From positions 8,122,001 through 8,186,000 of the forward strand of contig NZ_VIWU01000001.1 in assembly GCF_007994075.1 (NCBI RefSeq): DNA of 64,000 nucleotides. The letters are read 5' to 3'. The stretch comes from Pseudonocardia hierapolitana (GTDB lineage: Bacteria; Actinomycetota; Actinomycetes; Mycobacteriales; Pseudonocardiaceae). Shown in pieces: positions 1-64,000 of this stretch. Under the pieces are notes generated by a model that saw nothing but the letters and a program-made list of their open reading frames with translations, did no database searches and was not told the origin of the DNA. Made by a program: the position numbers and the translations under genes. Position 1 is the first letter of the stretch; each line of letters begins with the position of its first letter.

Positions 1-733
1 CGATGTGCGCCTGGAGCACCGCCCACCCGGCTCCGGTCGGGGACTCCTCGGCGCCGACGAGGAAGCTGCCGAGCCGCTCGACCTGGTAGGGCCGCAGGAG
101 GGCGACGGCGAGCGGAGCGGCGATGGCCGCGGTCCCGAACAGGGGGAGCAGGAAGCGGGCCGGCACGCGGCCGATGACCAGCATCGCGACCGTGAGCGCG
201 AGCATCAGCAGCGTGGTGCTGAGGTCCGGCTGCAGCGCCGTCAGGGTGAGCGGGACGGCGGCGAGCACGACCGCGGCCGCCGACCGCTGCCACGCCGGCC
301 GGTCCGAGCCGAGGGCCGCGGCCAGCACGAGCAGCAGCCCGAGCTTGGCGAGCTCCGACGGCTGGAACGTGAGGTCGCCGACCGAGATCCACCGCTTCGC
401 GCCGTTGAAGGTCACCCCGCCGACGTGGACCGCGGCGAGCAGGAGCACGGCGGCGGCGTAGGTGAGCCACCCCAGGGCCATCAGCAGCCGCATGCGGAAC
501 CGCCACAGCGCCACCAGCAGCACGACCCCGACCGCCGCGATCGTCGCCTGGCGCGCGGCATGGTCGAGGCCGTCGACGGCGTAGAGGTTGGCGAGGCCCA
601 GCCCGACGAGCACGAGCGCGGCGAGGACGGCGACGAGGTCGAACGCGACACCCCGCCGGTCCTTCGGCCGCAGCGGCGCCCGCCCGGTCGGCTCGTCCGG
701 CGCGGGGTGCTCGCCGTGCTCCACGATGAGCAT
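1..733 (-). CDS. FtsW/RodA/SpoVE (SEDS) family protein, C-terminus cut by the window edge
   Basis: SEDS-family polytopic membrane protein, a peptidoglycan glycosyltransferase family acting in elongation or division. From the ATG at 733 there are about 30 charged cytoplasmic residues, then several hydrophobic segments. The family signature GAKRWI (residues 111-116) followed by QPSELAK (124-130) is intact. The reading frame is still open at base 1, so the C-terminal part, including later catalytic residues, is outside the window. It starts 17 bp after the stop of the upstream same-strand gene (751-1887), so the two are probably co-transcribed. RodA versus FtsW cannot be settled from this part; the family assignment is firm. 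Confidence 0.9.
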   Translation of the reverse strand, partial: MLIVEHGEHPAPDEPTGRAPLRPKDRRGVAFDLVAVLAALVLVGLGLANLYAVDGLDHAARQATIAAVGVVLLVALWRFRMRLLMALGWLTYAAAVLLLAAVHVGGVTFNGAKRWISVGDLTFQPSELAKLGLLLVLAAALGSDRPAWQRSAAAVVLAAVPLTLTALQPDLSTTLLMLALTVAMLVIGRVPARFLLPLFGTAAIAAPLAVALLRPYQVERLGSFLVGAEESPTGAGWAVLQAHI

Positions 734-750
734 GCGTCGTCCCCTCCGTT

Positions 751-1887
751 TCAGGCCGTGCACGCACCGTTCTCGGGCACGGGCACGGCGCCGCTGGCCG
801 CGGTGGACGGCCGGTCGGTGACGGCCGTGACGGCCAGCGCGGACGCCTCCGGAAGCGCCACGGTGACCACCGCGTCGAGCCGGTCGCCGTGCGCCGGCAC
901 GGTGGCGGTGCCACCCGGCGCGGCGACGACCTCACCGGTGCAGCGGTCGAGGACGCGGAGGCTCCAGGTGATCGTCTGCGGGTGCGCCTGCGGCTGCACC
1001 CGCACCTGCACGCGGAAGGCGCACTCGGTGCCGGGGGCGCACGGCTGCACCGCCCGCAGGTCGACCGCGTCGATCGTCCCCGCCGCCGCCGGGGCCGGCG
1101 GGACGACCGGGGGCAGTGCCGTCGGCGAGTCCGTGGCCATCACCTCGGCCCGGCCGGCCTCCAGCACCGCGGTGATGTCGCGGCTGATGTCGTCGCGGAG
1201 GAAGGCGATCTCGACGCCGACGACCGCGACCAGCACCACCACCGACAGGACCCACTTCCAGCTGCGGGCCACGGCGGCCCGGGCGACGGTCCGGGGTGTG
1301 CGAGGTGGGCGCCTCCGGCGCGGTGCGGACGTGCGCGCCGCGGGCGCGTGGGTCGCACCCGACCCGTCGCCGGCGATCACCGCGACCGCCCTGCCGAGCT
1401 CGGCCCGTGCCTGCGCGCCGCCGGTCGCGTCGGCCTCCCGCAGGATCGCCGCGACGACCGCGAGGCGCCCGTCCGGCGACCGGGCCGCGGCCGCCGCGCG
1501 CTCGAGCGCGGGGACCGGACGCGCGGTCGCGACCCCGAGCTGGTCCAGGACGGCCGCGGTGGCCTCGAGGTCGGTGCCGTCCGTGGCCGGCCGGCCCGGG
1601 GCGTCGAGGAGGCGGGCCCTGCCGTCCCGTCCGACGCGGACCGCCTCGGGGTGCAGCGGGGGAGCGGGGTTGCGGGTCTCGAAGGCGGCGAGGAGGTCCG
1701 CGCCCAGCGCGACGGCCTGTGCGGGGGTCAGCCGGGCGATGGAGAGCAGCCGCGTCAGCGGGAGTTCGTCCGCCGGGGTGCGCAGGGGGACGGCCGTCGC
1801 CGGCCCGCGCGCACCCCCGGCCCGTCTCGTGCGGGCGTGTGCCCTGTGCAGGGGCGACGCGCGCCGCTCCGCCCTGGACCGCGTCAT
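751..1887 (-). CDS. single-pass membrane protein of unknown function with a degenerate kinase-like N-terminal region
   Basis: A 378-residue protein with an Arg-rich N-terminus, a cytoplasmic part, one transmembrane helix at about residues 211-230 after a basic stretch, and an outer Pro/Ala-rich linker leading to a domain with four cysteines (CAPGTEC, DRCTG, NGACTA). Residues about 50-100 faintly resemble the C-lobe of a Ser/Thr kinase (a helix, then HPEAV..., then a D-G turn) but lack the catalytic Asp motif. If related, it would be a pseudokinase; this is inference. It sits directly upstream of the SEDS gene, so a role in regulating cell-wall synthesis is possible but unproven. The start has a G-rich Shine-Dalgarno sequence just upstream. 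Confidence 0.6.
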   Translation of the reverse strand: MTRSRAERRASPLHRAHARTRRAGGARGPATAVPLRTPADELPLTRLLSIARLTPAQAVALGADLLAAFETRNPAPPLHPEAVRVGRDGRARLLDAPGRPATDGTDLEATAAVLDQLGVATARPVPALERAAAAARSPDGRLAVVAAILREADATGGAQARAELGRAVAVIAGDGSGATHAPAARTSAPRRRRPPRTPRTVARAAVARSWKWVLSVVVLVAVVGVEIAFLRDDISRDITAVLEAGRAEVMATDSPTALPPVVPPAPAAAGTIDAVDLRAVQPCAPGTECAFRVQVRVQPQAHPQTITWSLRVLDRCTGEVVAAPGGTATVPAHGDRLDAVVTVALPEASALAVTAVTDRPSTAASGAVPVPENGACTA

Positions 1888-2299
1888 GGCCGTGCCCCCC
1901 TCGGTACCCCCGAGCCGGTGTCCTGGATCTCGCCGTGCAGCGGGCCCGGCCCGTGCGGAGCACGAGCGGGGCGTCCGCGGAAGATGACGTCCTGCCGGCC
2001 GAGCTCAGGTCGGCGCGAGTGCGGTACTTCGTGAGGTGGCCGGGCCGACCGGCCGGACCCGTCTCCTGCTGCACCGGCTCCGTACCGCGTTCATGGCGCC
2101 CCCTGCCCCTCGCCTTGTGCAATTGCACCACTGAAGCGCGGCGTTGGGCAGGGCCAATTCGGGAGCGGCCGATCGGCCCATGGAGCGTTCGCCCTAGTGG
2201 GGGCCGGTCCGGTGGACTCCCGCCTGCGCCCGGGTCGGGGGAAGACAGACGGCATGAGCCAGGTGAACACCACCGCGGGCCTGCGGTGTCCCCGTGTGT
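1888..2299. other. 412-bp intergenic region with two perfect palindromes
   Basis: No convincing gene. It lies upstream of the 751-1887 gene and downstream of the polyol dehydrogenase stop. It holds GTGCAATTGCAC (2117-2128) and GGCCGATCGGCC (2167-2178). The first could be an operator for the leftward rodA-like unit, although it is 230 bp from that start; the second could be part of a terminator or another binding site. No clear promoter was recognised. Confidence 0.4.
2117..2128. promoter_or_regulatory. perfect 12-bp palindrome, candidate operator
   Basis: GTGCAATTGCAC is self-complementary and AT-rich for this genome. Many dimeric regulators bind sites of this type. No partner protein can be assigned. 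Confidence 0.3.
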
Positions 2300-3778
2300 T
2301 CAGATCTGGGTGGCCGCGGCGACGCCGCCCTTCGTGAGGGCCTCCAGCGCGTCGGTCACCAGGTCGCAGAACCTGTCGTTCGCCGGGAGCTCCGCACCGA
2401 AGACCTCCTCCAGCGACAGGAGCGCGTCGACCGCCGCCTGGGGGGTGGCCGCGTCGGCGGTGAGCTCCCGCAGCCGCTCGGCCAGTGGGTCGTCCACCGG
2501 GAGGGGGGCGCCGTCCTCCGCCCGCGCCGTCCAGACGTAACGCATCCATGCCGCGACGCCGAGGCAGGCGAAGCGGGGCTCGGCTCCCGCGGCGAGCCGG
2601 TCGGCGATCGTGCCGAGCAGCCGCTGCGGGAGCTTCTGCGTGCCGTCCATCGCGATCTGGACGGTGCGGTGGCGCAGCGCGGGGTTGTGGAAGCGCTCGA
2701 TGAGCTCCCGCTGGTAGGCGGCCACGTCGTACCCGTCGGGGACGGCCAGGGTGGGCTCGACGTCCTCGGCCATGAGGTGCGCGACGACGCCGGCGATGCC
2801 CGGGTCGGCCATGGCGTCGGCGACGTGCGCGTGCCCGGCCAGCGCACCGAGGTAGGCCAGGGTGGAGTGGCTGCCGTTGAGCAACCGCAGCTTCATCGCC
2901 TCGTACGGCGCGACGTCGGCGGTGAGCACGGCGCCGGCGTGCTCCCAGGCCGGGCGGCCCGCGGCGAAGTGGTCCTCCACCACCCACTGCCGGAACGGCT
3001 CCGTGACGACGACGCCCCGGTCGGAGAACCCGAGCAGCTTGGCTGCCTCGGCGCGGTCGTCGTCGGTGGTGGCCGGGACGATCCGGTCGACCATCGACGA
3101 CGGGAACGACACCGACTCGGCGATCCACGTCGCGAGGGACTCGCCGTCGGGGAGAGCAGCGCAGAAGTCCGTGACGAGCCCGCGCAGCACCTCGCCGTTG
3201 GCCGGCAGGTTGTCGCACGACAGCAGCGTGATCGGGCCCGCGTCGGCGGCACGGCGGGCCTGCAGGCCGCGCACCAGCTGCCCCACGACCGTGCGGGGCG
3301 GCCCGTCGCCCGCGAGGTCGGCGGCCACGTCGGGGTCGGTGCGGCGCAGCCTGCCGGTGGCCGGGTCGTGCCGGTAGCCCTTCTCGGTGACGGTGAGGGT
3401 GACCAGCCGGGTGGTAGGTGCGGCCAGCAGCGCCTGCAGCCGCTCCCCCTCCTCCGCCACGAACAGCAGGTCGCGCACGGCGCCCGCCACGCGCAGCGAG
3501 GTGTCCTCCCCGCGGACGAGCACGGAGTAGAGGCCGTCCTGGGGCTGCAGCTGCTCGAGGACACCGCGGCTGCGCTGGGTGACCCCGCAGATCCCCCAGT
3601 CGCCGCCCGCGGCAGCGATCGCCTCCTCGGTGAAGACCGCCTGGTGGGCGCGGTGGAAGGCTCCGATGCCCAGGTGCGCGATGCCGACCCCGAGTGCGCG
3701 CGGGTCCACGAGCGGACGCTGCGCGGCGGGCAGGTCCGCGAGCGCGGAGAAGCCGAGCCGATCCGTGCGAGGTGCCAT
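2300..3778 (-). CDS. mannitol dehydrogenase / fructuronate reductase family polyol dehydrogenase
   Basis: A 492-residue NAD(P)-dependent long-chain polyol dehydrogenase that interconverts a sugar alcohol and a ketose (mannitol/fructose, arabinitol, or mannonate/fructuronate). The N-terminal nucleotide-binding part has GVGIAHLGIGAFHRAHQ near residue 30, typical of the family. The catalytic Lys/His region reads MKLRLLNGSHS. Length matches the family. The ATG at 3778 shares one base with the TGA of the upstream lacI-type gene (TGATG), so the two form a coupled operon and the regulator probably controls this enzyme. The exact substrate cannot be read from sequence; with MtlK and UxuB relatives both plausible, no symbol is given. 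Confidence 0.88.
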   Translation of the reverse strand: MAPRTDRLGFSALADLPAAQRPLVDPRALGVGIAHLGIGAFHRAHQAVFTEEAIAAAGGDWGICGVTQRSRGVLEQLQPQDGLYSVLVRGEDTSLRVAGAVRDLLFVAEEGERLQALLAAPTTRLVTLTVTEKGYRHDPATGRLRRTDPDVAADLAGDGPPRTVVGQLVRGLQARRAADAGPITLLSCDNLPANGEVLRGLVTDFCAALPDGESLATWIAESVSFPSSMVDRIVPATTDDDRAEAAKLLGFSDRGVVVTEPFRQWVVEDHFAAGRPAWEHAGAVLTADVAPYEAMKLRLLNGSHSTLAYLGALAGHAHVADAMADPGIAGVVAHLMAEDVEPTLAVPDGYDVAAYQRELIERFHNPALRHRTVQIAMDGTQKLPQRLLGTIADRLAAGAEPRFACLGVAAWMRYVWTARAEDGAPLPVDDPLAERLRELTADAATPQAAVDALLSLEEVFGAELPANDRFCDLVTDALEALTKGGVAAATQI

Positions 3779-4797
3779 CACCGGCCCGCCAGCACCCGAG
3801 CCGAACCGGAGTCCTGCCTGGGCGGCGCCGTGGTGGACCGCACGATCAGCTGGGTGGGCAGCCAGCGATGCGTGGCCTCCGGCTCGATCCCCGCGTCCAG
3901 CCCGTCGAGCAGCAGGTCGACGGCGGCGCGGCCGCCCGCCTCCATCGGCATGCGCACGGTGGTGAGCGGCACGGTGGTCATCGACGACATCTCGATGTCG
4001 TCGTACCCGACCACGCTGATGTCCGCCGGCACCGCGACGCCGCGGGCGGCGAGCCGGTTGAGCACGCCCACCGCCATCAGGTCGTTGAAGGCCAGGATCG
4101 CGGTGACGCCGCGGGCGAGCGCGAGGTCGGCGGCCTGCACCCCGCCCTGGAACGTGGGCGGGAACGGGCCGAGCTCGACGGTCTCGACGTCGCAGGCGGG
4201 CGCCGCGGCCCGCAGGCCCTGCAACCGCTGCTCCCCCGCCCACGACGCCGGGGGCCCGGCCAGGTGCGCGATGCGCCGGTGGCCGAGCGCGGCGAGGTGT
4301 TCGAGGGCCTGGCGCGCCCCGTCGCCCGAGTCCATGAGCACGGCGGGCAGGCCCGCCTCGTCGCGGTTGACCAGCACCAGCGGGGTGGAGCCGACCAGCC
4401 GCTCCAGCTGCGTGGGCTGCATGCGCGGCGAGCAGAGCACGACGCCGTCGACCTGCTTGGCCATCGCCCCGACGACCTCGGCCTCGACGCGCGGGTCCTC
4501 GGCGGCGTCGGCGAGGAACACCACGTGCCGCACCTCACGGGCCCGCGCGGTGCAGCCCTTGAGCATGGCCGAGAAGAACGGGTTGGCGACGTCGGGCACG
4601 ACCACGCCGATGTTGCCGGTCTTGCCGGTGACGAGGCCGCGCGCCGCACGGTTCGGCTGGTAGCCGAGCTCCTCGGCCACCTGCAGGACCTTCCGCCGCG
4701 TCGCGGCGTTCACCATGTCGGGCATCGTGAACGCCCGGGACACGGTGGACACCGAGACGTCGGCACCCTTCGCCACCTCGTGGATCGTGACCGCCAT
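3778..4797 (-). CDS. LacI-family transcriptional regulator
   Basis: A 339-residue repressor: N-terminal helix-turn-helix (VTIHEVAKGADVSVSTVSRA) with the hinge helix LGYQPNRAARGL, then a periplasmic-binding-protein-like sugar sensor domain (from IGVVVPDVANPFF to the end). I chose the ATG at 4797, which gives the usual MAVTIHEVAK start; an in-frame upstream start at 4845 would add 16 atypical residues and run into the promoter. It is the first gene of an operon with the polyol dehydrogenase (1-bp overlap), so the ligand is probably a polyol or a derived sugar. Two operator-like palindromes around its own promoter suggest autoregulation. Confidence 0.9.
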   Translation of the reverse strand: MAVTIHEVAKGADVSVSTVSRAFTMPDMVNAATRRKVLQVAEELGYQPNRAARGLVTGKTGNIGVVVPDVANPFFSAMLKGCTARAREVRHVVFLADAAEDPRVEAEVVGAMAKQVDGVVLCSPRMQPTQLERLVGSTPLVLVNRDEAGLPAVLMDSGDGARQALEHLAALGHRRIAHLAGPPASWAGEQRLQGLRAAAPACDVETVELGPFPPTFQGGVQAADLALARGVTAILAFNDLMAVGVLNRLAARGVAVPADISVVGYDDIEMSSMTTVPLTTVRMPMEAGGRAAVDLLLDGLDAGIEPEATHRWLPTQLIVRSTTAPPRQDSGSARVLAGR

Positions 4798-4826
4798 GCT
4801 GCTCCCGTTCGCCGGCTGAGCACAGC

Positions 4827-4866
4827 CTGCAAACCATTGCAGCAAGTGTCAAGAACGGAAGCGCTT
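4827..4866 (-). promoter_or_regulatory. lacI-type gene promoter with two operator-like palindromes
   Basis: On the minus strand TTGACA (4852-4847) is followed after 17 bases by CAGGCT, a plausible -10. Between the two hexamers, and overlapping the -10, lies CTGCAA-N4-TTGCAG (4827-4842, perfect arms). Just upstream of the -35 lies AAGCGCTT (4859-4866), the core typical of LacI-family operators. This arrangement fits repression by the adjacent LacI protein. Binding is inferred, not shown. Confidence 0.55.
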
Positions 4867-4871
4867 ACGGT

Positions 4872-5035
4872 AGTGGTTTCGACCGGAAGTCCGGTGCGTA
4901 GATCGGCGGATCCAGGTTTCCGCTGGGTGTGCCGGCGGGCCGGCCTCGTACCGGGCGTACTCGGCCGGTTCGCCGGTGCGCCCAGCGGGAAGCTGGGCCG
5001 TCGAGATACGTGCTGGACTTCCGGTCGGAACCACT
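4872..5035. repeat. structured dispersed element, copy 1
   Basis: The core (4873-5034) is 162 bp and matches 35309-35470 without gaps at 125 of 162 positions (hand count). Its ends form a 20-bp inverted repeat (4873-4892 with 5015-5034) with one T-G wobble. Inside are further stems: 4918-4927 with 4981-4990, CCGGCG (4932-4937) with CGCCGG (4971-4976), CCGGCC (4940-4945) with GGCCGG (4963-4968), and GTAC (4948-4951) with GTAC (4957-4960) around the loop CGGGC. At least seven base pairs differ from copy 2 by changes on both sides that keep pairing. It lies between the GMC gene stop and the lacI promoter. The minus-strand frame is open and gives a similar peptide in both copies, but no start or ribosome site is evident. 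Confidence 0.8.
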
Positions 5036-6790
5036 TCACCAGGAGTCGGCGAAGAGCGAGGCCCCCGAGGGCGACGCCTGCGCAGGCGCCGGAGCCGGCG
5101 CAACGACCCGCTCTTCCGGGGGCGCCACGAGCCGCGGGCGGCTCGGCACCCTCGGCGGGAGCGGCGCGTTGCCGATGATGATGTCGGCCGCCTTCTCGGC
5201 GATCATCATCGTGGGCGCGAGCGTGTTGGCGTTGGTCAGCGACGGCATCACCGACGCGTCGACCACGCGCAGCCCGTCGACACCGTGCACCCGCATGGTG
5301 TCGGGGTCGACCACCGCGAGCTCGCCCCGCCCCATCGCAGCGGTGCAGGCGGGGTGGTAGCCGACGCGACCGACCCGCCGCACCCAGGCCATGATCTCCT
5401 CGCCGGTGCGCACGTGCGGTCCCGGGAGCGTCTCACCGCCGTCGAGGTGCTGGAACGCCGGCTGCGCGAGCAGGTGACGGGCCCGCTGGACGGCGTTGAT
5501 CCACCGGTCCTTGTCCTTGGGGTCGGACAGGAAGTTCGCGACGATCTTCGGGTGCACGGCCGGGATCGGCGAGGCGATCTTGACCGAACCGCGCGCCTCC
5601 GACCGCATCACGCCGACGTGCATCTGGTAGCCGTGCGCGGTGACCTCGACCGACTCGTCGGAGCTGTTCATGGCGAGCGGCGCGAGCAGGAACATGAGGT
5701 CGGGCTCGCCGCCCTCGGCGAAGTCGCTGCGGACGAAACCGCCCGCCTGCATCGGGTTGCGGGTGCCCGGGCCCTTTCCGAACACCAGTGCGTCGAGCAC
5801 GACGCCCGGCCACTTGGCCTTGTTGCGGATGTCGGACATCGACACCGGCTGGATGCACTTGTGCTGGACGTGCACGGCGAGGTGCTCCTGCAACGACTCG
5901 CCCACACCGGGCAGGTGGTGCACCACGGGGATGCCCAGCCCGCGCAGGTGCTCGCCGTCGCCCACCCCGGACAGCTGCAGGATCTGCGGCGTGCCGATCG
6001 CGCCGGCCGACAGGATCGTCTCGGAGGCCCGGACGTCGTGCGTCTCGCCGTTCTTGTCCCGGTACCGGACGCCCACCGCCCGCGTGCCCTCGAAGAGGAC
6101 CTTGCTGACCGTCGCGTGGGTGCGGATCTCGAGGTTCGGCCTGCTCTCCACCGGGTGCAGGTACGCGACCGCGGCCGACGCGCGCTTCCCACCCCGGACC
6201 GCCTGGTCCAGTGGGGAGAAACCCTCCTGCGCGTCGTCGTTGACGTCGGGGACGACCTTGTAGCCGGCCTGCTGCGCCGCCTCGAAGAACGCGTCGAAGA
6301 TCGGGCCCTCCGCCGGGCCGCGGTGCAGCGACTGCGGGCCGCTGCGGCCCCGGCCGGTGCCGCGCGGTTCGCCCACGCAGCCCTCCAGCCGCCGGAAGTA
6401 CGGCTCGCAGTGGGTGTAGTCCCACGCCTCCGAACCGGCCTCCGCGGCCCACCGGTCGTAGCTCGCCCGGTGGCCGCGCTCGTAGATCATCCCGTTGATG
6501 CTGCTCGAGCCACCGAGGACCTTCCCCCGCGGGTGGTGCAGCCGCCGCGAGCCGAGGCCCGGCTCGGGCTCGGACTCGTAACGCCAGTCGAAGTTGCGGT
6601 GACCGACCGGGAAGCCCATCGCCAGCGGCAGCTGGATCCGCAGGTCCCACCAGTGGTCGGGGCCCCCGGCCTCCAGCAGCAGCACCCGCACCGACGGATC
6701 GGCGGTCAAGCGGTTGGCCAGGATGCAGCCGGCCGGACCGCCACCGACGATCAAGACGTCATAGCCGGAAACAGACACTTCGTCCCTCAC
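5036..6790 (-). CDS. GMC-family FAD oxidoreductase, choline dehydrogenase-like
   Basis: A 584-residue flavoprotein that oxidises an alcohol. The N-terminal Rossmann motif is DVLIVGGGPAGC, with the GMC signatures HPRGKVLGGSSSINGM (about residues 85-100) and SAGAIGTPQILQLSG (about 270). The C-terminal active-site region has GYHPACTAAMG and the final NANTLAPTMMIAEKAAD block. Closest in type to BetA, but substrate is unproven. Starts at GTG 6790 or GTG 6778 are both possible. After the usual end of the fold there is an unusual tail of about 45 residues rich in Pro, Ala and Arg. Its stop codon abuts the end of the structured repeat at 4872-5035, so the tail might have been shaped by that insertion (inference). 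Confidence 0.9.
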   Translation of the reverse strand: MRDEVSVSGYDVLIVGGGPAGCILANRLTADPSVRVLLLEAGGPDHWWDLRIQLPLAMGFPVGHRNFDWRYESEPEPGLGSRRLHHPRGKVLGGSSSINGMIYERGHRASYDRWAAEAGSEAWDYTHCEPYFRRLEGCVGEPRGTGRGRSGPQSLHRGPAEGPIFDAFFEAAQQAGYKVVPDVNDDAQEGFSPLDQAVRGGKRASAAVAYLHPVESRPNLEIRTHATVSKVLFEGTRAVGVRYRDKNGETHDVRASETILSAGAIGTPQILQLSGVGDGEHLRGLGIPVVHHLPGVGESLQEHLAVHVQHKCIQPVSMSDIRNKAKWPGVVLDALVFGKGPGTRNPMQAGGFVRSDFAEGGEPDLMFLLAPLAMNSSDESVEVTAHGYQMHVGVMRSEARGSVKIASPIPAVHPKIVANFLSDPKDKDRWINAVQRARHLLAQPAFQHLDGGETLPGPHVRTGEEIMAWVRRVGRVGYHPACTAAMGRGELAVVDPDTMRVHGVDGLRVVDASVMPSLTNANTLAPTMMIAEKAADIIIGNAPLPPRVPSRPRLVAPPEERVVAPAPAPAQASPSGASLFADSW

Positions 6791-7037
6791 GTCCTCTTCC
6801 CCCTCGGCCGGCGCACCGCACCGGTCACGATCACCCGCTCCCCCTCCGCCGAAGTCGCTCGGCGAGCGGAGCGCATCCGGCTATCGAGCGGGCGCAGATC
6901 GACGTTAGCCGGATCGAGTGAACTCGGGACGCACCGGGGGCCCATCGGCGTACGGCGTACCTGGAGGAGCCACCTCTCGTTTGCCCCGCCAGGGCAGAAT
7001 GGTCATGTGCTGTTCACCGACACGTCACCGCACAGGC

Positions 7038-7055
7038 GGCCCACAGTCGTGGGCC
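7038..7055 (+). promoter_or_regulatory. hairpin just before a small gene
   Basis: GGCCCAC-AGTC-GTGGGCC is a perfect 7-bp stem ending four bases before the ATG at 7060. No Shine-Dalgarno sequence is free between it and the start, so it may influence translation. The rest of the 6791-7059 spacer, which includes the region upstream of the GMC gene, shows a short direct repeat GCGTAC near 6949 and 6956 and no other clear signal. Confidence 0.35.
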
Positions 7056-7059
7056 GGCC

Positions 7060-7263
7060 ATGACCGGCCCCGAGCTCGAGGTGACCCGGCTGCTGCAGAA
7101 CCCGCTCGGACATCCCGCACCCGAGGGCGAGCGGGGCGACATCGTCCGCATCAGCGACGGGACGCGCACCCTCTACCTCACGCCGCAGGAGTACGAGGAG
7201 GCCGGCGAGCAGCAGCTGCGCTACCGGCTGGCAGCCGAGGGTCGCGCCCGGTCGAACGCGTGA
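7060..7263 (+). CDS. small conserved-looking protein of unknown function
   Basis: A 67-residue acidic, soluble protein with no signal peptide or membrane segment. It begins MTGPELEVTRLLQNPLGHP and has a middle strand-rich part (GDIVRISDGTRTLYLTPQEYEEAG). Every codon third position is strongly G/C, as in neighbouring real genes, which supports translation. I do not recognise a family. It is convergent with the small gene at 7282-7476, 18 bp away. No function is proposed. Confidence 0.55.
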   Translation: MTGPELEVTRLLQNPLGHPAPEGERGDIVRISDGTRTLYLTPQEYEEAGEQQLRYRLAAEGRARSNA

Positions 7264-7281
7264 GGCGCGGCTGAGGATCGC

Positions 7282-7476
7282 TCAGCTGCCGCCCTCGTGC
7301 GCCGAGTCGTAGCCGAGGTCGCCGTGCAGGTCGAGCGTGAATGACGCGGACGCACCCGCCAGGGAGATCGGTGAGGCGCCGCGCGGGCGCGGGATGCCCT
7401 CCAGGGCGCTGCTGACCTCGTGTGCGAGGTCGTAGCCGTAATCGCCCCCGCCGTCACCTTCGTACGCAGCCGACAT
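7282..7476 (-). CDS. small acidic protein with two copies of a GD-x-GYD-x-AHE motif
   Basis: A 64-residue protein. I chose the ATG at 7476 because GAGGAGGGAGG lies directly upstream; an earlier in-frame start at 7503 lacks this. The sequence has the motif GGDYGYDLAHE near the N-terminus and GDLGYDSAHEGG at the C-terminus, separated by about 30 residues with a short SFTLDLHG strand. No cysteines, membrane segment or signal are seen. Short proteins with a GDYxYDLAHE-like motif seem familiar from actinobacteria, but I cannot name the family with certainty. A GGGCCG-CGGCCC hairpin (7494-7510) sits just upstream of the ribosome site. Confidence 0.6.
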   Translation of the reverse strand: MSAAYEGDGGGDYGYDLAHEVSSALEGIPRPRGASPISLAGASASFTLDLHGDLGYDSAHEGGS

Positions 7477-7596
7477 CACGCCTCCCTCCTCGGGCCGCCC
7501 CACGGCCCGAAAACCTGACGCTGTGCGACCACGTGCATCCGGTCGGTGTCGCTGATCATCGCTCGCGCGGGTGGCGCCCGCAAGACGTCCGGACGC

Positions 7597-8625
7597 TCAG
7601 CCACCCAGCCGGACGAGGACCTTCCCGACGCCTGCCCCGGTGAGCACGCCCAGCAGCGCCTCGGGTGCCTGCTCCAGGCCCTCGTACACGGTCTCCCGGG
7701 TGCGGAGGCTGCCGTCGGCGAGCCAGCCCGCCGCGCGGGCGGTGTACCGCCCCATCTGGGGGAGGTAGGCGCCGACCTGCATCCCGCGCAGCGTGATCTG
7801 CTTCAGCACGGCCTGCAGGAGGTTCGATGGGCCGGGCGGCGGTTGCACCGCGTTGTAGCCGCTGATCGCCCCGACGAGCGCGACCCGGCCGCCGACGTGC
7901 AGCGCGTCGAGGGCTGCGGCGAGGTGTTCCCCGCCCACGTTGTCGACGTAGACGTCGATGCCGTCCGGCGCGACCCGCGCCAGCTGCTCCCCCACGGGGC
8001 CCGCGCGGTGGTCGATCGCCGCGTCGAACCCGAAGACGTCGAGGAGCGCGGCGGCCTTCTCGGGCCCGCCCGCCGACCCGATGACCCGGGCGGCGCCGGC
8101 CTTGCGGGCGAGCTGGCCCGCGACGCTGCCGACGGCACCCGCTGCGCTGGAGACGAACACGACGTCCCCCGGGCGCACCGCCGCGACGTCGGTGACGGCG
8201 GCGTAGGCGGTGAGACCGGTGGGGCCGAGCGGCCCGAGGTAGGCCCGGGCGCGCGCGATCGCGGTGTCGACGACCTCGGCCGCCGACCCGTCGAGCACCG
8301 CGTGCTCGCGCCACCCGAGGAAGTGCGAGACGGTGGCGCCGACCGCGATCGCGGCCGACCGGGACGCGACGACCTCCCCGACCGCCGAGCCGTCGAGGGG
8401 CTCGCCGATCGCGAACGGCGGGAGCACCGGCGAGGGGACGTCGTCCATGCGGCCCCGCATGTAGGGGTCGACCGACATCCAGGTGTTGCGGACCAGGATC
8501 TGGCCGTCGGCGAGCTCGGGCAGCTTCGCCTCGGTGATCGCGAGGTCGTCGAGCCGCGGCACGCCGACCGGGCGGGCGGCGAGGTGGATCTCCCGGGTGG
8601 TCTCCGGGACGTTCGCGCTGGTCAT
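7597..8625 (-). CDS. zinc-independent medium-chain reductase (NADP-dependent, PTGR/CurA-like)
   Basis: A 342-residue oxidoreductase of the MDR superfamily, in the group of prostaglandin and leukotriene reductases and curcumin reductase, which reduce the double bond of enones with NADPH. Residues about 45-60 read NTWMSVDPYMRGRM, characteristic of that group. The Rossmann fold has VFVSSAAGAVGSVAGQLA and ARVIGSAGG, and the central strand reads GIDVYVDNVGG. No zinc ligands are present. The ATG at 8625 has GAGAGGA seven bases upstream. It is divergent from the AfsR-like regulator (start 8726), which may once have controlled it. Substrate unknown. Confidence 0.9.
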   Translation of the reverse strand: MTSANVPETTREIHLAARPVGVPRLDDLAITEAKLPELADGQILVRNTWMSVDPYMRGRMDDVPSPVLPPFAIGEPLDGSAVGEVVASRSAAIAVGATVSHFLGWREHAVLDGSAAEVVDTAIARARAYLGPLGPTGLTAYAAVTDVAAVRPGDVVFVSSAAGAVGSVAGQLARKAGAARVIGSAGGPEKAAALLDVFGFDAAIDHRAGPVGEQLARVAPDGIDVYVDNVGGEHLAAALDALHVGGRVALVGAISGYNAVQPPPGPSNLLQAVLKQITLRGMQVGAYLPQMGRYTARAAGWLADGSLRTRETVYEGLEQAPEALLGVLTGAGVGKVLVRLGG

Positions 8626-8713
8626 TCTGGGTTCCTCTCGGGTTCGGACCGGGACGCCACCGACGGTGCCGCGCCGCGCTCCAGGTCCGCTCCGGATCCG
8701 CTGCAGGTCGGCT

Positions 8714-8719
8714 TACGCT
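8714..8719 (+). promoter_or_regulatory. -10 box of a leaderless start
   Basis: TACGCT ends six bases before the GTG at 8726, with no Shine-Dalgarno sequence. The mRNA probably begins at or next to the start codon. Confidence 0.5.
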
Positions 8720-8725
8720 CCGCAC

Positions 8726-11700
8726 GTGCGTTTCGGGGTGCTCGGCTCGCTCGCGGTGTGGACCGCGGACGGGGAGCCGGTCCGCATCCCGGAGCTCAAG
8801 GTGCGTGCGCTGCTCGCAGACCTGCTCGTGCACGCCGGGCGCCCCGTCGGCGTGGACCGGCTGATCGACGACCTGTGGGCCGAGCGGATGCCGCGGGACC
8901 CGCACGGGGCCCTGCAGACCCGGGTGTCGCAGCTGCGGCGGGCGCTCGCCGCGGGCGGCGGCCGGGACCTCGTGGTCTTCCAGCCGCCCGGGTACGTGCT
9001 GCAGGTCCGGGACGAGGCGCTCGACGTCACGCGGTTCCGGCGGCTCACCGCGCAGGCCGCTGCGGCCGCAGGCCCCCGCGAGCGCGCCGGGCTGCTGGCC
9101 GACGCCCTCGCGCTGTGGCGGGGCCCCGCGCTCGCCGACTTCGCCGACGAGGAGTTCGCCAGGTCCGCGGCGGCCCGCTGGGAGGAGGAGCGGCTCGAGG
9201 CGCTCGAGTCACGCGCCGAGGCCCGGCTCGCGCTCGGCGAGCACGGCGCGCTGGCCGCCGAGCTGGGCGAGCTCGTCGCCCGCCATCCGCTGCGGGAGCG
9301 GCTGCGGGCCGCCCACCTGCGGGCCCTGCACCGGTCCGGGCGCCAGACCGAGGCCCTCGCGGGCTTCCACGACTTCCGCAGGCTGCTGGCCGACGAGCTG
9401 GGGCTCGCGCCCGGCCGCGAGCTCGTCGCGCTGCACGAGGCGATCCTGCGCCACGACCCGGCCGAGGAACCCGCCCCGGAGGTGGACGCGCTACCCCGCT
9501 CGAACCTGCCCGAGCCGCTCACCGCGGTCGTCGGACGGGAGGATGCGGTGACGGCCGTGCGGGCCCGCGTGGCCGGCGCGCGACTGGTGACGCTGACCGG
9601 GCCGGGCGGGGTCGGCAAGACCCGGCTCGCCCTCGAGGTGGCCGCCGGGCTGCGCGAGCCGGACGGTGACGGCCCGTGGCTGGTCGAGCTGGCCGCACTC
9701 GACGCACGGGTCGACGGGTTCGCTTCCTCCGTCGCCGTCGCCACCACCGTCGCCACCGCCCTCGGTCTGCGTGACGACCCGCGGTCCGCGGTGGACCCGG
9801 CCGAACGGGTCGCCGATGCCCTGCGGACGCGGCGCACGCTGCTCGTCCTCGACAACTGCGAGCACCTGGCCGGCGCGGTCGCGGACCTGGTGGAGGCGCT
9901 GCTGGCGGCCGCGCCGGGGCTGCGGGTGCTCGCGACCAGCCGCGAGCCGCTCCGCGTGGCGGGCGAGGCGCTGTGGCCGGTCCCGCCGCTCGCGCTGCCC
10001 GCGCCGGACGCGTCGCCCGCGCTGCAGCGGGCGGCCGGTGCCGTGCAGCTGTTCGCCGCGCGCGCCGCGGCCGCGACGCCCGACTTCGTGCTCGACGACG
10101 CGACCGCAGCGGCGGTGGCCCGCATCTGCCGTAGGCTCGACGGCTTGCCGCTCGCGCTGGAGCTGGCGGCCCCCCGGGTGCGGGTGTTCGGGGTGCACGA
10201 GCTCGCCGACCGGCTCGACGCTGTCGGCCCGCTCGCGCACACCGACCGGTTCGGGCTGCTCGGCACCGGTCCCCGCAGCGCGCCTGCCCGCCAGCGGACG
10301 CTGCGCGCCACGATCGACTGGAGCTGGGGCCTGCTCGACGAGCCGGACGCCGCGTGCTGCGCCGGCTCGCGGTACAGGCCGGCGCCTCGCGCCTGGAGGA
10401 GGTCCTCGCGCTCGCAGGCCCCGACGTCGGCCGGGACGCGGTGGACGTCCTCGCAGGCCTGGTCGACCGGTCCCTGGTCTCGGCGCTCCCCGGCGGCGCG
10501 GGAGAGCCGACGCGCTACCGGCTGCTGGAGTCCGTGCGGGACTACGGGCTCGACCGGCTGGCGGAGGCGGGCGAGGTGGCGGCCACCCGGCAACGCCACC
10601 TGGAGCACCACCTCGCACTGGCGGAGGAGGCGGCCACCCGGCTCCGCGGCCCCGAGCAGGGGCGTTGGCTGCGCGGCCTGGAGAGCGCATCGGCGGACCT
10701 GCGCGCCGCCCTGGACACGGCCGTGACCACGGGGGCGGCCGGGGCCGCGCTGCGGCTGGTCGACGCGCTCGGCTGGCACTGGTCCCTGCTCGGGCGCTGG
10801 AGCGAGGCCCTGCGGTGCTGCGCGCTCGCACTGGACGTCGCGGCGGACGGTCGCGGCGACGCACGCGCGCGGGTGGCCGTCTGGCAGGCCGGGTTCGCGA
10901 TGCTGAGCGGGGCAGGCGTCGACGTACTCCCGGCGGCGCTCGCGGCCGCCGACGAGCTGGCCGACGCCGGCATTCGCGCGCGGGCCCGCTGGTTCCTCGC
11001 GTTCGCCCACCGGGGTCGCGGTGAGCTCGCCACGACGGCACGGCTGGTCGACGACGTGGTGGAGCAGGCCGGGGCGGTGGGCGACCGGTGGGGCACCGCG
11101 GCCGCGCTCGCGGTCCGGGCCACCGTCGCCCGCGCCGGTGGGGCGCTCGACGCCGCCGCCCGGGACTCGGAGCGCAGCGACCAGCTCTTCCAGGAGCTCG
11201 GCGACCGGTGGGGACGGCTGCGGGCCACCACCACCCTGGCCGAGCTCGCCGAGATCTCGGGCGACTACGAGCAGGCCGCGCGGCTGCACCGGGAGGGCCT
11301 GCGAATGGCCGAGGAGCTGCGGCTGCACGACGAAGCGTCGATGCGGCTCTCCGGTCTGGGCCGCATCGCGCTGCTGACCGGGAACCTGGGCGAGGCCGAC
11401 GACCGGCACGAGCGCGCCCGGCAGCTGGCAGCGCGCGGAGGGCACCCGGTGGCGGAGGAGTTCGCCGAGGTCGGGCTCGCGCTCTCCGCCCGTCGGGCGG
11501 GCCGGCTCGACGACGCCGAGCGCCACCTGCGTCGCTGGGTCGACTGGCTGCGGACGGTGGACGGCGAGCCGGGTCTCGCGCTGGTGCTCGCGGAGCTCGG
11601 CTTCCTCGCGGAGCAGCGCGGTGACCCCGCCGCGGCACTGGAAACCCACCTGGACGGCCTGGCCGCGGCGCAGCGGGTCGGCGACCCGCGCGCGATCGCG

Positions 11701-11952
11701 CTGGCCCTCGAAGGACTCGCCGGCGCGCAGGCCGGAAACCGGCCGGAACACGCGGCCGAGCTGCTCGGCGCGGCCGGGGCGCTGCGGGACGGCGTCGGGG
11801 CGCCGCTCCCGCCGGCCGAACGCGGTGACGTCGGCCGCATCGGCGACCGGCTGCGTGCCGCGCTCGGCGCCACCGCGTTCGAGGCACACCTGGCCCGCGG
11901 GGCACAGCGCGGCTGGAACGAGCTCGTGCCCGCCCGAGGCAGCGCCGTGTGA
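8726..11952 (+). pseudogene. AfsR/SARP-type regulator (BTAD + NB-ARC-like ATPase + TPR), frameshifted
   Basis: The N-terminal part from GTG 8726 has an OmpR-like winged helix (VRFGVLGSLAVWTADGEPV...), a BTAD domain (about residues 90-240) and an NTPase with Walker A GPGGVGKT and a LVLDNCEHL Walker B. The frame then fails: up to ...DWSWGLLDEPDA it is in one frame, but the expected continuation AVLRRLAVQAG is one frame over, from about base 10354. Inserting one base near 10351 restores one open protein of about 1,075 residues ending in TPR repeats at 11952. The first frame runs on to 10726. So this is a single-base deletion, either a real inactivating mutation or a sequencing error. Both halves keep normal codon use, which argues for a recent event. 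Confidence 0.8.
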
Positions 11953-12004
11953 TCGATCTCTCGCCGGGTCGGCCGGGCGCCGCCGCGGTGCGAAACTCGC
12001 CGTC

Positions 12005-12838
12005 GTGCGCATCGCTGTCTGCACCGTCAGCCTGCCCGAGTGGACGCCAGAGGAGGCCGTCACCGAGGTGGCGGCGCTGGGGTTCGACGGGATCGAGTGG
12101 CGGGTGGCCGACGACGCGGCCACCGACGGCCCGCCCGGCTTCTGGCGCGGCAACCGCTGCACGCTCCCGGCGTCGACCTTCGAGCAGGACGCGCCGCGGA
12201 TCGGGGAGCTGACCCGCGCCGCCGGCCTCGACATCCCCGCGATCGGCCCGTACGCGCGCTGCGACGACCTCGGGACCGTGGAGCGCCTCATGCGCGGGGC
12301 GGCGGCGCTGGGCGCGCCCCGGATGCGCGTGCAGGTCGGTGCACCCGGCCCCGAGGGCTACCGGGAGACGTTCGCGCGCCGCCGCGAGGAGTTCCGAGCC
12401 GTCGCCGATCTCGCGCTGCGGCACGGGGTGCAGGCGCTGCTGGAGCTGCACCACCAGTCGATCGTGTCCAGTGCATCGGCCGCCGCCCGGTTCCTCGACG
12501 GCGTCGACCCGCGCGCCGTCGGTGTGATCCACGACGTCGGGAACATGGTGCGCGAGGGCTACGAGTTCGACCCCTGGAGCCTGGAGATCCTCGGCGAGCA
12601 CCTCGCCCACGTGCACGTCAAGAACGCGGAGCTGCGGCCGGCACCGGGCGCGTCGCCGCCGTGGAGCTGGGAGTGGGCGCCCATGCGGACGGGCGCGGCG
12701 CCCCTGCAGCGGCTCTTCGACGCCCTCGCGGGTGTCGGCTACGAGGGCTGGGTGTCGCTGGAGGACTTCTCCACCGAGGTCCCGCTGCGCGAGCGGCTCG
12801 CGGACGGCCTCGCCTACGTCCGGGAACTCACCGAATAG
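12005..12838 (+). CDS. sugar phosphate isomerase/epimerase-like TIM-barrel protein
   Basis: A 277-residue protein of the AP endonuclease 2 / xylose isomerase-like TIM-barrel superfamily. It starts VRIAVCTVSLPEWTPEEAVTEVAALGFDGIEWR, the typical first beta-alpha unit. Metal-ligand-like acids and histidines appear at LLELHHQSI, VIHDVGNM, HVHVKNAEL and WVSLEDFS, in the order expected for this fold. Start GTG 12005 lies 53 bp after the regulator end at 11952. Members include hydroxypyruvate isomerase and inosose or sugar epimerases; the substrate cannot be told. It may be co-transcribed with the Usp gene downstream, though a 100-bp gap separates them. Confidence 0.82.
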   Translation: MRIAVCTVSLPEWTPEEAVTEVAALGFDGIEWRVADDAATDGPPGFWRGNRCTLPASTFEQDAPRIGELTRAAGLDIPAIGPYARCDDLGTVERLMRGAAALGAPRMRVQVGAPGPEGYRETFARRREEFRAVADLALRHGVQALLELHHQSIVSSASAAARFLDGVDPRAVGVIHDVGNMVREGYEFDPWSLEILGEHLAHVHVKNAELRPAPGASPPWSWEWAPMRTGAAPLQRLFDALAGVGYEGWVSLEDFSTEVPLRERLADGLAYVRELTE

Positions 12839-12938
12839 GGTTGCCCCCGTCCGGGTGAAGAACGACGAGTAGCCTGGCCGAACGGGCAGGACAGGAGCAC
12901 CGTCGCTCAGCGAAACGCCGCCGAGAGGGAGCCCCTGG

Positions 12939-13583
12939 ATGAGCCAGCGCACGTCCGCGCTCGCCCCACCCGCCGCGCCGCACCGACCCGCCGAGGCCCT
13001 CGTCGTCATGCCTCACGAGCCCGACGTGCCGACCTGGGTGGCGCGCGCATGTCGGCAGTCCGGGCGGCAGGTGCGGATCGAGCCCGCACCCGGCAACCCC
13101 GAGGACCGTCTGCTCACGGTCGCCGCGCTCGCCGGGCGCAGCGTCCTCCTCCTGGGCCCGCCGGGTGCCGGCCGGGCCGGTACGGGACGGGTGGTCGCCG
13201 CGGTCCGCGACCTCCCGTCGGACGCCGCGGTCCTCGGCGAGGCCGCCCTCGCGGCCGAGGTGCTCGACGCCGCGGTCGTGCCCGTGCACTGCGTGCCGCT
13301 CTCCTTCGGGGAGCGCAGTGTCGGGCTCACCGACGCACTGGCTCGCGGGCACGAGGTCCTCGACGCGGCCGTCGCGCAGATCACCGCGGACGCCCCGGGC
13401 CTCACCGTGCTCCCCCGCCTGCTGCGGGTGCGCCCGCACGAGCTCGTGGGCGAAGGGCTCGACGCCGACCTGCTCGTGCTCGGCGGCCCCCGCCACCGGA
13501 TCCCGGCCCGCATCGGGCTGGTGGGATGCAGCGCCGTGCAGCACGCGCCCTGCCCGGTGCTGCTCGCGGCCCGGCCCGGCTAG
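12939..13583 (+). CDS. universal stress protein (UspA-like) domain protein
   Basis: A 214-residue protein. The C-terminal half shows the Usp pattern: a strand-helix region ending DADLLVLGGPRHRI, then GLVGCSAVQHAPCPVLLAA, which matches the usual G-S-V-x(5-7)-CPVLVV ending. The N-terminal part (EALVVMPHEPDVPTWVARACRQSG) is a divergent first strand and helix. The ATP-binding G-2x-G-9x-G-S/T motif is only partly recognisable (GGPRHRIPARIGLVGCS), so nucleotide binding is uncertain. Usp proteins support survival under stress or starvation. Convergent with the vapBC operon. Confidence 0.7.
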   Translation: MSQRTSALAPPAAPHRPAEALVVMPHEPDVPTWVARACRQSGRQVRIEPAPGNPEDRLLTVAALAGRSVLLLGPPGAGRAGTGRVVAAVRDLPSDAAVLGEAALAAEVLDAAVVPVHCVPLSFGERSVGLTDALARGHEVLDAAVAQITADAPGLTVLPRLLRVRPHELVGEGLDADLLVLGGPRHRIPARIGLVGCSAVQHAPCPVLLAARPG

Positions 13584-13620
13584 CCGATCCCGAGCCTGCG
13601 CCGCCGGGGCGAAAGGCGGG

Positions 13621-14055
13621 TCAGGTGAGGACCGTGAGGTTGGCCGGGGTCGCCGCAGGCACTGCGGACAGGGCCACCGACCGATCGAACGTGACGAACC
13701 GGCCGCCGTGCTTCGTCGCGAGCGCCAGCAGGTACGCATCGGTCACCTGACGCGGCCCGTGCACGCGGCTCCGGTCGATCGACGCCTTGTCCAGGAACGT
13801 GACATCGCATGGCCAGAACTCGTGGTGCTCGGTCGAGCACGCCAGCTCGAGCAGGCTCACCGCCTGTGCTGGAGGAACAGGGCTCGGGTACCGCGGCTGG
13901 CTGACGATTCGTACGAAGCCGTTCTGGGTGATCGGGCAGGACGCCCATCCTGACCCGATCTCCGCGTCGAGCCAGTCGCTGGCACGCCCATGGTCGACAT
14001 GGTCGCTGTCGAGCAGCGCGAGGAGAACGTTGATGTCCAGAAGAGCGCGGGTCAC
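13621..14055 (-). CDS. vapC: VapC-type PIN-domain ribonuclease toxin
   Basis: A 144-residue PIN-domain protein. The first acidic catalytic residue is in ALLDINVLLALLDSDH, and the later acids are in QVTDAYLLALA and GGRFVTFDRS, in the order expected for VapC. Length is normal. The ATG at 14055 overlaps the vapB stop by four bases (ATGA), the usual coupled order with antitoxin first. VapC toxins cleave specific RNAs, often tRNA or rRNA; the target here is unknown. No inactivating change is seen. Confidence 0.9.
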   Translation of the reverse strand: MTRALLDINVLLALLDSDHVDHGRASDWLDAEIGSGWASCPITQNGFVRIVSQPRYPSPVPPAQAVSLLELACSTEHHEFWPCDVTFLDKASIDRSRVHGPRQVTDAYLLALATKHGGRFVTFDRSVALSAVPAATPANLTVLT

Positions 14056-14285
14056 TCGGGTTCGTCCTCACGGAGCCGATCGACCAACGCGTTGGACACC
14101 GGACGACCGCGTGGCGGGAGCGGGTGGAAACCGTGCCGGCCCTCCGCACGCTGCGCGGGAATGCCGTCGGTAAGCGCCTGGCGAGCCAACTCCGAAAGAA
14201 CCTCGCCGACGCTCCGTCGCTCCCGTCGCGCCCGTTCTTGGACCGCGAGAAGAACGTCGTCGTCGAGGTTCACGGTGGTGCGCAC
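14052..14285 (-). CDS. vapB: VapB-type ribbon-helix-helix antitoxin
   Basis: A 77-residue antitoxin. The N-terminus RTTVNLDDDVLLAVQERARRERRSVGEVLSELARQAL is a ribbon-helix-helix DNA-binding fold; the C-terminal tail, rich in Pro, Arg and acids, would wrap the toxin. The start is GTG 14285, placed by the fold and by a leaderless promoter seven bases upstream. It overlaps vapC by four bases. It probably represses its own promoter with VapC through the paired palindromes at 14286-14310. Confidence 0.9.
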   Translation of the reverse strand: MRTTVNLDDDVLLAVQERARRERRSVGEVLSELARQALTDGIPAQRAEGRHGFHPLPPRGRPVSNALVDRLREDEPE

Positions 14286-14310
14286 GCATCAAATGCTAAC
14301 GCATCGATGC
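14286..14310 (-). promoter_or_regulatory. vapBC promoter and operator
   Basis: On the minus strand the -10 TAGCAT (14298-14293) ends seven bases before GTG 14285, so the transcript is probably leaderless. Two inverted repeats built from GCAT/ATGC half-sites cover it: GCAT-CAA-ATGC (14286-14296) and the perfect palindrome GCATCGATGC (14301-14310). This layout suits cooperative binding by the VapBC complex. Confidence 0.65.
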
Positions 14311-14754
14311 TCAGGCTCGTTCGAAGTTGAGGTCGAAGTCCTTGCGCCAGGTTGCCCCCTGGTCCTCGGAGGCCTCCCAGCGACCGCTGATCCGGTCCTT
14401 CCCGACGTCGGCGATGAACCGCTGGTGGAAGTCGGGGTCCTCCCGGCTCATGGTCCAGTTGCCGCCGTCGAAGGTCATGGCGAACTCGCGGCACACGCCG
14501 CGGTCGTCGTGGTAGAGGGCGACGAACCGGTCGTTCGGGTCGCTGCGCCCGAGCACGAGCCTCATCTCGGAGTGGTCGTGCCCGCCCCCGCCGAACTCGG
14601 TCCGCACGACCAGGAACGACTCACCGAGCCATTCGACCGTGGTGGTGCCCGGCACCTCGGTGCCCGGTGCTTCGAGGAACCAGGCGTCGGACAGGGTCGT
14701 CCTCCACTCCCCGACGAGCCCGTCGAGCTTCTCGAGTTCGGTGTTGCGCATCAT
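14311..14754 (-). CDS. DUF1579-like protein of unknown function
   Basis: A 147-residue soluble protein with a predicted beta-barrel. It begins LEKLDGLVGEWRTTLSDAWF, with the typical GxW opening of lipocalin-like small-molecule or activity-homologue families, and continues with alternating strands (TTVEWLGESFLVVRTEF, MRLVLGRSDPNDRFVALYHDDRG, GRWEASEDQGATWRKDFDLNFER). This resembles DUF1579-type proteins. Function is unknown. It has its own start (ATG 14754 or 14751) and ends directly at the vapBC promoter. Confidence 0.65.
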   Translation of the reverse strand: MMRNTELEKLDGLVGEWRTTLSDAWFLEAPGTEVPGTTTVEWLGESFLVVRTEFGGGGHDHSEMRLVLGRSDPNDRFVALYHDDRGVCREFAMTFDGGNWTMSREDPDFHQRFIADVGKDRISGRWEASEDQGATWRKDFDLNFERA

Positions 14755-14851
14755 TCCTCCGATCCGGCCGACCCGCGCGACCGTAGCCCGCGCCGCCGCT
14801 CCGCGGACCGGCTCGGCGATCCCTACGCGGAGACCGTCCCGTTCCCGGCGG

Positions 14852-15715
14852 TCACGGGCCGCCCCCGATCCGGCGGGACCGCACCGCCCGGTACGTCCGG
14901 CCCAGCGCCGTCGTCGTCCGGTCGTAGGAGCGTTGCGCCACCCCGACGAAGAGGCAGTCGATCACGGCGAGCTGGGCGATCCGGCTGGCCATGGCACCGG
15001 AGCGGAAGGTCGTCTCCCGGGCGGCGGTCGCGAGCACCAGGTCGGCGTGCCCGGTGAGCGGGGAGGGGACGAAGTTGGTGATCGCGATCGTGCGTGCCCC
15101 CGACTCCCGCGCGACCCGCAGGGCGTCGACGGTGTCGGCGGTGGAGCCGGTGTGCGAGATGCCGATCGCGACGCAGCCCGCGTCCAGCAGCGCGGCCGAC
15201 GTGAGCGCGGCGTGCGGATCCGGCCACGCGAAGGCGAGCAGCCCGATGCGGTGCAACTTCTGGTGCAGGTCCTGCCCCACGAACCCGCTCGCCCCGATGC
15301 CGTACACGTCGATCCGCCGCGCCGCCGCCACGGCGTCGACGGCCCCGGCCAGCGCGTCCAGGTCGAGGGTGGCGGCGGTGTCCTGCACGGCGGCCGCGTC
15401 GTTGAAGGCGATCTTCGCGACGATGTCGGCGAGCGAGTCGTCGCGGTCGATGTCCGGTGAGAGCACGGCGGCCTCGCCCGCGGCCTCGCGGCCCGTCTCG
15501 CGCGCCAGGGCGAGCCGCAGCTCTGGATAGCCGTGGAAACCGGCCGACCGGCAGAACCGCATGACGGTGGCCACCGACGTCGCGCACCGCTGGGCGAGCC
15601 GTCCGATCGGCAGCTCCGCGGTGCCGGCCGGATCTTGCAGCACCGCCTCGGCGACCCGCCGCTGTGCCGGGCGCAGGGACGGCGCCACGGCGCGGATCCG
15701 CACGAGGACGCTCAC
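14852..15715 (-). CDS. MurR/RpiR-family transcriptional regulator
   Basis: A 287-residue regulator with an N-terminal RpiR helix-turn-helix (LRPAQRRVAEAVLQDP..., SVATVMRFCRSAGFHGYPELRLALA) and a C-terminal SIS sugar-phosphate-binding domain (IDVYGIGASGFVGQDLHQKL, GISHTGSTADTVDAL). The GTG at 15715 fits a leaderless promoter (GATACT seven bases upstream); an in-frame TTG at 15742 is less likely. It is divergent from the operon that carries murQ and anmK. In other bacteria MurR senses MurNAc 6-phosphate, the MurQ substrate, so the same ligand is the best guess here. Control of the operon is inferred from position. Confidence 0.88.
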   Translation of the reverse strand: MSVLVRIRAVAPSLRPAQRRVAEAVLQDPAGTAELPIGRLAQRCATSVATVMRFCRSAGFHGYPELRLALARETGREAAGEAAVLSPDIDRDDSLADIVAKIAFNDAAAVQDTAATLDLDALAGAVDAVAAARRIDVYGIGASGFVGQDLHQKLHRIGLLAFAWPDPHAALTSAALLDAGCVAIGISHTGSTADTVDALRVARESGARTIAITNFVPSPLTGHADLVLATAARETTFRSGAMASRIAQLAVIDCLFVGVAQRSYDRTTTALGRTYRAVRSRRIGGGP

Positions 15716-15722
15716 GCGACGC

Positions 15723-15751
15723 AGTATCCACGGTCGCGGCAATTTGTTACA
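15723..15751 (-). promoter_or_regulatory. promoter of the RpiR-type regulator
   Basis: TGTAAC (15751-15746) and GATACT (15728-15723) are separated by 17 bases, and GATACT ends seven bases before GTG 15715. The divergent operon start (ATG 15814) is 98 bp away; TTGACC (15778-15783) may be its -35, but no good -10 was found. An RpiR operator is expected in this gap; I see no clear symmetric site. Confidence 0.45.
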
Positions 15752-15813
15752 TCCTGATCGACGCTCGTGGAAACTCTTGACCTCGGGCCGGGCGTCGTGA
15801 TCCGGTAGCCGCC

Positions 15814-17340
15814 ATGCGTCGTGGGATGGGTGCGGTCGTGGCGGCGTCCGCGGTTCTGCTGGCCGCCTGCTCAGGAGGCGGCGGGGCGCCGTCCGGGGGT
15901 GCCGCGCCGAGCGGCCTGGTCGTGGGCGCGACGTCCGACCCCGACACCCTCTACCCCTGGAAGGCCACGCAGTTCCAGGCCGTCCACGTGCTCGAGCAGC
16001 TCTACGGCACCCTCACCGAGCTCGACGCCGACCTGGAGGTGGTGCCCGGTCTCGCCGAGTCGTGGCAGGTGTCCGAGGACGGCAGGACGATCACGATGAC
16101 GCTGCGCCGGGGCGTCACGTTCGCCGACGGCAGCGCGTTCGACTCCGCCGACGTCAAGGCCTCCCTCGACCGGATCCGCGACGAGGCGACCGGCGCCGTC
16201 GCGGCCGCGAGCCTGGCCTCGGTCAGCGGCGTGGAGGCTCCCGACCCCACCACGGTCGTGCTCACGCTCTCCGGCCCGGACGCGGGCATCCTCGCGGCGC
16301 TGGCCTCGGTGAACCTCGCGATGCTGCCCAGCGACGCCACCGAGCAGGCCCTTCAGGCGACCCCGAACGGCACCGGCCCGTTCCGGCTCACCCAGCGCAC
16401 GCCAAACCAGTCGATGGCCCTCGCCCCGAACCCGGACTTCTGGGGCGGGGCACCCGAGGTGCCGTCGCTGGAGTTCCGGGTGATCCCCGACGAGACGTCG
16501 ATCGTGTCGGCCATGCAGTCCGGCAACGTCGACTTCGCGGTGTTCGACGACCCGCTCGTGGCGCAGAGCGCCGAGGGGTCCGGTCTCACCGTCACCGAGA
16601 CGCCGCAGCTGTCCTACCACGTGCTGCAGCTCAACGCCCGCCGGGCGCCGCTCGACAATCTCGACGTGCGGCTGGCGATCCAGTGCGCCATCGACCGGCA
16701 GCAGGTGCTGGACACGGCCGCGCTGGGCGAGGGGGAGGTGATCGGACCGATCACCTCCCCCGCCTACCGCTCCGACCCTGCCGCGCGCCCCTGCCCCCAG
16801 CGCGACGTCGACGCGGCGAGGCGCCACCTCGCCGCCGCGGGGCACGCCGGCGGTCTCACGCTCTCGGCGATCGTGTCGCAGGGCGAGTACGCCACCTCGG
16901 TGAACGAGGCCACCAACATCCAGGCCCAGCTGGGCGAGGCCGGCATCACCCTGAACCTCGACGTGCTGGAGTCCGGCGCGTACGTCGACCGCTGGGTGGC
17001 GGCCGACTTCCAGGCCGCGGTGGCGCTCAATGGCGGCCGTCCCGACCCGGACGGCATGTACGGGCGGTACTTCACCAGCACCGGCAACCTCAACAAGGTC
17101 GCCGGCTACTCCTCCCCCGCGCTCGACGCGCTCTTCGCCCAGGGCAAGGCCACCGCCGACCCCGAGGCCCGCAAGGCGATCTACCAGCAGGTGTCGGCGG
17201 AGCTGGAGAACAACGCGGCCTGGGTGTGGCTCTTCACGAGCTTCACCTACACCGCAACCAGCGCGGACGTCAGCGGGTTCACGCCCATGGCCAACGGCTC
17301 GCTGAAGCACCTGCGCGAGACCACCGTCGGCGGGTCATGA
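15814..17340 (+). CDS. solute-binding lipoprotein of an oligopeptide-type ABC importer
   Basis: A 508-residue family 5 extracellular solute-binding protein (DppA/OppA type). The N-terminus is a lipoprotein signal with lipobox LLAAC, lipid-modified Cys at residue 19, then a Gly/Ser/Pro linker. The mature domain starts LVVGATSDPDTLYPWKA, with LAESWQVSEDGRTITMTLRRGVTFADG, a family hallmark, and NPDFWGG further on. It captures peptide-like ligands outside the membrane. It is gene 1 of an eight-gene coupled operon; its TGA overlaps the next ATG. Because murQ and anmK are in the operon, the ligand is probably a muropeptide or anhydro-MurNAc-containing compound (inference). Confidence 0.93.
   Translation: MRRGMGAVVAASAVLLAACSGGGGAPSGGAAPSGLVVGATSDPDTLYPWKATQFQAVHVLEQLYGTLTELDADLEVVPGLAESWQVSEDGRTITMTLRRGVTFADGSAFDSADVKASLDRIRDEATGAVAAASLASVSGVEAPDPTTVVLTLSGPDAGILAALASVNLAMLPSDATEQALQATPNGTGPFRLTQRTPNQSMALAPNPDFWGGAPEVPSLEFRVIPDETSIVSAMQSGNVDFAVFDDPLVAQSAEGSGLTVTETPQLSYHVLQLNARRAPLDNLDVRLAIQCAIDRQQVLDTAALGEGEVIGPITSPAYRSDPAARPCPQRDVDAARRHLAAAGHAGGLTLSAIVSQGEYATSVNEATNIQAQLGEAGITLNLDVLESGAYVDRWVAADFQAAVALNGGRPDPDGMYGRYFTSTGNLNKVAGYSSPALDALFAQGKATADPEARKAIYQQVSAELENNAAWVWLFTSFTYTATSADVSGFTPMANGSLKHLRETTVGGS
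16731..16761 (+). repeat. perfect 15-bp inverted repeat inside the binding-protein gene
   Basis: GGGGGAGGTGATCGG, one A, then the exact reverse complement. It encodes the residues around GEGEVIGPITSP. The strong hairpin could affect translation, RNA processing or expression of downstream genes, or it may be chance. Confidence 0.6.
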
Positions 17341-18296
17341 TCGCTCGCCATCCGCTCGTCCGGCGCCTGCTCGAAGCCCTCGCCACCCTCCTCGGCGTGG
17401 CGGTGCTGGTCTTCGTGATGCTCCGCGCGATCCCCGGCGACCAGGTCACGGCCAGCCTCGGCACCGAGGCCGCCGCGCTCACCCCGGCCCAGCGCGCCGC
17501 GCTCGAGGCGTACTACGGGCTGGACCAGCCACTGCCCGTCCAGTTCCTGTCCTGGCTCGGCGCCGTGGCCACCGGCAACCTCGGCGCGTCGCAGCGCAGC
17601 GGCGAGTCGGTGCTGCAGATGACCGCGTCCGCGCTGCCGATCACGCTCGAGCTCGCGGTGCTGTCGTTGGTGATCGGGCTCGTCCTCGGGCTGGCCGCGG
17701 CGATGCTCTCGGCGTCGCGGCCCAACTCCGCCCGCGACGCCGCCGGGCAGGCGGTGGGCCTCGCCGGGCTGTCGGTGCCGGCGTTCCTGCTGGGCTCTGC
17801 GCTGCTCGCGCTCTCGTCCCGCTTCCTCGGCTACAACCCGAACGCCGAGCAGTTCGCACCGCTCGCCACCGACCCGTGGCTGCACCTGCAGCAGCTGCTC
17901 ATGCCGGCCATCGTGCTCGGCTTCGGCCTCGCGGCGCCGATCATGCGGACGGCCCGGTCGGCACTGCTGGAGGTCCGCTCGCAGGACTACGTGCGCACCG
18001 CCCGCGGCAAGGGCGTCGGCCCGCGCGGGCTGGCACTGCGGCACGTCCTGCCCGGTGCCCTCGTCCCGATCGTGACGATGACCGGACTGCAGTTCGGCTA
18101 CCTGCTCGGCGGCGCCGTGGTCGTCGAGCAGATCTTCTCGGTGCCGGGGATCGGGCGGCAGGTGCTGCTCGGGATCCAGCAGAAGGAGTACGCGGTCGTG
18201 CAGAGCACCGTGCTGGTGATCGCGCTGACGTTCGTGCTGGTCAACCTCGGCACCGACCTGCTCTACCGGGTGATCGACCCACGGGTGCGGGAATGA
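17337..18296 (+). CDS. ABC importer permease, DppB type
   Basis: A 319-residue inner-membrane permease with the DppB/OppB pattern: a first helix (LLEALATLLGVAVLVFVMLRAIPGD), a periplasmic segment containing YYGLDQPLPVQF, then five more helices, with the coupling-helix EAA-type motif SQDYVRTARGKGVGPRGLALRHVLP that contacts the ATPases. Start ATG 17337 overlaps the binding-protein stop (ATGA), and its own stop overlaps the next gene in the same way. It forms the channel with the DppC-type permease. Confidence 0.95.
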   Translation: MIARHPLVRRLLEALATLLGVAVLVFVMLRAIPGDQVTASLGTEAAALTPAQRAALEAYYGLDQPLPVQFLSWLGAVATGNLGASQRSGESVLQMTASALPITLELAVLSLVIGLVLGLAAAMLSASRPNSARDAAGQAVGLAGLSVPAFLLGSALLALSSRFLGYNPNAEQFAPLATDPWLHLQQLLMPAIVLGFGLAAPIMRTARSALLEVRSQDYVRTARGKGVGPRGLALRHVLPGALVPIVTMTGLQFGYLLGGAVVVEQIFSVPGIGRQVLLGIQQKEYAVVQSTVLVIALTFVLVNLGTDLLYRVIDPRVRE

Positions 18297-19174
18297 GCAC
18301 GCTCGTCGCGCCCGGTCTGCCCGCCGCCACCGGACGCCGCGGGCTGTTGCGGCGCACCCTCGCCGGCCGCAGCGGCGCCGTCGGCGCGGCTCTGGTGGGG
18401 GTCGTGCTGCTCGCGGCGCTCGCCGCGCAGCTCGGGCTGCTGCCCCACGACCCGCTCGCCCAGGCGCCTGCCGAACGGCTCTCCGGGCCGTCGGGGGCGC
18501 ACTGGTTCGGCACCGACCAGTTCGGCCGCGACGTCCTCGCCCGCTCCGCCGCGGGGGCGGCCGCGTCGCTGCAGATCGCGGTGGTCGCGGTGGCGATCGC
18601 CGCGGTGGCGGGCACCGCGGCGGGAGTGGCGGCCGGGTTCTTCCGCGGGTGGTCGGACCGATCGGTCCTCGGCGTCACCAACGTGCTCTTCGCGTTCCCG
18701 CCGCTCCTGCTCGCGCTCGCGCTGGCGTCGGCGTTCACCCGCACCTGGCTGACGGTGGCGGTCGCCATCGCGATCGTCTACACACCGATCTTCGTGCGGG
18801 TGGCGCGCGGGCCGGTGCTGTCCCTGCGCGAGGCCGACTTCGTGCGCGCCACGACCGTGCTCGGCTTCTCCCCGCTGCGCACGCTCAGCCGGCACGTGCT
18901 GCCCAACATCGCGCCGATCGTGATCGTGCAGGTCACGCTGTCGCTGTCGTGGGCGGTGCTCACCGAGGCGTCGCTGTCGTTCCTCGGGCTCGGCACCCCG
19001 CCGCCCGCGCCGTCGCTGGGTGCGATGGTGCTGGAAGCGCGGGTGCTCGTGAACGTCGCCTGGTGGACGATGGCCGCCCCCGGCGCGGTGATCGTCGCGC
19101 TGGTGGTGGGGCTGAACCTGCTGGGCGACGGCCTCCGCGACGCCCTGGACCCCCGAAACGGAGGCCCCCGATGA
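18293..19174 (+). CDS. ABC importer permease, DppC type
   Basis: A 293-residue permease, DppC/OppC type. An N-terminal helix (residues about 30-50) is followed by the family segment HWFGTDQFGRDVLARSAAGAAASLQIA, then the transmembrane domain, with the EAA-type motif EADFVRATTVLGFSPLRTLSRHVLPN. It ends with the usual LLGDGLRDALDPR. Four-base overlaps with both neighbours. It pairs with the DppB-type permease. Confidence 0.95.
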   Translation: MSTLVAPGLPAATGRRGLLRRTLAGRSGAVGAALVGVVLLAALAAQLGLLPHDPLAQAPAERLSGPSGAHWFGTDQFGRDVLARSAAGAAASLQIAVVAVAIAAVAGTAAGVAAGFFRGWSDRSVLGVTNVLFAFPPLLLALALASAFTRTWLTVAVAIAIVYTPIFVRVARGPVLSLREADFVRATTVLGFSPLRTLSRHVLPNIAPIVIVQVTLSLSWAVLTEASLSFLGLGTPPPAPSLGAMVLEARVLVNVAWWTMAAPGAVIVALVVGLNLLGDGLRDALDPRNGGPR

Positions 19175-20112
19175 GCGCCGATCGGCGTCAGCACAGTGGC
19201 TTCGCTGATACGCCGGTGGGGCTGGACGGGATGGAGACCGAGCGGGTCGACCCCCGGTACGCCTCCATCGACCGGGCGAGCGTCGCCGAGCTCGCCGTCC
19301 TCATGAACGAGGCCGACGCCACCGTGCCCCTCGCCGTGCGGGCGGCGCTGCCGCAGATCGTGCCGGCCATCGAGGCGGTGGCGCAGCGGATGCGCGACGG
19401 CGGGCGGCTGCTCTACGTCGGCGCAGGCACCCCGGGCCGCCTCGGCGTGCTGGACGCCTCGGAGTGCCCGCCGACGTTCAGCACTCCGCCGGACCTGGTC
19501 CGCGGGCTGATCGCCGGCGGCGAGCCGGCCGTGTTCACGGCGCAGGAGGGCGTCGAGGACGACGCGGACGCCGGGCGCGCGGTGATCGCCGCGGAAGGCG
19601 TGGGGCCGGCCGACTCGGTCGTCGGGGTCACGGCGAGCGGACGCACGCCCTACGTCCTGGCGGCGATCGGCGAGGCCCGCGCGCGGGGAGCGCTCACCGT
19701 CGGGATGTCGTGCAACGCGGGTACCGCGCTCTCGGCCGCCGCCGAGCACGCGATCGAGGTGGTGGTCGGGCCCGAGGTGGTGGCCGGGTCCACCCGGCTC
19801 AAGGCGGGCACCGCGCAGAAGCTGGTGCTCAACATGTTCTCGACGATCGCGATGGTGCAGCTGGGCAAGACCTACGGCAACCTCATGGTCGACCTGGGGG
19901 CCACCAACGCGAAGCTGCGCGAGCGGGCGGTCCGGATGGTCCGCACCGTCACCGGCGCTTCTCGCGAGCGGGCCGAGGAGGCCCTCGAGGCCTCGGGGAT
20001 GCGGGTCACGCTCGCGATCCTGCGCCTCGAGCGCGGACTGGACGCGGACGAGGCGAGCGCCCGCCTCGCGGCCGCGGGCGGCAGGCTGCGCGACGTCCTG
20101 GAGGCGACGTGA
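19171..20112 (+). CDS. murQ: N-acetylmuramic acid 6-phosphate etherase
   Basis: A 313-residue SIS-domain lyase that removes D-lactate from MurNAc 6-phosphate to give GlcNAc 6-phosphate, a key step in cell-wall recycling. Motifs: [25 protein letters not shown] (the usual form is GAGTSGRLG, so Ser is Pro here), [25 protein letters not shown], and the C-terminal [33 protein letters not shown], close to textbook MurQ. The catalytic Glu region (ECPP) is intact. Start ATG 19171 overlaps the permease stop, and its stop overlaps anmK. Location inside a transporter operon points to use of imported wall fragments. Confidence 0.95.
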
Positions 20113-21332
20113 AGGTCCTCGGGCTGATCTCCGGCACCTCGCACGACGGCATCGACGCCGCCGTCGTCGACTTCGCCCTCGACGGGGACGTCCTGCACGG
20201 GCACGTCACGGCCGCGACCAGCACGCCGTACGACCCCCCGCTGCGCGCCCGCATCCGCGCCGCGCTGCCCCCGGCGGCCACCACGCTCGCCGAGGTGTGC
20301 GCGCTCGACACGCTCATCGGGCAGGCCTTCGCCGACGCGGCCGCGACGATCACAGCCGCCGCCCCTCCCGTCGACGCGGTCTGCTCGCACGGCCAGACCG
20401 TCTACCACTGGGTTGATCAACACGGCGTGGACGGCACCCGGGCCCTCGGCACGCTGCAGATCGGGCAGCCCGCGTGGATCGCCGAGCGCCTCGGCGTGCC
20501 GGTCGTGTCCGACGTGCGGATCCGCGACATCAGCGCAGGCGGGCAGGGCGCCCCGCTCGTCTCCTACCTCGACACCCTCCTGCTCGCCGGGCTGCCCGGC
20601 CGCCCGGCCGCTCTCAACCTGGGCGGGATCGCCAACGTCACGGTGCCCACCCACCCCGCCGGCTCCGCACGCTCCGCGGGCTCACCGTCCCCCGGGCCCG
20701 GCCCGCTCGCCTGGGACACCGGCCCGGCCAACGCCCTGATCGACGCCGCGGTGCTGCGGACCGGCGCCCATCCGGCCGGCTACGACGTCGACGGCGCCCT
20801 CGCCGCGCGCGGGCGCGTGGACGAGCAGCTGCTGACCGACCTCCTCGCCGAGCCCTACTACCGGCTGCCCCCGCCCAAGAGCACCGGCAAGGAGCTGTTC
20901 CACGACGGCTACCTCGACGCCGCGCTCGCCCGCCCGATCGAGCCGGCGGACCTGGTCGCGACGCTCACCGCCCTCACCGCACGCACGGTGGCCGACGCGG
21001 TGCGCGGTGCGGGCGTCGACACCCTCGTCGTCTCCGGCGGCGGCGCCGCCAACCCGACGCTGATGGCGATGCTCGGCGCCGAGCTGCCGGGCGTCCGGCT
21101 CGTGCCGTCGGCCGACCTGGGCGCGCCCCGCGATGCGAAGGAGGCGATCGCGTTCGCCCTCATCGGCTGGCAGACCCTGCACGGCCTGCCCGCGACCCTG
21201 CCGAGCTGCACCGGAGCGAGCGGCCCCCGGGTACTGGGCACGATCACCCCGGGCGCGGGCCCGCTGCGGCTGCCCGAACCCGCAACCGTGCCGAGGGCGC
21301 TGCGCCTGAGCGTGGCCGAGGAGGCGCGATGA
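20109..21332 (+). CDS. anmK: anhydro-N-acetylmuramic acid kinase
   Basis: A 407-residue sugar kinase that opens 1,6-anhydro-MurNAc and phosphorylates it to MurNAc 6-phosphate, the substrate of MurQ. The family motifs are all present: [45 protein letters not shown] (usually DTGPGN), [22 protein letters not shown] and [14 protein letters not shown] 20109 overlaps the murQ stop. Having anmK next to murQ implies that the cell meets anhydro-muropeptides, the products of lytic transglycosylases, and not only MurNAc. Confidence 0.95.
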
Positions 21333-21385
21333 CCGCGAGGCGGGTCGGCAAAGCCATTTCGCTGACGGACGGGTGGCCGGCGTGA
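21329..21385 (+). CDS. 18-residue coupled micro-ORF between anmK and the first ATPase gene
   Basis: The ATG at 21329 overlaps the anmK stop (ATGA) and the TGA at 21383-21385 overlaps a GTG at 21382 (GTGA), which is a good start for the ATPase. The peptide reads [18 protein letters not shown]. It could carry ribosomes across the gap between anmK and the ATPase by termination-reinitiation, or be the remains of a lost gene. No function for the peptide itself is suggested. Confidence 0.4.
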
Positions 21386-22350
21386 GCGCGCCCGTGCTGG
21401 AGGTCCGGGACCTCGCCGTCGGCGCCGCGGGTCGCCTGCCCGTCGATATCGTGCACGGCGTCGACCTGGTGCTGCACCGCGGCGAGACCGTCGGGGTGGT
21501 CGGCGAGAGCGGCTCGGGCAAATCGGTCACGATGCTCGCGGTGATGCGGCTGCTCGGCGATCCGCTGCGGATCACCCGCGGCAGTGTCCGGTTCTGCGGC
21601 CGCGACCTCGCGCCCCTCTCCGAGCCGGAGATGCGGGCGCTGCGCGGGCGCGAGATCGCGATGGTCTACCAGGACCCCATGACCTCGCTGCACCCGCTGA
21701 TCCGGGTGGGCGACCAGGTCGCCGAGGTCATGCGCGTGCACGGCGTGGACGCCGACGCCGCCCGCGAGCGCACCCTCGAACTGTTCGCCCGCGTCGGCAT
21801 CCCGGATCCCACCCGCACCGTGCGGGCGTACCCGCACGAGTTCTCCGGCGGCATGCGCCAGCGCGTCGTGATCGCGATGGCGCTCGCGCTGCGCCCCACC
21901 CTGCTGATCGCGGACGAGCCGACCACAGCCCTCGACGTCACCATCCAGCAGCAGATCCTCGGTCTCGTCGCCGAGCTGCAGCGCGAGCTGGGCATGACCA
22001 CGATCTGGGTCACCCACGACCTGGGCGTGGTCGCGCGGCTCGTGGAGCGCGTGGTGGTGATGTACGGCGGGCACGTGGTCGAGGACGCTCCGGTGCGCGA
22101 GATCTTCGCCGCGCCGCAGCACCCGTACACGGCGCGGCTGCTCGCGTCACTGCCCAACCCGGCCGACGACGCCCGGCCGCCGCTCGCGCAGATCCCCGGC
22201 CGGCCGCCGTTGCCCGGCGAGCGCGTCGAGGGCTGCCCGTTCCGCCCGCGCTGCCTCCAGGCCCGCGACGTGTGTGCGGAACGGCCGCCGCTGCTGGACC
22301 GCGGAGCCGGCCGGGCGGCGTGCTGGGTGCCCGTCGAGGAGTGGACCTGA
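21382..22350 (+). CDS. ABC importer ATPase, DppD type
   Basis: A 322-residue ATPase. Walker A GESGSGKS (about residues 43-50), Q-loop VYQDPMTSLHP, signature SGGMRQRV, Walker B LLIADEPTTALD and H-loop THD are intact. The C-terminal oligopeptide/dipeptide domain has the cysteine pattern CPFRPRCLQARDVC. I chose GTG 21382, which overlaps the stop of the preceding micro-ORF; GTG 21373 is the alternative. Its TGA shares one base with the next ATG. It powers the importer with its DppF-type partner. Confidence 0.93.
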   Translation: MSAPVLEVRDLAVGAAGRLPVDIVHGVDLVLHRGETVGVVGESGSGKSVTMLAVMRLLGDPLRITRGSVRFCGRDLAPLSEPEMRALRGREIAMVYQDPMTSLHPLIRVGDQVAEVMRVHGVDADAARERTLELFARVGIPDPTRTVRAYPHEFSGGMRQRVVIAMALALRPTLLIADEPTTALDVTIQQQILGLVAELQRELGMTTIWVTHDLGVVARLVERVVVMYGGHVVEDAPVREIFAAPQHPYTARLLASLPNPADDARPPLAQIPGRPPLPGERVEGCPFRPRCLQARDVCAERPPLLDRGAGRAACWVPVEEWT

Positions 22351-23306
22351 TGCCGCTGCTGGAGGCCCACGACCTGGTCAAGCGCTACCCCGTGCGCGGG
22401 AGCGACGGGGTCGTGCACGCGCTGAACGGGGTGTCCTTCGCCCTCGAGCCGGGCGAGACGCTCGGCATCGTCGGCGAGTCCGGCTGCGGCAAGTCGACCC
22501 TCGCCCGGGTGCTGGTGCGGCTGGAGGACCCGACGCAGGGCCGGGTCCTGCTCGACGGCGTGGACCTCACCGCGCTGCGTGGCCGCAGGCTGCGGGCGCA
22601 CCGCCGCCACATCCAGATGGTGTTCCAGGACCCGTTCTCCTCCCTGGACCCGCGCCAGCCGGTCGGCGCGGCGCTCGACGAGGTGCTGGCCGTGCACCGC
22701 CTCCGCCGCCCGGGCCGGGTCGAGGAGCTCCTCGACGTCGTCGGCCTCCCCGCCGAGTTCGCGCAGCGACTGCCGCACGAGATGTCGGGCGGGCAGCGCC
22801 AGCGCGTCGGGATCGCGCGCGCTCTGGCACCCGAGCCGCGGGTGCTCCTGCTCGACGAGTCGGTGTCCGCGCTCGACGTGTCGGTGCGGGCCGAGGTGAT
22901 GAACCTGCTCGCGCACCTGCGCGCCGAGCTGGGCCTGGCGCAGGTGTTCATCAGCCACGACATGGCGATGGTGCGCCAGATCAGCGACCGCGTCGCCGTC
23001 ATGTACTTCGGGCGGGTCGTCGAGGAGGGTGGATGGCGGGACGTCCTCGCCGACCCGCTGCACCCCTACACCGCGGGGCTGCGAGCCGCCGTGCCCGTGC
23101 CCGACCCGTCGATCGCGCAGCCGCTCACCCCGACCGTGGTGGGTGAGGTGCCCGACCCCGTCCGGCCGCCTGCCGGGTGCCCCTTCCATCCCCGCTGCCC
23201 GCGGGCGGAGGACGTGTGCCGCGCCGAGCTGCCGCCCCTGGCCGAGATCCGCACGGGTCGCCGGGCGGCCTGCCACGTCGCGTCCCGGGCCGAGGCGCTG
23301 CGGTGA
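22350..23306 (+). CDS. ABC importer ATPase, DppF type
   Basis: A 318-residue ATPase: Walker [11 protein letters not shown]-loop [11 protein letters not shown], signature [14 protein letters not shown], Walker [13 protein letters not shown] (Ser where most have Pro, DEPVSALD), H-loop SHD, and the C-terminal cysteine region [14 protein letters not shown]. It starts at ATG 22350 in a TGATG overlap and ends in a GTGA overlap with the hydrolase gene. It forms the heterodimeric motor with the DppD-type protein. Confidence 0.95.
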
Positions 23307-24367
23307 TCCTCCAGGAGGTCGTGGACGCGCTCGTGGCCCGGGCGGATGCGCCGGGGGCCTGCCTCGCCGTGCGCGCCCCCGGGCTCGACGCGCTCGCCGT
23401 CACCGGGCACCGGCAGGTGCTCGGGGTCGCCTCGCCGCTGCCGATGACCGCCGCGACGAGCCACGACCTCGCATCGGTCACGAAGGCGTTCACGACGACC
23501 GCGCTCGCCGCCCTCGGCGTCGACCTCACCGACCCGGTGCGCCGCTACCTCCCGGACGCTCCTCCCGTCACGGTGGACGACCTGCTGCTGCACCGCGGTG
23601 GCCTGTGGGAGTGGTGGCCGACCTACTGCGACGCCGGCGATCCCGACGAAGGCGCCCGGCTCGCCCGGACGCTGCCGCTGCGCTACGCCCCCGGCCGAGG
23701 GCGGCACTACTCGGACCTCGGGTTCATGCTGCTCGGGCAGGTGGTCGAGGTCGCGGCCGGCGCCCGGCTGCCGGACGCCCTCCGGCAGTTGGTGCTCGAC
23801 CCGGCCGGCCTGACGCGCACGGCGTACGCCGCGCCCGTCGGCACGGAGGTCGCCGCGAGCGGCACCGGCGACGCCATCGAGCAGCGGATGCTCGCCGTCG
23901 GCGAGCCCTACCCGGTGCCCCGCTACCCCACCGACTTCGACGGCTGGCGCCACCACGTGATCGCCGGCGAGGTGGCCGACGGCAACGCCTTCCACACCTT
24001 CCACGGGGTGTCCGGGCACGCCGGGTTGTTCTCGACGGTCGAGGACCTGCTGCGGCTGGGTGCCGCCCTGTGCTCGTCCGCCGTGGGCGACGGGCCGTGG
24101 CGTGCGGTCGGCGCGTACCTGCAGCCGGGGCCGGATCCGGGCCAGTCGCGCGGCTACCGCTCGTGGACGACCACCGTGGACGACTGCACGGCCACCGCCT
24201 ACGGGCATCCCGGCTTCACCGGCACCACCCTCGCCGTGCTGCCCGAGCACCGGGCGAGCGTCGTGCTCGCCACCAACCGGCTCCAGGTGCACGGTGCCCC
24301 CGTCCCCAACGAGGAGATGTGGGTGCCCGCGCTGCAGGCCGCGCACCACCTCCTGCACGATGACTAG
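23303..24367 (+). CDS. serine hydrolase of the beta-lactamase / penicillin-binding-protein-like family
   Basis: A 354-residue class C beta-lactamase-fold protein. The SxxK motif is SVTK at residues 58-61, the second motif is YSD (in [12 protein letters not shown]) in place of YxN, and the third is HPG (in YGHPGFTG) in place of KTG. There is no signal peptide, so it should be cytoplasmic. It overlaps the ATPase gene by four bases (GTGA) and ends the operon. A similar protein, AmlB (YbbE), belongs to the Bacillus subtilis MurNAc recycling cluster. It may act on the peptide or lactyl part of imported muropeptides; this is inference. Confidence 0.85.
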
Positions 24368-24428
24368 ACGCTGATGCCATTGCGGTTCGATGCCGCCGGT
24401 CCCGTCGGCCACACCGGGTGGATCTGCC

Positions 24429-24434
24429 TACGAT
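24429..24434 (+). promoter_or_regulatory. -10 box of a leaderless start
   Basis: TACGAT ends seven bases before GTG 24442 with no Shine-Dalgarno sequence between. It supports the chosen start of the sensor kinase gene. Confidence 0.55.
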
Positions 24435-24441
24435 CACCGTT

Positions 24442-25701
24442 GTGACCTGGACCGACCGCACCGATCGGTGGATCCGGGCACACCCGGTCGTGCCGGACAC
24501 CCTTCTCGCGCTGGCCATCACCGCAGTAGTCGGGCCGCCTTCGCTCGCCATCCTCCAGGCGGCCCGATCCCCGGACTGGGTGCTGGGGGTGGCGGGGATC
24601 TGCGGATCCGTGGTGCTCGCCACCGTCGCGCTGCGGCGGATCGCCACCGGAGCCGCGTTCTTCCTCGCCAGTCTGGCGATGCTGGTGACCGTGGCGCTGC
24701 CGAACACGGTGATCCGGCCAGACGGGCTGGGTCTGGCCGGGGCGAGCGGCGACATGGAGATCCCGCTGTTCTTCCTCCCGTCGTCGGCGGTCTACCTGGT
24801 GCTCGTGTACGCCGTCGCCGCGCAGCGCGCCTGGCGCGAGAGCCTGCTCGCCCTCGGGATCGGGATCACCGGAGCGTTGCTGTGCACCGCGAGAACGGCC
24901 ACCGGGTACGGCGCACTGCCCGCGGGCTGGCTCACGCTGCTGCTGGCCCTCCTCGCACTGGTCGCGGCCGTGGCCGGTACCTGGGCGGTGGGCCGTTCCC
25001 ACCAGGACCGGCGGCGGCGCCTGGCGGAGGAGGCCGCCGAAGCCGCCGAGCGCGCCGCGGCCGACGAACGCAGGCGCATCGCTCGCGACATGCACGACAT
25101 CGTCGCGCACTCGTTGGCGGTCATCGTGCGTCAGGCCGAAGGCGGCTCCGCCATCGCCGGCCGGTCACCGGACCGCGCGGCCCAGGCCTTGTCCGTCATC
25201 GCCGACACCGCCCGGGAGGCACTGGCCGACATGCGGGGCACGCTGCAGGTGTTGCGGGAGGCCGCTCCCCCGGAGGCCGTGCAGCCTTCGCTCGCCGCGA
25301 TACCGGCGCTGGTGGAACGGGTACGCGCGACGGGTGTCGACGTGCGCCTGGTCGAGCGGGGTTCGGCCGATGGCATGACGACGGGCGCGGCCACGGCGGC
25401 GTACCGCCTGATCCAGGAGGCACTGACCAACAGCGTCAAGCACGCGCGCACGCATCCCACGGTCACCGTCACGATCGAGCACGCACCGCACGCGTCGGTG
25501 GTCACCGTCGAGGACGACGGCGGGCACGACGGCGGGGTCGACGGCGCGGATCGGCCCGCGGTCCCCGGGGCCGGTGTCGGGCTGCGCGGTGTCGAGGACC
25601 GGGTGCAGGCCGCGGGCGGTACGTTCGAGGCCGGTCCCGCCGGCGGCGGCTTCAGGGTGCGTGCGGAGTTCCGCGTCGCCGAAGGGGAGCGCCCGAGATG
25701 A
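24442..25701 (+). CDS. NarL-type sensor histidine kinase
   Basis: A 419-residue kinase. Five or so N-terminal membrane helices (to about residue 180) lead into a coiled-coil-like Ala/Glu/Arg linker, the HisKA_3 dimerisation motif RRIARDMHDIVAHSLAVIV with the phospho-accepting His, and a HATPase domain (YRLIQEALTNSVKHA, GVGLRGVEDRVQAAGG). The GTG 24442 start is set by the leaderless promoter; GTG 24418 is an alternative. ATGA overlap with the response regulator gene makes a standard two-component pair. The signal is unknown. Confidence 0.93.
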   Translation: MTWTDRTDRWIRAHPVVPDTLLALAITAVVGPPSLAILQAARSPDWVLGVAGICGSVVLATVALRRIATGAAFFLASLAMLVTVALPNTVIRPDGLGLAGASGDMEIPLFFLPSSAVYLVLVYAVAAQRAWRESLLALGIGITGALLCTARTATGYGALPAGWLTLLLALLALVAAVAGTWAVGRSHQDRRRRLAEEAAEAAERAAADERRRIARDMHDIVAHSLAVIVRQAEGGSAIAGRSPDRAAQALSVIADTAREALADMRGTLQVLREAAPPEAVQPSLAAIPALVERVRATGVDVRLVERGSADGMTTGAATAAYRLIQEALTNSVKHARTHPTVTVTIEHAPHASVVTVEDDGGHDGGVDGADRPAVPGAGVGLRGVEDRVQAAGGTFEAGPAGGGFRVRAEFRVAEGERPR

Positions 25702-26351
25702 CGATCAGAGTCGCGCTGGTCGACGACCAGGAGCTGGTCCGGGTCGGCCTGGCCATGGTGGTCGATGCCACCGACGACATCCGGATCGTCGTGCAGGCCG
25801 CCGACGGTGCGGAGGCGGTCGAGCGGCTCGCCGAGACGCAGGTCGACGTCGTGCTGATGGACGTGCAGATGCCGCGGATGAACGGCGTCGAGGCCACCGC
25901 GTCGGTGACGGCCCGCGAGAACGCGCCCAAGGTGATCCTGCTGACGACGTTCGACCTCGACGAGTACGCCTTCGCCGGACTGCGCGCAGGCGCGAGCGGT
26001 TTCCTGCTCAAGGACGCGTCGGCCGACGAGGTGCTCCACGCGATCCGCGCCGTCCACGCAGGCGATGCCGTGATCGCGCCCTCCACGACCCGCCGCATGC
26101 TGGAGCACCTCGCGACCGCCCGGGCCGCACGCGACGCGTCTCCGCTGGTGGAGCGGCTCACCGCACGCGAACGCGACGTGCTGCTGGAGATCGCCCGGGG
26201 ACACTCCAACGCCGAGATCGCGCAGCGGCTCTTCCTCTCCGAGGCCACGGTGAAGACGCACGTCGGCCACCTCCTGGCCAAGCTCGAGGTCCGCGACCGG
26301 GTGCAGGCGGTGATCTTCGCCTACGAGAGCGGGCTCGTTCGTCCGAGCTAG
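25698..26351 (+). CDS. NarL/FixJ-type response regulator
   Basis: A 217-residue regulator with a receiver domain (phospho-acceptor Asp in VVLMDVQMP, T/S switch in LLTTF, Lys in LLKDAS) and a C-terminal LuxR helix-turn-helix (LTARERDVLLEIARGHSNAEIAQRL...VKTHVGHLLAKL). Coupled to the upstream kinase. Targets may include the small membrane protein gene downstream at 26432, 80 bp away, but no site was recognised. Confidence 0.95.
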   Translation: MTIRVALVDDQELVRVGLAMVVDATDDIRIVVQAADGAEAVERLAETQVDVVLMDVQMPRMNGVEATASVTARENAPKVILLTTFDLDEYAFAGLRAGASGFLLKDASADEVLHAIRAVHAGDAVIAPSTTRRMLEHLATARAARDASPLVERLTARERDVLLEIARGHSNAEIAQRLFLSEATVKTHVGHLLAKLEVRDRVQAVIFAYESGLVRPS

Positions 26352-26431
26352 TCCGATCTCATCACTTCGGTGGAGCGGCCGACGACCTGCGGCCGACGAT
26401 TCGCGCGGGACCTGCGCGCAGCCTGGTGCAC

Positions 26432-26896
26432 ATGCCGATCATCGACACGCAGTCCGAGGCGACGACATCACGCACCTGGTGGCGCAACCCCTCCGCATGG
26501 GGTGGGCTTCTCGCGATGTGCGGCGGCGTCTTCCACACCGTGGTCGCCGCTCTGATGCGCCAGGACGTCTGGGCGCAGATCATCGACGAAGGGTTCTTCA
26601 ACACGGTCACGCTGGAGCCCTCGGCCGACCGGCTCGCCGCGGCCGAGGCGTTCTGGTTCAGCGTGGGCAGCTTCGGCGTGCCGTTGCTCCTGCTCGGCTC
26701 ACTCGTGACCTGGCTGATCCGGCGCGGCGTACCCGTGCCCGGATGGCTGGGGTGCGGCCTTGCCGCGTGGGCCGTTCTGATCGGGTTGGTGAGTGGTTTC
26801 GACGGCGGAACGCTCATCCTGCTGACCATCGGCGCGCTGCTCGCGGCCGGCGCGTGGACCGCGCGCAGGGCACCGGGTCCCCTGCCCCGGTACTGA
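26432..26896 (+). CDS. small four-helix membrane protein, DUF6463-like
   Basis: A 154-residue integral membrane protein with four hydrophobic segments. The first reads WGGLLAMCGGVFHTVVAAL, the second AFWFSVGSFGVPLLLLGSLVTWLI; together with a GFFNTV loop this resembles DUF6463 proteins. Function is unknown. Start ATG 26432 has no strong Shine-Dalgarno sequence. It follows the two-component genes on the same strand and is convergent with the MFS gene. Confidence 0.7.
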   Translation: MPIIDTQSEATTSRTWWRNPSAWGGLLAMCGGVFHTVVAALMRQDVWAQIIDEGFFNTVTLEPSADRLAAAEAFWFSVGSFGVPLLLLGSLVTWLIRRGVPVPGWLGCGLAAWAVLIGLVSGFDGGTLILLTIGALLAAGAWTARRAPGPLPRY

Positions 26897-26914
26897 GCCG
26901 AGTTCTCGCGTCGA

Positions 26915-28405
26915 TCACCGGGGGCGGGGAGTGCTCGGGAGCGTCCCCGTCGGTCGGGGAATCGCCCGCGCGGTGATCGCCGCCAGCAGCGCAGCGGCCG
27001 CCGCCACGAGGAAGGCGAGTGTGAAGCCGCCGTCCGTGGGCAGCCCCGCCGCCGGGGTGACGATCGTGGCCGCGACCTGCGCGCCGACCGCGCCCCCGAC
27101 GGTCCGCAGGATCGTGTTGATCCCGGTCGCCGCGCCGGTCTCCTCGGGACGCACCGCGCCGACGACGAGAGTCCCCAGCGCGCCGAACGCGAGCCCGTAC
27201 CCCAGACCGAGCACGGCCCCCGCCGCGGCGAGCTGCCACGCTGCGCCGCGGGCGACGGCCGACGCCAGCAGGGCCGCCACGGCCAGGAGCGCGCCGACCC
27301 GGAACGTGGCGCGCCCTCCCACGCGCGCCGTGAGCCGCGCGCCGAGCGGCGCGGCGATCACCATGATCATCGCCATCGGCGCGATCAACAGGCCGGTACC
27401 GGTGGCGTTCGTGCCGAAGCCGTAGCCCGCGGCGGGCGGGGTCTGCGCGAACTGCGGGATCAGCGTGACCGCGGCGAACATTCCGACGCTGACGACGAAC
27501 GTGGCGAGGTTGGCCGCCGCGACCGGGCGGCGCCGCAGCAACCGCAGATCGACGACGGGTGCCGCCACCCGCAACTCGACCAGCACGAACGCGGCCGCGG
27601 CCGCCGATGCGGCGGTGGCGAGCGCCGCCGCCGAACCCCATCCCCACGTCCGCCCCTGGCTCACCCCGAGCAGCACGGCGACGAGTACCGCCGACAACAG
27701 CAGTGCGCCCGCGACGTCGAGCGACCCGGACGGCGTCCGCCTCTCCGGCTCGCGCACGACGACGGCGCCGGCCAGCGCGACGAGACCGAGCCCCACGCAG
27801 AGCCAGAACAGCGACGGCGTGCCGAGCACCTCGACCAGCGGTCCGGCCAGCACCATGCCAAGGGCGCCGCCGACCCCGAACATCGCGCTCAGGCCGGCGA
27901 CGACCCCGGGCAGCCTGTTCGGCGCGACGATCCGGCGAGCCATGCCGAAGGCGACGGGGAACACCCCTGCCGACAGCCCCTGGACCACGCGGCCGAGCAG
28001 GAGGCCCGCGAACGAGCCGGTGTGGTCGGCCGCGGCGGCGAACACGCTGCCCACCACGAGCAACCCAAGGCTCACGAGCATCACGCGGCGATAGCCGTGC
28101 AGGTCGCCGAGGCGCCCGGCCACCGGTGTCGCCACCGCGGCGGCGAGCATGAACCCGGTGAGGAGCCACGCCGCGGCCGCCGCCGAGACCCCGAACTGCC
28201 GGCCGAAGACCGGCAGCACGGCCACGACGACGGCCTGGGCGATGGCGACGCCGAGGGCGGAGGCGAACAGCGCGAGGAGCAGGACGGGGGTGCCCGCGCG
28301 GGCCGTCCGGGTCGGGGCGTCGGTCGGGTTCCTCTCGGGGGCCCGGCCGGCGAACCGGCGGGCCAGTGCGACGCCGACGGCGGCGAGGGCAGCCAGGATC
28401 CACAT
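26915..28405 (-). CDS. MFS multidrug exporter, 14-helix DHA2 type
   Basis: A 496-residue major facilitator protein with about 14 helices. Motif A is GRLGDLHGYRRVM, and motif C-like glycines follow (GLLLGRVVQGLSAGVFPVAFG). I chose ATG 28405, which shares one base with the TGA of the upstream small gene (TGATG); the N-terminus then begins MWILAALAAVGVALARR. The operon is divergent from a TetR-family regulator, a common layout for drug efflux under repressor control. Substrate unknown. Confidence 0.88.
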   Translation of the reverse strand: MWILAALAAVGVALARRFAGRAPERNPTDAPTRTARAGTPVLLLALFASALGVAIAQAVVVAVLPVFGRQFGVSAAAAAWLLTGFMLAAAVATPVAGRLGDLHGYRRVMLVSLGLLVVGSVFAAAADHTGSFAGLLLGRVVQGLSAGVFPVAFGMARRIVAPNRLPGVVAGLSAMFGVGGALGMVLAGPLVEVLGTPSLFWLCVGLGLVALAGAVVVREPERRTPSGSLDVAGALLLSAVLVAVLLGVSQGRTWGWGSAAALATAASAAAAAFVLVELRVAAPVVDLRLLRRRPVAAANLATFVVSVGMFAAVTLIPQFAQTPPAAGYGFGTNATGTGLLIAPMAMIMVIAAPLGARLTARVGGRATFRVGALLAVAALLASAVARGAAWQLAAAGAVLGLGYGLAFGALGTLVVGAVRPEETGAATGINTILRTVGGAVGAQVAATIVTPAAGLPTDGGFTLAFLVAAAAALLAAITARAIPRPTGTLPSTPRPR

Positions 28406-28788
28406 CAGTCGTTCTCGAGCCGGGCCAGCGCCCAGGAGCGCGCCTGCTCGGGATCGTCCGTGGCGAACGTCGGGCAACCCCACATCGTGGGTCCGGAGCG
28501 GAGCGCTTTCGCGTTGTTCCGCTGGCCCTCCTCGGACATGACGAACGCGAGACCCCGGCAGTGCTCGACCAGCCCGGGCCGCAGCCGCTTGAGCATGCGC
28601 ACCCGTTCCGCCACGCCCGCGATCCGGCGTCCCCTCGGCGGCGCCTCCGGCATCCGGAGCACGGCGGCGAACGTCTCCCGCCGCTCCACCGCCGTCATGA
28701 GGGTGTCGAACACGAGGGTCGGCGCCGCCTCCGGCGTCAGCCCGGACGCGTCCAGCTCGACGACGGGCCAGCCCACCAGCTCGGCCAT
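28405..28788 (-). CDS. small protein of unknown function, possibly STAS/SpoIIAA-like
   Basis: A 127-residue soluble protein. ATG 28788 has AGGAGGTGAG just upstream. The order PVVELDASGLTPEAAPTLVFDTL, then FAAVLRMPEAPP, then helix ...LRPGLVEHCRGLAFVMSEEGQR and the ending TDDPEQARSWALARLE resembles SpoIIAA-like STAS proteins, but the match is weak. It is the first gene of the unit with the MFS exporter (1-bp overlap) and divergent from the TetR gene. Confidence 0.6.
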   Translation of the reverse strand: MAELVGWPVVELDASGLTPEAAPTLVFDTLMTAVERRETFAAVLRMPEAPPRGRRIAGVAERVRMLKRLRPGLVEHCRGLAFVMSEEGQRNNAKALRSGPTMWGCPTFATDDPEQARSWALARLEND

Positions 28789-28817
28789 GTGCTCACCTCC
28801 TGAGATCAAGTGAGGCA

Positions 28818-28866
28818 ACCCTAACACAATTTGTGACCATTGGTCACCAATAGGGCCGACTACGAT
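28818..28866. promoter_or_regulatory. divergent promoters with a TetR-type operator
   Basis: The operator GTGACC-ATT-GGTCAC (28833-28847), extended by near-matching flanks, covers the leftward -35 (TGACCA, 28846-28841), which is 17 bases from the leftward -10 TAGGGT (28823-28818). To the right, TACGAT (28861-28866) ends seven bases before ATG 28874. One repressor could thus control both units. Confidence 0.65.
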
Positions 28867-28873
28867 CGCCGCG

Positions 28874-29443
28874 ATGGTGAGGACAGCGGGGAGACCGGGA
28901 CGGCCGGCGCGACTGTCCCGCGAGCTGATCGTCGCCGCCGCGCTGCAGGGCGACCTGGCGAGCCTCACCATGCGCGAGCTCGCGGCCCGGCTCGGCGTCT
29001 CGCACTCAGCGCTCTACCGCTGGGTGGCCGACCGCGACGAGCTCTTCGACCTGATCAGCGAGGTGATGGTCGAGCGGATCCTGCCCACGTCCGAGCCCTC
29101 ACCCGCCGACTGGCGGGACTGGCTCGCCCGGCTCGCGTGGGCGATGCACGACGAGTTCCTCGCGGTACCCGGGTACGCCGCGCACGTCGCCGCGCCCCAT
29201 CGGCACAACCCCCACTCCTTCGGCCGGCTGCGCGACCAGGTGATCACGGCGTTCCGGGCGGCGGGGGCATCCCCGGAGATGGCCGCGCAGAGCTGGTACG
29301 TCTTCGGCCTCTCGGTCGTCCAGTGGCTCGGGGCCCAGCAGACCGGTCACGACCTCGGTCCGGTCGCCCCCCGGTTCGACCTCTTCCTCGACACCCTGCT
29401 CCGCGGCCTCCCCGCGCGGACACCGGTGGAGCATCCGCGGTGA
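28874..29443 (+). CDS. TetR-family transcriptional regulator
   Basis: A 189-residue regulator. The helix-turn-helix is LTMRELAARLGVSHSALYRWVADRDELFDLI, preceded by a basic start (MVRTAGRPGRPARLSRELI). The C-terminal ligand domain is typical in length. The leaderless promoter sets the ATG at 28874. It is divergent from the exporter unit and probably represses it through the palindrome at 28833-28847. Confidence 0.92.
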   Translation: MVRTAGRPGRPARLSRELIVAAALQGDLASLTMRELAARLGVSHSALYRWVADRDELFDLISEVMVERILPTSEPSPADWRDWLARLAWAMHDEFLAVPGYAAHVAAPHRHNPHSFGRLRDQVITAFRAAGASPEMAAQSWYVFGLSVVQWLGAQQTGHDLGPVAPRFDLFLDTLLRGLPARTPVEHPR

Positions 29444-29450
29444 CCGACCG

Positions 29451-30542
29451 TCAGCTGTCGTAGTCGACCGTCAGCTCGGGGGTGGTCGGGCGTGACTGGC
29501 ACGTGAGCACGAACCCGGCCTCGACCTCGTCGTCCTCCAGTGCGAAGTTGCGCCGCATGGTCACCTCACCCTCGGTGACCTTCGCCCGGCACGTGCCGCA
29601 GACCCCGCCCTTGCAGGCGAACGGCAGGTCGGCACGGACCTTCTGCGCCGCGTCGAGCACGCTCTTGGCGCGGGGCAGCGTCATCGTCGTCGCACGGCCG
29701 TTCAGGACGACCGTGACCTCGCTGGTGGCGCCCTCGATCGCCGGGTCGGGACGGTGCAGCTCGGGTGGCGGCTCGTCGACGTAGAACAGCTCGCGGTGCA
29801 CCCGCTTGCGGTCCACGCCGAACCCGGTGAGCACGTCGACGGCCGCCTCGGTCATGCCGAGCGGCCCGCAGAGCCACCAGTGGTCCACGTCGGCGACGTC
29901 GACGAGCGCCCCCAGGAGCACGCGCAGCTTCTCCGCGTCGAGGCGGCCGGTGAAGATCTCGGCCTCCATCGGCTCCCGGGACAGCACGTGCAGCAGGTGC
30001 AGCCGCGGGCCGTACGCGTTCTTCAGATCGGCGAGCTCCTCGGTGAACATCACCGTGTCGGTGCGCCGGTTGCCGTAGAGCAGGGTGATGCGGGTGTCCG
30101 GGTGCGCGGCCAGCACCGACGCCACGATCGAGAGCACCGGCGTGATCCCCGACCCGGCCGCGACCAGCCCGTGATGGGTGCCCGGTGCGAGGTCCGGCGT
30201 GAACGAGCCCGCGGGCGGGGCCACCTCGATCGCGTCGCCGGGCGCGACCCGGTCCACCAGCCACTCGGAGAACAGCCCGCCGTCGACCCGCCGCACGCCC
30301 ACCTTCGGCAGCGCACCGGCCGGCGCACAGATCGAGTACGAGCGCCGCTCCTCCCGCCCGTCCCGATGCAGGCGCAGGGTGAGGTACTGCCCCGGCCGGA
30401 ACGCGAAGACCTCCTGCAGGTGCGCGGGCACGTCGAAGGTGACGGCAACGGCGTCCCCGCACAGCCGCTCGACATCGGCCACCCGCAGGCGGTGGAAGCC
30501 GGATGTGCGCGGGACCGGCACGTCGACCTGCGGCGCCGCCAT
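29451..30542 (-). CDS. paaE: 1,2-phenylacetyl-CoA epoxidase reductase subunit PaaE
   Basis: A 363-residue reductase that passes electrons from NADPH to the PaaA di-iron site. Order: FAD-binding barrel (RPGQYLTLRL, RRSYSICAPAG), NAD(P) domain (GLVAAGSGITPVLSI), then a plant-type [2Fe-2S] ferredoxin domain with CKGGVCGTC and a fourth Cys in LTCQSRP. Last gene of paaABCDE; ATG 30542 shares one base with the paaD stop. Its own stop is seven bases from the convergent TetR gene. Confidence 0.95.
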   Translation of the reverse strand: MAAPQVDVPVPRTSGFHRLRVADVERLCGDAVAVTFDVPAHLQEVFAFRPGQYLTLRLHRDGREERRSYSICAPAGALPKVGVRRVDGGLFSEWLVDRVAPGDAIEVAPPAGSFTPDLAPGTHHGLVAAGSGITPVLSIVASVLAAHPDTRITLLYGNRRTDTVMFTEELADLKNAYGPRLHLLHVLSREPMEAEIFTGRLDAEKLRVLLGALVDVADVDHWWLCGPLGMTEAAVDVLTGFGVDRKRVHRELFYVDEPPPELHRPDPAIEGATSEVTVVLNGRATTMTLPRAKSVLDAAQKVRADLPFACKGGVCGTCRAKVTEGEVTMRRNFALEDDEVEAGFVLTCQSRPTTPELTVDYDS

Positions 30543-31066
30543 CAGTGCTCCTTCATGTGCTCGAACGGCTCGCGGCACGCGGTGCAGCGGCGCAGGGCCG
30601 TGCACGACGTCGGGCCGAACCGCGAGAACTCCTCGGTGGCGGGCGACCCGCAGCGCGGGCAGCGCACGACCGCGGCCGGGGCCGCGAGCGTCAACGGCAC
30701 GGGACCCGCGCCGCGCGGCCCCACCCGATCCGGCGGGGCGACGCCGTGTTCGGCCAGCTTGCGCCGCCCCTCCGGCGAGATCCAGTCCGTGCTCCACGGC
30801 GGCGACAGCACCGTGCGCACCTCGACCCGGGCGTACCCGGCCGCCGTGAGCCGCGCGCGCAGGTCGTCGCGCATCACCTCCAGCGCGGGACAGCCGGAGT
30901 AGGTCGGCGTGATCGTCACGGTGACGGCGTCACCGTCCGCCTCGACGCCGCGGACGACCCCGAGGTCGTCGAGCGTGAGCATCGGCATCTCGGGGTCGAC
31001 GACCTCGGCGACGACCCGGCGGGCGTCCGTCACCACCGCGTCACTCAGCACTGCGTCGCTCACCAT
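30542..31066 (-). CDS. paaD: phenylacetate-CoA oxygenase maturation protein PaaD
   Basis: A 174-residue protein: an MIP18/SufT-like domain (VVAEVVDPEMPMLTLDDLGVVRGV, TPTYSGCPALEVM) and a C-terminal cysteine cluster (CPRCG, then CTALRRCTAC). PaaD is needed for phenylacetyl-CoA epoxidase activity, probably in Fe-S assembly. Overlaps paaC by seven bases and paaE by one. Confidence 0.93.
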   Translation of the reverse strand: MVSDAVLSDAVVTDARRVVAEVVDPEMPMLTLDDLGVVRGVEADGDAVTVTITPTYSGCPALEVMRDDLRARLTAAGYARVEVRTVLSPPWSTDWISPEGRRKLAEHGVAPPDRVGPRGAGPVPLTLAAPAAVVRCPRCGSPATEEFSRFGPTSCTALRRCTACREPFEHMKEH

Positions 31067-32013
31067 CGGGCCCCCGGGTGCTGACGGGCCAGGCTCTGCA
31101 TCTCGGCGAGCACGTGCCCGAGGTACTCGGTGTGCATCCCGTCCCGGCCGCCCTTGCCGTTGATCGGTCCCATGTGCGGGACGGCCGGGCGGGTGAGGGT
31201 GGCGCGGGTCAGCACCTCGTCGAGCACGGCGTCGACCTCCTCGCGGACCTGCGCCGGGTCCACCGCCACCCCCGCGTCGGCGAGCCTGCGCTCCACGTCG
31301 GAGGTGCGGTACAGCTCCTCGACGTACGGCCAGGCGGCGTCGAGCGCGGCCTGCATCCGCCGGTGTGACTCGGGGGTGCCGTCGCCGAGGCGCAGGGTCC
31401 AGCGGGCGGCGTGGTCGCGGTGGTAGGTCAGCTCCTTGACGCCCTTCCCGGCGACCGCCGCGACCACCGGGTCGCGCGAACCGAGCAGCCGCTGCAGCAG
31501 CGCGAGCCGCCAGGTCGAGAACAGCAGGAGCCGGGCGATCGCGCGGGCGAAGTCGCGCTCGTCGGGCAGCTCGGCGAGCGCCACGTTGCGGAACTCGGGC
31601 TCGGTGCGCAGGAAGGCCAGAGCGTCCTCGTCACGTCCGGCGGAGCCTGCGGAGCCGGCCATCGAACTCGAGCCGGCGTCCTCCACGTGGCCTGCGCGGG
31701 CGAGCAGCACCCGGGCCTGGCCGAGCAGGTCGAGGGCGATGTTGGCCAGCGCGACCTCCTCCTCCAGCTCAGGGGCGTTCGTCACCCACTCCGTGAGCCG
31801 GTGGCTGCAGATCAGCGCGTCGTCGCCGAGCATGAGGCAGTAGGCGGCGAGGTCGGCCGGGTCGACCCCGTCGGGCACCGGTGAGGTGATCTCCGCCTGG
31901 ACGTCCTCCACACCGGTGCCGAACGCCCAGCGCGGGTCGTCGTGCCCCAGCGTCTCGACCAGGGACTGGTAGGCGTTGGTGGCGTCGTGATCGGTGCCGT
32001 GATCGGTGTTCAC
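31060..32013 (-). CDS. paaC: 1,2-phenylacetyl-CoA epoxidase structural subunit PaaC
   Basis: A 317-residue ferritin-like subunit that pairs with PaaA and stabilises it; it does not hold an active di-iron site. It has the family blocks CLMLGDDALICSHRLTEW, ALDLLGQARVLLARAG and KGVKELTYHRDHAARWTLRLGDGT. It carries a Ser/Gly/Ala-rich insert (GSSSMAGSAGSAGRDED) at about residues 113-129. GTGA/ATGA-type overlaps join it to paaB and paaD. Confidence 0.94.
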   Translation of the reverse strand: MNTDHGTDHDATNAYQSLVETLGHDDPRWAFGTGVEDVQAEITSPVPDGVDPADLAAYCLMLGDDALICSHRLTEWVTNAPELEEEVALANIALDLLGQARVLLARAGHVEDAGSSSMAGSAGSAGRDEDALAFLRTEPEFRNVALAELPDERDFARAIARLLLFSTWRLALLQRLLGSRDPVVAAVAGKGVKELTYHRDHAARWTLRLGDGTPESHRRMQAALDAAWPYVEELYRTSDVERRLADAGVAVDPAQVREEVDAVLDEVLTRATLTRPAVPHMGPINGKGGRDGMHTEYLGHVLAEMQSLARQHPGARW

Positions 32014-32369
32014 AGGTGCGGCACGTCCTCGGGGATCGCGTAGAACGTCGGGTGCCGGTAGACCTTGTCCCCCGACGGCGCGAAGAAGGGGTCCTTCTCC
32101 GCCGGGCTCGACGCGGTGATGTCGGAGGCCTTCACCACCCAGATCGACACGCCCTCGTTGCGGCGGGTGTAGAGGTCGCGGGCGTTGTGCAGCGCCATCT
32201 CGGCGTCCGGGGCGTGCAACGAGCCGACGTGCACGTGGTTGAGGCCGCGCTTGCCGCGCACGAACACCTCGTAGAGCGGCCAGCCGCCGCGGGGCGAGCC
32301 CGCGCGCGTCTCCACGCCCTCGGTCGGCACCGCGCCGTGGCCGCCCTCGGAGGTGTAGTCCCCGTTCAC
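32010..32369 (-). CDS. paaB: 1,2-phenylacetyl-CoA epoxidase subunit PaaB
   Basis: A 119-residue small subunit that bridges the PaaAC units. The core is [41 protein letters not shown] and [15 protein letters not shown], typical of PaaB. Start GTG 32369 overlaps the paaA stop (GTGA). The N-terminal 28 residues before the core are longer than in the E. coli protein and look disordered. Confidence 0.94.
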
Positions 32370-33307
32370 GCGGCCACCTCCTTGCGGGCGTGCTTCTCGG
32401 CGTAGGCCTGCGCGGCCTCCCGGACCCAGGCCCCCTCCTCGTGCGCCCGGCGCCGCTGCGCCAGCCGCTGCGCGTTGCACGGTCCCGACCCGGAGATCAC
32501 CGCCTTGAACTCGGCCCAGTCCGGCTCGGTGAAGTCGTAGTGGCCGCGCTCGGGGTTCCAGCGCAGGCCCGGGTCGGGCAGGGTCACGCCCAGCGCCTCC
32601 GCCTGGGGCACGGTCATGTCGACGAAGCGCTGGCGCAGCTCGTCGTTGGTGTGCCGCTTGATGCCCCACGTCATCGACTGCTGCGTGTTGGGCGAGTCGC
32701 CGTCGGGCGGGCCGAACATCATCAGCGACGGCCACCAGAACCGGTTCGTCGACTCCTGCACCATCTCCCGCTGCGCGTCGGTGCCGTTCACCATCGCCAG
32801 CAGCAGCTCGTAGCCCTGCCGCTGGTGGAACGACTCCTCCTTGCAGATCCGCACCATGGCCCGGGCGTACGGGCCGTAGGAGCAGCGGCACAGCGGCACC
32901 TGGTTGCAGATCGCCGCGCCGTCGACGAGCCAGCCGATCACCCCGACGTCGGCGTACGACAGCGTCGGGTAGTTGAAGATCGAGGAGTACTTCTGCCGGC
33001 CCGCGACGAGCAGGTCGGTGAGCTCGGCGCGGTCGACACCGAGCGTCTCCGCTGCGGCGTAGAGGTACATGCCGTGGCCTGCCTCGTCCTGCACCTTGGC
33101 CAGCAGGATCGCCTTGCGCCGCAGGCTGGGGGCGCGCCGGATCCAGTTGCCCTCCGGCTGCATCCCGATGATCTCCGAATGCGCGTGCTGGGCGATCTGG
33201 CGGATCAGCGTCTTCCGGTACGCCTCGGGCATCCAGTCCCGCGGCTCGATCCGCTGGTCACCGGCGATCGTCGCGTCGAAGTGCGCGGCCAGGGCCGTCT
33301 CGTCCAT
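32366..33307 (-). CDS. paaA: 1,2-phenylacetyl-CoA epoxidase catalytic subunit PaaA
   Basis: A 313-residue di-iron monooxygenase subunit that epoxidises phenylacetyl-CoA. Di-iron ligand regions include [13 protein letters not shown] and [15 protein letters not shown], and [16 protein letters not shown] matches PaaA near the C-terminus. I chose ATG 33307 ([22 protein letters not shown]) because GGAGG lies just upstream; earlier in-frame codons overlap the operator. It is the first gene of paaABCDE, with a strong operator-like site directly before the ribosome site. Confidence 0.96.
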
Positions 33308-33320
33308 GCGCAGCCTCCGT

Positions 33321-33338
33321 ACCGAATGTTCGTTCGGT
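33321..33338 (-). promoter_or_regulatory. operator-like site in front of paaA (probable PaaR site 1)
   Basis: On the minus strand it reads CCGAACGAACATTCGGT, symmetric as ACCGAA-N6-TTCGGT. The same pattern (CCGAACGAAC-NN-TCGGT) occurs in front of paaZ at 35545-35561. It ends within a few bases of the paaA ribosome site, so bound repressor would block expression. Confidence 0.65.
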
Positions 33339-33386
33339 TCATGGTGACGCACGAAAGCCACCCGCGCAAGGCGGTGGGCGCCGCCC

Positions 33387-33788
33387 TCAGCCCGTGAGCT
33401 CGACGACGCCTGCGTCGGTGCGGGTGAAGCCGCAGCGATCGAGGTAGAACGCGGCGTGCTCGGGCACGAAGTCGACGTGCAGCCACTCGCAGCCCGCGGC
33501 GCCCGAGAGCCGCGCGGCCTCGGCCACGACGGCCGCGCCGATGCCCTCGCCCTGCCGCTCGGGCTCCACCACGACGTCCAGCAGGAAGGCGTGGACCCCG
33601 CCGTCCCACGCGACGTTCGCGAACCCGACCATCCGCCCGCCGTCGAACGCCCCCACCCAGGTGAGACTGTGCCGCGCCAGCCGCTGCGCCCACGGCTGCA
33701 CCTGCGGCGTTCCCCGGAAGGCGCGGGCGTGGAGCCCGGACAGCTCGGCGTCGTCGACGGCGGGGCGGGCGCGCAGCTCGACGTTCAT
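33387..33788 (-). CDS. GNAT-family N-acetyltransferase
   Basis: A 133-residue acetyltransferase. The acetyl-CoA-binding region is [24 protein letters not shown], with the usual R/Q-x-x-G-x-G/A, and the fold ends [17 protein letters not shown] 33788 overlaps the TetR stop (ATGA), so it is co-transcribed with the regulator and paaG. Substrate unknown; its place in the paa region may be incidental. Confidence 0.88.
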
Positions 33789-34384
33789 CCGCGCGCCGGG
33801 AGGATGCCCTCGAACGCGGCGCGGGCGACGGCGTCGGGCAGGGCGTGCGGGTCGCGGTCGGGGCGGGCCCATTCGACGACGGAGTTCACGAGGCCGGACA
33901 GTAGCCGCGCCGCGAGCGCCGGATCGACCTCTTTGCGCAGCTCTCCCGCCTCGACGGCCTCCCGCACCAGCGCCGCGATGTGCGCGTCGAACTCGCGGCG
34001 GCGCTCCATGGCCCAGCGCTCCGACTCGGTGTTGCCGCGCACCCGCAGCAGCACGGTGACGTAGGGCAGCTCCGCCACGAGGACGGCGACCTGCCCGCGC
34101 ACGATGTGGTGCAGCCGTTCGAGGGGGGTGCCGGTGCGCGCCCCGTCGGAGTCGAGCACCGCGAACAGCCCGTCCAGCGCGCGCTCCAGGGCCGCCCGCA
34201 GCAGCGCTTCCTTCCCGCTGAAGTGGTGGTAGAACGACGACTTCGTGATCCCGGCGGCGCGGGAGAGGTCCTCCATCGACGTGGCGTCGTAGCCGCGGGT
34301 GAGGAACTCCCCCACCGCCACGTCGAGCAGCGACCCCGGGCCGTGGCTCTGCCGCCGGACGCGCCCGCCGGTCTGGGTGCTCAT
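33785..34384 (-). CDS. TetR-family regulator, probable repressor of the paa genes
   Basis: A 199-residue TetR protein: N-terminal helix-turn-helix (ATSMEDLSRAAGITKSSFYHHFSGKEALL) and a ligand domain of normal size. It lies between paaG and the GNAT gene on the same strand. TetR-type PaaR proteins that release DNA on binding phenylacetyl-CoA are known in several bacteria. Together with three related operator-like sites in front of paaA, paaG and paaZ, this makes it the best candidate for PaaR. I leave the symbol blank because this rests on context. Confidence 0.85.
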   Translation of the reverse strand: MSTQTGGRVRRQSHGPGSLLDVAVGEFLTRGYDATSMEDLSRAAGITKSSFYHHFSGKEALLRAALERALDGLFAVLDSDGARTGTPLERLHHIVRGQVAVLVAELPYVTVLLRVRGNTESERWAMERRREFDAHIAALVREAVEAGELRKEVDPALAARLLSGLVNSVVEWARPDRDPHALPDAVARAAFEGILPARG

Positions 34385-34442
34385 CGCACGGCCTCGCGGG
34401 CGCTGTGCCCACGGTTCACTCGCCGGCGCTCGCTCACCCCGG

Positions 34443-35237
34443 TCACCGGCCCTCGAACGTCGGGCGTCGCTTCTCCAGGAACGCGGCGACGGCCTGCACG
34501 TGGTCGCCGGTCACGGCGAGCCGGCCCTGCGCGGCGGCCTCCGCGGCCAGCACGTCGTCCAGCGGCGCCGTCGCGCCGTGCCGAACCGCCCGGCGGACCT
34601 CGGCGTAGGCCCTGGTCGGGCCCGCCGCGAGCCGGCGCGCCAGCTCCAGCGCGGTCGCGAGCACCTCATCGGCCGGCACGACCGTGCGCACGAGACCCCA
34701 TGCCTGCGCGTCCTCGGCGGTGAAGCTCTCGCCGAGCAGCAGCAGCTCGAGCGCGCGCGAGACGCCGACGGCGTGGGCGAGGCTCGCCGAGAGCCCGGAG
34801 TCGGCCGTGAGCCCGATACCGGTGAACGCCGTCGAGAACGACGCCCCGGCCGCGGCGACGCGCAGGTCGCAGGCGAGCGCGAAGCCCATGCCCGCCCCCA
34901 CGCACGGCCCGTTGATCGCGGCGATCACCGGGAACGGCAGGTCGGTGAGCCCGCGGACGATCGGGTTGTAGTGCTCGGTAACGGTGTCGAAGGCGGTGGC
35001 CGGGTCGCGGCGCAGCGCCTCGGCGTGCTCGCCCAGGTCCTGCCCGACGCAGAACGCCTTGCCCGCACCGGTGAGCACGAGGGCACGCACGTCGTCTGCG
35101 GCCGCGAGCTCGCCGAGCGCGGCGAGGAACGCGTTCTTGAGCTCGACGGTGAGGGCGTTGTAGCGCGCGGGCCGCTGCAGGGTGAGCACGGCGACGGCCC
35201 CCTCCCGCGAGACGGCGACGGCCGGATCATCGGTCAT
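34443..35237 (-). CDS. paaG: enoyl-CoA hydratase/isomerase, probable PaaG
   Basis: A 264-residue crotonase-fold protein. The oxyanion-hole segments are KAFCVGQDLGEHA (about residues 60-72) and INGPCVGAGMGFALACDLRVAA, with an acid in GIGLTADSGLS. In phenylacetate catabolism PaaG isomerises ring-epoxide-CoA to the oxepin. The DSG and GQDL patterns and the paa setting favour PaaG over a general hydratase, but PaaF is not excluded. Start ATG 35237 has a leaderless-type -10 (TACGCT, 35249-35244) six bases upstream. Confidence 0.85.
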   Translation of the reverse strand: MTDDPAVAVSREGAVAVLTLQRPARYNALTVELKNAFLAALGELAAADDVRALVLTGAGKAFCVGQDLGEHAEALRRDPATAFDTVTEHYNPIVRGLTDLPFPVIAAINGPCVGAGMGFALACDLRVAAAGASFSTAFTGIGLTADSGLSASLAHAVGVSRALELLLLGESFTAEDAQAWGLVRTVVPADEVLATALELARRLAAGPTRAYAEVRRAVRHGATAPLDDVLAAEAAAQGRLAVTGDHVQAVAAFLEKRRPTFEGR

Positions 35238-35243
35238 CGCGCC

Positions 35244-35269
35244 AGCGTAAGGCCAACCGAACGATCGGT
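35244..35269 (-). promoter_or_regulatory. paaG promoter with operator-like site (probable PaaR site 2)
   Basis: The -10 TACGCT (35249-35244) ends six bases before ATG 35237. The symmetric site ACCGAACGATCGGT (35256-35269) lies just upstream of the -10, where a repressor would block transcription. It is a shorter variant of the paaA and paaZ sites. Confidence 0.55.
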
Positions 35270-35280
35270 CGCCCCTCGCG

Positions 35281-35305
35281 TTCCGACGAACGGCGCGTTG
35301 GTCGG
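35281..35305. repeat. left 25-bp near-palindrome flanking repeat copy 2
   Basis: This stretch is the reverse complement of 35477-35501 with one mismatch. Each copy is itself nearly symmetric, built on CCGACGAACG. Together they bracket the structured element, so the outer inverted repeat continues beyond the element ends. Such flanks are absent around copy 1. Confidence 0.7.
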
Positions 35306-35473
35306 CTAGTGCTTCCCGCCGGAGGTTCGTCGGGGGTATCGGTGGATCCAGCTTCTCGCTGGGAGTGCCGGCGGACAGCCCTCGTACCGGGCGTACTCGG
35401 GCTGGTCGCCGGTGCGTCCAGCGTGGAGCTGGGCCGCCGAGATCCTTGACGAACCTCCGGCGGGGAGCACTAG
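35306..35473. repeat. structured dispersed element, copy 2
   Basis: Second copy of the element at 4872-5035. The outer arms, 35306-35331 and 35448-35473, pair over 26 bp with one T-G wobble. The apical stem is CAGCCC/GGGCTG where copy 1 has CCGGCC/GGCCGG, and the GTAC-CGGGC-GTAC tip is identical. Outer pairs 4, 9, 10, 16 and 19 (counted from 35309) are all switched on both sides relative to copy 1. It lies between divergent paaG and paaZ, so it is not simply a terminator. Confidence 0.8.
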
Positions 35474-35476
35474 GTA

Positions 35477-35501
35477 CCGACGAACGCGCCGTTCGTCGGA
35501 A
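35477..35501. repeat. right 25-bp near-palindrome flanking repeat copy 2
   Basis: Contains the perfect inverted repeat CCGACGAACG-CGC-CGTTCGTCGG (35477-35499) and mirrors 35281-35305. The half-site resembles the operator half-site CCGAACGAAC seen before paaA and paaZ, so it might bind the same or a related protein. Confidence 0.65.
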
Positions 35502-35544
35502 TCGGGATCTGGGATGCGCACACCGATGGTGCTAGCGTCGGCCC

Positions 35545-35561
35545 CCGAACGAACGGTCGGT
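35545..35561 (+). promoter_or_regulatory. operator-like site in front of paaZ (probable PaaR site 3)
   Basis: CCGAACGAACGGTCGGT matches the paaA site in all but the two central bases. TAGCGT (35533-35538), a likely -10, ends six bases before it, so the site would cover the transcription start of paaZ-paaK. Confidence 0.65.
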
Positions 35562-35587
35562 TGAGCGAGACCAACGGAGGCCCGCCG

Positions 35588-37645
35588 ATGGCGCCCGTCC
35601 TGCGCAGCTACGTGAGCGGCGGCTGGCACCGCCCGACCGGGGAGGGCCGGCCGCTGCACGACGCGGTGACCGGCGCCGAGATCGCGCGCATCTCCTCGGC
35701 CGGGATCGACTTCGCCGCCGCGCTCGAGCACGGCAGGCGGGTGGGCGGACCCGCGGTGCGGGAGCTCACCTTCCACCAGCGTGCGGCCCTGCTCAAGGCG
35801 CTCGGCCAGCACCTGCGCGAACACCGGGAGCGGCTCTACGCCGTCTCGGCGCAGACCGGGGCCACCCTCGGCGACTCCAGGTTCGACGTCGACGGCGGCA
35901 TCGGCGTGCTGCTCGCGTACGCCTCGAAGGGGCGCCGCGAGCTGCCCAACGACACCTTCTACGTCGACGGCGCCGTCGAGCCGCTCGGGCGCGGCGGCAC
36001 GTTCGTCGGCCAGCACGTCTGCACCCCGCTGCACGGCGTGGCGGTGCAGATCAACGCCTTCAACTTCCCGGTGTGGGGGCCCCTGGAGAAGCTCGCGCCC
36101 GCGTTCCTCGCCGGCGTGCCCACACTGATCAAGCCGGCCAGCCCCACTGCCTTCCTCACCGCCGAGCTGGTGGAGCTGATCGTCGGGTCCGGGTTGCTGC
36201 CGGAGGGCTCGCTCCAGTTCGTGGCGGGCGGCACCGGTGACCTCCTCGACCAGCTCACCGAGCAGGACCTCGTCTCCTTCACCGGCTCGGCCTCGACCGC
36301 CGCGAAGCTGCGCACGCACCCCACCGTCGTGCAGCGCGCGGTGCGGTTCACCGCCGAGGCCGACTCCCTCAACCTCTCCGTGCTCGGTCCCGACGCGGCG
36401 CCGGGCTCGGCCGAGTTCGAACTGTTCGTGAAGGGCGTCGTCACCGAGATGACGGTCAAGGCGGGCCAGAAGTGCACCGCCATCCGCCGCGCCTTCGTGC
36501 CCGGGCAGCACGTCGACGCCGTGGTCGAGGCCGTGGCGGCCCGGCTGGCGCGCACCACGATCGGCAACCCGGCGAACGAGGGCGTGCGGATGGGGGCCCT
36601 TGCCAGCCTGGAGCAGCGCGAGGAGGTGCGCCGCAGCGTCAAGGCGCTCGCCGACGCCGGGCGGATCGTGTTCGGCGACCCGGAGAAGGTCGACGTGGTC
36701 GACGCCGACCCGGAGCGCGGCGCGTTCATCTCGCCGATCCTGCTGGTCGGCGAACCCGAGCGGGCCGAACCGCACGAGGTCGAGGCCTTCGGCCCGGTCT
36801 CCACCGTGCTGCCCTACACGAGCACCGAACAGCTGATCGACTACGCCGCCCGCGGGCAGGGCAGCCTCGCAGGCTCGATCGTCACCGCCGACCCGGCGTT
36901 CGCCCGGCAGGTGGTGCTCGGCGTCGCCCCCTGGCACGGGCGCCTGCTGGTGCTGAACGAGAAGGACGCGAAGGAGTCCACCGGCCACGGCTCCCCGCTC
37001 CCGGCGCTGGTGCACGGCGGCCCCGGTCGCGCGGGCGGGGGCGAGGAGATGGGCGGCATCCGCGGCGTGCTGCACCACATGCAGCGCACGGCCGTGCAGG
37101 CCGACCCGGACACGCTCACCGCGATCACCGGCCGCTGGGTGCGCGGCTCGCAGCGGACCGTCACCGACGTCCACCCGTTCCGCAAGCACCTGGAGGAGCT
37201 GCGGGTGGGCGACACGATCGTCGCCGGCCCGCGCCGCGTGACGCAGGAGGACGTGGAGCACTTCGCCGAGTTCACCGGCGACACCTTCTACGCCCACATG
37301 GACGCCGACGCCGCCGCGGCCAACCCGCTCTTCGGCGAGCGCGTAGCGCACGGCTACCTCGTGGTGTCGCTCGCCGCGGGCCTGTTCGTCGATCCGGACC
37401 CCGGCCCGGTGCTGGCCAACTTCGGCGTCGACGACCTGCGCTTCCTCACGCCCGTCAGGTTCGGCGACGAGCTGACGGTGACGCTCACCTGCAAGCAGCT
37501 CACCCCGCGCGACACAGCCGCGTACGGCGAGGTGCGCTGGGACGCCGATGTGACGCGCCAGGACGGCGAGTCGGTGGCACGGTACGACGTGCTGACCCTG
37601 GTGGCCAAGAAGTCGGCACCGAAGTCGGCACAGGAGGAGGGGTAG
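35588..37645 (+). CDS. paaZ: bifunctional PaaZ: oxepin-CoA hydrolase / aldehyde dehydrogenase
   Basis: A 685-residue fusion enzyme. Residues about 1-520 are an aldehyde dehydrogenase (VQINAFNFPVWGP, LVSFTGSASTA, catalytic Glu in RFTAEADSLN and Cys in KAGQKCTAIRR). Residues about 535-685 are a MaoC-like hydratase (VTQEDVEHFAEFTGDTFYAHMD, HGYLVVSLAAGLF) that opens the oxepin ring. I chose ATG 35588, which has GGAGG upstream, over an in-frame TTG at 35561 inside the operator. Followed after two bases by paaK. Confidence 0.96.
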   Translation: MAPVLRSYVSGGWHRPTGEGRPLHDAVTGAEIARISSAGIDFAAALEHGRRVGGPAVRELTFHQRAALLKALGQHLREHRERLYAVSAQTGATLGDSRFDVDGGIGVLLAYASKGRRELPNDTFYVDGAVEPLGRGGTFVGQHVCTPLHGVAVQINAFNFPVWGPLEKLAPAFLAGVPTLIKPASPTAFLTAELVELIVGSGLLPEGSLQFVAGGTGDLLDQLTEQDLVSFTGSASTAAKLRTHPTVVQRAVRFTAEADSLNLSVLGPDAAPGSAEFELFVKGVVTEMTVKAGQKCTAIRRAFVPGQHVDAVVEAVAARLARTTIGNPANEGVRMGALASLEQREEVRRSVKALADAGRIVFGDPEKVDVVDADPERGAFISPILLVGEPERAEPHEVEAFGPVSTVLPYTSTEQLIDYAARGQGSLAGSIVTADPAFARQVVLGVAPWHGRLLVLNEKDAKESTGHGSPLPALVHGGPGRAGGGEEMGGIRGVLHHMQRTAVQADPDTLTAITGRWVRGSQRTVTDVHPFRKHLEELRVGDTIVAGPRRVTQEDVEHFAEFTGDTFYAHMDADAAAANPLFGERVAHGYLVVSLAAGLFVDPDPGPVLANFGVDDLRFLTPVRFGDELTVTLTCKQLTPRDTAAYGEVRWDADVTRQDGESVARYDVLTLVAKKSAPKSAQEEG

Positions 37646-37647
37646 CG

Positions 37648-38973
37648 GTGACGACGATCGACCGGCGGCTCGGAGAAGCGCCGTCCGCCGAGCTGCTGGA
37701 CCCGGCCGAGCGGATGTCCCTCGACGAGCTGCGGGCGCTGCAGCTGGAACGCCTGCGCTGGACCCTGCGGCACGCCTACGAGAACGTGCCGTTCTACCGC
37801 GCGAAGTTCGACGCTGCCGGGGTGCATCCCGACGACTGCGGGGAGCCGGCCGACCTCGCGAAGTTCCCCACGACGTCCAAGGCCGACCTGCGCGACAACT
37901 ACCCGTTCGGGATGTTCGCGGTCCCGCAGGACCAGGTGCGGCGCATCCACGCGTCGTCGGGCACCACGGGCAAGCCGACGGTGGTGGGCTACACCGAGCG
38001 CGACATCGACACCTGGGCCGCCCTGATGGCCCGCTCGATCCGTGCGGCGGGCGGGCGCCCCGGGCACAAGGTGCACGTCGCCTACGGGTACGGGCTGTTC
38101 ACCGGCGGGCTGGGCGCGCACTACGGCGCCGAGAAGCTGGGCGCCACGGTGATCCCGGTGTCGGGTGGGATGACCTCGCGCCAGGTGCAGCTGATCCAGG
38201 ACTTCCGCCCCGAGATCATCATGGTCACCCCGTCGTACATGCTCACGCTCATCGACGAGTTCGAGAAGCAGGGCATCGACCCGGCCTCCTCGTCGCTGCG
38301 GGTCGGGATCTTCGGTGCGGAGCCGTGGACCGAGCAGATGCGCGTCGAGATCGAGAACCGCATGGACATGCACGCGGTGGACATCTACGGCCTGTCGGAG
38401 GTGATGGGCCCGGGCGTCTCCCAGGAGTGCGTGGAGACCAAGGACGGGCTGCACATCTGGGAGGACGCCTTCTACCCGGAGGTGATCGACCCGCTCGACG
38501 GTGTGCCCGTGCCCGATGGCGAGGAGGGCGAGCTGCTGTTCACCTCTCTCACCAAGGAGGCGCTGCCGATCATCCGCTACCGCACGCGCGACCTCACCCG
38601 GCTGCTGCCCGGCACCGCGCGGCCTGCGATGCGGCGGATGCAGAAGATCACCGGCCGCAGCGACGACATGATCATCCTGCGGGGTGTGAACGTCTTCCCC
38701 ACCCAGATCGAGGAGATCGTGCTGCGCACCCCTGGGCTAGCGCCGCACTTCCAGCTCGTCCTCACCACCGAGGGCCGCCTCGACGCCCTCACCGTGCGCG
38801 TTGAGGCCCGGCCCGACTGCCCACCCGACCGGCGCGCCGCCGCGGCCGGTGATCTCGTCGCGGCCGTCAAGGACACGGTCGGGGTGAGCGTCCGGTGCGA
38901 AGTCGTGGACCCCGAGACGCTCGAACGGTCGGTGGGCAAGCTGCAGCGGCTCAAGGACCAGCGACAACGCTGA
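37648..38973 (+). CDS. paaK: phenylacetate-CoA ligase
   Basis: A 441-residue adenylate-forming ligase that activates phenylacetate with ATP and CoA, the entry step of the pathway. The P-loop is HASSGTTGKPTVVGYT (about residues 97-112), with IYGLSEVMGPGVSQEC, IIRYRTRDLT and RSDDMIILRGVNVFPTQIEE, all typical of PaaK. The C-terminal domain ends in GKLQRLKD with the expected Lys. GTG 37648 follows the paaZ stop by two bases. Confidence 0.96.
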   Translation: MTTIDRRLGEAPSAELLDPAERMSLDELRALQLERLRWTLRHAYENVPFYRAKFDAAGVHPDDCGEPADLAKFPTTSKADLRDNYPFGMFAVPQDQVRRIHASSGTTGKPTVVGYTERDIDTWAALMARSIRAAGGRPGHKVHVAYGYGLFTGGLGAHYGAEKLGATVIPVSGGMTSRQVQLIQDFRPEIIMVTPSYMLTLIDEFEKQGIDPASSSLRVGIFGAEPWTEQMRVEIENRMDMHAVDIYGLSEVMGPGVSQECVETKDGLHIWEDAFYPEVIDPLDGVPVPDGEEGELLFTSLTKEALPIIRYRTRDLTRLLPGTARPAMRRMQKITGRSDDMIILRGVNVFPTQIEEIVLRTPGLAPHFQLVLTTEGRLDALTVRVEARPDCPPDRRAAAAGDLVAAVKDTVGVSVRCEVVDPETLERSVGKLQRLKDQRQR

Positions 38974-39190
38974 AAGACGGCGCTGACGGAAAAAAACTCC
39001 GCGAAACCGGAACACATCACGGTCCCGGGGAGTTGTACGCATCAGGTCGTCAAGTTTCGGTGCTCGTGTTCTGCACGCCCGCAGGAACAAGTCGGTGGTT
39101 CGGTCCAGGCGTCACAAGGACGCCGGGGCACCCATCGTGGCCGGCCGGTCCCGCACGGTGCGGGGCCAACTGACCTGCGAGGAGCAGTTC
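38974..39190 (+). promoter_or_regulatory. 217-bp leader region of the cold-shock gene
   Basis: No gene. Between the paaK stop and the csp start. It begins with an A-rich stretch (GGAAAAAAAC near 38988) and ends with GAGGAG before the ATG. Long structured leaders are common for cold-shock genes; several short G/C-rich stems are possible here, but I cannot pick a promoter with confidence. Confidence 0.4.
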
Positions 39191-39394
39191 ATGGCACAGG
39201 GAACCGTCAAGTGGTTCAACGGCGAGAAGGGCTTCGGCTTCATCAGCCAGGACGGCGGGGGCGCTGACGTCTTCGTGCACTACTCCGAGATCGACGCGGG
39301 CGGCTTCCGCAGCCTCGACGAGGGGCAGCGCGTGGAGTTCACGATCGGCCAGGGCGCCAAGGGCCCGCAGGCCACGGGCGTCCGCGTCATCTGA
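39191..39394 (+). CDS. CspA-family cold-shock protein
   Basis: A 67-residue single cold-shock domain. It reads [20 protein letters not shown] with RNP1 (KGFGFI) and RNP2 (VFVHY) intact, and [10 protein letters not shown] at the end. It binds single-stranded RNA and DNA and melts RNA structure. ATG 39191 has GAGGAG upstream. It is a single-gene unit closed by the strong terminator at 39412-39446. Paralogues are usual, so the member number cannot be assigned. Confidence 0.96.
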
Positions 39395-39411
39395 TCCACA
39401 GCTCGGTCCTA

Positions 39412-39446
39412 CAGGAGCCCGCCTCCCTCGTGGAGGCGGGCTCCTG
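39412..39446 (+). terminator. strong hairpin after the cold-shock gene
   Basis: A perfect 15-bp stem, CAGGAGCCCGCCTCC paired with its complement, and a CTCGT loop. There is no U-tract, as usual in actinomycetes. It starts 17 bp after the csp stop. Confidence 0.85.
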
Positions 39447-39513
39447 CCGTTCGCGGGCCTCGGGTCCCGCACGCACGACCATCCGGCCGCCGAACCCCAT
39501 CGGGAGCCCTTCC

Positions 39514-40476
39514 ATGTCGACGACCTCGGCCCCCCGCTCGCTCTCCCCGGTCCCCGTCGCAGCGCGGGAGACCACCCTGCACGGCCGGCCGGTCGCCTTC
39601 CTCGAAGCAGGCGCCGACAGCGGCGGGCCCGTCGTGGTGCTGCTGCACGGGCTGGCCAGCAGCTCGCAGACCTGGGCGGGTGTGCTGCCGCTCCTGGGCA
39701 GGCACGCCCACGTCATCGCGCCCGACCTGCTCGGCCACGGGCGGTCCGCCAAGCCGCGCAGCGGCGACTACTCCCTGGGGGCGTACGCGGCGGGTGTACG
39801 CGACCTGCTGATCACCCTCGGACTCGACCGCGCCACCGTCGCCGGGCACTCCTTCGGGGGCGGTGTCGCGATGCAGTTCGCCTACCAGTTCCCGGAGCTG
39901 GCGCAGCGCCTGGTCCTGGTGTCCAGCGGCGGCCTCGGCAGAGCGGTCAACGTCGCGCTGCGCGCGGCGACCCTGCCGGGCACCTCGATGGTCCTCCGGG
40001 CACTCCCGGCGATCACTCCGCCCTGGCTGACCCGGCTCGCCCGCCGGATGGTCCCGGCGCTCGACCGCCCCGACCTCGTCGGGTTGGCCACCGCCGTCGC
40101 CTCGTTCACCGACCGGGGCGCCCGCGGCGCGTTCGCCCAGACCGTGCGCGGCGCCCTGAACCTGTCGGGCCAGCGCCTGGAGGGCACCGAGCGGCTCTAC
40201 CTGCTCGCCGACGTCCCGGTGCTGCTCGTCGGCGGCAGCGAGGACTCGGTGATCCCGGTCGACCACACCACGAGCGCCCACGACCTGCTCCCCGGCAGTC
40301 ACCTGGAGATCTTCGACGGGGCCGGGCACTTCCCGCACGTCGAGCAGCCGGCCCGGTTCGCCGACCTCGTGATGCGTTTCCTCACCGGCACGAGCGCGGC
40401 GCGGTCGGACCTTGACTCGCTGCGCCGCCGCCTCCAGGCCGCGCCCGGCCCTGCCGCCGACCGACACCCCCTCTAG
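39514..40476 (+). CDS. alpha/beta hydrolase
   Basis: A 320-residue alpha/beta-fold hydrolase. VVVLLHGLASSSQTW forms the oxyanion hole, the nucleophile is Ser in AGHSFGGGVAMQFA, the acid is Asp in GGSEDSVIP and the base is His in GAGHFPHVEQP, giving a complete triad. The cap region has many Pro and Arg residues. I chose ATG 39514, which gives a normal N-terminus; an in-frame start at 39430 lies in the terminator. Substrate unknown. Confidence 0.92.
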   Translation: MSTTSAPRSLSPVPVAARETTLHGRPVAFLEAGADSGGPVVVLLHGLASSSQTWAGVLPLLGRHAHVIAPDLLGHGRSAKPRSGDYSLGAYAAGVRDLLITLGLDRATVAGHSFGGGVAMQFAYQFPELAQRLVLVSSGGLGRAVNVALRAATLPGTSMVLRALPAITPPWLTRLARRMVPALDRPDLVGLATAVASFTDRGARGAFAQTVRGALNLSGQRLEGTERLYLLADVPVLLVGGSEDSVIPVDHTTSAHDLLPGSHLEIFDGAGHFPHVEQPARFADLVMRFLTGTSAARSDLDSLRRRLQAAPGPAADRHPL

Positions 40477-40509
40477 TCTGCGGAAACCCCATCCCTTGGA
40501 GAGCCCGCA

Positions 40510-41622
40510 GTGATCAATGACGACGAACGCATCGCCCTGTTCCTCGACTACGAGAACCTGGCGATCGGGGCGCGCGACGGGCTCGGCGTCACCCCGTTCG
40601 ACTTCGGGCCGGTGGCCGACGCGCTCGCCGAGCGCGGGCGGGTGGTGGCCCGGCGGGCCTACGCCGACTGGTCCGGCTTCGACGAGGACCGCAGGCTGCT
40701 GGCACGGGCGCAGGTGGAGCTCATCGAGATCCCGCAGCGCATCGGCGGTTCCCGCAAGAACGCCGCCGACATCAAGATGGCCGTCGACGCGATCGAGCTC
40801 GCCTTCGCGCGCGGGTTCATCACCACGTTCGCGATCGGCACCGGCGACTCCGACTTCACGCCACTGGTCCACAAGCTCCGGGAGCTGGACAAGCGGGTGA
40901 TCGGGATCGGCGTGCAGTCCTCCACGTCGGCGCTGCTGCCGCCGGCCTGCGACGAGTTCCTCTTCTACGACCGCCTTCCCGGGGTCGAGCCGGGGCAGCC
41001 TGCCCGCCGCGGCCGGGCCCGGTCCCGCCCGGCGGCCTCGGCCGAGCCGCCGGTCGTGGAGCCTGTCGGGGAGCCGGTCGGGGTACCGGTCGAGGAGCCG
41101 GCACCACCGGTGGCCGACGAGCCGGCGCAGGCCGGCGACGGCGACCCCCAGCTGCTCATCACCCGGACCCTCGCCGGTCTGCAGCGTCACGTCGACGGGC
41201 CGGTGCTCGCCTCCCGGCTCAAGCGCGCCGTCCTGCGCAAGGACCCCACGTTCGACGAGGCCGACCACGGCTTCCGCGGGTTCGGCGAGCTCCTGCGCCA
41301 CCTGGAGAGCGAGCACGTCCTCCAGCTGCGGACCGGGTCGGCGCAGGGCGACCCCGAGGTGACGTTCCTCGAGGACGGCTCGGAGGTCGACGAGGCCTTC
41401 GCACTGCTCGTCGACGTGATCCGGCACCTGCAGGCGTCGGGGTCCCGGCCCCCGCTCAGCGGGCTGAAGGACCAGCTGCGCAAGCGGCGGCCCGACTTCA
41501 GCGAGAAGCGCTACGGCTTCAACACGTTCCTGTCGTTCGCCAAGGCCGCGCGGGCCCGCAACCTGATCGGCATGGCGTGGAACCCGGCAGGCAACGACTA
41601 CCTGTTGCACGTTCCCGGCTGA
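40510..41622 (+). CDS. NYN-domain (PIN-like) nuclease with two C-terminal OST-HTH/LOTUS domains
   Basis: A 370-residue protein. Residues 1-150 are a NYN domain of the LabA/MARF1 type, with the acidic active-site residues in ALFLDYENLAIG, NAADIKMAVDAIELA and IGTGDSDFTPLVHKL. A Pro/Glu/Val-rich linker (about 160-210) leads to two LOTUS-like winged-helix repeats: KRAVLRKDPTFDEADHGFRGFGELL and KDQLRKRRPDFSEKRYGFNTFLSF. Such proteins are thought to cut RNA, with LOTUS domains binding RNA structures. GTG 40510 is 33 bp after the hydrolase stop, with TTGGAGAG upstream. Confidence 0.9.
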   Translation: MINDDERIALFLDYENLAIGARDGLGVTPFDFGPVADALAERGRVVARRAYADWSGFDEDRRLLARAQVELIEIPQRIGGSRKNAADIKMAVDAIELAFARGFITTFAIGTGDSDFTPLVHKLRELDKRVIGIGVQSSTSALLPPACDEFLFYDRLPGVEPGQPARRGRARSRPAASAEPPVVEPVGEPVGVPVEEPAPPVADEPAQAGDGDPQLLITRTLAGLQRHVDGPVLASRLKRAVLRKDPTFDEADHGFRGFGELLRHLESEHVLQLRTGSAQGDPEVTFLEDGSEVDEAFALLVDVIRHLQASGSRPPLSGLKDQLRKRRPDFSEKRYGFNTFLSFAKAARARNLIGMAWNPAGNDYLLHVPG

Positions 41623-41692
41623 GATTCCCGGATCGGCTGTATCAGCGGCGCCTTCCCCGCCTCGACAATGCAGGCATCGGGGGGAGACGGTC

Positions 41693-42532
41693 ATGGTGGG
41701 GCTTGCCGGGCTGCTCGTCGCACTCGTCGTCCCGGTCCTGCCGGCGTCCCCGCCCGACGTCCCCGAGCTCGAGCTGAGCGCCCAGGAGGCCGCGCCGGGT
41801 GCCGAGGTCGGTGTCATCGGACGCGGCTACACGGGTTGCATCCCGCCGGAGCCCACGAGCACGCCCGAGCCGACCCCCGATCCCGAGAACATCTCGGTCG
41901 ATCCGCATCCGGTCGAACCGCCCCCGGTGATCCTGCGCTGGGAGTCGGAGGAGGCCCCGCAGGGGCTCGGCGAGGCCACGCTCGAGGACGACGGCTCGTT
42001 CGCGACCACGATCACCGTGCCGGCCGACGCCGGGGCCGAGCCCTTCTACGAGGTGAGCGCCTCCTGCCGCCCCGGCCCCGGGTTCGACGAGATCGTCGAG
42101 TCCGCCGTGCTCGTCGTGGTCGTGCCGCCCGAGCCGACCACCACGCCACCGACCACCGGTCCGCCACCGACCACGGAGCGGCCACCGACCGTGGAGCCGA
42201 CCGGGGAGCCGTCCCCGACGGGGATCGCGCCGACGCCGGCCCGGCCGCCCGAGGTGTCCGGATCACCAGCGCTCACGTCCAGCGGCTCGGATGTACTGCT
42301 CGCGGCGCTCGCCGGTGCCCTCGTGGTCGGGTTCGGGCTCGTCTGGCTCACCCGTGCGGTCCGCAGGCGGTCGCGCCGGCCGTCCCGCGCGCCGTCCGTC
42401 GCGGCCCTCGCGGTACCAGCGCCCCCTGGCCTGCTCGACGTCCGCCCGCGCGGGCCCGAGCGCACCGTGGCGCTGCGCGTGGTCGTGCGCGTCGAACCCG
42501 GCGTGCTCTCGGTGCACCGATCGGAGGAGTGA
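41693..42532 (+). CDS. secreted, C-terminally membrane-anchored Pro/Thr-rich protein
   Basis: A 279-residue protein with a short hydrophobic N-terminal signal (VGLAGLLVALVVPVLPASP), an extracellular beta-rich domain with two cysteines (GYTGC and SASCRPG), a Pro/Thr-rich stalk (EPTTTPPTTGPPPTTERPP), one transmembrane helix (DVLLAALAGALVVGFGLVWL, about residues 202-221) and a basic cytoplasmic tail of about 55 residues. ATG 41693 has GGGGGGAGA upstream. Family unknown. Four bases separate it from the next gene, so the two are probably coupled. Confidence 0.75.
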   Translation: MVGLAGLLVALVVPVLPASPPDVPELELSAQEAAPGAEVGVIGRGYTGCIPPEPTSTPEPTPDPENISVDPHPVEPPPVILRWESEEAPQGLGEATLEDDGSFATTITVPADAGAEPFYEVSASCRPGPGFDEIVESAVLVVVVPPEPTTTPPTTGPPPTTERPPTVEPTGEPSPTGIAPTPARPPEVSGSPALTSSGSDVLLAALAGALVVGFGLVWLTRAVRRRSRRPSRAPSVAALAVPAPPGLLDVRPRGPERTVALRVVVRVEPGVLSVHRSEE

Positions 42533-42535
42533 CCA

Positions 42536-43141
42536 GTGGAGACGCCGTGGACGGTGGCCGCACTGCTCGGTGAGGCCGACCCGCAGTGGATGGAACGCGC
42601 GCTGGGTGCCGCGCACGTCGGCCGGCGGGCGCTCGCGGGCATCGGGCAGTTCGCGGCGGCGACGTACCCGGCGCTCGAGGAACGCGTCGCCGAGGTCGTG
42701 CGGGCGGCGCTCCAGATCGATCTCGGTGAGCTCGCGCTCGGCGCGTGGAGCCGCTACCGGGAGCTCGTCGAGGCGGCGGAACGCACACGCGACACTCCCG
42801 GTGCCCCCGAGGACGTCGTGCTCGCCGAGCACGAGATCACGTGGTCGCAGCCGCTGGCGGTCGAGGTGGTCGTCGACGGCACCGCCGTCACGACCCTGCA
42901 GTTCGCCCTGTCCGCCTCGCTCACGATGCGGGGCGTCGTCGCCGTGGTCGACGCGGGCGCGCTGGTCGGGCTGCGCGGCGGCGACGTGCTCACCGGTGCC
43001 CGGCTCGCGCTGTGGGAGCAGGAGCTCGCCGCCCGCGAGGTCACGTGCCTCGTCGGCGCCCTCGTCCGCCTCGGCGGCGGCGTGCCGCTCGTGGCGGGCG
43101 CCGCGGCGGGAGGAACTCCGCAGCAGCCGTCGCCGCTCTGA
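42536..43141 (+). CDS. protein of unknown function paired with the membrane-anchored protein
   Basis: A 201-residue soluble protein without signal or membrane segment. The N-terminal half is helical (AALLGEADPQWMERALGAAHVGRRALAGIGQFAAATYPALEERVAEVVRAAL), and the C-terminal half is beta-rich (ITWSQPLAVEVVVDGTAVTTLQFALSASLTMRGVVAVVDAGALVGLRGGD). No family recognised. Start GTG 42536 follows the previous TGA closely. It may act at the membrane with the basic tail of its partner; this is inference. Confidence 0.7.
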   Translation: METPWTVAALLGEADPQWMERALGAAHVGRRALAGIGQFAAATYPALEERVAEVVRAALQIDLGELALGAWSRYRELVEAAERTRDTPGAPEDVVLAEHEITWSQPLAVEVVVDGTAVTTLQFALSASLTMRGVVAVVDAGALVGLRGGDVLTGARLALWEQELAAREVTCLVGALVRLGGGVPLVAGAAAGGTPQQPSPL

Positions 43142-43155
43142 CGGGGACGCGGCCG

Positions 43156-44136
43156 CTACAGCGGCACGTCGGTCCCGACGCCCCGCTGGCGCGCGGCGCG
43201 CAGCACCAGCGCCGCTGCGGCCGCGTCCTGCACCGCGACGCCGACGGACTTGTAGAGGGTGATCTGGTCGTCCGTGGTGCGACCGGGCCCGGTGCCCGCC
43301 ACCAGCTCGCCCAGCTCGGCGTGCAGGTGGTCGTCGCCGATCACGCCGGCGTGGATCGGCTCGAGCAGGTCGGCGGCGCCCGCCGGGAACGGCGCAAGGG
43401 CCGCGCGCCGCGTCTCGACGCACACCAGCGCGTCCGCCACGGTGGCGTCGTCGATCTCACGGCCGCCGAAGCGCACCGACGTGATGTGCACGCCGGGCGT
43501 GAGCCAGCCACGCCGGATCGCAGGCTCCCCCGCGGCGGTGGCGCCGCACGCGATGTCGGCGCCGTCCAACGCCTCTGCGTAGGACGCGGCGCCGTGCGTG
43601 ACCACGCCCAGCTCGGTGGCCAGCTCCGCGGCGAGACCGGCCGCCCGCGCCGGCTCGCGCCCCGCCACCCGGATCTCGCGGACGGGGCGCACCCGGCACA
43701 CGGCACGCGCATGTGACCGCGCCTGGACACCGGTGCCGAGGATCGCGAGCACCCCGGCGTCCGCCCGCGCGAGCAGCCGCGCCGACAGCGCGGAGGCGGC
43801 ACCCGTGCGCGCGGCGGTGATCACCTCGCCGTCCAGGAGCGCGGCCGGGCGGCCGGTGTCCGCGTCGCACACGACGATCACGGCCTGGTGCGTCGGGAGC
43901 GCGGTGCCCGCGTTGCGCGGATACAGCGTCACCAGCTTGGCCGCGAGCGCCCCGGCGGAGGGGACGTGACCCGGCATGGCCAGTAGCAGGCCGTCGTGCT
44001 CGGGGACGGCGGCCGCGATGCGGTCGGGCGCCGACGCCCGCCCGGCGCTCAGGTCGGCCATGGCGGCGGCGAGGGCGTCGATCAGCTCGTCGAGGTCGAG
44101 CAGCCCCTCCACCTGGGCGCCCGTGAGCACGAGCAT
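43156..44136 (-). CDS. ornithine cyclodeaminase / mu-crystallin family protein
   Basis: A 326-residue Rossmann-fold enzyme. The nucleotide-binding loop is LAILGTGVQARSHARAVCRVRPVREIRVAGR, and LYPRNAGTALPTHQAVIVVCDADTGRPAALLDG is the typical substrate-binding region. The family includes ornithine cyclodeaminase, alanine dehydrogenase and ketimine reductases; the reaction cannot be fixed. ATG 44136 has GAGGGGAG upstream. Divergent from the SnoaL-like gene, convergent with the unknown gene at 42536. Confidence 0.88.
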   Translation of the reverse strand: MLVLTGAQVEGLLDLDELIDALAAAMADLSAGRASAPDRIAAAVPEHDGLLLAMPGHVPSAGALAAKLVTLYPRNAGTALPTHQAVIVVCDADTGRPAALLDGEVITAARTGAASALSARLLARADAGVLAILGTGVQARSHARAVCRVRPVREIRVAGREPARAAGLAAELATELGVVTHGAASYAEALDGADIACGATAAGEPAIRRGWLTPGVHITSVRFGGREIDDATVADALVCVETRRAALAPFPAGAADLLEPIHAGVIGDDHLHAELGELVAGTGPGRTTDDQITLYKSVGVAVQDAAAAALVLRAARQRGVGTDVPL

Positions 44137-44286
44137 CGCATCTCCCCTCGTCCGCGGCCGGTCAGGCTACCGGCCGAGCCGCACGGGCTCCGGGGCGCCG
44201 ATGTGGGCAGCCGCTGCCGATGCCGGGGCGCATCCCGTTCGACTACATCTGGACGGCATGACCACATGCCTGTCCGAGGAGACGCC

Positions 44287-44853
44287 GTGAACGCCCAGGG
44301 ACGTGTCCGCCTCCAGTACGACGCGATCACCACCGGCGACCCCGACGCCGCCGCGGCGTCGGTGGCGCCCGACTTCGTCAACGACGAGGCCGCCGCCGAG
44401 CCCCCGGCCTGCGCGCTGCCCGGGCCTGCGGGGTTGCTCGCCACCAGCGCCTGGTTGCGCTTCGCCTTCCCCGACCTGGCGATAGTCGAGCACACCTCGC
44501 TCGCCGACGCCGACCACGTGCTCTCGCACATCACGTTCCGGGGCACGCACACCGGGCCGTTCACGCAATTCGCCGATGGCCGGCTCACGCAGGTGATCCC
44601 GCCGACCGGCCGGGCCTTCGCGGTCGACCAGGTGCACCTGTTCCGCGTGCGCGACGGCGAGGTGGTCGGCCACGCCGCCGTGCGCGACGACCTCGGACTC
44701 ATCAGCCAGATCGGGGTGTTCCCGCCGACGCCGGCCGTCGGCCTGCGCATCGCGTGGTGGCGGCTCACCGGCCGGGCGGCCGCCGCGGGACGGGCCGTGG
44801 TCGCGGCGGCCGAGGAGGCCGCGGCGCTCGTCGCGCCCACCGGCGCCCGCTGA
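44287..44853 (+). CDS. SnoaL-like polyketide cyclase / ester cyclase-type protein
   Basis: A 188-residue NTF2-like protein. LQYDAITTGDPDAAAASVAPDFVNDEAA is the usual first helix-strand block; FAFPDLAIVEHTSLADADHVLSHITFRGTHTGPF and IPPTGRAFAVDQVHLFRVRDGEVVGHAAVRDDLGLISQIG are typical of SnoaL-like proteins. GTG 44287 has GAGGAG six bases upstream; ATG 44266 is a possible alternative. The last 35 residues form an extra Ala-rich helix. Function unknown. Confidence 0.82.
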   Translation: MNAQGRVRLQYDAITTGDPDAAAASVAPDFVNDEAAAEPPACALPGPAGLLATSAWLRFAFPDLAIVEHTSLADADHVLSHITFRGTHTGPFTQFADGRLTQVIPPTGRAFAVDQVHLFRVRDGEVVGHAAVRDDLGLISQIGVFPPTPAVGLRIAWWRLTGRAAAAGRAVVAAAEEAAALVAPTGAR

Positions 44854-44919
44854 CGGAGCCCCGCGAGATGGGCAGCCGTGACCGATCCCCACGGCCGCCG
44901 CCCGGCAGACCATGGACCC

Positions 44920-45278
44920 ATGCCGTCCCGAACCTGCACCGCCGCACCGGCCCGCCCCCTCGAGCCCGCCGGGGCCGAGCTGCGCGCGCTGCTGCGCGGC
45001 CGTCGAGCACGTCGTCGAGCTGGTCGACCGGTTGCCGGCCGCGCCGGCACGCGATGACAGCGGGGTGGGCGACCTGCTCGCCGACCCCGCCGTGCGCCGC
45101 CCGCCTCCCGAGCACGGACGCGGGGTCGACGAGCTGCGTGAACGCCGAGGGGCGGGTGCTGCTGTCCAGCACCCGCATCGACGGGCACGTGTTCGGCCGG
45201 ATCTGCGTCCTCAACCACCGCACCGACCGCGCCCGTGTGGACGAGGCCCTCGACGCGCTGAGCCACCACGCCGCCTGA
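44920..45278 (+). pseudogene. remnant of a pyridoxal-dependent decarboxylase
   Basis: Pieces of a group II amino-acid decarboxylase survive in three frames. From ATG 44920 an N-terminal stretch ends GAELRALLR; one base later the next frame gives AVEHVVELVDRLPAAPARD; and in the third frame the stretch NAEGRVLLSSTRIDGHVFGRICVLNHRTDRARVDEALDAL matches the C-terminus of such enzymes. The PLP-binding core (normally some 300 residues) is missing. So this is a decayed gene with a large internal deletion and frameshifts. The frames and lengths are seen; the family is my recognition. Confidence 0.65.
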
Positions 45279-45293
45279 TCCGGGGCAGGCGCG

Positions 45294-46130
45294 TCAAGAT
45301 CGGGTCGCCGTCACCAGCCAGGCCGCCGAGTCCAGCTCCACGCCACGCGGGGTTTCGTGGGCGGCCACGGCCGCGTGCAGGGTGGCGAGCGCCCGGGCAC
45401 GGGTGGGCGGGTCGAGGTCGGCGACCATCCAGTGCAGGAGCCCGGCGATCAGGGCGTGGGCGGTGTCCGGGTCGGGTCCGAAGTTCAGGGGTGCCCGCAC
45501 GCCCGCGAGCTCGACGCGGGAGTACCCGGCTCCGGCCAGGAGGCGGCGGATCCGGTGCGGGTCGGCGAGTGCGAACGGGCCGGGCGCGCCCTCCGGCGGC
45601 GCGGGCAGGTCGCGGCCGGCGGCGAGGGCGGTCGTGATCGTGACCATCCACGGGTTGTTCTCGAAGGCCTGCCAGACGAGCAGCGCCAGCCGGCCGCCGG
45701 GGCGGGTCGCGCGGGCGAGGTTCGCGAACGCCGCATGCGGGTCGCCGAAGAACATCGCACCGGTCCGGCTCATCACCACGTCGAACCCGGCTGCCGGGAA
45801 CGGGTGGACCTGGGCGTCGCCCTGCACGAAGCGGGTGTTCCCGCCGTGGTGGCGGCGGGCGATCGCGAGCATGGCCGCGGACAGGTCGATGCCGGTCGCG
45901 GTGCCGCCGGGCGCTCGCCGAGCCGCCTCCAGGGTGGTGGAGCCGGTGCCGCAGCCGACGTCGAGCACGTGGTGACCGGGGCGGACGGCGGCCGCGGCGA
46001 ACAGCGCGTCGTCGTAGCCCGCGAGCGACCTCTCGAACCGGGCGGCGTTGGCGGCCCAGTAGTCGCCCTCGGTGCCGTCCCACGCCTGCAGCTGCCCGGC
46101 GTTGGACGGGTCGACGGAGATGGAAGTCAT
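45294..46130 (-). CDS. class I SAM-dependent methyltransferase
   Basis: A 278-residue methyltransferase. Motif I is HHVLDVGCGTGSTTLEAARRA, followed by ATGIDLSAAMLAIARR, GDAQVHPFPAAGFDVVMSRTGAMFFGDP and RATRPGGRLALLVWQ, all typical of the UbiE-like group. ATG 46130 has no strong ribosome site. Divergent from the FAD monooxygenase, with tandem operator-like sites between them, so they may share control. Substrate unknown. Confidence 0.9.
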   Translation of the reverse strand: MTSISVDPSNAGQLQAWDGTEGDYWAANAARFERSLAGYDDALFAAAAVRPGHHVLDVGCGTGSTTLEAARRAPGGTATGIDLSAAMLAIARRHHGGNTRFVQGDAQVHPFPAAGFDVVMSRTGAMFFGDPHAAFANLARATRPGGRLALLVWQAFENNPWMVTITTALAAGRDLPAPPEGAPGPFALADPHRIRRLLAGAGYSRVELAGVRAPLNFGPDPDTAHALIAGLLHWMVADLDPPTRARALATLHAAVAAHETPRGVELDSAAWLVTATRS

Positions 46131-46166
46131 GGAGCGCAGCGTCCTCGCGTGGTGGACGGGCCGGAT

Positions 46167-46202
46167 CGGTATCGGCTACCGAAACCTCGGTACCCGCTAC
46201 CG
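46167..46202. promoter_or_regulatory. tandem CGGTA-N5-TACCG operator-like sites
   Basis: Two inverted repeats of the same form, CGGTA-TCGGC-TACCG (46167-46181) and CGGTA-CCCGC-TACCG (46188-46202), have centres 21 bp apart, about two helical turns. They sit between the divergent methyltransferase and monooxygenase genes. An ATG at 46203 follows immediately and is in frame with the monooxygenase. Confidence 0.6.
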
Positions 46203-46238
46203 ATGCCCGCACCGGCGCCCGACGGCACCCTTCTCGCC

Positions 46239-47774
46239 ATGCCCACCACCACCGACGTGCTCGTCGTCGGCGCCGGCCCGGCCGGTCTCGCCACCGCGAT
46301 CACCGTCCTGCGCCACGGCGCCCGCGTCCTCGTCGTCGAGCGGCGGGCGGGGACCTCGACCGTCCCGCGCGCCACCGGGGTCAGCACCCGCACGATGGAG
46401 CTCTTCCGGTTCTGGGGCGTCGCCCGCGCGGTCCGCGACGGCGGGATCGACTGTGACCCCCTCGTCGGCGTCGCGCACACGCTCGCGGCCGAGCCGGACG
46501 AGCTGGTGCCGTTCACCTACCCGTCGATGCGGGAGGCGCTCGCGGTCAGCCCCGCGTACCCGGCGCTCTGCTCGCAGGACCACATCGAGCCCGTCCTCGC
46601 CGACGAGATCCGCAGGCTCGGCGGCGAGGTCCGGTTCGGCACGGAGCTGACGGCGTTGCGCACCACCCCGGACGGGGTGCGGGCCGAGCTCGGGCCGGCC
46701 GGGCAGGTGCGCGCCCGGTACGTGGTGGGCGCCGACGGCCCGCGCAGCGCCGTGCGAACCGGGCTGGGTATCGGGTGGGAGCGCCTCGGTTCGCTCGGCG
46801 AGTTCGTCAACGTGCTCTTCCGCCCCGACCTGGGCGCGCTGGTGGGCCGCAGGCTCCCGGGGATCACGTTCGTCAAGCACCCCGACGCGGAGTGCGTGCT
46901 GCTCCCGGTCGGCGCGGGCCGCTGGACCGCCACCCGGCGGTGGTTCCCCGAGCGCGGGGAGAGCGCCGCGGACTACACCCCGGCCCGCTGGACCGAGCTG
47001 CTGCGCACCGCCACGGGACTCCCCGCGTTGAACCCGGAGTTCCTCGCGGCAGGCGCGTTCACGATGGCGGCGGACGTGGCGGCCACGGTCCGGTCCGGGC
47101 CGGCTTTCCTGGTCGGTGACGCCGCGCACCGCATGACGCCGATGGGCGGGATCGGCATGAACACCGCGATCCACGACGGTCACGAGCTCGGCTGGCGGCT
47201 CGCGTGGGCGATCCGCGGCCTGGCCGGTGACGCCCTCCTGGACAGCTACGCGGCCGAGCGGGAGCCGCTCGGGCGCGCGCTCGCCGCCCGATCGCTGCGC
47301 GAGGAACGGGAGCCGGACGACGGCCTCCCGACCGACCTGGGGCGCAGCTACCGCTCCCCGGTCCTCGCCGACGACGGGGGCGCGCCCGCGCAGGGCCACT
47401 CGCGCACAGCCCGCCCCGGTGAGCGGGCCCCGCACGTGTGGGTGCGCTGGCGCGGGCGGCGGGCGAGCGTGCTCGACCTGTTCGAGGACCGGCTGACGGT
47501 GCTCACCGGCCCCGGCGGTGCGGGGTGGCGCCACGCCGCCGTCCGGTCGCGAGGCGTCCCGATCGAGGTGCTGGCCGCCGGCCGGGACCTCCCCGACCCG
47601 CGGGGCATGCTGCGCGCCGCGTACCGGCTGGAGGCGGACTCGGCCGTGCTGGTGCGGCCCGACGGGATCGTCGCCTGGCGCCATGACGGCCCCTGCCACG
47701 ACCACGGCACCGCCCTCACGCACGCGGTCGAGACGGCCCTCGGGCGGGTCCTGTCCGTCGCGCTGGCGGGCTGA
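46239..47774 (+). CDS. FAD-dependent aromatic-ring-type monooxygenase
   Basis: A 511-residue flavoprotein hydroxylase of the PheA/TfdB type. VLVVGAGPAGLATAITVLRHGARVLVVERR is the FAD Rossmann motif, VVGADGPRSAVR the DG motif, and FLVGDAAHRMTPMGGIGMNTAIHDGHELGWRLAW the second FAD motif. A C-terminal thioredoxin-like domain (about residues 390-510) follows. I chose ATG 46239 (MPTTTDVLVVGAGP); the in-frame ATG at 46203 would add 12 residues and start at the operator. The substrate is probably a phenolic or polyketide-like ring, unproven. Confidence 0.9.
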   Translation: MPTTTDVLVVGAGPAGLATAITVLRHGARVLVVERRAGTSTVPRATGVSTRTMELFRFWGVARAVRDGGIDCDPLVGVAHTLAAEPDELVPFTYPSMREALAVSPAYPALCSQDHIEPVLADEIRRLGGEVRFGTELTALRTTPDGVRAELGPAGQVRARYVVGADGPRSAVRTGLGIGWERLGSLGEFVNVLFRPDLGALVGRRLPGITFVKHPDAECVLLPVGAGRWTATRRWFPERGESAADYTPARWTELLRTATGLPALNPEFLAAGAFTMAADVAATVRSGPAFLVGDAAHRMTPMGGIGMNTAIHDGHELGWRLAWAIRGLAGDALLDSYAAEREPLGRALAARSLREEREPDDGLPTDLGRSYRSPVLADDGGAPAQGHSRTARPGERAPHVWVRWRGRRASVLDLFEDRLTVLTGPGGAGWRHAAVRSRGVPIEVLAAGRDLPDPRGMLRAAYRLEADSAVLVRPDGIVAWRHDGPCHDHGTALTHAVETALGRVLSVALAG

Positions 47775-47794
47775 CCACGGGCGGCTCAGCCCGC
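47766..47794. terminator. bidirectional hairpin containing both stop codons
   Basis: GCGGGCTGA pairs with TCAGCCCGC across an 11-base loop. The monooxygenase stop (47772-47774) and the LuxR gene stop (47786-47788, minus strand) both lie in the stem, so one hairpin can end both convergent transcripts. Confidence 0.7.
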
Positions 47795-50557
47795 GTCGGC
47801 CCACCGTCGGAGCTCGCGGCGGCTCGCCGCTCCGGTCTTCGCGAGCAGGCTGGCCACGTGGGTCTCCACCGTGCGGCGTGACAGCACGAGCCGCTCGGCG
47901 ATCTCGGCGTTGGTCAGGCCGCGGGCGACGAGCGACAGCACGTCGATCTCGCGGCCGGTGACGCCGAGCGCAGCGAGCCGGGGCGGCACGGCGGTGCGGC
48001 CCCGGCGCCGGGTGGGTGCCCCGGCGCGGCGCAGCAGGTCCTGGCAGGCGCGCTCCAGATGGGCGTCCCCGGCCTGCCCGTGCGCCGCCAGGTCGGCGCG
48101 CAGCTCGGCGACCGGGTCGCCCCAGCCATCGGCGATCGCGCAGCCCAGCACCACGAGCCGCAGCAGCCTGCGCCACCACGGCCGGCCCGCGAGGGCGGCA
48201 TCGGCGGCCCGCAGGTGCGCGACCGCGTCCTGCGGGCCGCCGGACCGGCCGGCCATCACCGCGTCGGCGTAGCCGATGCCCGCCCGGATCGTGCTCGAGA
48301 GCCCGCCGGCCATCGCGGTGAGCTCGGCGCGCGCCTCGGCTGCGCGGTCGTCGGCCGCGGTGCGCAGCAGCACCCACAGCCCGACCGGGCTGAGCAGCAC
48401 GATCCCGCGGTCCCGGCGCACGAGCGGCATCGTGGGGTTCATCGCCGCGACCGCACGCGGCAGGTCGTGTTCCAGCAGGGCCTCCATCGCCGTGGCGAAC
48501 CCGCGGAACGGGTTCGCCCACGGCGGCCGCGGCCCGATCGACGCCAGAACCTCGGCCGCCCCGGCCGCATCGCCCGCGGCGGCCCGGTAGGCCGCGACCT
48601 GCTCGAGCGCCTGCGTGCGCAGCTGGGGCAGCCGGAGCCGCGCCGCGGCGTCGGCACCACGCAGGGCCAGGTCCAGGGCCGCGATCGGCCCCCGGGTGTG
48701 CAGGACGAGGTCGGACTCGATGAGGTCGATCGAGGCGAGCTGGGCCAGCATGCCTGCCTCGGCGGCGAGCTCGCGTGCCCGGTGCAGGGTCGGGACGGCG
48801 TCCCCGTCGAGCGCCTCGAGCATCCCGACGCCGAAGAGCGCGGTGACCCGCCACGGCGTGAGCCCGTGCTCCGCGGCGACCTGTGCGGCGCGCCGGAAGG
48901 ACGCGGCGGTCGCCGGGAGGTCGGTCTGCCAGGTGGTGCGCGCCGAGATCCCGAGAGCCTCGCAGAGCGCGGCGGGATCCCCGGCCTCCTCGGCCCGCGT
49001 GACGGCGTCGGCCGCCAGCGCCGCCGCCTCGGCCGCCCGCCCCGCTCCGAACGCCGCATCGGCGCGCAACACCGTGGAGCGCGGGTCGTCCGGCCGCCCG
49101 GCCCGCTCGACGTAGTCCTGCGCGGCGGTCCAGCGGGCCGCGGTCACCGCCGTGCGGGCGAGCCGCAGGCACAGCTCGGCGTGTGCACTGCCGGTCGGCC
49201 CTGGCCCGGTCAGCGCGTCGAGGTGGGCGTCACCGATGGCGAGCGCCTCGTCGGCCCGCCCGACGAGGGTCAGCACGCTCACCCGTTCCCGGACGATCTC
49301 ACCGGCGATCTCCCCGTCGAGCCCGGACACCGCCGCTGCCGCCCTGGCGAGCAGCGCGTCCGCGGAGTGCAACGCGCCCCGGCCCGCGGCCCGCCGGGCC
49401 AGCCGCAGCAGCACGCGCGCCGCGTCCCGTGGGCGGCCCGCCTCGGCGAACAGCTCCGCGGCGCGCGGCTCGTCGTCCGGCCCGGCGCGCTCGGCGAGCA
49501 GCTGCGCGGCCCGCGCGGCGAGCACCACCCGCTCCGGGGGCAGCAGGGTGGCGAGCACGGCGTCGCGGGCGAGCGCGTGCGGCCAGCGCAGCGCGCCCGC
49601 GTCGGCCCGCACCACCAGCCCGACGTCGACGGCCCGGCGCAGCGCGCCCACGACGTCGGCGTCCGCGACGCCGCTGACCGCGGCGAGCAGCCCCCAGTCC
49701 GGGTCGGGGCCGAGGACGGCGGCGGCACGCAGGACCGTGCGCCCCGGCGCGTCGAGGGCAGCGAGGCGGGCGGCGACCAGCGCCTCGAGGCTCGGCGGCA
49801 CCTCCCGCCCCGGCTCGGCGAGCAGCTCCTCCACGAGGAACGGCAGGCCGTCCGAGCGCCGGTACAGGTCGCGGACGACCTCCGGCGGCAGCGGCCGCCC
49901 GCCGCGGCATGCGGCCGCGAGTGCGGCGACGTCGGGTTCGGCCAGCCGCCGCACGTGCACCGCGGTGATCCCGGGCAGCGCGCGCAGCCGTGCGGCCGCT
50001 GCCGCCTCCGCCGGCTCGTCCCGGCTCGACACGGCGACGAGCACCGGCCGGTCGCGGACGGCCACCGCGAGGTACTCGACGACGGCGAGGGTGTCCTCGT
50101 CGGCCCAGTGCAGGTCCTCCAGCCGCAGCAGGCACCCGGCACGGCCTGCGGCCAGTGCGCACACGACGCGCAGCACGCCCTCCCCGAGCACCACCGCGGG
50201 GTCGGCCCCGTCGGCCGCCCCGGCACCGCCGGTGACGAGGGCGTCGAGCACGGCTCGGTAGGGACGCACGGCCGGGGACTCCCGGACGGCGGGCGCGTCC
50301 AGCCGCCCGACCACCGCCTCGGCGATCGCCCGGTAGCTGCCCCCGCCCTGCACCGCGCGGCCGCTGAGCACGAGCAGCCCGGCGTCGGCCGCCGCGGACG
50401 CTGCGGCGTCGAGCAGCCGGGTCTTGCCCACGCCTGCCTCGCCGACGACGGCCAGCGCTCCCCCGCGCCCGGACGCGGTGGCGGCCACCAGCCTGTGCAC
50501 CTCGGCCAGCTCCCCCGCCCGGCCCACCACCACCGGGCAGCGCAGCACGGTCGTCAC
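47786..50557 (-). CDS. large ATP-binding LuxR-family regulator (LAL)
   Basis: A 923-residue regulator. The N-terminal ATPase has Walker A GEAGVGKT (residues about 39-46) and Walker B LLRLEDLHWADEDTL; a long Ala-rich TPR-like middle follows; the C-terminal LuxR helix-turn-helix is LGVTGREIDVLSLVARGLTNAEIAERLVLSRRTVETHV. Start GTG 50557. It is convergent with the monooxygenase and 48 bp downstream of a second LAL gene. LAL proteins often activate catabolic or secondary-metabolism genes; the target is unknown. Confidence 0.92.
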   Translation of the reverse strand: MTTVLRCPVVVGRAGELAEVHRLVAATASGRGGALAVVGEAGVGKTRLLDAAASAAADAGLLVLSGRAVQGGGSYRAIAEAVVGRLDAPAVRESPAVRPYRAVLDALVTGGAGAADGADPAVVLGEGVLRVVCALAAGRAGCLLRLEDLHWADEDTLAVVEYLAVAVRDRPVLVAVSSRDEPAEAAAAARLRALPGITAVHVRRLAEPDVAALAAACRGGRPLPPEVVRDLYRRSDGLPFLVEELLAEPGREVPPSLEALVAARLAALDAPGRTVLRAAAVLGPDPDWGLLAAVSGVADADVVGALRRAVDVGLVVRADAGALRWPHALARDAVLATLLPPERVVLAARAAQLLAERAGPDDEPRAAELFAEAGRPRDAARVLLRLARRAAGRGALHSADALLARAAAAVSGLDGEIAGEIVRERVSVLTLVGRADEALAIGDAHLDALTGPGPTGSAHAELCLRLARTAVTAARWTAAQDYVERAGRPDDPRSTVLRADAAFGAGRAAEAAALAADAVTRAEEAGDPAALCEALGISARTTWQTDLPATAASFRRAAQVAAEHGLTPWRVTALFGVGMLEALDGDAVPTLHRARELAAEAGMLAQLASIDLIESDLVLHTRGPIAALDLALRGADAAARLRLPQLRTQALEQVAAYRAAAGDAAGAAEVLASIGPRPPWANPFRGFATAMEALLEHDLPRAVAAMNPTMPLVRRDRGIVLLSPVGLWVLLRTAADDRAAEARAELTAMAGGLSSTIRAGIGYADAVMAGRSGGPQDAVAHLRAADAALAGRPWWRRLLRLVVLGCAIADGWGDPVAELRADLAAHGQAGDAHLERACQDLLRRAGAPTRRRGRTAVPPRLAALGVTGREIDVLSLVARGLTNAEIAERLVLSRRTVETHVASLLAKTGAASRRELRRWADAG

Positions 50558-50605
50558 GACGACCAGTACACCGGACGCGGGAGTCCGGGGGAACGTCAGC
50601 TCCGA

Positions 50606-53224
50606 TCAGGCGCTCGCCAGGCTGCGGGCCAGCCGCGATGCGTGCCGCCGCGACGGGACGCCGAGCTTGCCGAGGATCGTCGAGACGTGGTGGTCCACCG
50701 TGCGGACCGAGACCACCAGCCGCTGCGCGATCTCGGCGTTGGTGAGGCCCTCGGCGAGCAGGTCGAGCACATCGGCCTGCCGGCTGGTGAGCCCGGCCGG
50801 ATGGGCGCGGGTGGCCGCCTGCGGGCCGCGCGGGATGGTGCGCACCCCGAGCTCGCGCAGGCGGCGGCGCGCAGCGGAGGCCGCCGGGGTGGCCCCCAGG
50901 TCGTCGAGCGCGCGCACGGCCTGCAGCATCGGCTCGACGGCGCCGGACGCCATGAGCTCGAGCGCCGCCTCGTACGGCTCGCCCGCGGCCTCGAAGGCCC
51001 GGGCCGCGGCGCGCCAGTCCCCGCGCAGCGCGGCGGCCCACGGCTCCGGGCAGCCCTCGGGCACGGTGTCGAGCAGCGGGGTGACCGGCACGCCGGCGCG
51101 CTGCGCGTAGCGCAGGAGCTCGGCCCACGCCGGCTCCGCAGCGGGCCGGCCGGCGTGGCGGCGCCACTCGTCGAGCACGGCCGCGACGACGTCGGTGCGC
51201 CCGTTCAGGAGGGCCCACTCCACGAGCGCGGTGCCGGTGTAGGCGAGCCCGAGCACCGATCCCTGCCTGCGCCCGCGTTCCCACGCCGTGGTCAGCACGT
51301 CCTCGGCCGCCGGGTCGCCCCGCCGGGCCAGGAGCCTGCCGTGTGCGGGCTCGGCGTAGAGCCGCAGCATTCCGGGGTCCTCGTCGCGGTCGACCAGCGC
51401 GGCGAGCCCCTCGCCTGCCGCGTCCCACTCGCCGCGGCGCAGCTGCAGCAGGCAGCGGTGGACGGAGAGGTTGTAGGCGTGCGACCAGAACCCGCGCCCC
51501 GTCGTGAAGTCGAGGCCCTCGGTCACGCAGGCCTCGAGCTCGGCGAGCCGTCCGTAGCGGTGGAGCAGCTCGCCGAGGTTGGTGTAGCCGCGCGCGGCCG
51601 CCTCGTGGTGGCCGCCCGCCAGTGCCCGCTCCAGGCTCTCGCGGACCAGGGCGATCCGGGCCTCGCCGGACAGGCCCGGCCGGGCGATGCTCTGGTAGTT
51701 GAGGCAGAGCGCGGCGAGGTCCTCCCGCCCGCAGCGTTCCGCGGCGGCATGCGCCTCGTCGAGCACGGCGCTGGCCACCGCGGTGTCGCCGCCGAGCGCG
51801 AGGGCGGCGCCGTGGTAGGTCAGCGCGTGCGCCGTCGCCCCGGCCGAGCCTGCGCCGCGCAGGTCCTCGACCGCCTGCCGGGCGACGACCTGTGCCTGCT
51901 CGGTGTTCCCCGCCAGGTAGTGGTAACGCGAGAGGCGGACCCTTGCCTCGCCGAGCGCCACCTGCTCGCCCAGCCGGGTGTAAAGGGCGACGGCCGCCCC
52001 GCCCGCGCGCAGCGCGTCGGCGAAACGGTGGGCGTTGTGCAGCTCCCAGGCGTGGTCGTCGAGCAGCGCGGCCCGCTCCCGCGGCCCGAGGCGGTCGAGG
52101 TGGGCCACGGCGGCCTCGAAGTGGGCCAGCGCCTGCCGGTGCGACCCCGCGGCGGCCGCCTCGCGCCCGGCGCGCGCGGCGAACCGGACGACCGCGTCGA
52201 CGTCGCCCGCCGCCGTGGCGTGGTGCACGATCCGCACGAGGTCGGGCACGGGTGAGCGCTGCAGCGCCGCCAGCACGGCCCGGTGCAGGGCCCGGCGGTG
52301 CAGCCCGGTCAGGCTCGCCTCGACGGCGCGCCGGGCCAGCTCGTGGCGGAACGCCACCCCGTCGAGCCGCACCTCGATCATCCCGCGGACCTCGGCCTCG
52401 GCCAGCGCGTCCAGGCGGTCCCCCAGCAGCGCGTCGACCAGCTCGAACGGGACGGTCCCCGGCACGACGGACAGCTGCAGCAGGTCCGCCCGGCACTCCT
52501 GCCCCAGCTGCGCCACCCGGGCGATCACGGCATCGGCCACGGAGGCAGGCACGGAGAAGCGGTCGGGGGCGCGCCCGGCGAGCACCTCCGTGACGAAGAA
52601 CGGGTTACCCCCGGTCAGCTCCACGAGCGCCGTGGTGTCCCAGCCGCTCCCGGCCGCGAGCACGTCCACCGCGGCGTCCGACAGCGGCGCAGGCGCCACC
52701 CGGTGCACCGGGCAGCCGGCGAGGCGGCCGACCCACCGGTGCACCGGGTCGCCTTCGGGCACCGCGCCCTCCCGGATCGTCACGATCAGCACGGCCGGCA
52801 GGTCCCCGATCCGCCGGGCCAGGTACCCGAGCACGTCGAGCGTGGCGTCGTCGGCCCAGTGCAGGTCCTCCACCACGAACGCGGTCGGCTCCCCGCCGCT
52901 CATCTCGCCGAGCACCGCCTCGAACACCGCCTCGCCCGCCCCCTCCGCCAGGACGGCCTCCAGATGACCGCCGGTGCCGCAGGTCGCGTCCCGCAACGGG
53001 CCGAACGCGCGCGCGGTCACCAGGTCGTCGCAGGCCCCCCACAGCACGCGCACGCGGCTGCCCGCGCTCGCGCACCACGCCCTGACGAGGGAAGACTTGC
53101 CGATCCCCGCCTCCCCCGTGACGAGCACGACGCTCCCCCGGCCCGCTGCGGCCGCGCTCGCGGCCGCGTCGAGCACGGCGAGAGCAGGCTCGCGCTCGAG
53201 CAGGCCGTCCGCTCCGATCCCCAT
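50606..53224 (-). CDS. second large ATP-binding LuxR-family regulator (LAL)
   Basis: An 872-residue regulator with Walker A GEAGIGKSSLV, Walker B AFVVEDLHWADDATLDVL, TPR-like helices, and a LuxR helix-turn-helix (LTSRQADVLDLLAEGLTNAEIAQRLVVSVRTVDHHVSTIL). I chose ATG 53224 (MGIGADGLLEREPAL), with GGAGGGG upstream, over an in-frame start at 53266. Its middle domain differs from the neighbouring LAL, so this is not a recent tandem duplication. The two may be co-transcribed. Confidence 0.92.
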   Translation of the reverse strand: MGIGADGLLEREPALAVLDAAASAAAAGRGSVVLVTGEAGIGKSSLVRAWCASAGSRVRVLWGACDDLVTARAFGPLRDATCGTGGHLEAVLAEGAGEAVFEAVLGEMSGGEPTAFVVEDLHWADDATLDVLGYLARRIGDLPAVLIVTIREGAVPEGDPVHRWVGRLAGCPVHRVAPAPLSDAAVDVLAAGSGWDTTALVELTGGNPFFVTEVLAGRAPDRFSVPASVADAVIARVAQLGQECRADLLQLSVVPGTVPFELVDALLGDRLDALAEAEVRGMIEVRLDGVAFRHELARRAVEASLTGLHRRALHRAVLAALQRSPVPDLVRIVHHATAAGDVDAVVRFAARAGREAAAAGSHRQALAHFEAAVAHLDRLGPRERAALLDDHAWELHNAHRFADALRAGGAAVALYTRLGEQVALGEARVRLSRYHYLAGNTEQAQVVARQAVEDLRGAGSAGATAHALTYHGAALALGGDTAVASAVLDEAHAAAERCGREDLAALCLNYQSIARPGLSGEARIALVRESLERALAGGHHEAAARGYTNLGELLHRYGRLAELEACVTEGLDFTTGRGFWSHAYNLSVHRCLLQLRRGEWDAAGEGLAALVDRDEDPGMLRLYAEPAHGRLLARRGDPAAEDVLTTAWERGRRQGSVLGLAYTGTALVEWALLNGRTDVVAAVLDEWRRHAGRPAAEPAWAELLRYAQRAGVPVTPLLDTVPEGCPEPWAAALRGDWRAAARAFEAAGEPYEAALELMASGAVEPMLQAVRALDDLGATPAASAARRRLRELGVRTIPRGPQAATRAHPAGLTSRQADVLDLLAEGLTNAEIAQRLVVSVRTVDHHVSTILGKLGVPSRRHASRLARSLASA

Positions 53225-53282
53225 CGATTCCCCTCCGTACCCCCTGGCCCCGCCACCCTCGCGCACCGGACCGTCCCGGCGG

Positions 53283-53328
53283 ATCCGTGGCGGTTACCGA
53301 GTTAGGAGACGCGAACCCCGCCACGGAT
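53283..53328. promoter_or_regulatory. spaced 11-bp inverted repeat upstream of the second LAL gene
   Basis: ATCCGTGGCGG (53283-53293) and its exact complement CCGCCACGGAT (53318-53328) are 24 bases apart, 59 bp upstream of ATG 53224. It could be an operator pair, or a terminator for the small membrane protein gene that ends at 53361. Confidence 0.4.
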
Positions 53329-53360
53329 ACGACCGGGTTGCCGATCGGGGTTCGACCGGG

Positions 53361-53726
53361 TCACCGTTCGGCACCGAGCGTGCGCATGCGGGCGAGCCCG
53401 GTGACGATCAGACCCGCGGCCAGCAGCGTGGCCACCACCCCGGCGCCCGCGGCGAGCACCGCAGGGGCGGGCACGTCCGGGACGACGAAGGCGGGAAGGG
53501 CGATGACCGCGCTGACGAGCCGGGTGGCGATCACGACCCAGGCGCCGCCCCGGCTGCCGCGCCATGCCGCGACGGCGGCGACGAGCGTCGCCAGCCCGAT
53601 CGCGGCGGCCAGCAGCGCGATGACGACCGGTGGGTGCTCGCCGTCGGTGACGAACGGCGTGGCGAGGTCGGCGAGGCCGAGCAGCCCGGCGAGCACGAGG
53701 CCGGCCGTGAGCAGTGGTGTTCTCAT
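53361..53726 (-). CDS. small four-helix membrane protein of unknown function
   Basis: A 121-residue protein made of four hydrophobic segments: LLTAGLVLAGLLGLADLA, PPVVIALLAAAIGLATLVAAVAAW, VVIATRLVSAVIALPAFVV and PAVLAAGAGVVATLLAAGLIVTGLA. No recognisable domain. ATG 53726 has no clear ribosome site. Divergent from the response regulator gene at 53854, so a link to that two-component system is possible. Confidence 0.7.
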   Translation of the reverse strand: MRTPLLTAGLVLAGLLGLADLATPFVTDGEHPPVVIALLAAAIGLATLVAAVAAWRGSRGGAWVVIATRLVSAVIALPAFVVPDVPAPAVLAAGAGVVATLLAAGLIVTGLARMRTLGAER

Positions 53727-53789
53727 GGCTCGAGCGTGATCGCCGCCCGTTCCCCGGCACATGGGTCTTCCGCGCCGCGTGCCGGGAGG

Positions 53790-53811
53790 TTCTCCCGGTG
53801 ACCCGGGAGAA
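53790..53811. promoter_or_regulatory. inverted repeat in the divergent promoter region of the two-component system
   Basis: TTCTCCCGG-TGAC-CCGGGAGAA is a perfect 9-bp repeat. Nearby GGGAG/CTCCC and CGGGA/TCCCG half-sites (53784-53819) repeat the motif, so it may be a multi-site operator. It lies 43 bp before GTG 53854 and 64 bp from the divergent ATG 53726. Confidence 0.5.
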
Positions 53812-53853
53812 GTTCCCGAGCCACCTGGGAGCGACAGGCCCGATGATGGGGCC

Positions 53854-54525
53854 GTGACCGAGCCCACCCCGGCGCCCGTGCGCGTCGTGCTCGCCGACGA
53901 CCACCCCGTCGTGCGCGACGGCCTGCGCTCCCTGCTCGCGTCCCTGCCGGGCGTCGAGCTGGTCGGGGAGGCGGCGACGGGGCGGGAGGCGGTGCGCGAG
54001 GCGGTGCTGCACCGCCCCGACGTCGTGGTGATGGACCTGCACATGCCCGACCTCGACGGGATCGCGGCCACCCGCGAGATCGTGCGGGCGGTGCCGGCCG
54101 CGGCCGTGCTCGTGCTGACGATGTTCGACGACGACGATTCGGTGTTCGCCGCGATGCGCGCCGGGGCACGGGGCTACCTGCTCAAGGGCGCCGGGCAGGC
54201 GGAGATCACGGGCGCGATCCGCGCGGTCGCGGCGGGCCAGGCGATCTTCGGCCCCGGCGTGGCGGCGCGGCTGCTCGGTTACTTCGCGGCACCACCCCGG
54301 CCGGACGTGCCGTTCCCCGACCTGACCGCACGCGAGCGCGACGTGCTCGACCTCATCGCGGCCGGGCTGACGAACACCGCGGTCGCCGCCCGGCTCGGGC
54401 TCGCGGCCAAGACCGTGGCCAACCACCTCTCGGCGATCTTCACCAAGCTGCAGGTCGCCGGGCGGGCCGAGGCGATCGCGGTGGCCCGGCAGGGCGGCCT
54501 CGGCTCACCCCGGGCCCAGCGGTGA
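53854..54525 (+). CDS. NarL/FixJ-type response regulator
   Basis: A 223-residue regulator: receiver domain (acidic pair in VVLADDHPVVRDGL, phospho-acceptor Asp in VVVMDLHMP, Lys in YLLKGAG) and LuxR-type helix-turn-helix (LTARERDVLDLIAAGLTNTAVAARLGLAAKTVANHLSAIF). Start GTG 53854, with GATGAT six bases upstream as a possible leaderless -10. Four-base overlap with the kinase gene. Confidence 0.94.
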   Translation: MTEPTPAPVRVVLADDHPVVRDGLRSLLASLPGVELVGEAATGREAVREAVLHRPDVVVMDLHMPDLDGIAATREIVRAVPAAAVLVLTMFDDDDSVFAAMRAGARGYLLKGAGQAEITGAIRAVAAGQAIFGPGVAARLLGYFAAPPRPDVPFPDLTARERDVLDLIAAGLTNTAVAARLGLAAKTVANHLSAIFTKLQVAGRAEAIAVARQGGLGSPRAQR

Positions 54526-56552
54526 CCGCCTCGCGCCCGCTGGCCTGGCTGCTCGCCGGGGCGGGCCTCGCCCTGCTCGCCCTGATGAGCGCAGGCACAT
54601 GGGCCGCGGGCCCGGGCCTCGACATCGTCGGCTCCTACGTCCTCACCAACTCCGCGTTCGGCCTCGGGTTCGGCGGCTGTGGCCTGGTGATCGCCCTGCA
54701 CCGGCCACGCAACCCGATCGGCTGGCTGTTCCTCTCCGGCGCGCTCGCCCACCTCACGACTGCGGCCGCGGCGCCCTGGGCGTTCCACGGCCTCGCCGCA
54801 GGCTGGCCCGAGCCCGCGATCCGGCTGCTCGCCACGATCTTCCTCATCGCGTGGCCGTTCGGGATCGGGATGGCCTTCCCCCTCGCCCTGCTGCGCTTCC
54901 CCACCGGCCGCGAGGAGTCGCCCCGCTGGCGCCGGGTCGGGTACGCCTTCGTCGGATACGGGTTGCTCTTCGCCCTGCAGATGGGCACCTCGCCCGACCC
55001 GTTCGGGCCCTGGGCAGGCGTCCAGTCCTACCTGTTGCTGCCGGTCCACGCGCGGCTCGAGCCGCTGTGGACGGCCGCGAACCTGCTCTCCCTCGGCCTC
55101 GCCGCGCTGATCGTCGTGCGGCTGGTCGGCCGGTACCGGCAGGGCAGCGAGATGGTGCGCCGGCAGCTGCTGTGGCTGCTGCTCGCGGTCGTGCTGGCGT
55201 TCGCCGCGAACGCGCAGCGGTTCGCCACCGGTGACGGCCCGATCCTGCTGCTGCTGGCCTTCCAGCTCGTGCCGGTGGCGATCGCGGTCGCGATCCTGCG
55301 GTACCAGCTGTTCGACATCCGCCTCGTCGTCTCGCGCACGGTGCTGTACCTCGCGCTCACCGCCGCCGTCGCCGCTGTGTACGTCGGTCTGGTCACGCTC
55401 ATGGACCGGCTGGTCCGCACCGGCCTCGATCTCGGCGGTTCCATCCTCGCGACGATCGTGGTGGCGCTGGCGTTCCACCCCGTGCGGATGCGCCTGCAAC
55501 GCGTGGTAGACCGGCTCTTCTACGGCGAGCGCGCCGACCCGGTGCGCGTGGTCTCCCACGTCGGGAGCCGCCTGCTCGCGAGCACCGATGCCGACCACGT
55601 CACGGCGCTGGACGCCCTGCGCGAGGCGCTGCGCCTGCCGTACGCCGCGGTGCGCGCCGACGGCGGGACCATCACCGAGTCCGGCACCCCGACCGCGGAC
55701 GTGCACATCATCCCGCTGGAGTGGGGCGAGACGGCGGGCCAGCTCGTCGTCGGGCTGCGCGGCGGCGAGTCGGCCGTCGCCGACGCCGACCGCCGGGTGC
55801 TGGAGGTGACGGCCGTCCCGCTCGCGATGGCGCTGCGCGCGGGACGGCTGGCCGAGGAAGTGGCGGCGTCGCGCGGCCGGATCGTCGCGGGCCAGGAGGA
55901 GGAGCGCAAGCGCCTGCGCCGTGACCTGCACGACGGGCTCGGCCCCACGCTCACCGGCATGGCCTACAAGATCGACGCGGTGCGGAACACCCTCGCCGCC
56001 GACCCGGCCCGGGCCGACGCGATGCTCGCGGAGCTGCGCGCCACGACCGCGGCGGCGATCGACGACGTCCGCCGGGTCGTCTACGGGCTGCGCCCGCCGG
56101 CGCTGGACGAGCTGGGGCTCGCGGGCGCGCTGCGCCAACAGGCCGAGCGGCTGTCCGGCGGCGGACGTGCGCTGCAGGTCACGGTGGACGCGCCTGCGCC
56201 GACACCGTGGCTGCCGGCCGCCGTGGAGGTGGCCGCCTACCGGATCGCCGTCGAGGCGATCACGAACGTGGCCCGGCACTCGAGCGCGCGCCGGGCCTGC
56301 GTGGGGCTGGCGGTCGCGCCGGACGAGCTGCGCGTGACCGTCACCGACGACGGCGCCCAGAGCGGCACGCGCTGGCAACCCGGGGTCGGCCTGAGCGCGA
56401 TGGCCGAACGCGCGGCCGAGGTCGGCGGGCGGTGCACGGCAGGTCCCACCCCTGACGGCGGCCGGGTGGAGGCAGCGCTCCCCCTCGAGATCCCGCCGAC
56501 CCCCGACTTCACACACCCAGCCGCCGCTTCACACAGGACCGGTCTTGTGTGA
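54522..56552 (+). CDS. multi-pass sensor histidine kinase, NarL type
   Basis: A 676-residue kinase with about ten membrane helices in the first 320 residues, a GAF-like region (about 345-440), the HisKA_3 motif RKRLRRDLHDGLGPTLTGMAYKI with phospho-accepting His, and a HATPase domain (AAYRIAVEAITNVARHS, VGLSAMAERAAEVGG). The regulator gene comes first here, the reverse of the pair at 24442. The final codons (FTHPAAASHRTGLV) are encoded by the large palindrome at 56506-56575. Confidence 0.93.
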   Translation: MTASRPLAWLLAGAGLALLALMSAGTWAAGPGLDIVGSYVLTNSAFGLGFGGCGLVIALHRPRNPIGWLFLSGALAHLTTAAAAPWAFHGLAAGWPEPAIRLLATIFLIAWPFGIGMAFPLALLRFPTGREESPRWRRVGYAFVGYGLLFALQMGTSPDPFGPWAGVQSYLLLPVHARLEPLWTAANLLSLGLAALIVVRLVGRYRQGSEMVRRQLLWLLLAVVLAFAANAQRFATGDGPILLLLAFQLVPVAIAVAILRYQLFDIRLVVSRTVLYLALTAAVAAVYVGLVTLMDRLVRTGLDLGGSILATIVVALAFHPVRMRLQRVVDRLFYGERADPVRVVSHVGSRLLASTDADHVTALDALREALRLPYAAVRADGGTITESGTPTADVHIIPLEWGETAGQLVVGLRGGESAVADADRRVLEVTAVPLAMALRAGRLAEEVAASRGRIVAGQEEERKRLRRDLHDGLGPTLTGMAYKIDAVRNTLAADPARADAMLAELRATTAAAIDDVRRVVYGLRPPALDELGLAGALRQQAERLSGGGRALQVTVDAPAPTPWLPAAVEVAAYRIAVEAITNVARHSSARRACVGLAVAPDELRVTVTDDGAQSGTRWQPGVGLSAMAERAAEVGGRCTAGPTPDGGRVEAALPLEIPPTPDFTHPAAASHRTGLV

Positions 56553-56575
56553 AGCGGACGACGGGTGTGTGAAGT
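56506..56575. terminator. nested palindrome with four TTCACACA units
   Basis: Outer arms ACTTCACACACCC and GGGTGTGTGAAGT (56506-56518, 56563-56575), inner arms CCGCTTCACACA and TGTGTGAAGCGG (56524-56535, 56546-56557), and a GACCGGTC centre (56537-56544). It covers the stop codon of the kinase and lies eight bases from the convergent GH43 stop. It could act as a bidirectional terminator, or be a REP-like repeat. Confidence 0.7.
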
Positions 56576-56582
56576 GGCCTGA

Positions 56583-57620
56583 TCACTCCCGGTTGGCGAG
56601 CAGCGGCCAGCCGTCGTCGTCCCACACGATGGGCTGCAGGGCCAACTTCGTCGCCCCGTTCGCCGACTTGTCGTAGTAGTGGTAGGCGAGGATGTCGTCG
56701 GCTGCGGACTGCCCGCCCGGGCCGACACGGTTGCCCGAGGCAGTGAGCACCGTCGTGCCGCCCCCGTCGAGGAGCTTCCGGCCGTCCCGGTCGACGTAGG
56801 GCCCGGTGACCTTCTTCGACCGCCCGACCATGATCTTGTAGTCGCTGTCGGCACCCTGGCAGCACTGGCCCCACGACGTGAACAGGTAGTAGTAGCCGTC
56901 GTTCTTCACGAAGTAGGCCGCCTCGATGGCGTTGGGTGAGGCCTTGCGGTCGGCGATGTGCAGCGGCTCCGCATCGGGGTCGGCGAGCTTCCCCGACGGC
57001 CAGTCGAGCTTCACCATCCGGATCCCGCTCCAGTAGGAGCCGAACGCCATCCACGGCGTGCCCGACCCGTCCTCGATGATGCCCGGGTCGATCGCGTTGT
57101 AGTCGTCGTCCGGTACGGAGCCGATGACCTCACCGCGGTCCACCCACTCGTAGGCCGGGTCGGACGGATCGAGCGTCTCGTTGGTGGCCAGCCCGATCAC
57201 GGACCTGTTGTGTCCCCAGGTGGATGCCGCGTAGTACAGGTAGTACATGCCGTTGGCCTCGTAGATCTCCGGGGCCCAGATGTTCTTCACGCCGGGCACC
57301 TCGTCCTTGATCCACTGCGGGATCTCGTCCCAGACGGTGCCCTCGTAGGTCCACTTGCGCCCGTTGGGCGAGGAGCGGATCTGGATGTTGCCCGCGCCCT
57401 TGCCCTCCTCGCCGGTGGCGAAGACGTACCAGTTGTCCCCTCCGCCACCCGCGACCAGCGCCGGGTCGTGGGCGGTGAGGTCACCGCTCAGCCGCCACGG
57501 CTCCTCGGCCTGCGCGGGGGCCATGGGTCCGGTGGCAGCGGCCGGTGGGGCCAGCGCCCCGGTCAACCCCACCACTGCAGCGACGACGGTCAGGAGCGGC
57601 GCGAGTCGCACGGGCGTCAT
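56583..57620 (-). CDS. GH43 glycoside hydrolase, arabinan endo-1,5-alpha-L-arabinosidase type
   Basis: A 345-residue secreted enzyme with a signal peptide (LAPLLTVVAAVVGLTGALAPPAAA). The five-bladed propeller shows the general base Asp in TAHDPALVAGGG, the pKa-modulating Asp in YNAIDPGIIEDG and the acid Glu in NAIEAAYFV. NIWAPEIYEANGMYYLYYAAS and WMAFGSYWSGI are typical of endo-arabinanases. ATG 57620 was chosen to start the signal peptide. Such enzymes cut arabinan from plant pectin. Confidence 0.92.
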   Translation of the reverse strand: MTPVRLAPLLTVVAAVVGLTGALAPPAAATGPMAPAQAEEPWRLSGDLTAHDPALVAGGGGDNWYVFATGEEGKGAGNIQIRSSPNGRKWTYEGTVWDEIPQWIKDEVPGVKNIWAPEIYEANGMYYLYYAASTWGHNRSVIGLATNETLDPSDPAYEWVDRGEVIGSVPDDDYNAIDPGIIEDGSGTPWMAFGSYWSGIRMVKLDWPSGKLADPDAEPLHIADRKASPNAIEAAYFVKNDGYYYLFTSWGQCCQGADSDYKIMVGRSKKVTGPYVDRDGRKLLDGGGTTVLTASGNRVGPGGQSAADDILAYHYYDKSANGATKLALQPIVWDDDGWPLLANRE

Positions 57621-57738
57621 CCGTTCTGCGCGAGGGACGGGGCGTCCGCGGCGACCCACCGAGCAAGATCGCCGAGGCGACGGACAGCGTATGCGCGACG
57701 CGCCGAACGGCGACGGACCGACAACGCCATGTCACCCG

Positions 57739-57779
57739 AGAGTGACGCGCGTCACTCTGACGCGCCGGTATTTGGCGCG
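57739..57779. promoter_or_regulatory. 20-bp perfect palindrome and hairpin between GH43 and the isocitrate-lyase-like gene
   Basis: AGAGTGACGCGCGTCACTCT (57739-57758) is fully self-complementary. Right next to it CGCGCC-GGTATTT-GGCGCG (57761-57779) forms a 6-bp hairpin. The first may be the GH43 operator, 119 bp before its ATG; the second may end the upstream transcript. Confidence 0.5.
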
Positions 57780-57802
57780 CATCTAGTGATTTCTAACCAC
57801 TT

Positions 57803-58633
57803 CTAGTGCAGGCGGAATGCCCTCGTCGTCAGCTCGCGGCCCTCGCGCGCCAGCTCGAAGAACCCGTACGTGCCCTGCTCCTTCAGCTCGCGGGCGGCAC
57901 GGGCGAGCGCCCCGAACGCGACCGCGCTGAACGTGCCCCCGACCGAGATGCGGGCCACCCCGGCATCGGCCAGCTCCTCGATGGGCGCCATCCCCGGCAT
58001 CAGCAGCACGTTCACCGGCCGGTCGACCGACGACACCAGGCTGCGGATGTCGGCGAGCCGCACCAGGCCCGGCGCGTACAGCACCTCAGCGCCCGCCTCC
58101 TGGTAGGCCTGGAGGCGTTCGATCGTGTCGCCGAGGTCGGGGTTGCCCCGGATGAAGTTCTCGGCGCGGGCGGTGAGCACCAGCCCACGGCCCTCCTGGG
58201 CGGCGTCCGCCGCGGCGGCGATCCGCTCGGCCGCCAGGCCGATGTCGTGGATCTCGGGGTCGGCGCCCGCGCTGTAGTCCTCGATCGAGCAGCCGGCCAG
58301 GCCGGACTCGACGGCCTCGGCGACGGTGCTGGCCACCTCGCCCGGGTCGTCCCCCCACCCGTCCTCGAGGTCGGCGCTCACCGGGATGTCCACGCACAGC
58401 GCCACCGCGGCGGCGTGCTCGAGCGTGTCCACCGCGCCCACCGCACCGTCGACGAGGCCCGCGGTGGCCGCGAACCCGCTGCTGGTGGTGGCCAGCGCCG
58501 CGAACCCCAGCGTGGCGAGCGCCTTCGCCGACCCCTCGTCCCACGGGTTGGGCATGAGCAACGGGTCGCCGGGAACGTGCAGTGCCCGGAACCGGGCGGT
58601 CATGTCGGTACCGGTCAGGTCGCTGCTGGTCAT
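57803..58633 (-). CDS. isocitrate lyase / PEP mutase superfamily protein
   Basis: A 276-residue TIM-barrel protein. LLMPNPWDEGSAKALATLGFAALATTSSGFAA and PVSADLEDGWGDDP (metal-binding Asp/Glu), then AGCSIEDYS and VLTARAENFIRG, are typical of the PEP mutase/methylisocitrate lyase-like group. The true isocitrate lyase motif KKCGH is absent, so it is not a glyoxylate-cycle enzyme. Starts ATG 58633 or ATG 58603 are both possible. The reaction is unknown. Confidence 0.85.
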   Translation of the reverse strand: MTSSDLTGTDMTARFRALHVPGDPLLMPNPWDEGSAKALATLGFAALATTSSGFAATAGLVDGAVGAVDTLEHAAAVALCVDIPVSADLEDGWGDDPGEVASTVAEAVESGLAGCSIEDYSAGADPEIHDIGLAAERIAAAADAAQEGRGLVLTARAENFIRGNPDLGDTIERLQAYQEAGAEVLYAPGLVRLADIRSLVSSVDRPVNVLLMPGMAPIEELADAGVARISVGGTFSAVAFGALARAARELKEQGTYGFFELAREGRELTTRAFRLH

Positions 58634-58683
58634 CCTCGCCACACGGGGACCGTACCGAGCCGCACCACTGAGATCCGCGACGA

Positions 58684-59259
58684 TCAGGCCTCGCGGCGCC
58701 GCCCGGGCTCGAACTTCCCCTCGTCGAGGGCCCGCACCAGGTCCTCGCGGGCGCGCGCCACGCGCGACCTGATCGTGCCGACCGGGCAGCCGCACACCTG
58801 AGCCGCCTCGGCGTAGCTCAGGTCGAGCACCTGCGTGAGCACGAACGCCTCGTGCCGGTCCGGATGGAGCGCGGCGACGAGTTGCGCGAGCAGCACGGCC
58901 TCGTCGCCCGCCCTGCGCACCGCCCCCATGCGGACGGCCACGGTGTCCCAGTCGGCGACGCCGGTGGTGCGGGGCCTGCGCCCCGCGGCGCGCACCGCGT
59001 CGGCCGCGGCCCGCCGCGCGATCGACAACAGCCAGGTGCGTGCGGTGGCCGTGGCCTCGAACCGGGGCAGGGCCCCGACGGCGCGCAGGTAGGTCTCCTG
59101 GGCGAGGTCCTCCGCCTGGCCGGGGTCGGCGAGGTGGGACACGAACCGCAGCACGTCGCGCTGGGTGGCCCGGACGAAGGCCGAGAGGGCCTCCCGATCA
59201 CCGCGGCCGGCCGCGAGCGCCCACGCGGTGATGCGGTCGTCGTCGGGTCGTTCGGCCAC
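58684..59259 (-). CDS. ECF-type RNA polymerase sigma factor
   Basis: A 191-residue ECF sigma factor. Region 2 includes VLRFVSHLADPGQAEDLAQETYLRAVGALPRF; region 4 includes LDLSYAEAAQVCGCPVGTIRSRVARAREDLV, both clear. GTG 59259 has a housekeeping-like -10 TAGGCT six bases upstream. It is divergent from the anti-sigma gene, whose promoter has an ECF-type motif repeated before mauE, so its regulon probably includes both. Confidence 0.93.
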   Translation of the reverse strand: MAERPDDDRITAWALAAGRGDREALSAFVRATQRDVLRFVSHLADPGQAEDLAQETYLRAVGALPRFEATATARTWLLSIARRAAADAVRAAGRRPRTTGVADWDTVAVRMGAVRRAGDEAVLLAQLVAALHPDRHEAFVLTQVLDLSYAEAAQVCGCPVGTIRSRVARAREDLVRALDEGKFEPGRRREA

Positions 59260-59265
59260 CGACCC

Positions 59266-59271
59266 AGCCTA
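59266..59271 (-). promoter_or_regulatory. leaderless-type -10 of the sigma factor gene
   Basis: TAGGCT on the minus strand ends six bases before GTG 59259. No Shine-Dalgarno sequence is present. Confidence 0.5.
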
Positions 59272-59285
59272 ACCACGGCCGGGCC

Positions 59286-59313
59286 GGGAACCGCGCAGGC
59301 CGGTGTTGCGACC
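59286..59313 (+). promoter_or_regulatory. ECF-type promoter of the anti-sigma gene
   Basis: GGGAAC (59286-59291), 17 bases, then CGACC (59309-59313), eight bases before ATG 59322. The same elements and spacing recur before mauE at 60133-60160. Confidence 0.65.
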
Positions 59314-59321
59314 ATAGGCAC

Positions 59322-60071
59322 ATGCGGTGCGAGGACTTCCGGGACGCGATCTCCGCGCGGATGGACGGCGAGGATCCCGGGATGGAGGCCGCCGAGGTGG
59401 AGCGCCACCTCGCCGGCTGCGCCGGCTGCCGCGCCTTCTCCGAGCGGGCAGCGCACGTCACCCGGCTGGCCCGGATCCGCCCCGCCGAGGATCACCCGGA
59501 CGTGCTGCCCGGGCTCCTCGCCGCGCTGGACGCCGGGGAGTCCCGACCGGCACCGCGGCGGACGGGGCGCTCGATCGCCCGCGACGCCGTCCGCGCCGCC
59601 CTCGCGGTGCTGGCCGTCGGTCAGCTGGCGCTCGCGCTCAGCGGGATCATCGCCGCGACCGGAGCCGGCCCGGACCAGCTCGCCGGGGCGAGCATGGCGC
59701 ACTTCTCGCACGAGAGCGCGGCGTGGAACCTCGCCATCGGCGTCGCGTTCGGCTGGGCCGCCACCGGGGCCCGCCGAGCGGGCGGGCTCGTGCCGGTGAT
59801 CGGCGCGTTCGTCGCGTTACTGGTGACCCTCAGCGCGCTGGACGTGCTCGCCGGGCACGTCACGGCCGGCAGGCTGCTCGGGCACCTGCCGGTGATCATC
59901 GGCCTCGTCCTCCTGCTGCTGCACGCCCGGCTCGGCCGCGACGGCGGCGGCACCACGGCCGCGTCCCACGAGGGCGAGACGGGCGACGGCTCCCACGGGG
60001 ACGAGACGTTCGGCGGCGGCCGGTTCGGCGACGGGGGCCTGCAGCCGTCTGCCCACCACCGCGCGGCCTGA
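59322..60071 (+). CDS. zinc-finger anti-sigma factor, membrane-bound
   Basis: A 249-residue protein. The N-terminal zf-HC2 region has CEDF and HLAGCAGC, the His-x3-Cys-x2-Cys pattern of zinc-binding anti-sigma domains. About five hydrophobic segments follow (residues 85-210), and a Gly/His-rich tail ends the protein. It is divergent from the ECF sigma gene. A HCC motif with a disulfide-related output (mauE, dsbA) suggests a redox signal, by inference. Confidence 0.85.
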   Translation: MRCEDFRDAISARMDGEDPGMEAAEVERHLAGCAGCRAFSERAAHVTRLARIRPAEDHPDVLPGLLAALDAGESRPAPRRTGRSIARDAVRAALAVLAVGQLALALSGIIAATGAGPDQLAGASMAHFSHESAAWNLAIGVAFGWAATGARRAGGLVPVIGAFVALLVTLSALDVLAGHVTAGRLLGHLPVIIGLVLLLLHARLGRDGGGTTAASHEGETGDGSHGDETFGGGRFGDGGLQPSAHHRAA

Positions 60072-60132
60072 GGCGCTCGGCGGCTCCGTCGCGATCGGTG
60101 GCCGGCTCGATCCGAATCCCGCGATCACCGTC

Positions 60133-60160
60133 GGGAACCGGGGCCGCGACCGCGACGACC
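60133..60160 (+). promoter_or_regulatory. ECF-type promoter of mauE-dsbA
   Basis: GGGAAC (60133-60138), 17 bases, then CGACC (60156-60160), ten bases before ATG 60171. Matches the anti-sigma promoter in both elements, in spacing and in the base after each element. Confidence 0.65.
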
Positions 60161-60170
60161 ACTCGTGGTG

Positions 60171-60653
60171 ATGCCATCCACCACCACCTCCCCACCCGCT
60201 TCGGCACTCGCCTGGCTCAGCACGGCGGCACGGCTGCTGCTCGGCGCCGTCTGGCTCGCCGCAGGCGCGTCGAAGATCACCGATCTGGACGCCTCCGTGC
60301 GCGCGGTCCGCGCCTACCGGCTCCTGCCCGAGACGGCCGCGCAGGTCGTCGGCGCCGGTCTGCCGGTCGTGGAGCTGCTCTTGGGCGTGCTGCTCGTCGT
60401 CGGGGCCGGGGTCCGGGCGGCCGCGGCGGTCTCGGCCGTGCTGATGCTCGCGTTCGTCGTCGGGATCGCGTCGGCCTGGGCCCGCGGCCTGCGGATCGAC
60501 TGCGGTTGCTTCGGCTCGGGCGGTGAGCTCGCGGCCGGGCAGGACCCCGCCTACGGGCCCGAGCTCGCCCGCGACGCCGCACTGATGGTGATCGCCCTGC
60601 TCCTCGTCCGGTGGCCGGCCGGGCGACTCGCACTCATGAAGGAGTCCTCCTGA
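60171..60653 (+). CDS. MauE/DoxX-like redox membrane protein
   Basis: A 160-residue, four-helix membrane protein. It starts with LSTAARLLLGAVWLAAGASKI and contains RIDCGCFGSGG, the Cys-Gly-Cys-Phe-Gly motif typical of MauE-like proteins, thought to exchange disulfides. ATG 60171; its TGA shares one base with the dsbA-like start. It probably acts with the DsbA-like protein to make or isomerise disulfides outside the membrane. Confidence 0.85.
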   Translation: MPSTTTSPPASALAWLSTAARLLLGAVWLAAGASKITDLDASVRAVRAYRLLPETAAQVVGAGLPVVELLLGVLLVVGAGVRAAAAVSAVLMLAFVVGIASAWARGLRIDCGCFGSGGELAAGQDPAYGPELARDAALMVIALLLVRWPAGRLALMKESS

Positions 60654-61309
60654 TGCCCCGCACCCTCGCCACCAGGCGCGGTCCGTCGACCCTGACGCTC
60701 GTCGCGGTCGTCGTGCTGGTGCTGTTCGCCGGTGCCGTCGGCTTCGGCGTCTACCGCGCGCAGGCCGGCGCGGGCGCCCTGCCTGCGGGGGCCACCGCGG
60801 CCGGCGTCGCGGTCGGCAACCCCGACGCGCCGGTGACGATCGATCTCTACCTGGACTTCCAGTGCCCGGCCTGCGCGCAGTACGAGCAGCAGGCAGGCGC
60901 CACGATCGACGAGCTCGTCGCGTCGGGACGGGCCAGGGTCGTCTACCACCCGGTGGCCTACCTGAACCGCTTCTCCAGCACGCAGTACTCCAGCCGCTCG
61001 TCCGCGGCCGCCGGATGCGCGGCCGACGCGGGCGTCCTCCCCCGGTTCGCGCAGCTGCTGTACGCGAACCAGCCGCCGGAGGGCGGCGACGGCCTGCCCG
61101 ACGAACAGCTCGTGGCCCTCGGGACGCAGGCCGGTGCGGGACTCGGGTTCGCCACCTGCGTGCAGGACGGCCGGTACGCGGCCTGGACCCGGTCGGTCAC
61201 CGACGCGGCGTCCCGGGCCGGCATCACCGCGACACCCACCGTCCTGGTGAACGGACGGGAGGTGGAGCGCACCGCGGAGGCGTTGCGCGCCGCCGTCGAC
61301 GCGGGCTGA
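60653..61309 (+). CDS. DsbA-like thioredoxin-fold protein
   Basis: A 218-residue protein with an N-terminal membrane anchor (LTLVAVVVLVLFAGAVGFGVY) and a DsbA/thioredoxin domain. The active site is CPAC in YLDFQCPACAQYE, with the cis-Pro region at ITATPTVLVNGREV. Start ATG 60653 in a TGATG overlap with the MauE-like gene. It should act outside the cytoplasmic membrane, with MauE as its redox partner. Confidence 0.9.
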   Translation: MPRTLATRRGPSTLTLVAVVVLVLFAGAVGFGVYRAQAGAGALPAGATAAGVAVGNPDAPVTIDLYLDFQCPACAQYEQQAGATIDELVASGRARVVYHPVAYLNRFSSTQYSSRSSAAAGCAADAGVLPRFAQLLYANQPPEGGDGLPDEQLVALGTQAGAGLGFATCVQDGRYAAWTRSVTDAASRAGITATPTVLVNGREVERTAEALRAAVDAG

Positions 61310-61342
61310 GCCATATCCTCCCCCGGTGGGTAAGGGGGGACG

Positions 61343-62569
61343 ATGACGCCGCACACGCTCGCCGACCCGGTGCAGCGGGTGTCGGCGGGCTGGGTGGTCC
61401 GGTTCTCGCTGGCGTGGATCGGGCTGTACGCGGGCCTGTTCGGGCCGCTGCAGGTGCTGTTGCCCCAGCAGGTCGAGGCGCTCGCGCCGCAGGACAAGGA
61501 GGCGGCGCTCGCACTGGTGCTCGCGGCGGGCGCGGCCTGCACCCTCGTGGCGAACCCGCTGTTCGGCGCGCTGTCGGACCGCACGCGCTCCCGGTTCGGC
61601 CGGCGCAAGCCCTGGATCGCGCTCGGGTTCGCAGGCGGTGCCGTCGCGATCGCGCTGCTCGCAGCGGCACCGGCCCTCCCGCTGGTGGTGGCCGGGTGGT
61701 GCGCCGTGCAGACGCTGCTCAACGCGCCGTTCGCCGCGCTCAGCGCCGCCGTGCCGGACGAGGTGCCGGCCGCACAGCGCGGCACGGCGGCCGGGTACCT
61801 CGGCCTGGCGTTCGTCGTCGGCGTCGGCGCCGGGACCGGGCTCGCGGTCCTCGCCGGGTCCGTCACCACCGGATACCTGCTGTGCGCGTTCGCCGCCGTG
61901 CTCTTCAGCCTCCCGTACGTCCTGCTGGGGCGGCCCGCAGGCCACCAGCCGGAGACGACCTGGCGGTGGGGCGAGTTCCTGCGCGGGTTCTGGATCAACC
62001 CGGTGCGCCACCGCGACTTCGGCTGGGGCTTCCTCACGCGCTTCCTGGTGAACCTCGGCAACGCGATCGTGCTGCTCTACCTGTTCTTCTTCCTCTCCGA
62101 CGTCGTCGGGCTGGCCGACCCGGCCTCCAGCGTCCTGGTCCTCACGGCCGTCTACTCGGTGGCCATGCTGGCCTCGGTGGTCGTCGCGGGCAGGCTGTCG
62201 GACCGCGTGGGCAGGCGGCGCGTGTTCGTCACCGGGGGCGCGCTGGTCATGGCCGGGGCGGCCGTGCTGATCTCGGTGTGGCCGGCCTGGCCGGGCGTGG
62301 TGACCGCCGCCGTGGCCCTCGGCATCGGCTTCGGCGCGTACAGCGCGGTGGACTTCGCGCTGCTCACCCAAGTGCTCCCCGCTGCGCGCGACCGCGGGAA
62401 GGACCTGGGCGTGCTCAACATCGCCAGCTCGCTGCCGCAGGTCATCGCCCCCGCGATCGCCGCACCGGTCGTGACCGTGCTCGGCGGGTACACGGCGCTC
62501 TACCTCGTGGCGGCCGCGATCGAGGTGGCGGGCGCGGTCCTCGTCTACCGGATCCGATCGGTCCGCTGA
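61343..62569 (+). CDS. MFS transporter, sugar-type
   Basis: A 408-residue 12-helix transporter. Motif A-like loops are GALSDRTRSRFGRRKPWI and AGRLSDRVGRRR. The RRKPWI pattern is seen in sucrose and glycoside transporters, so a sugar substrate is likely. ATG 61343 has a G-rich ribosome site (AAGGGGGGA). Convergent with the GH127 gene after three bases; both may serve arabinose-containing glycans (inference). Confidence 0.88.
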   Translation: MTPHTLADPVQRVSAGWVVRFSLAWIGLYAGLFGPLQVLLPQQVEALAPQDKEAALALVLAAGAACTLVANPLFGALSDRTRSRFGRRKPWIALGFAGGAVAIALLAAAPALPLVVAGWCAVQTLLNAPFAALSAAVPDEVPAAQRGTAAGYLGLAFVVGVGAGTGLAVLAGSVTTGYLLCAFAAVLFSLPYVLLGRPAGHQPETTWRWGEFLRGFWINPVRHRDFGWGFLTRFLVNLGNAIVLLYLFFFLSDVVGLADPASSVLVLTAVYSVAMLASVVVAGRLSDRVGRRRVFVTGGALVMAGAAVLISVWPAWPGVVTAAVALGIGFGAYSAVDFALLTQVLPAARDRGKDLGVLNIASSLPQVIAPAIAAPVVTVLGGYTALYLVAAAIEVAGAVLVYRIRSVR

Positions 62570-62572
62570 GCC

Positions 62573-64000
62573 TCAGCCCTCGGAGATGGGCAGCCACACC
62601 CGCATCGTCGACGGTCCGCGCTCGGCCCAGTCGTGGTACGGCACGAGCGGCACGTCGAAGGCGTTGTCGTCGGCCCGGTCGTCCTCCACGGGATCCGGTC
62701 GGCCGTACGGCCAGGGGTGATCGGGCACCACCGACCGGCGCAGCCGCACGACGACCGCCCCGTCCTCCTCACGCGGGGCAACGGCCGGGTCGAGCCGGAC
62801 GTCCCCGACGTCGTCGACCCGGCCCTCGCTCGCGGCGGCCACGTCGACCGACTCCAGGCACAGCACCTCGGGCCCGCGCTCCACCGCGAGGCACCCACGC
62901 ACGGCGTCGATCCGCGGGTCGGGCGCGGTGAACCGCGGCGTCACGGGCAGGTGCAGCTCCACCACGTCGCCTGCGCGGAAGGCCCGCCGCACCCGGGCCG
63001 TTCCGGGCGTCACCGGTTCGGCGGCCCCGTCCACGACGAGGCGTGCGCCGTCGGCCCAGGCCGGCACCCGCAGCGAGAGCGTCCACGGCGCGGCGGCGTC
63101 GTCGCGGACGTGGACGCGGATCACCCCGTCCCGCGGGTAGCCGGTCTCCACGTCGAGCGCGATCGCCGTGCCGTCCGGCAGCGCGGTGCGGATCGCGGCC
63201 GGGGCGTACTGGTGCAGCTGGAGGCCCTCGTCGTCGGCGGTGGCGACGTACGCGGCGAGGCCGGCGAGGGTGCGAGCCACGTTGGGCGGGCAGCACGACA
63301 CCTCGAACCACGGCGCCCGCAGCGACGACGACGCCCGCGGCGACACCTCCCCGTCGACGGCCGCCGTGCCCGGCCGGCGCTGGTGCAGGGTGTTCGCGTA
63401 GAAGAACGCCGTGCCCTGCGCCGACGGCGAGGTGGCGATCACGTTGAACAGGTTCCGCTCGATCAGGTCGGCGTAGCGGGGGGCGCCGTCGGCCAGCAGC
63501 AGCCGCCAGCTGAACATGATCGAGGCGACGGAGGCGCACGTCTCGGAGTAGGCCCGGTCCGGCGGGAGCACCCAGTCGTCCCCGAACGCCTCGTCCTGGT
63601 GGTGCGAGCCCACTCCGCCGGTGAGGTAGGTGCGCCGCGCCACCGTGTTGTCCCACTGGGTGGCCAGCGCCGCGAGGAGCTCCGCGTCGTCGCGTTCCAC
63701 CGCGACGTCCACGGCGCCGGCGGACAGGTAACCGGCCCGCACGGCGTGCCCGCGCAGCACGGTGGCCTCCCGCACGGGTACGTCGTCCTGGTAGTAGGAG
63801 CGGCCCCACTCGATGTCGCGCAGCACACCACGGCCGCGGCGTTCGACGAAGAGGGCGGCCTGGTCGAGGTAGCGCCTGTCGCCGGTGACGCGGGCGAACT
63901 CCACGAGGGCCGGCTCGATCTCGGCGTGTCCGCACACCGACTCGATCCCGCCCGGCCCGAACACCGTGCAGACGAGGTCGGCGGCGCAGCGGGCCACGTC
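62573..64000 (-). CDS. GH127 beta-L-arabinofuranosidase, N-terminus beyond the window
   Basis: At least 475 residues of a GH127 enzyme. The catalytic region includes YSETCASVASIMFSWRLL (acid Glu) and FEVSCCPPNVARTL (nucleophilic and zinc-ligand Cys residues), with GSHHQDEAFGDDWVLPPDRAY before it. C-terminal beta-sandwich regions follow. The gene runs off the right end at base 64000. GH127 enzymes remove L-arabinofuranose from plant glycoproteins. No signal peptide can be checked. Confidence 0.92.
   Translation of the reverse strand, partial: DVARCAADLVCTVFGPGGIESVCGHAEIEPALVEFARVTGDRRYLDQAALFVERRGRGVLRDIEWGRSYYQDDVPVREATVLRGHAVRAGYLSAGAVDVAVERDDAELLAALATQWDNTVARRTYLTGGVGSHHQDEAFGDDWVLPPDRAYSETCASVASIMFSWRLLLADGAPRYADLIERNLFNVIATSPSAQGTAFFYANTLHQRRPGTAAVDGEVSPRASSSLRAPWFEVSCCPPNVARTLAGLAAYVATADDEGLQLHQYAPAAIRTALPDGTAIALDVETGYPRDGVIRVHVRDDAAAPWTLSLRVPAWADGARLVVDGAAEPVTPGTARVRRAFRAGDVVELHLPVTPRFTAPDPRIDAVRGCLAVERGPEVLCLESVDVAAASEGRVDDVGDVRLDPAVAPREEDGAVVVRLRRSVVPDHPWPYGRPDPVEDDRADDNAFDVPLVPYHDWAERGPSTMRVWLPISEG

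Follow-up and report, generated by a model that had tools for sequence, protein, structure and literature searches.

The stretch at 4872–5035 of the window, by which we mean the whole 64-kb piece of DNA analysed (8,122,001–8,186,000 of the 8.86-Mb single-contig Pseudonocardia genome), corresponds to one 164-bp net insertion and belongs to a dispersed family of elements whose mobility is well supported by genome comparison. The explanation that we consider likely is that of a non-autonomous IS630/Tc1-mariner MITE that is moved in trans and whose core is kept at the RNA level. Alignment with empty sites shows a net 164 bp inserted at TA (in CTAG or CTAC), often the TA of a stop codon, and pairwise comparison shows that several end types resemble IS630-family terminal repeats. 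The two arms of the element covary, and of its two strands one has by far the better predicted fold.

The two copies in the window

The copies at 4873–5034 and 35309–35470 are identical at 125 of 162 positions without gaps, and our recount thus returned the figure given in the original prediction. With the target bases included, the full unit is 168 bp long with the ends (C)TAGTG...CACTA(G), against a net insertion of 164 bp relative to empty sites. The two copies represent two subfamilies, A (copy 1) and B (copy 2), which differ mostly in the outer 30 bp. Their features, in coordinates of the window, are as follows.

4870..5037, plus strand: copy 1, subfamily A, with 2 target bases on each side (net length from the empty sites of another copy)
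35306..35473, plus strand: copy 2, subfamily B, with 2 target bases on each side
4872..4903, plus strand: left terminal inverted repeat of copy 1, from the end comparison
5004..5035, plus strand: right terminal inverted repeat of copy 1, from the end comparison
35308..35339, plus strand: left terminal inverted repeat of copy 2, with the 13-mer GTTCGTCGGGGGT common with the transposon IS1
35440..35471, plus strand: right terminal inverted repeat of copy 2
4904..5003, plus strand: core hairpin of copy 1, conserved above the outer arms, G·T far in excess of A·C
35340..35439, plus strand: core hairpin of copy 2, conserved above the outer arms, G·T far in excess of A·C
4945..4964, plus strand: conserved apex of copy 1, CTCGTACCGGGCGTACTCGG (GUAC stem, CGGGC loop)
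35381..35400, plus strand: conserved apex of copy 2
5036..6790, minus strand: ORF whose stop codon is flush with the right end of copy 1 (insertion at a gene end)

Each copy is predicted to fold into a single hairpin, at −147 kcal/mol for copy 1 and −143 kcal/mol for copy 2 (z = −15.9 and −13.4, respectively; 0 of 200 shuffles equally good). Ten of the 69 pairs present in both predicted folds are altered on both sides, and this number drops to 2–7 when the 3′ partner is slid by 1–3 bases as a control. The outer pairs 4, 9, 10, 16, and 19 and the two apical pairs that had been reported as doubly changed are all among these 10. The original prediction had read them as a sign that the fold is kept while the sequence drifts. 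The double changes are real, but 8 of the 10 lie in the outer stems, where they are weak evidence for an RNA because these stems are transposon inverted repeats, both arms of which must match the same transposase; the core gives the stronger evidence.

Copy 2 (window 35285–35500) sits between two similar operator-like palindromes, CCGACGAACG..CGTTGGTCGG on the left and CCGACGAACGCGCCGTTCGTCGG on the right, and looks as if it had landed between or inside the regulator sites of a divergent promoter region.

Spread, insertion sites, and ends of the family

The family occupies at least 61 places in the home chromosome, 43 of them recovered by BLAST and 18 added by a covariance model of diverse members. 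Both parts of this total are lower bounds: the BLAST copies come from the best 40 of 164 and the best 40 of 170 candidates scored, and the added places, counted after taking the better strand, from the best 150 of 25,411 candidates. Boundaries of the 43 BLAST copies were set by script for 35 and by hand for 8. Within the genus, covariance model R1 has matches in at least 31 of 62 Pseudonocardia genomes (tallied from the best 46 matches per genome, or the best 13 in another search), and across the phylum model R2 has matches in at least 19 of 396 genomes and at least 14 of 237 genera (best 7 matches), all of these tallies being lower bounds as well. The covariance search that the original prediction had proposed therefore yielded further copies both in the genome and in its relatives.

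Members of 166–169 bp occur in Streptomyces and Prauserella. The length is 164–170 bp in 23 of 24 phylum matches despite sequence drift, in a search whose model itself prefers such a length, and 20 of 24 phylum loci examined start with CTAG or TTAG. Matches outside the class reach only 51–77 bits, and some may be unrelated hairpins. Phages gave no match to the element and viral contigs 0 matches to the apex pattern; in plasmids, copy 2 as query found 1 weak match, a Streptomyces member 53 Streptomycetaceae records, and the member L311 none.

Many members (L311, L305, L124, and L162 among them) carry opposed GCAAGGCG and CAACGC segments that make up an A-rich internal loop, in place of which subfamilies A and B have pairs. 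Seven closely similar copies in the home genome (L366–L371 and L373) have the ends CTAGGAGGGTCCTGA and the same kind of core; this subfamily was probably active recently, and no helper transposon for it was found in the 2.19 Mb searched.

The insertion sites were compared with those of relatives, as the original prediction had also proposed, and orthologous empty sites were found. None of the 11 relatives whose sequence aligned on both flanks has the copy at 596495 (G000:C1). The adjacent copy at 597528 occurs in relative G020 and is missing from the other 10. The empty sequences of the closest relatives read CCCACTAGGACTT, CCCACTACGACTT, or CCCACTACGCCTT, which gives the net insertion of 164 bp. 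Two further sites differ reciprocally between the home genome and G042, one of them not cleanly, its junction bases being different; in 14 stretches of G042 no element aligned to a home copy at the same site, over the part of the home genome compared. The empty sites (CCACTAG, CCACTAC, GATGTA...) identify the target as TA. Across 37 aligned copies, the A at position 3 and the T at position 166 are invariant and the outer T and A are variable; an A...T element placed between T and A yields the same sequence as a TA duplication.

Many of these targets lie at gene ends. On the gene strand of the first locus, the target TA belongs to a stop codon that overlaps the next start (TAGTG), and for 14 of 43 copies a predicted gene ends in a stop codon that coincides exactly with the terminal TAG of the element, a count that rests on our own simple gene finder rather than on annotation. 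On the Streptomyces plasmid pADI95-16a, the stop codon of an annotated hypothetical protein falls inside the terminal CTAG. No transposase gene lies within the element, and its copies are multiple and dispersed.

A likely source of mobility was found in the ends. The home genome has four DDE_3 genes in CTAG-flanked elements with inverted repeats starting TAGTG. Three of these elements are copies of IS2, and the fourth, IS1 (G000:C1, ∼207 kb), has the ends CTAGTGGTC...GTTCGTCGGGGGTC and a transposase of the IS630 family (NF033545, 167.8 bits; cut-off, 100). Subfamily B and IS1 have the 13-mer GTTCGTCGGGGGT in common at the same offset, and the home subfamily B ends match at 22 of 30 positions with the home IS1 and at 23 of 30 with an IS1 relative in G059. 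Counted after CTAG, IS1-type ends (22–24 of 30 matches) are found in the home subfamily B, G034, and G017, IS2-type ends (21–22 of 30) in G057 and G040 (G057 at 22), and ends of the type of IS3, a transposon from G027, in nine genomes (19–24 of 30, with seven at 21–24). At 286 other [CT]TAG sites the maximum was 18 of 30, the elements having had two ends to match and these null sites one. The comparison covered 25 of the 30 genus representatives and two home copies. Subfamily A ends are borderline (best 17–19 of 30, to IS1 or IS4; for copy 1, the better of its ends matches the IS1 type at 18–19 against a null maximum of 17–18), and the ends of the G061, G056, G059, and G019 elements have no match among the IS types compared.

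TA insertion at empty sites, together with several end types that match IS630 terminal repeats, argues for an IS630-type MITE. The proposal of a small mobile element agrees with this. Of the further proposal that the element is mobilised in trans, mobility is the well-supported part, and the end similarity makes an IS630 helper likely; from these comparisons, the element is probably an IS630-type MITE that is mobilised in trans.

The ends appear to have been exchanged between members. The core of window copy 1 is 90% identical to that of the G057 element, and the outer arms are 38% identical (shuffled, 27%, sd 6). At least five end types occur in the home genome, and closely similar cores can be flanked by different end types; end exchange, as read from these alignments, is modular. 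A chimeric copy at 1,928,359 (L073:9360–9525), with an A-type left half and a B-type right, is possibly an intermediate in such an exchange.

Against this reading stands the distribution of the candidate helpers, which in some element-rich genomes are missing or lack matching ends. IS1 homologues occur in 25 of 62 genomes and show no tendency to accompany the elements: they are found in 11 of the 31 element-bearing genomes listed (12.5 expected); at ≥64% identity, six of eight genomes with an IS1 homologue carry elements. The IS that matches an element is often found in a different genome, and G059 has IS1 although the element listed for it belongs to another end type. G012 has at least 36 element matches yet no DDE_3 gene at E = 1e-3, the G042 loci examined hold no transposon with matching ends, and in the sequence searched no transposase-bearing element was found with ends of the types TAGGCCGTGTTC, TAGGAGGGTCC, and TAGGGYCTGTC. 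For TAGG-type ends, no transposon with a transposase was found in 2.19 Mb. An end-pattern search of the home genome for an autonomous element with the same ends returned, at one mismatch or fewer, only known copies or an 80-bp copy. Further matches, at two or three mismatches and outside known copies, were examined at all but three places (near 1.05, 1.69, and 5.86 Mb); they proved to be minute hairpins or solitary matches. In the comparison with IS630 loci, the core matched at only one, L261 of G042, which has a separate complete copy of the element beside it.

Two loci deserve mention in their own right. L261 (G042:C1, 6.40 Mb) holds a DDE_3 gene of 375 aa ∼0.7 kb from the complete element copy, and no inverted repeats bounding this gene were recognised. 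At L081:3808–6969, a 3.16-kb unit is bounded by the two halves, in correct relative orientation, of an element with CTAGGAGGGTCC-type (TAGG-type) ends. The roughly 3 kb that they enclose contain genes for an aldo/keto reductase and a GntR/aminotransferase-type regulator, with no transposase found inside, and may be either a split element or a passenger unit.

Conservation of the core and asymmetry of the strands

The conservation of the family was assessed in alignment A3, which contains 39 members (27 of the 30 genus representatives and 12 others, 8 of which were found via the apex pattern). The information per column is 1.45 bits at the apex, 1.32 bits at positions 37–48, and 1.28 bits at positions 121–132, compared with ∼1.0 bit in the terminal 12 bases and a minimum of 0.63–0.69 bits in the outer arms (positions 13–36 and 145–156). 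With the 8 apex-found members removed, the three core values become 1.45, 1.49, and 1.56 bits and the outer arms 0.74–0.80 bits, such that the core is better conserved than the outer arms in either case. In A3, 91.5% of cells pair and 52 of 59 pairs have changed on both sides. The covariation score of 0.631 compares with 0.220 (sd 0.009) after shuffling and with ≤0.147 after sliding, the latter control leaning in favour of the structure because the structure was derived from A3 itself. Part of the outer-stem covariation in A3 reflects the matching of both ends to one transposase. The covariation that was first seen between two copies thus persists in a larger alignment.

The mismatches within the arms distinguish the two strands. 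A G·T position pairs in RNA, and the other strand reads A·C at the same place, which does not pair. In the 43 home copies we counted 511 G·T, 19 A·C, and 279 other mismatches, G·T making up 63% of the total and the remainder being mostly other non-pairs. Thirty relatives, hand-picked as full-length members among 72 loci, have 265 G·T, 45 A·C, and 237 other mismatches, with G·T exceeding A·C in 29 of the 30, and in the core only of the 39 diverse members the counts are 222 and 39. The asymmetry is weaker in 17 of the added home places (108 G·T versus 43 A·C) and in the 24 phylum matches (153 versus 53, ∼3:1), 22 of which have the same direction and 2 more A·C. In the 43 home copies and the 30 relatives, arms were aligned by Watson-Crick scoring only, which is strand-neutral. 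Strand labels came from sequence alignment for the 43 home copies; those of the 18 added places and the phylum matches were assigned by the covariance model, which prefers G·U. The plus strand is predicted to be the more stable in 43 of 43 copies, by a mean of 36 kcal/mol.

The large excess of G·T over A·C indicates that the fold is kept in one strand. Most simply, that strand acts as RNA, with folding of single-stranded DNA as a formal alternative. Of the readings offered in the original prediction, a structured RNA is supported as a second layer upon the mobile element by this asymmetry and by the covariation among the 39 diverse members, whereas a protein-binding cruciform, which exposes both strands, fails to explain the asymmetry. 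A spacing of G·T that serves to break the DNA palindrome was also considered and rejected, the run being shorter than the null in only 9 of 36 cases.

It is unlikely, although it deserves to be weighed seriously, that the element is an ordinary IS630-type MITE with a functionless fold, in which hairpin-templated correction maintains the palindrome, strand-biased mutation produces the G·T positions, and both arms are matched to the same transposase. With both ends matched to one transposase, the outer arms would be expected to covary, and they contain 8 of 10 double changes between the window copies; the ends match IS630 repeats; and the asymmetry weakens in distant members. Long palindromes self-correct, which would fit as well. 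Templated correction would, however, act equally on G·T and A·C and remove both, but A·C is much the rarer of the two, and deamination on the exposed lagging template, which is mostly the minus strand, predicts A·C in the plus strand, the opposite of what is seen. Neither the conservation of the core above the outer arms, which persists without the apex-found members, nor the near-constant length of 164–170 bp in 23 of 24 phylum matches (found with a model that prefers this length) is expected of a fold without function.

The element is also oriented with respect to replication. The dnaA gene lies at 3.536 Mb, with GC skew mostly negative on one side and positive on the other. The plus strand runs against the fork in 36 of the 43 BLAST copies (p = 9e-6); with the added places, 48 of the 61 listed have the same polarity (p = 8e-6), the 18 added places alone giving 12 of 18 (p = 0.12). 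In G042, in which dnaA is at the contig start, 32 of 44 copies have this polarity (one-sided p = 0.002), or 31 of 44 with the terminus placed at 4.8 or 5.35 Mb, these 44 being the matches listed of at least 46. In a post hoc division, copies within 1 Mb of dnaA (2.54–4.54 Mb) have the usual polarity in 5 of 12 cases versus 43 of 49 beyond. Gene orientation was rejected as the source of the bias, since only 57% of the predicted gene length runs in the direction of the fork, which is not enough to produce a figure of 79%. With the plus strand against the fork, the lagging-strand template usually carries the minus strand, which forms the weaker hairpin. Hairpins on the lagging-strand template cause deletion, and the orientation is most likely a survival bias.

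This polarity, the hairpin form, and a target duplication that is unprovable could all be accommodated by a single-strand DNA element like IS200/IS605 or a REPIN, entering via the lagging strand and hence biased in orientation. We regard such an element as very unlikely: the inverted repeats match the ends of IS630 transposons, which have a DDE transposase, the TA/CTAG target fits IS630, and the strand on the lagging template is usually the one that folds worse.

Shortened copies were found as well. An 80-bp copy joins bases 1–40 (40/40) and 129–168 (39/40) of a subfamily-B copy, another is 98 bp long, and five hairpins of 26–38 bp, with ends identical or similar to those of the element, occupy CTAG sites (L238:2200–2225, L239:1988–2013, L082:5383–5408, L240:2017–2054, and L241:2032–2069). 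With the middle lost and both ends kept, the short copies look like the products expected from hairpin-mediated deletion, although the smallest hairpins may instead be independent small elements. A retro-element-like spread through RNA would account for the fold at the RNA level, the strand bias, and one copy at 316166 that has no left end, but its probability is slighter still, given that the ends match DNA-transposon repeats and that the shortened copies keep both ends and lose the middle rather than the 5′ end. Least probable of all is a small peptide, which the original prediction had kept in view because the minus frame is open: with 6-base ends trimmed, one minus frame is indeed stop-free in 36 of 36 copies, but this openness says little because all six trimmed frames are stop-free in at least 30 of 36, and the codon-level comparison found variable columns without codon periodicity (A, 37/42/34; B, 9/10/11), length changes that are not multiples of three, and substitutions that follow base pairing.

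The element has no counterpart among the RNA families searched. Rfam 15 has 0 families at gathering score in the window, and in the loci of 20 relatives only two tRNAs outside the element. In a relaxed scan of 4800–5100, all matches were far below gathering score (best, MIR918 with 64 of 268 bits), and a known RNA family was rejected, the sub-threshold microRNA and VA matches being taken as generic long-hairpin matches. Searches of the largely open-access literature gave no description of the family, and the portions of PMC4681348 and PMC2864571 available to us contain no description of it.

For the MITE with an RNA-level core, we propose the following course of events. An IS630 transposase would act in trans on the two ends and move the element by cut and paste into TA. 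An insertion that preserves the stop codon of a gene or provides one (TA plus the G of the element) would explain why the surviving copies sit at gene ends. The core would be maintained as RNA, plus-strand transcripts forming an ∼80-bp imperfect hairpin with a GUAC-YGGGC-GUAC apex. At replication, the plus strand, with its stabler hairpin, would be kept off the lagging-strand template, and the shortened copies would be deletions of this kind. Two extensions are more tentative. The core could be a structured RNA in its own right, with a conserved apex, a near-fixed length, and a specific partner that reads the apex, surviving by repeatedly acquiring the ends of resident IS630-type transposons; we hold this to be possible, at rather less than even chances. 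A role of the stable hairpin in insulating or processing read-through transcripts, which would allow the copies to be tolerated, is a guess, and a somewhat more doubtful one.

Relationship to known systems

If the RNA reading is true, a common part of Pseudonocardia and Streptomyces genomes that lies outside Rfam would be a family of selfish or domesticated RNAs, and the ratio of G·T to A·C would provide a cheap general test for palindromic repeats that are kept as RNA. The orientation bias makes the survival of palindromes at replication forks testable on natural copies.

The presumed helper belongs to the IS630 family, which the element resembles, as far as that family is described in the sources available to us, in its TA target, its CTAG preference, and its related terminal repeats. 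Tenzen and Ohtsubo reportedly found in 1991 that the TA lies in 5′-CTAG-3′. In the part of PMC2170065, on ISY100, that was available to us, transposition of the family into TA is described as occurring with duplication of the target. Unlike IS630 insertion sequences, the present element has no transposase gene.

A close parallel is RUP of Streptococcus pneumoniae, for which IS630-Spn1 was suggested as the mobilising element (Oggioni and Claverys 1999, as cited in PMC2229807) and which, in the accessible part of PMC2229807, is 107 bp long with 9-bp repeats and otherwise without a signature of structure or function. Both are short and non-coding with IS630-like ends and TA insertion, RUP having about a hundred copies (PMC2229807, in the same part). 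The present family differs from RUP, as there described, in its ∼80-bp hairpin, a core common to Pseudonocardia and Streptomyces, several end types, and replication polarity.

ERIC/IRU and Correia/NEMIS are, in the same portion of PMC2229807, MITE-like with TA termini and transcripts that fold into long stems, and ERIC affects mRNA stability in one orientation. The present element is likened to them in its MITE-like form, terminal TA, and long stem by this partial description and not by sequence. To our knowledge, neither an excess of G·T over A·C nor an exchange of ends has been reported for ERIC or Correia.

The MRSC-65-2 motif, as far as it is described in the available part of PMC11109978, has a single long covarying stem in dozens of copies per genome, sometimes near transposase genes, is suspected to be selfish, and has a UYCCGG repeat as its hallmark in diverse phyla (PMC11109978). 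By that published description only, the two are alike in the long covarying stem and in copy number.

A REPIN consists of two short inverted REP sequences with a GTAG-type foot, which differs from the one continuous ∼80-bp hairpin with IS630-type ends found here. A MITE would be expected to retain its ends while its middle is lost; this family, in contrast, has kept the middle and exchanged the ends. If the core is an RNA with interchangeable ends, the family would be a bacterial counterpart of SINEs in its logic, with the RNA as the part that is selected.
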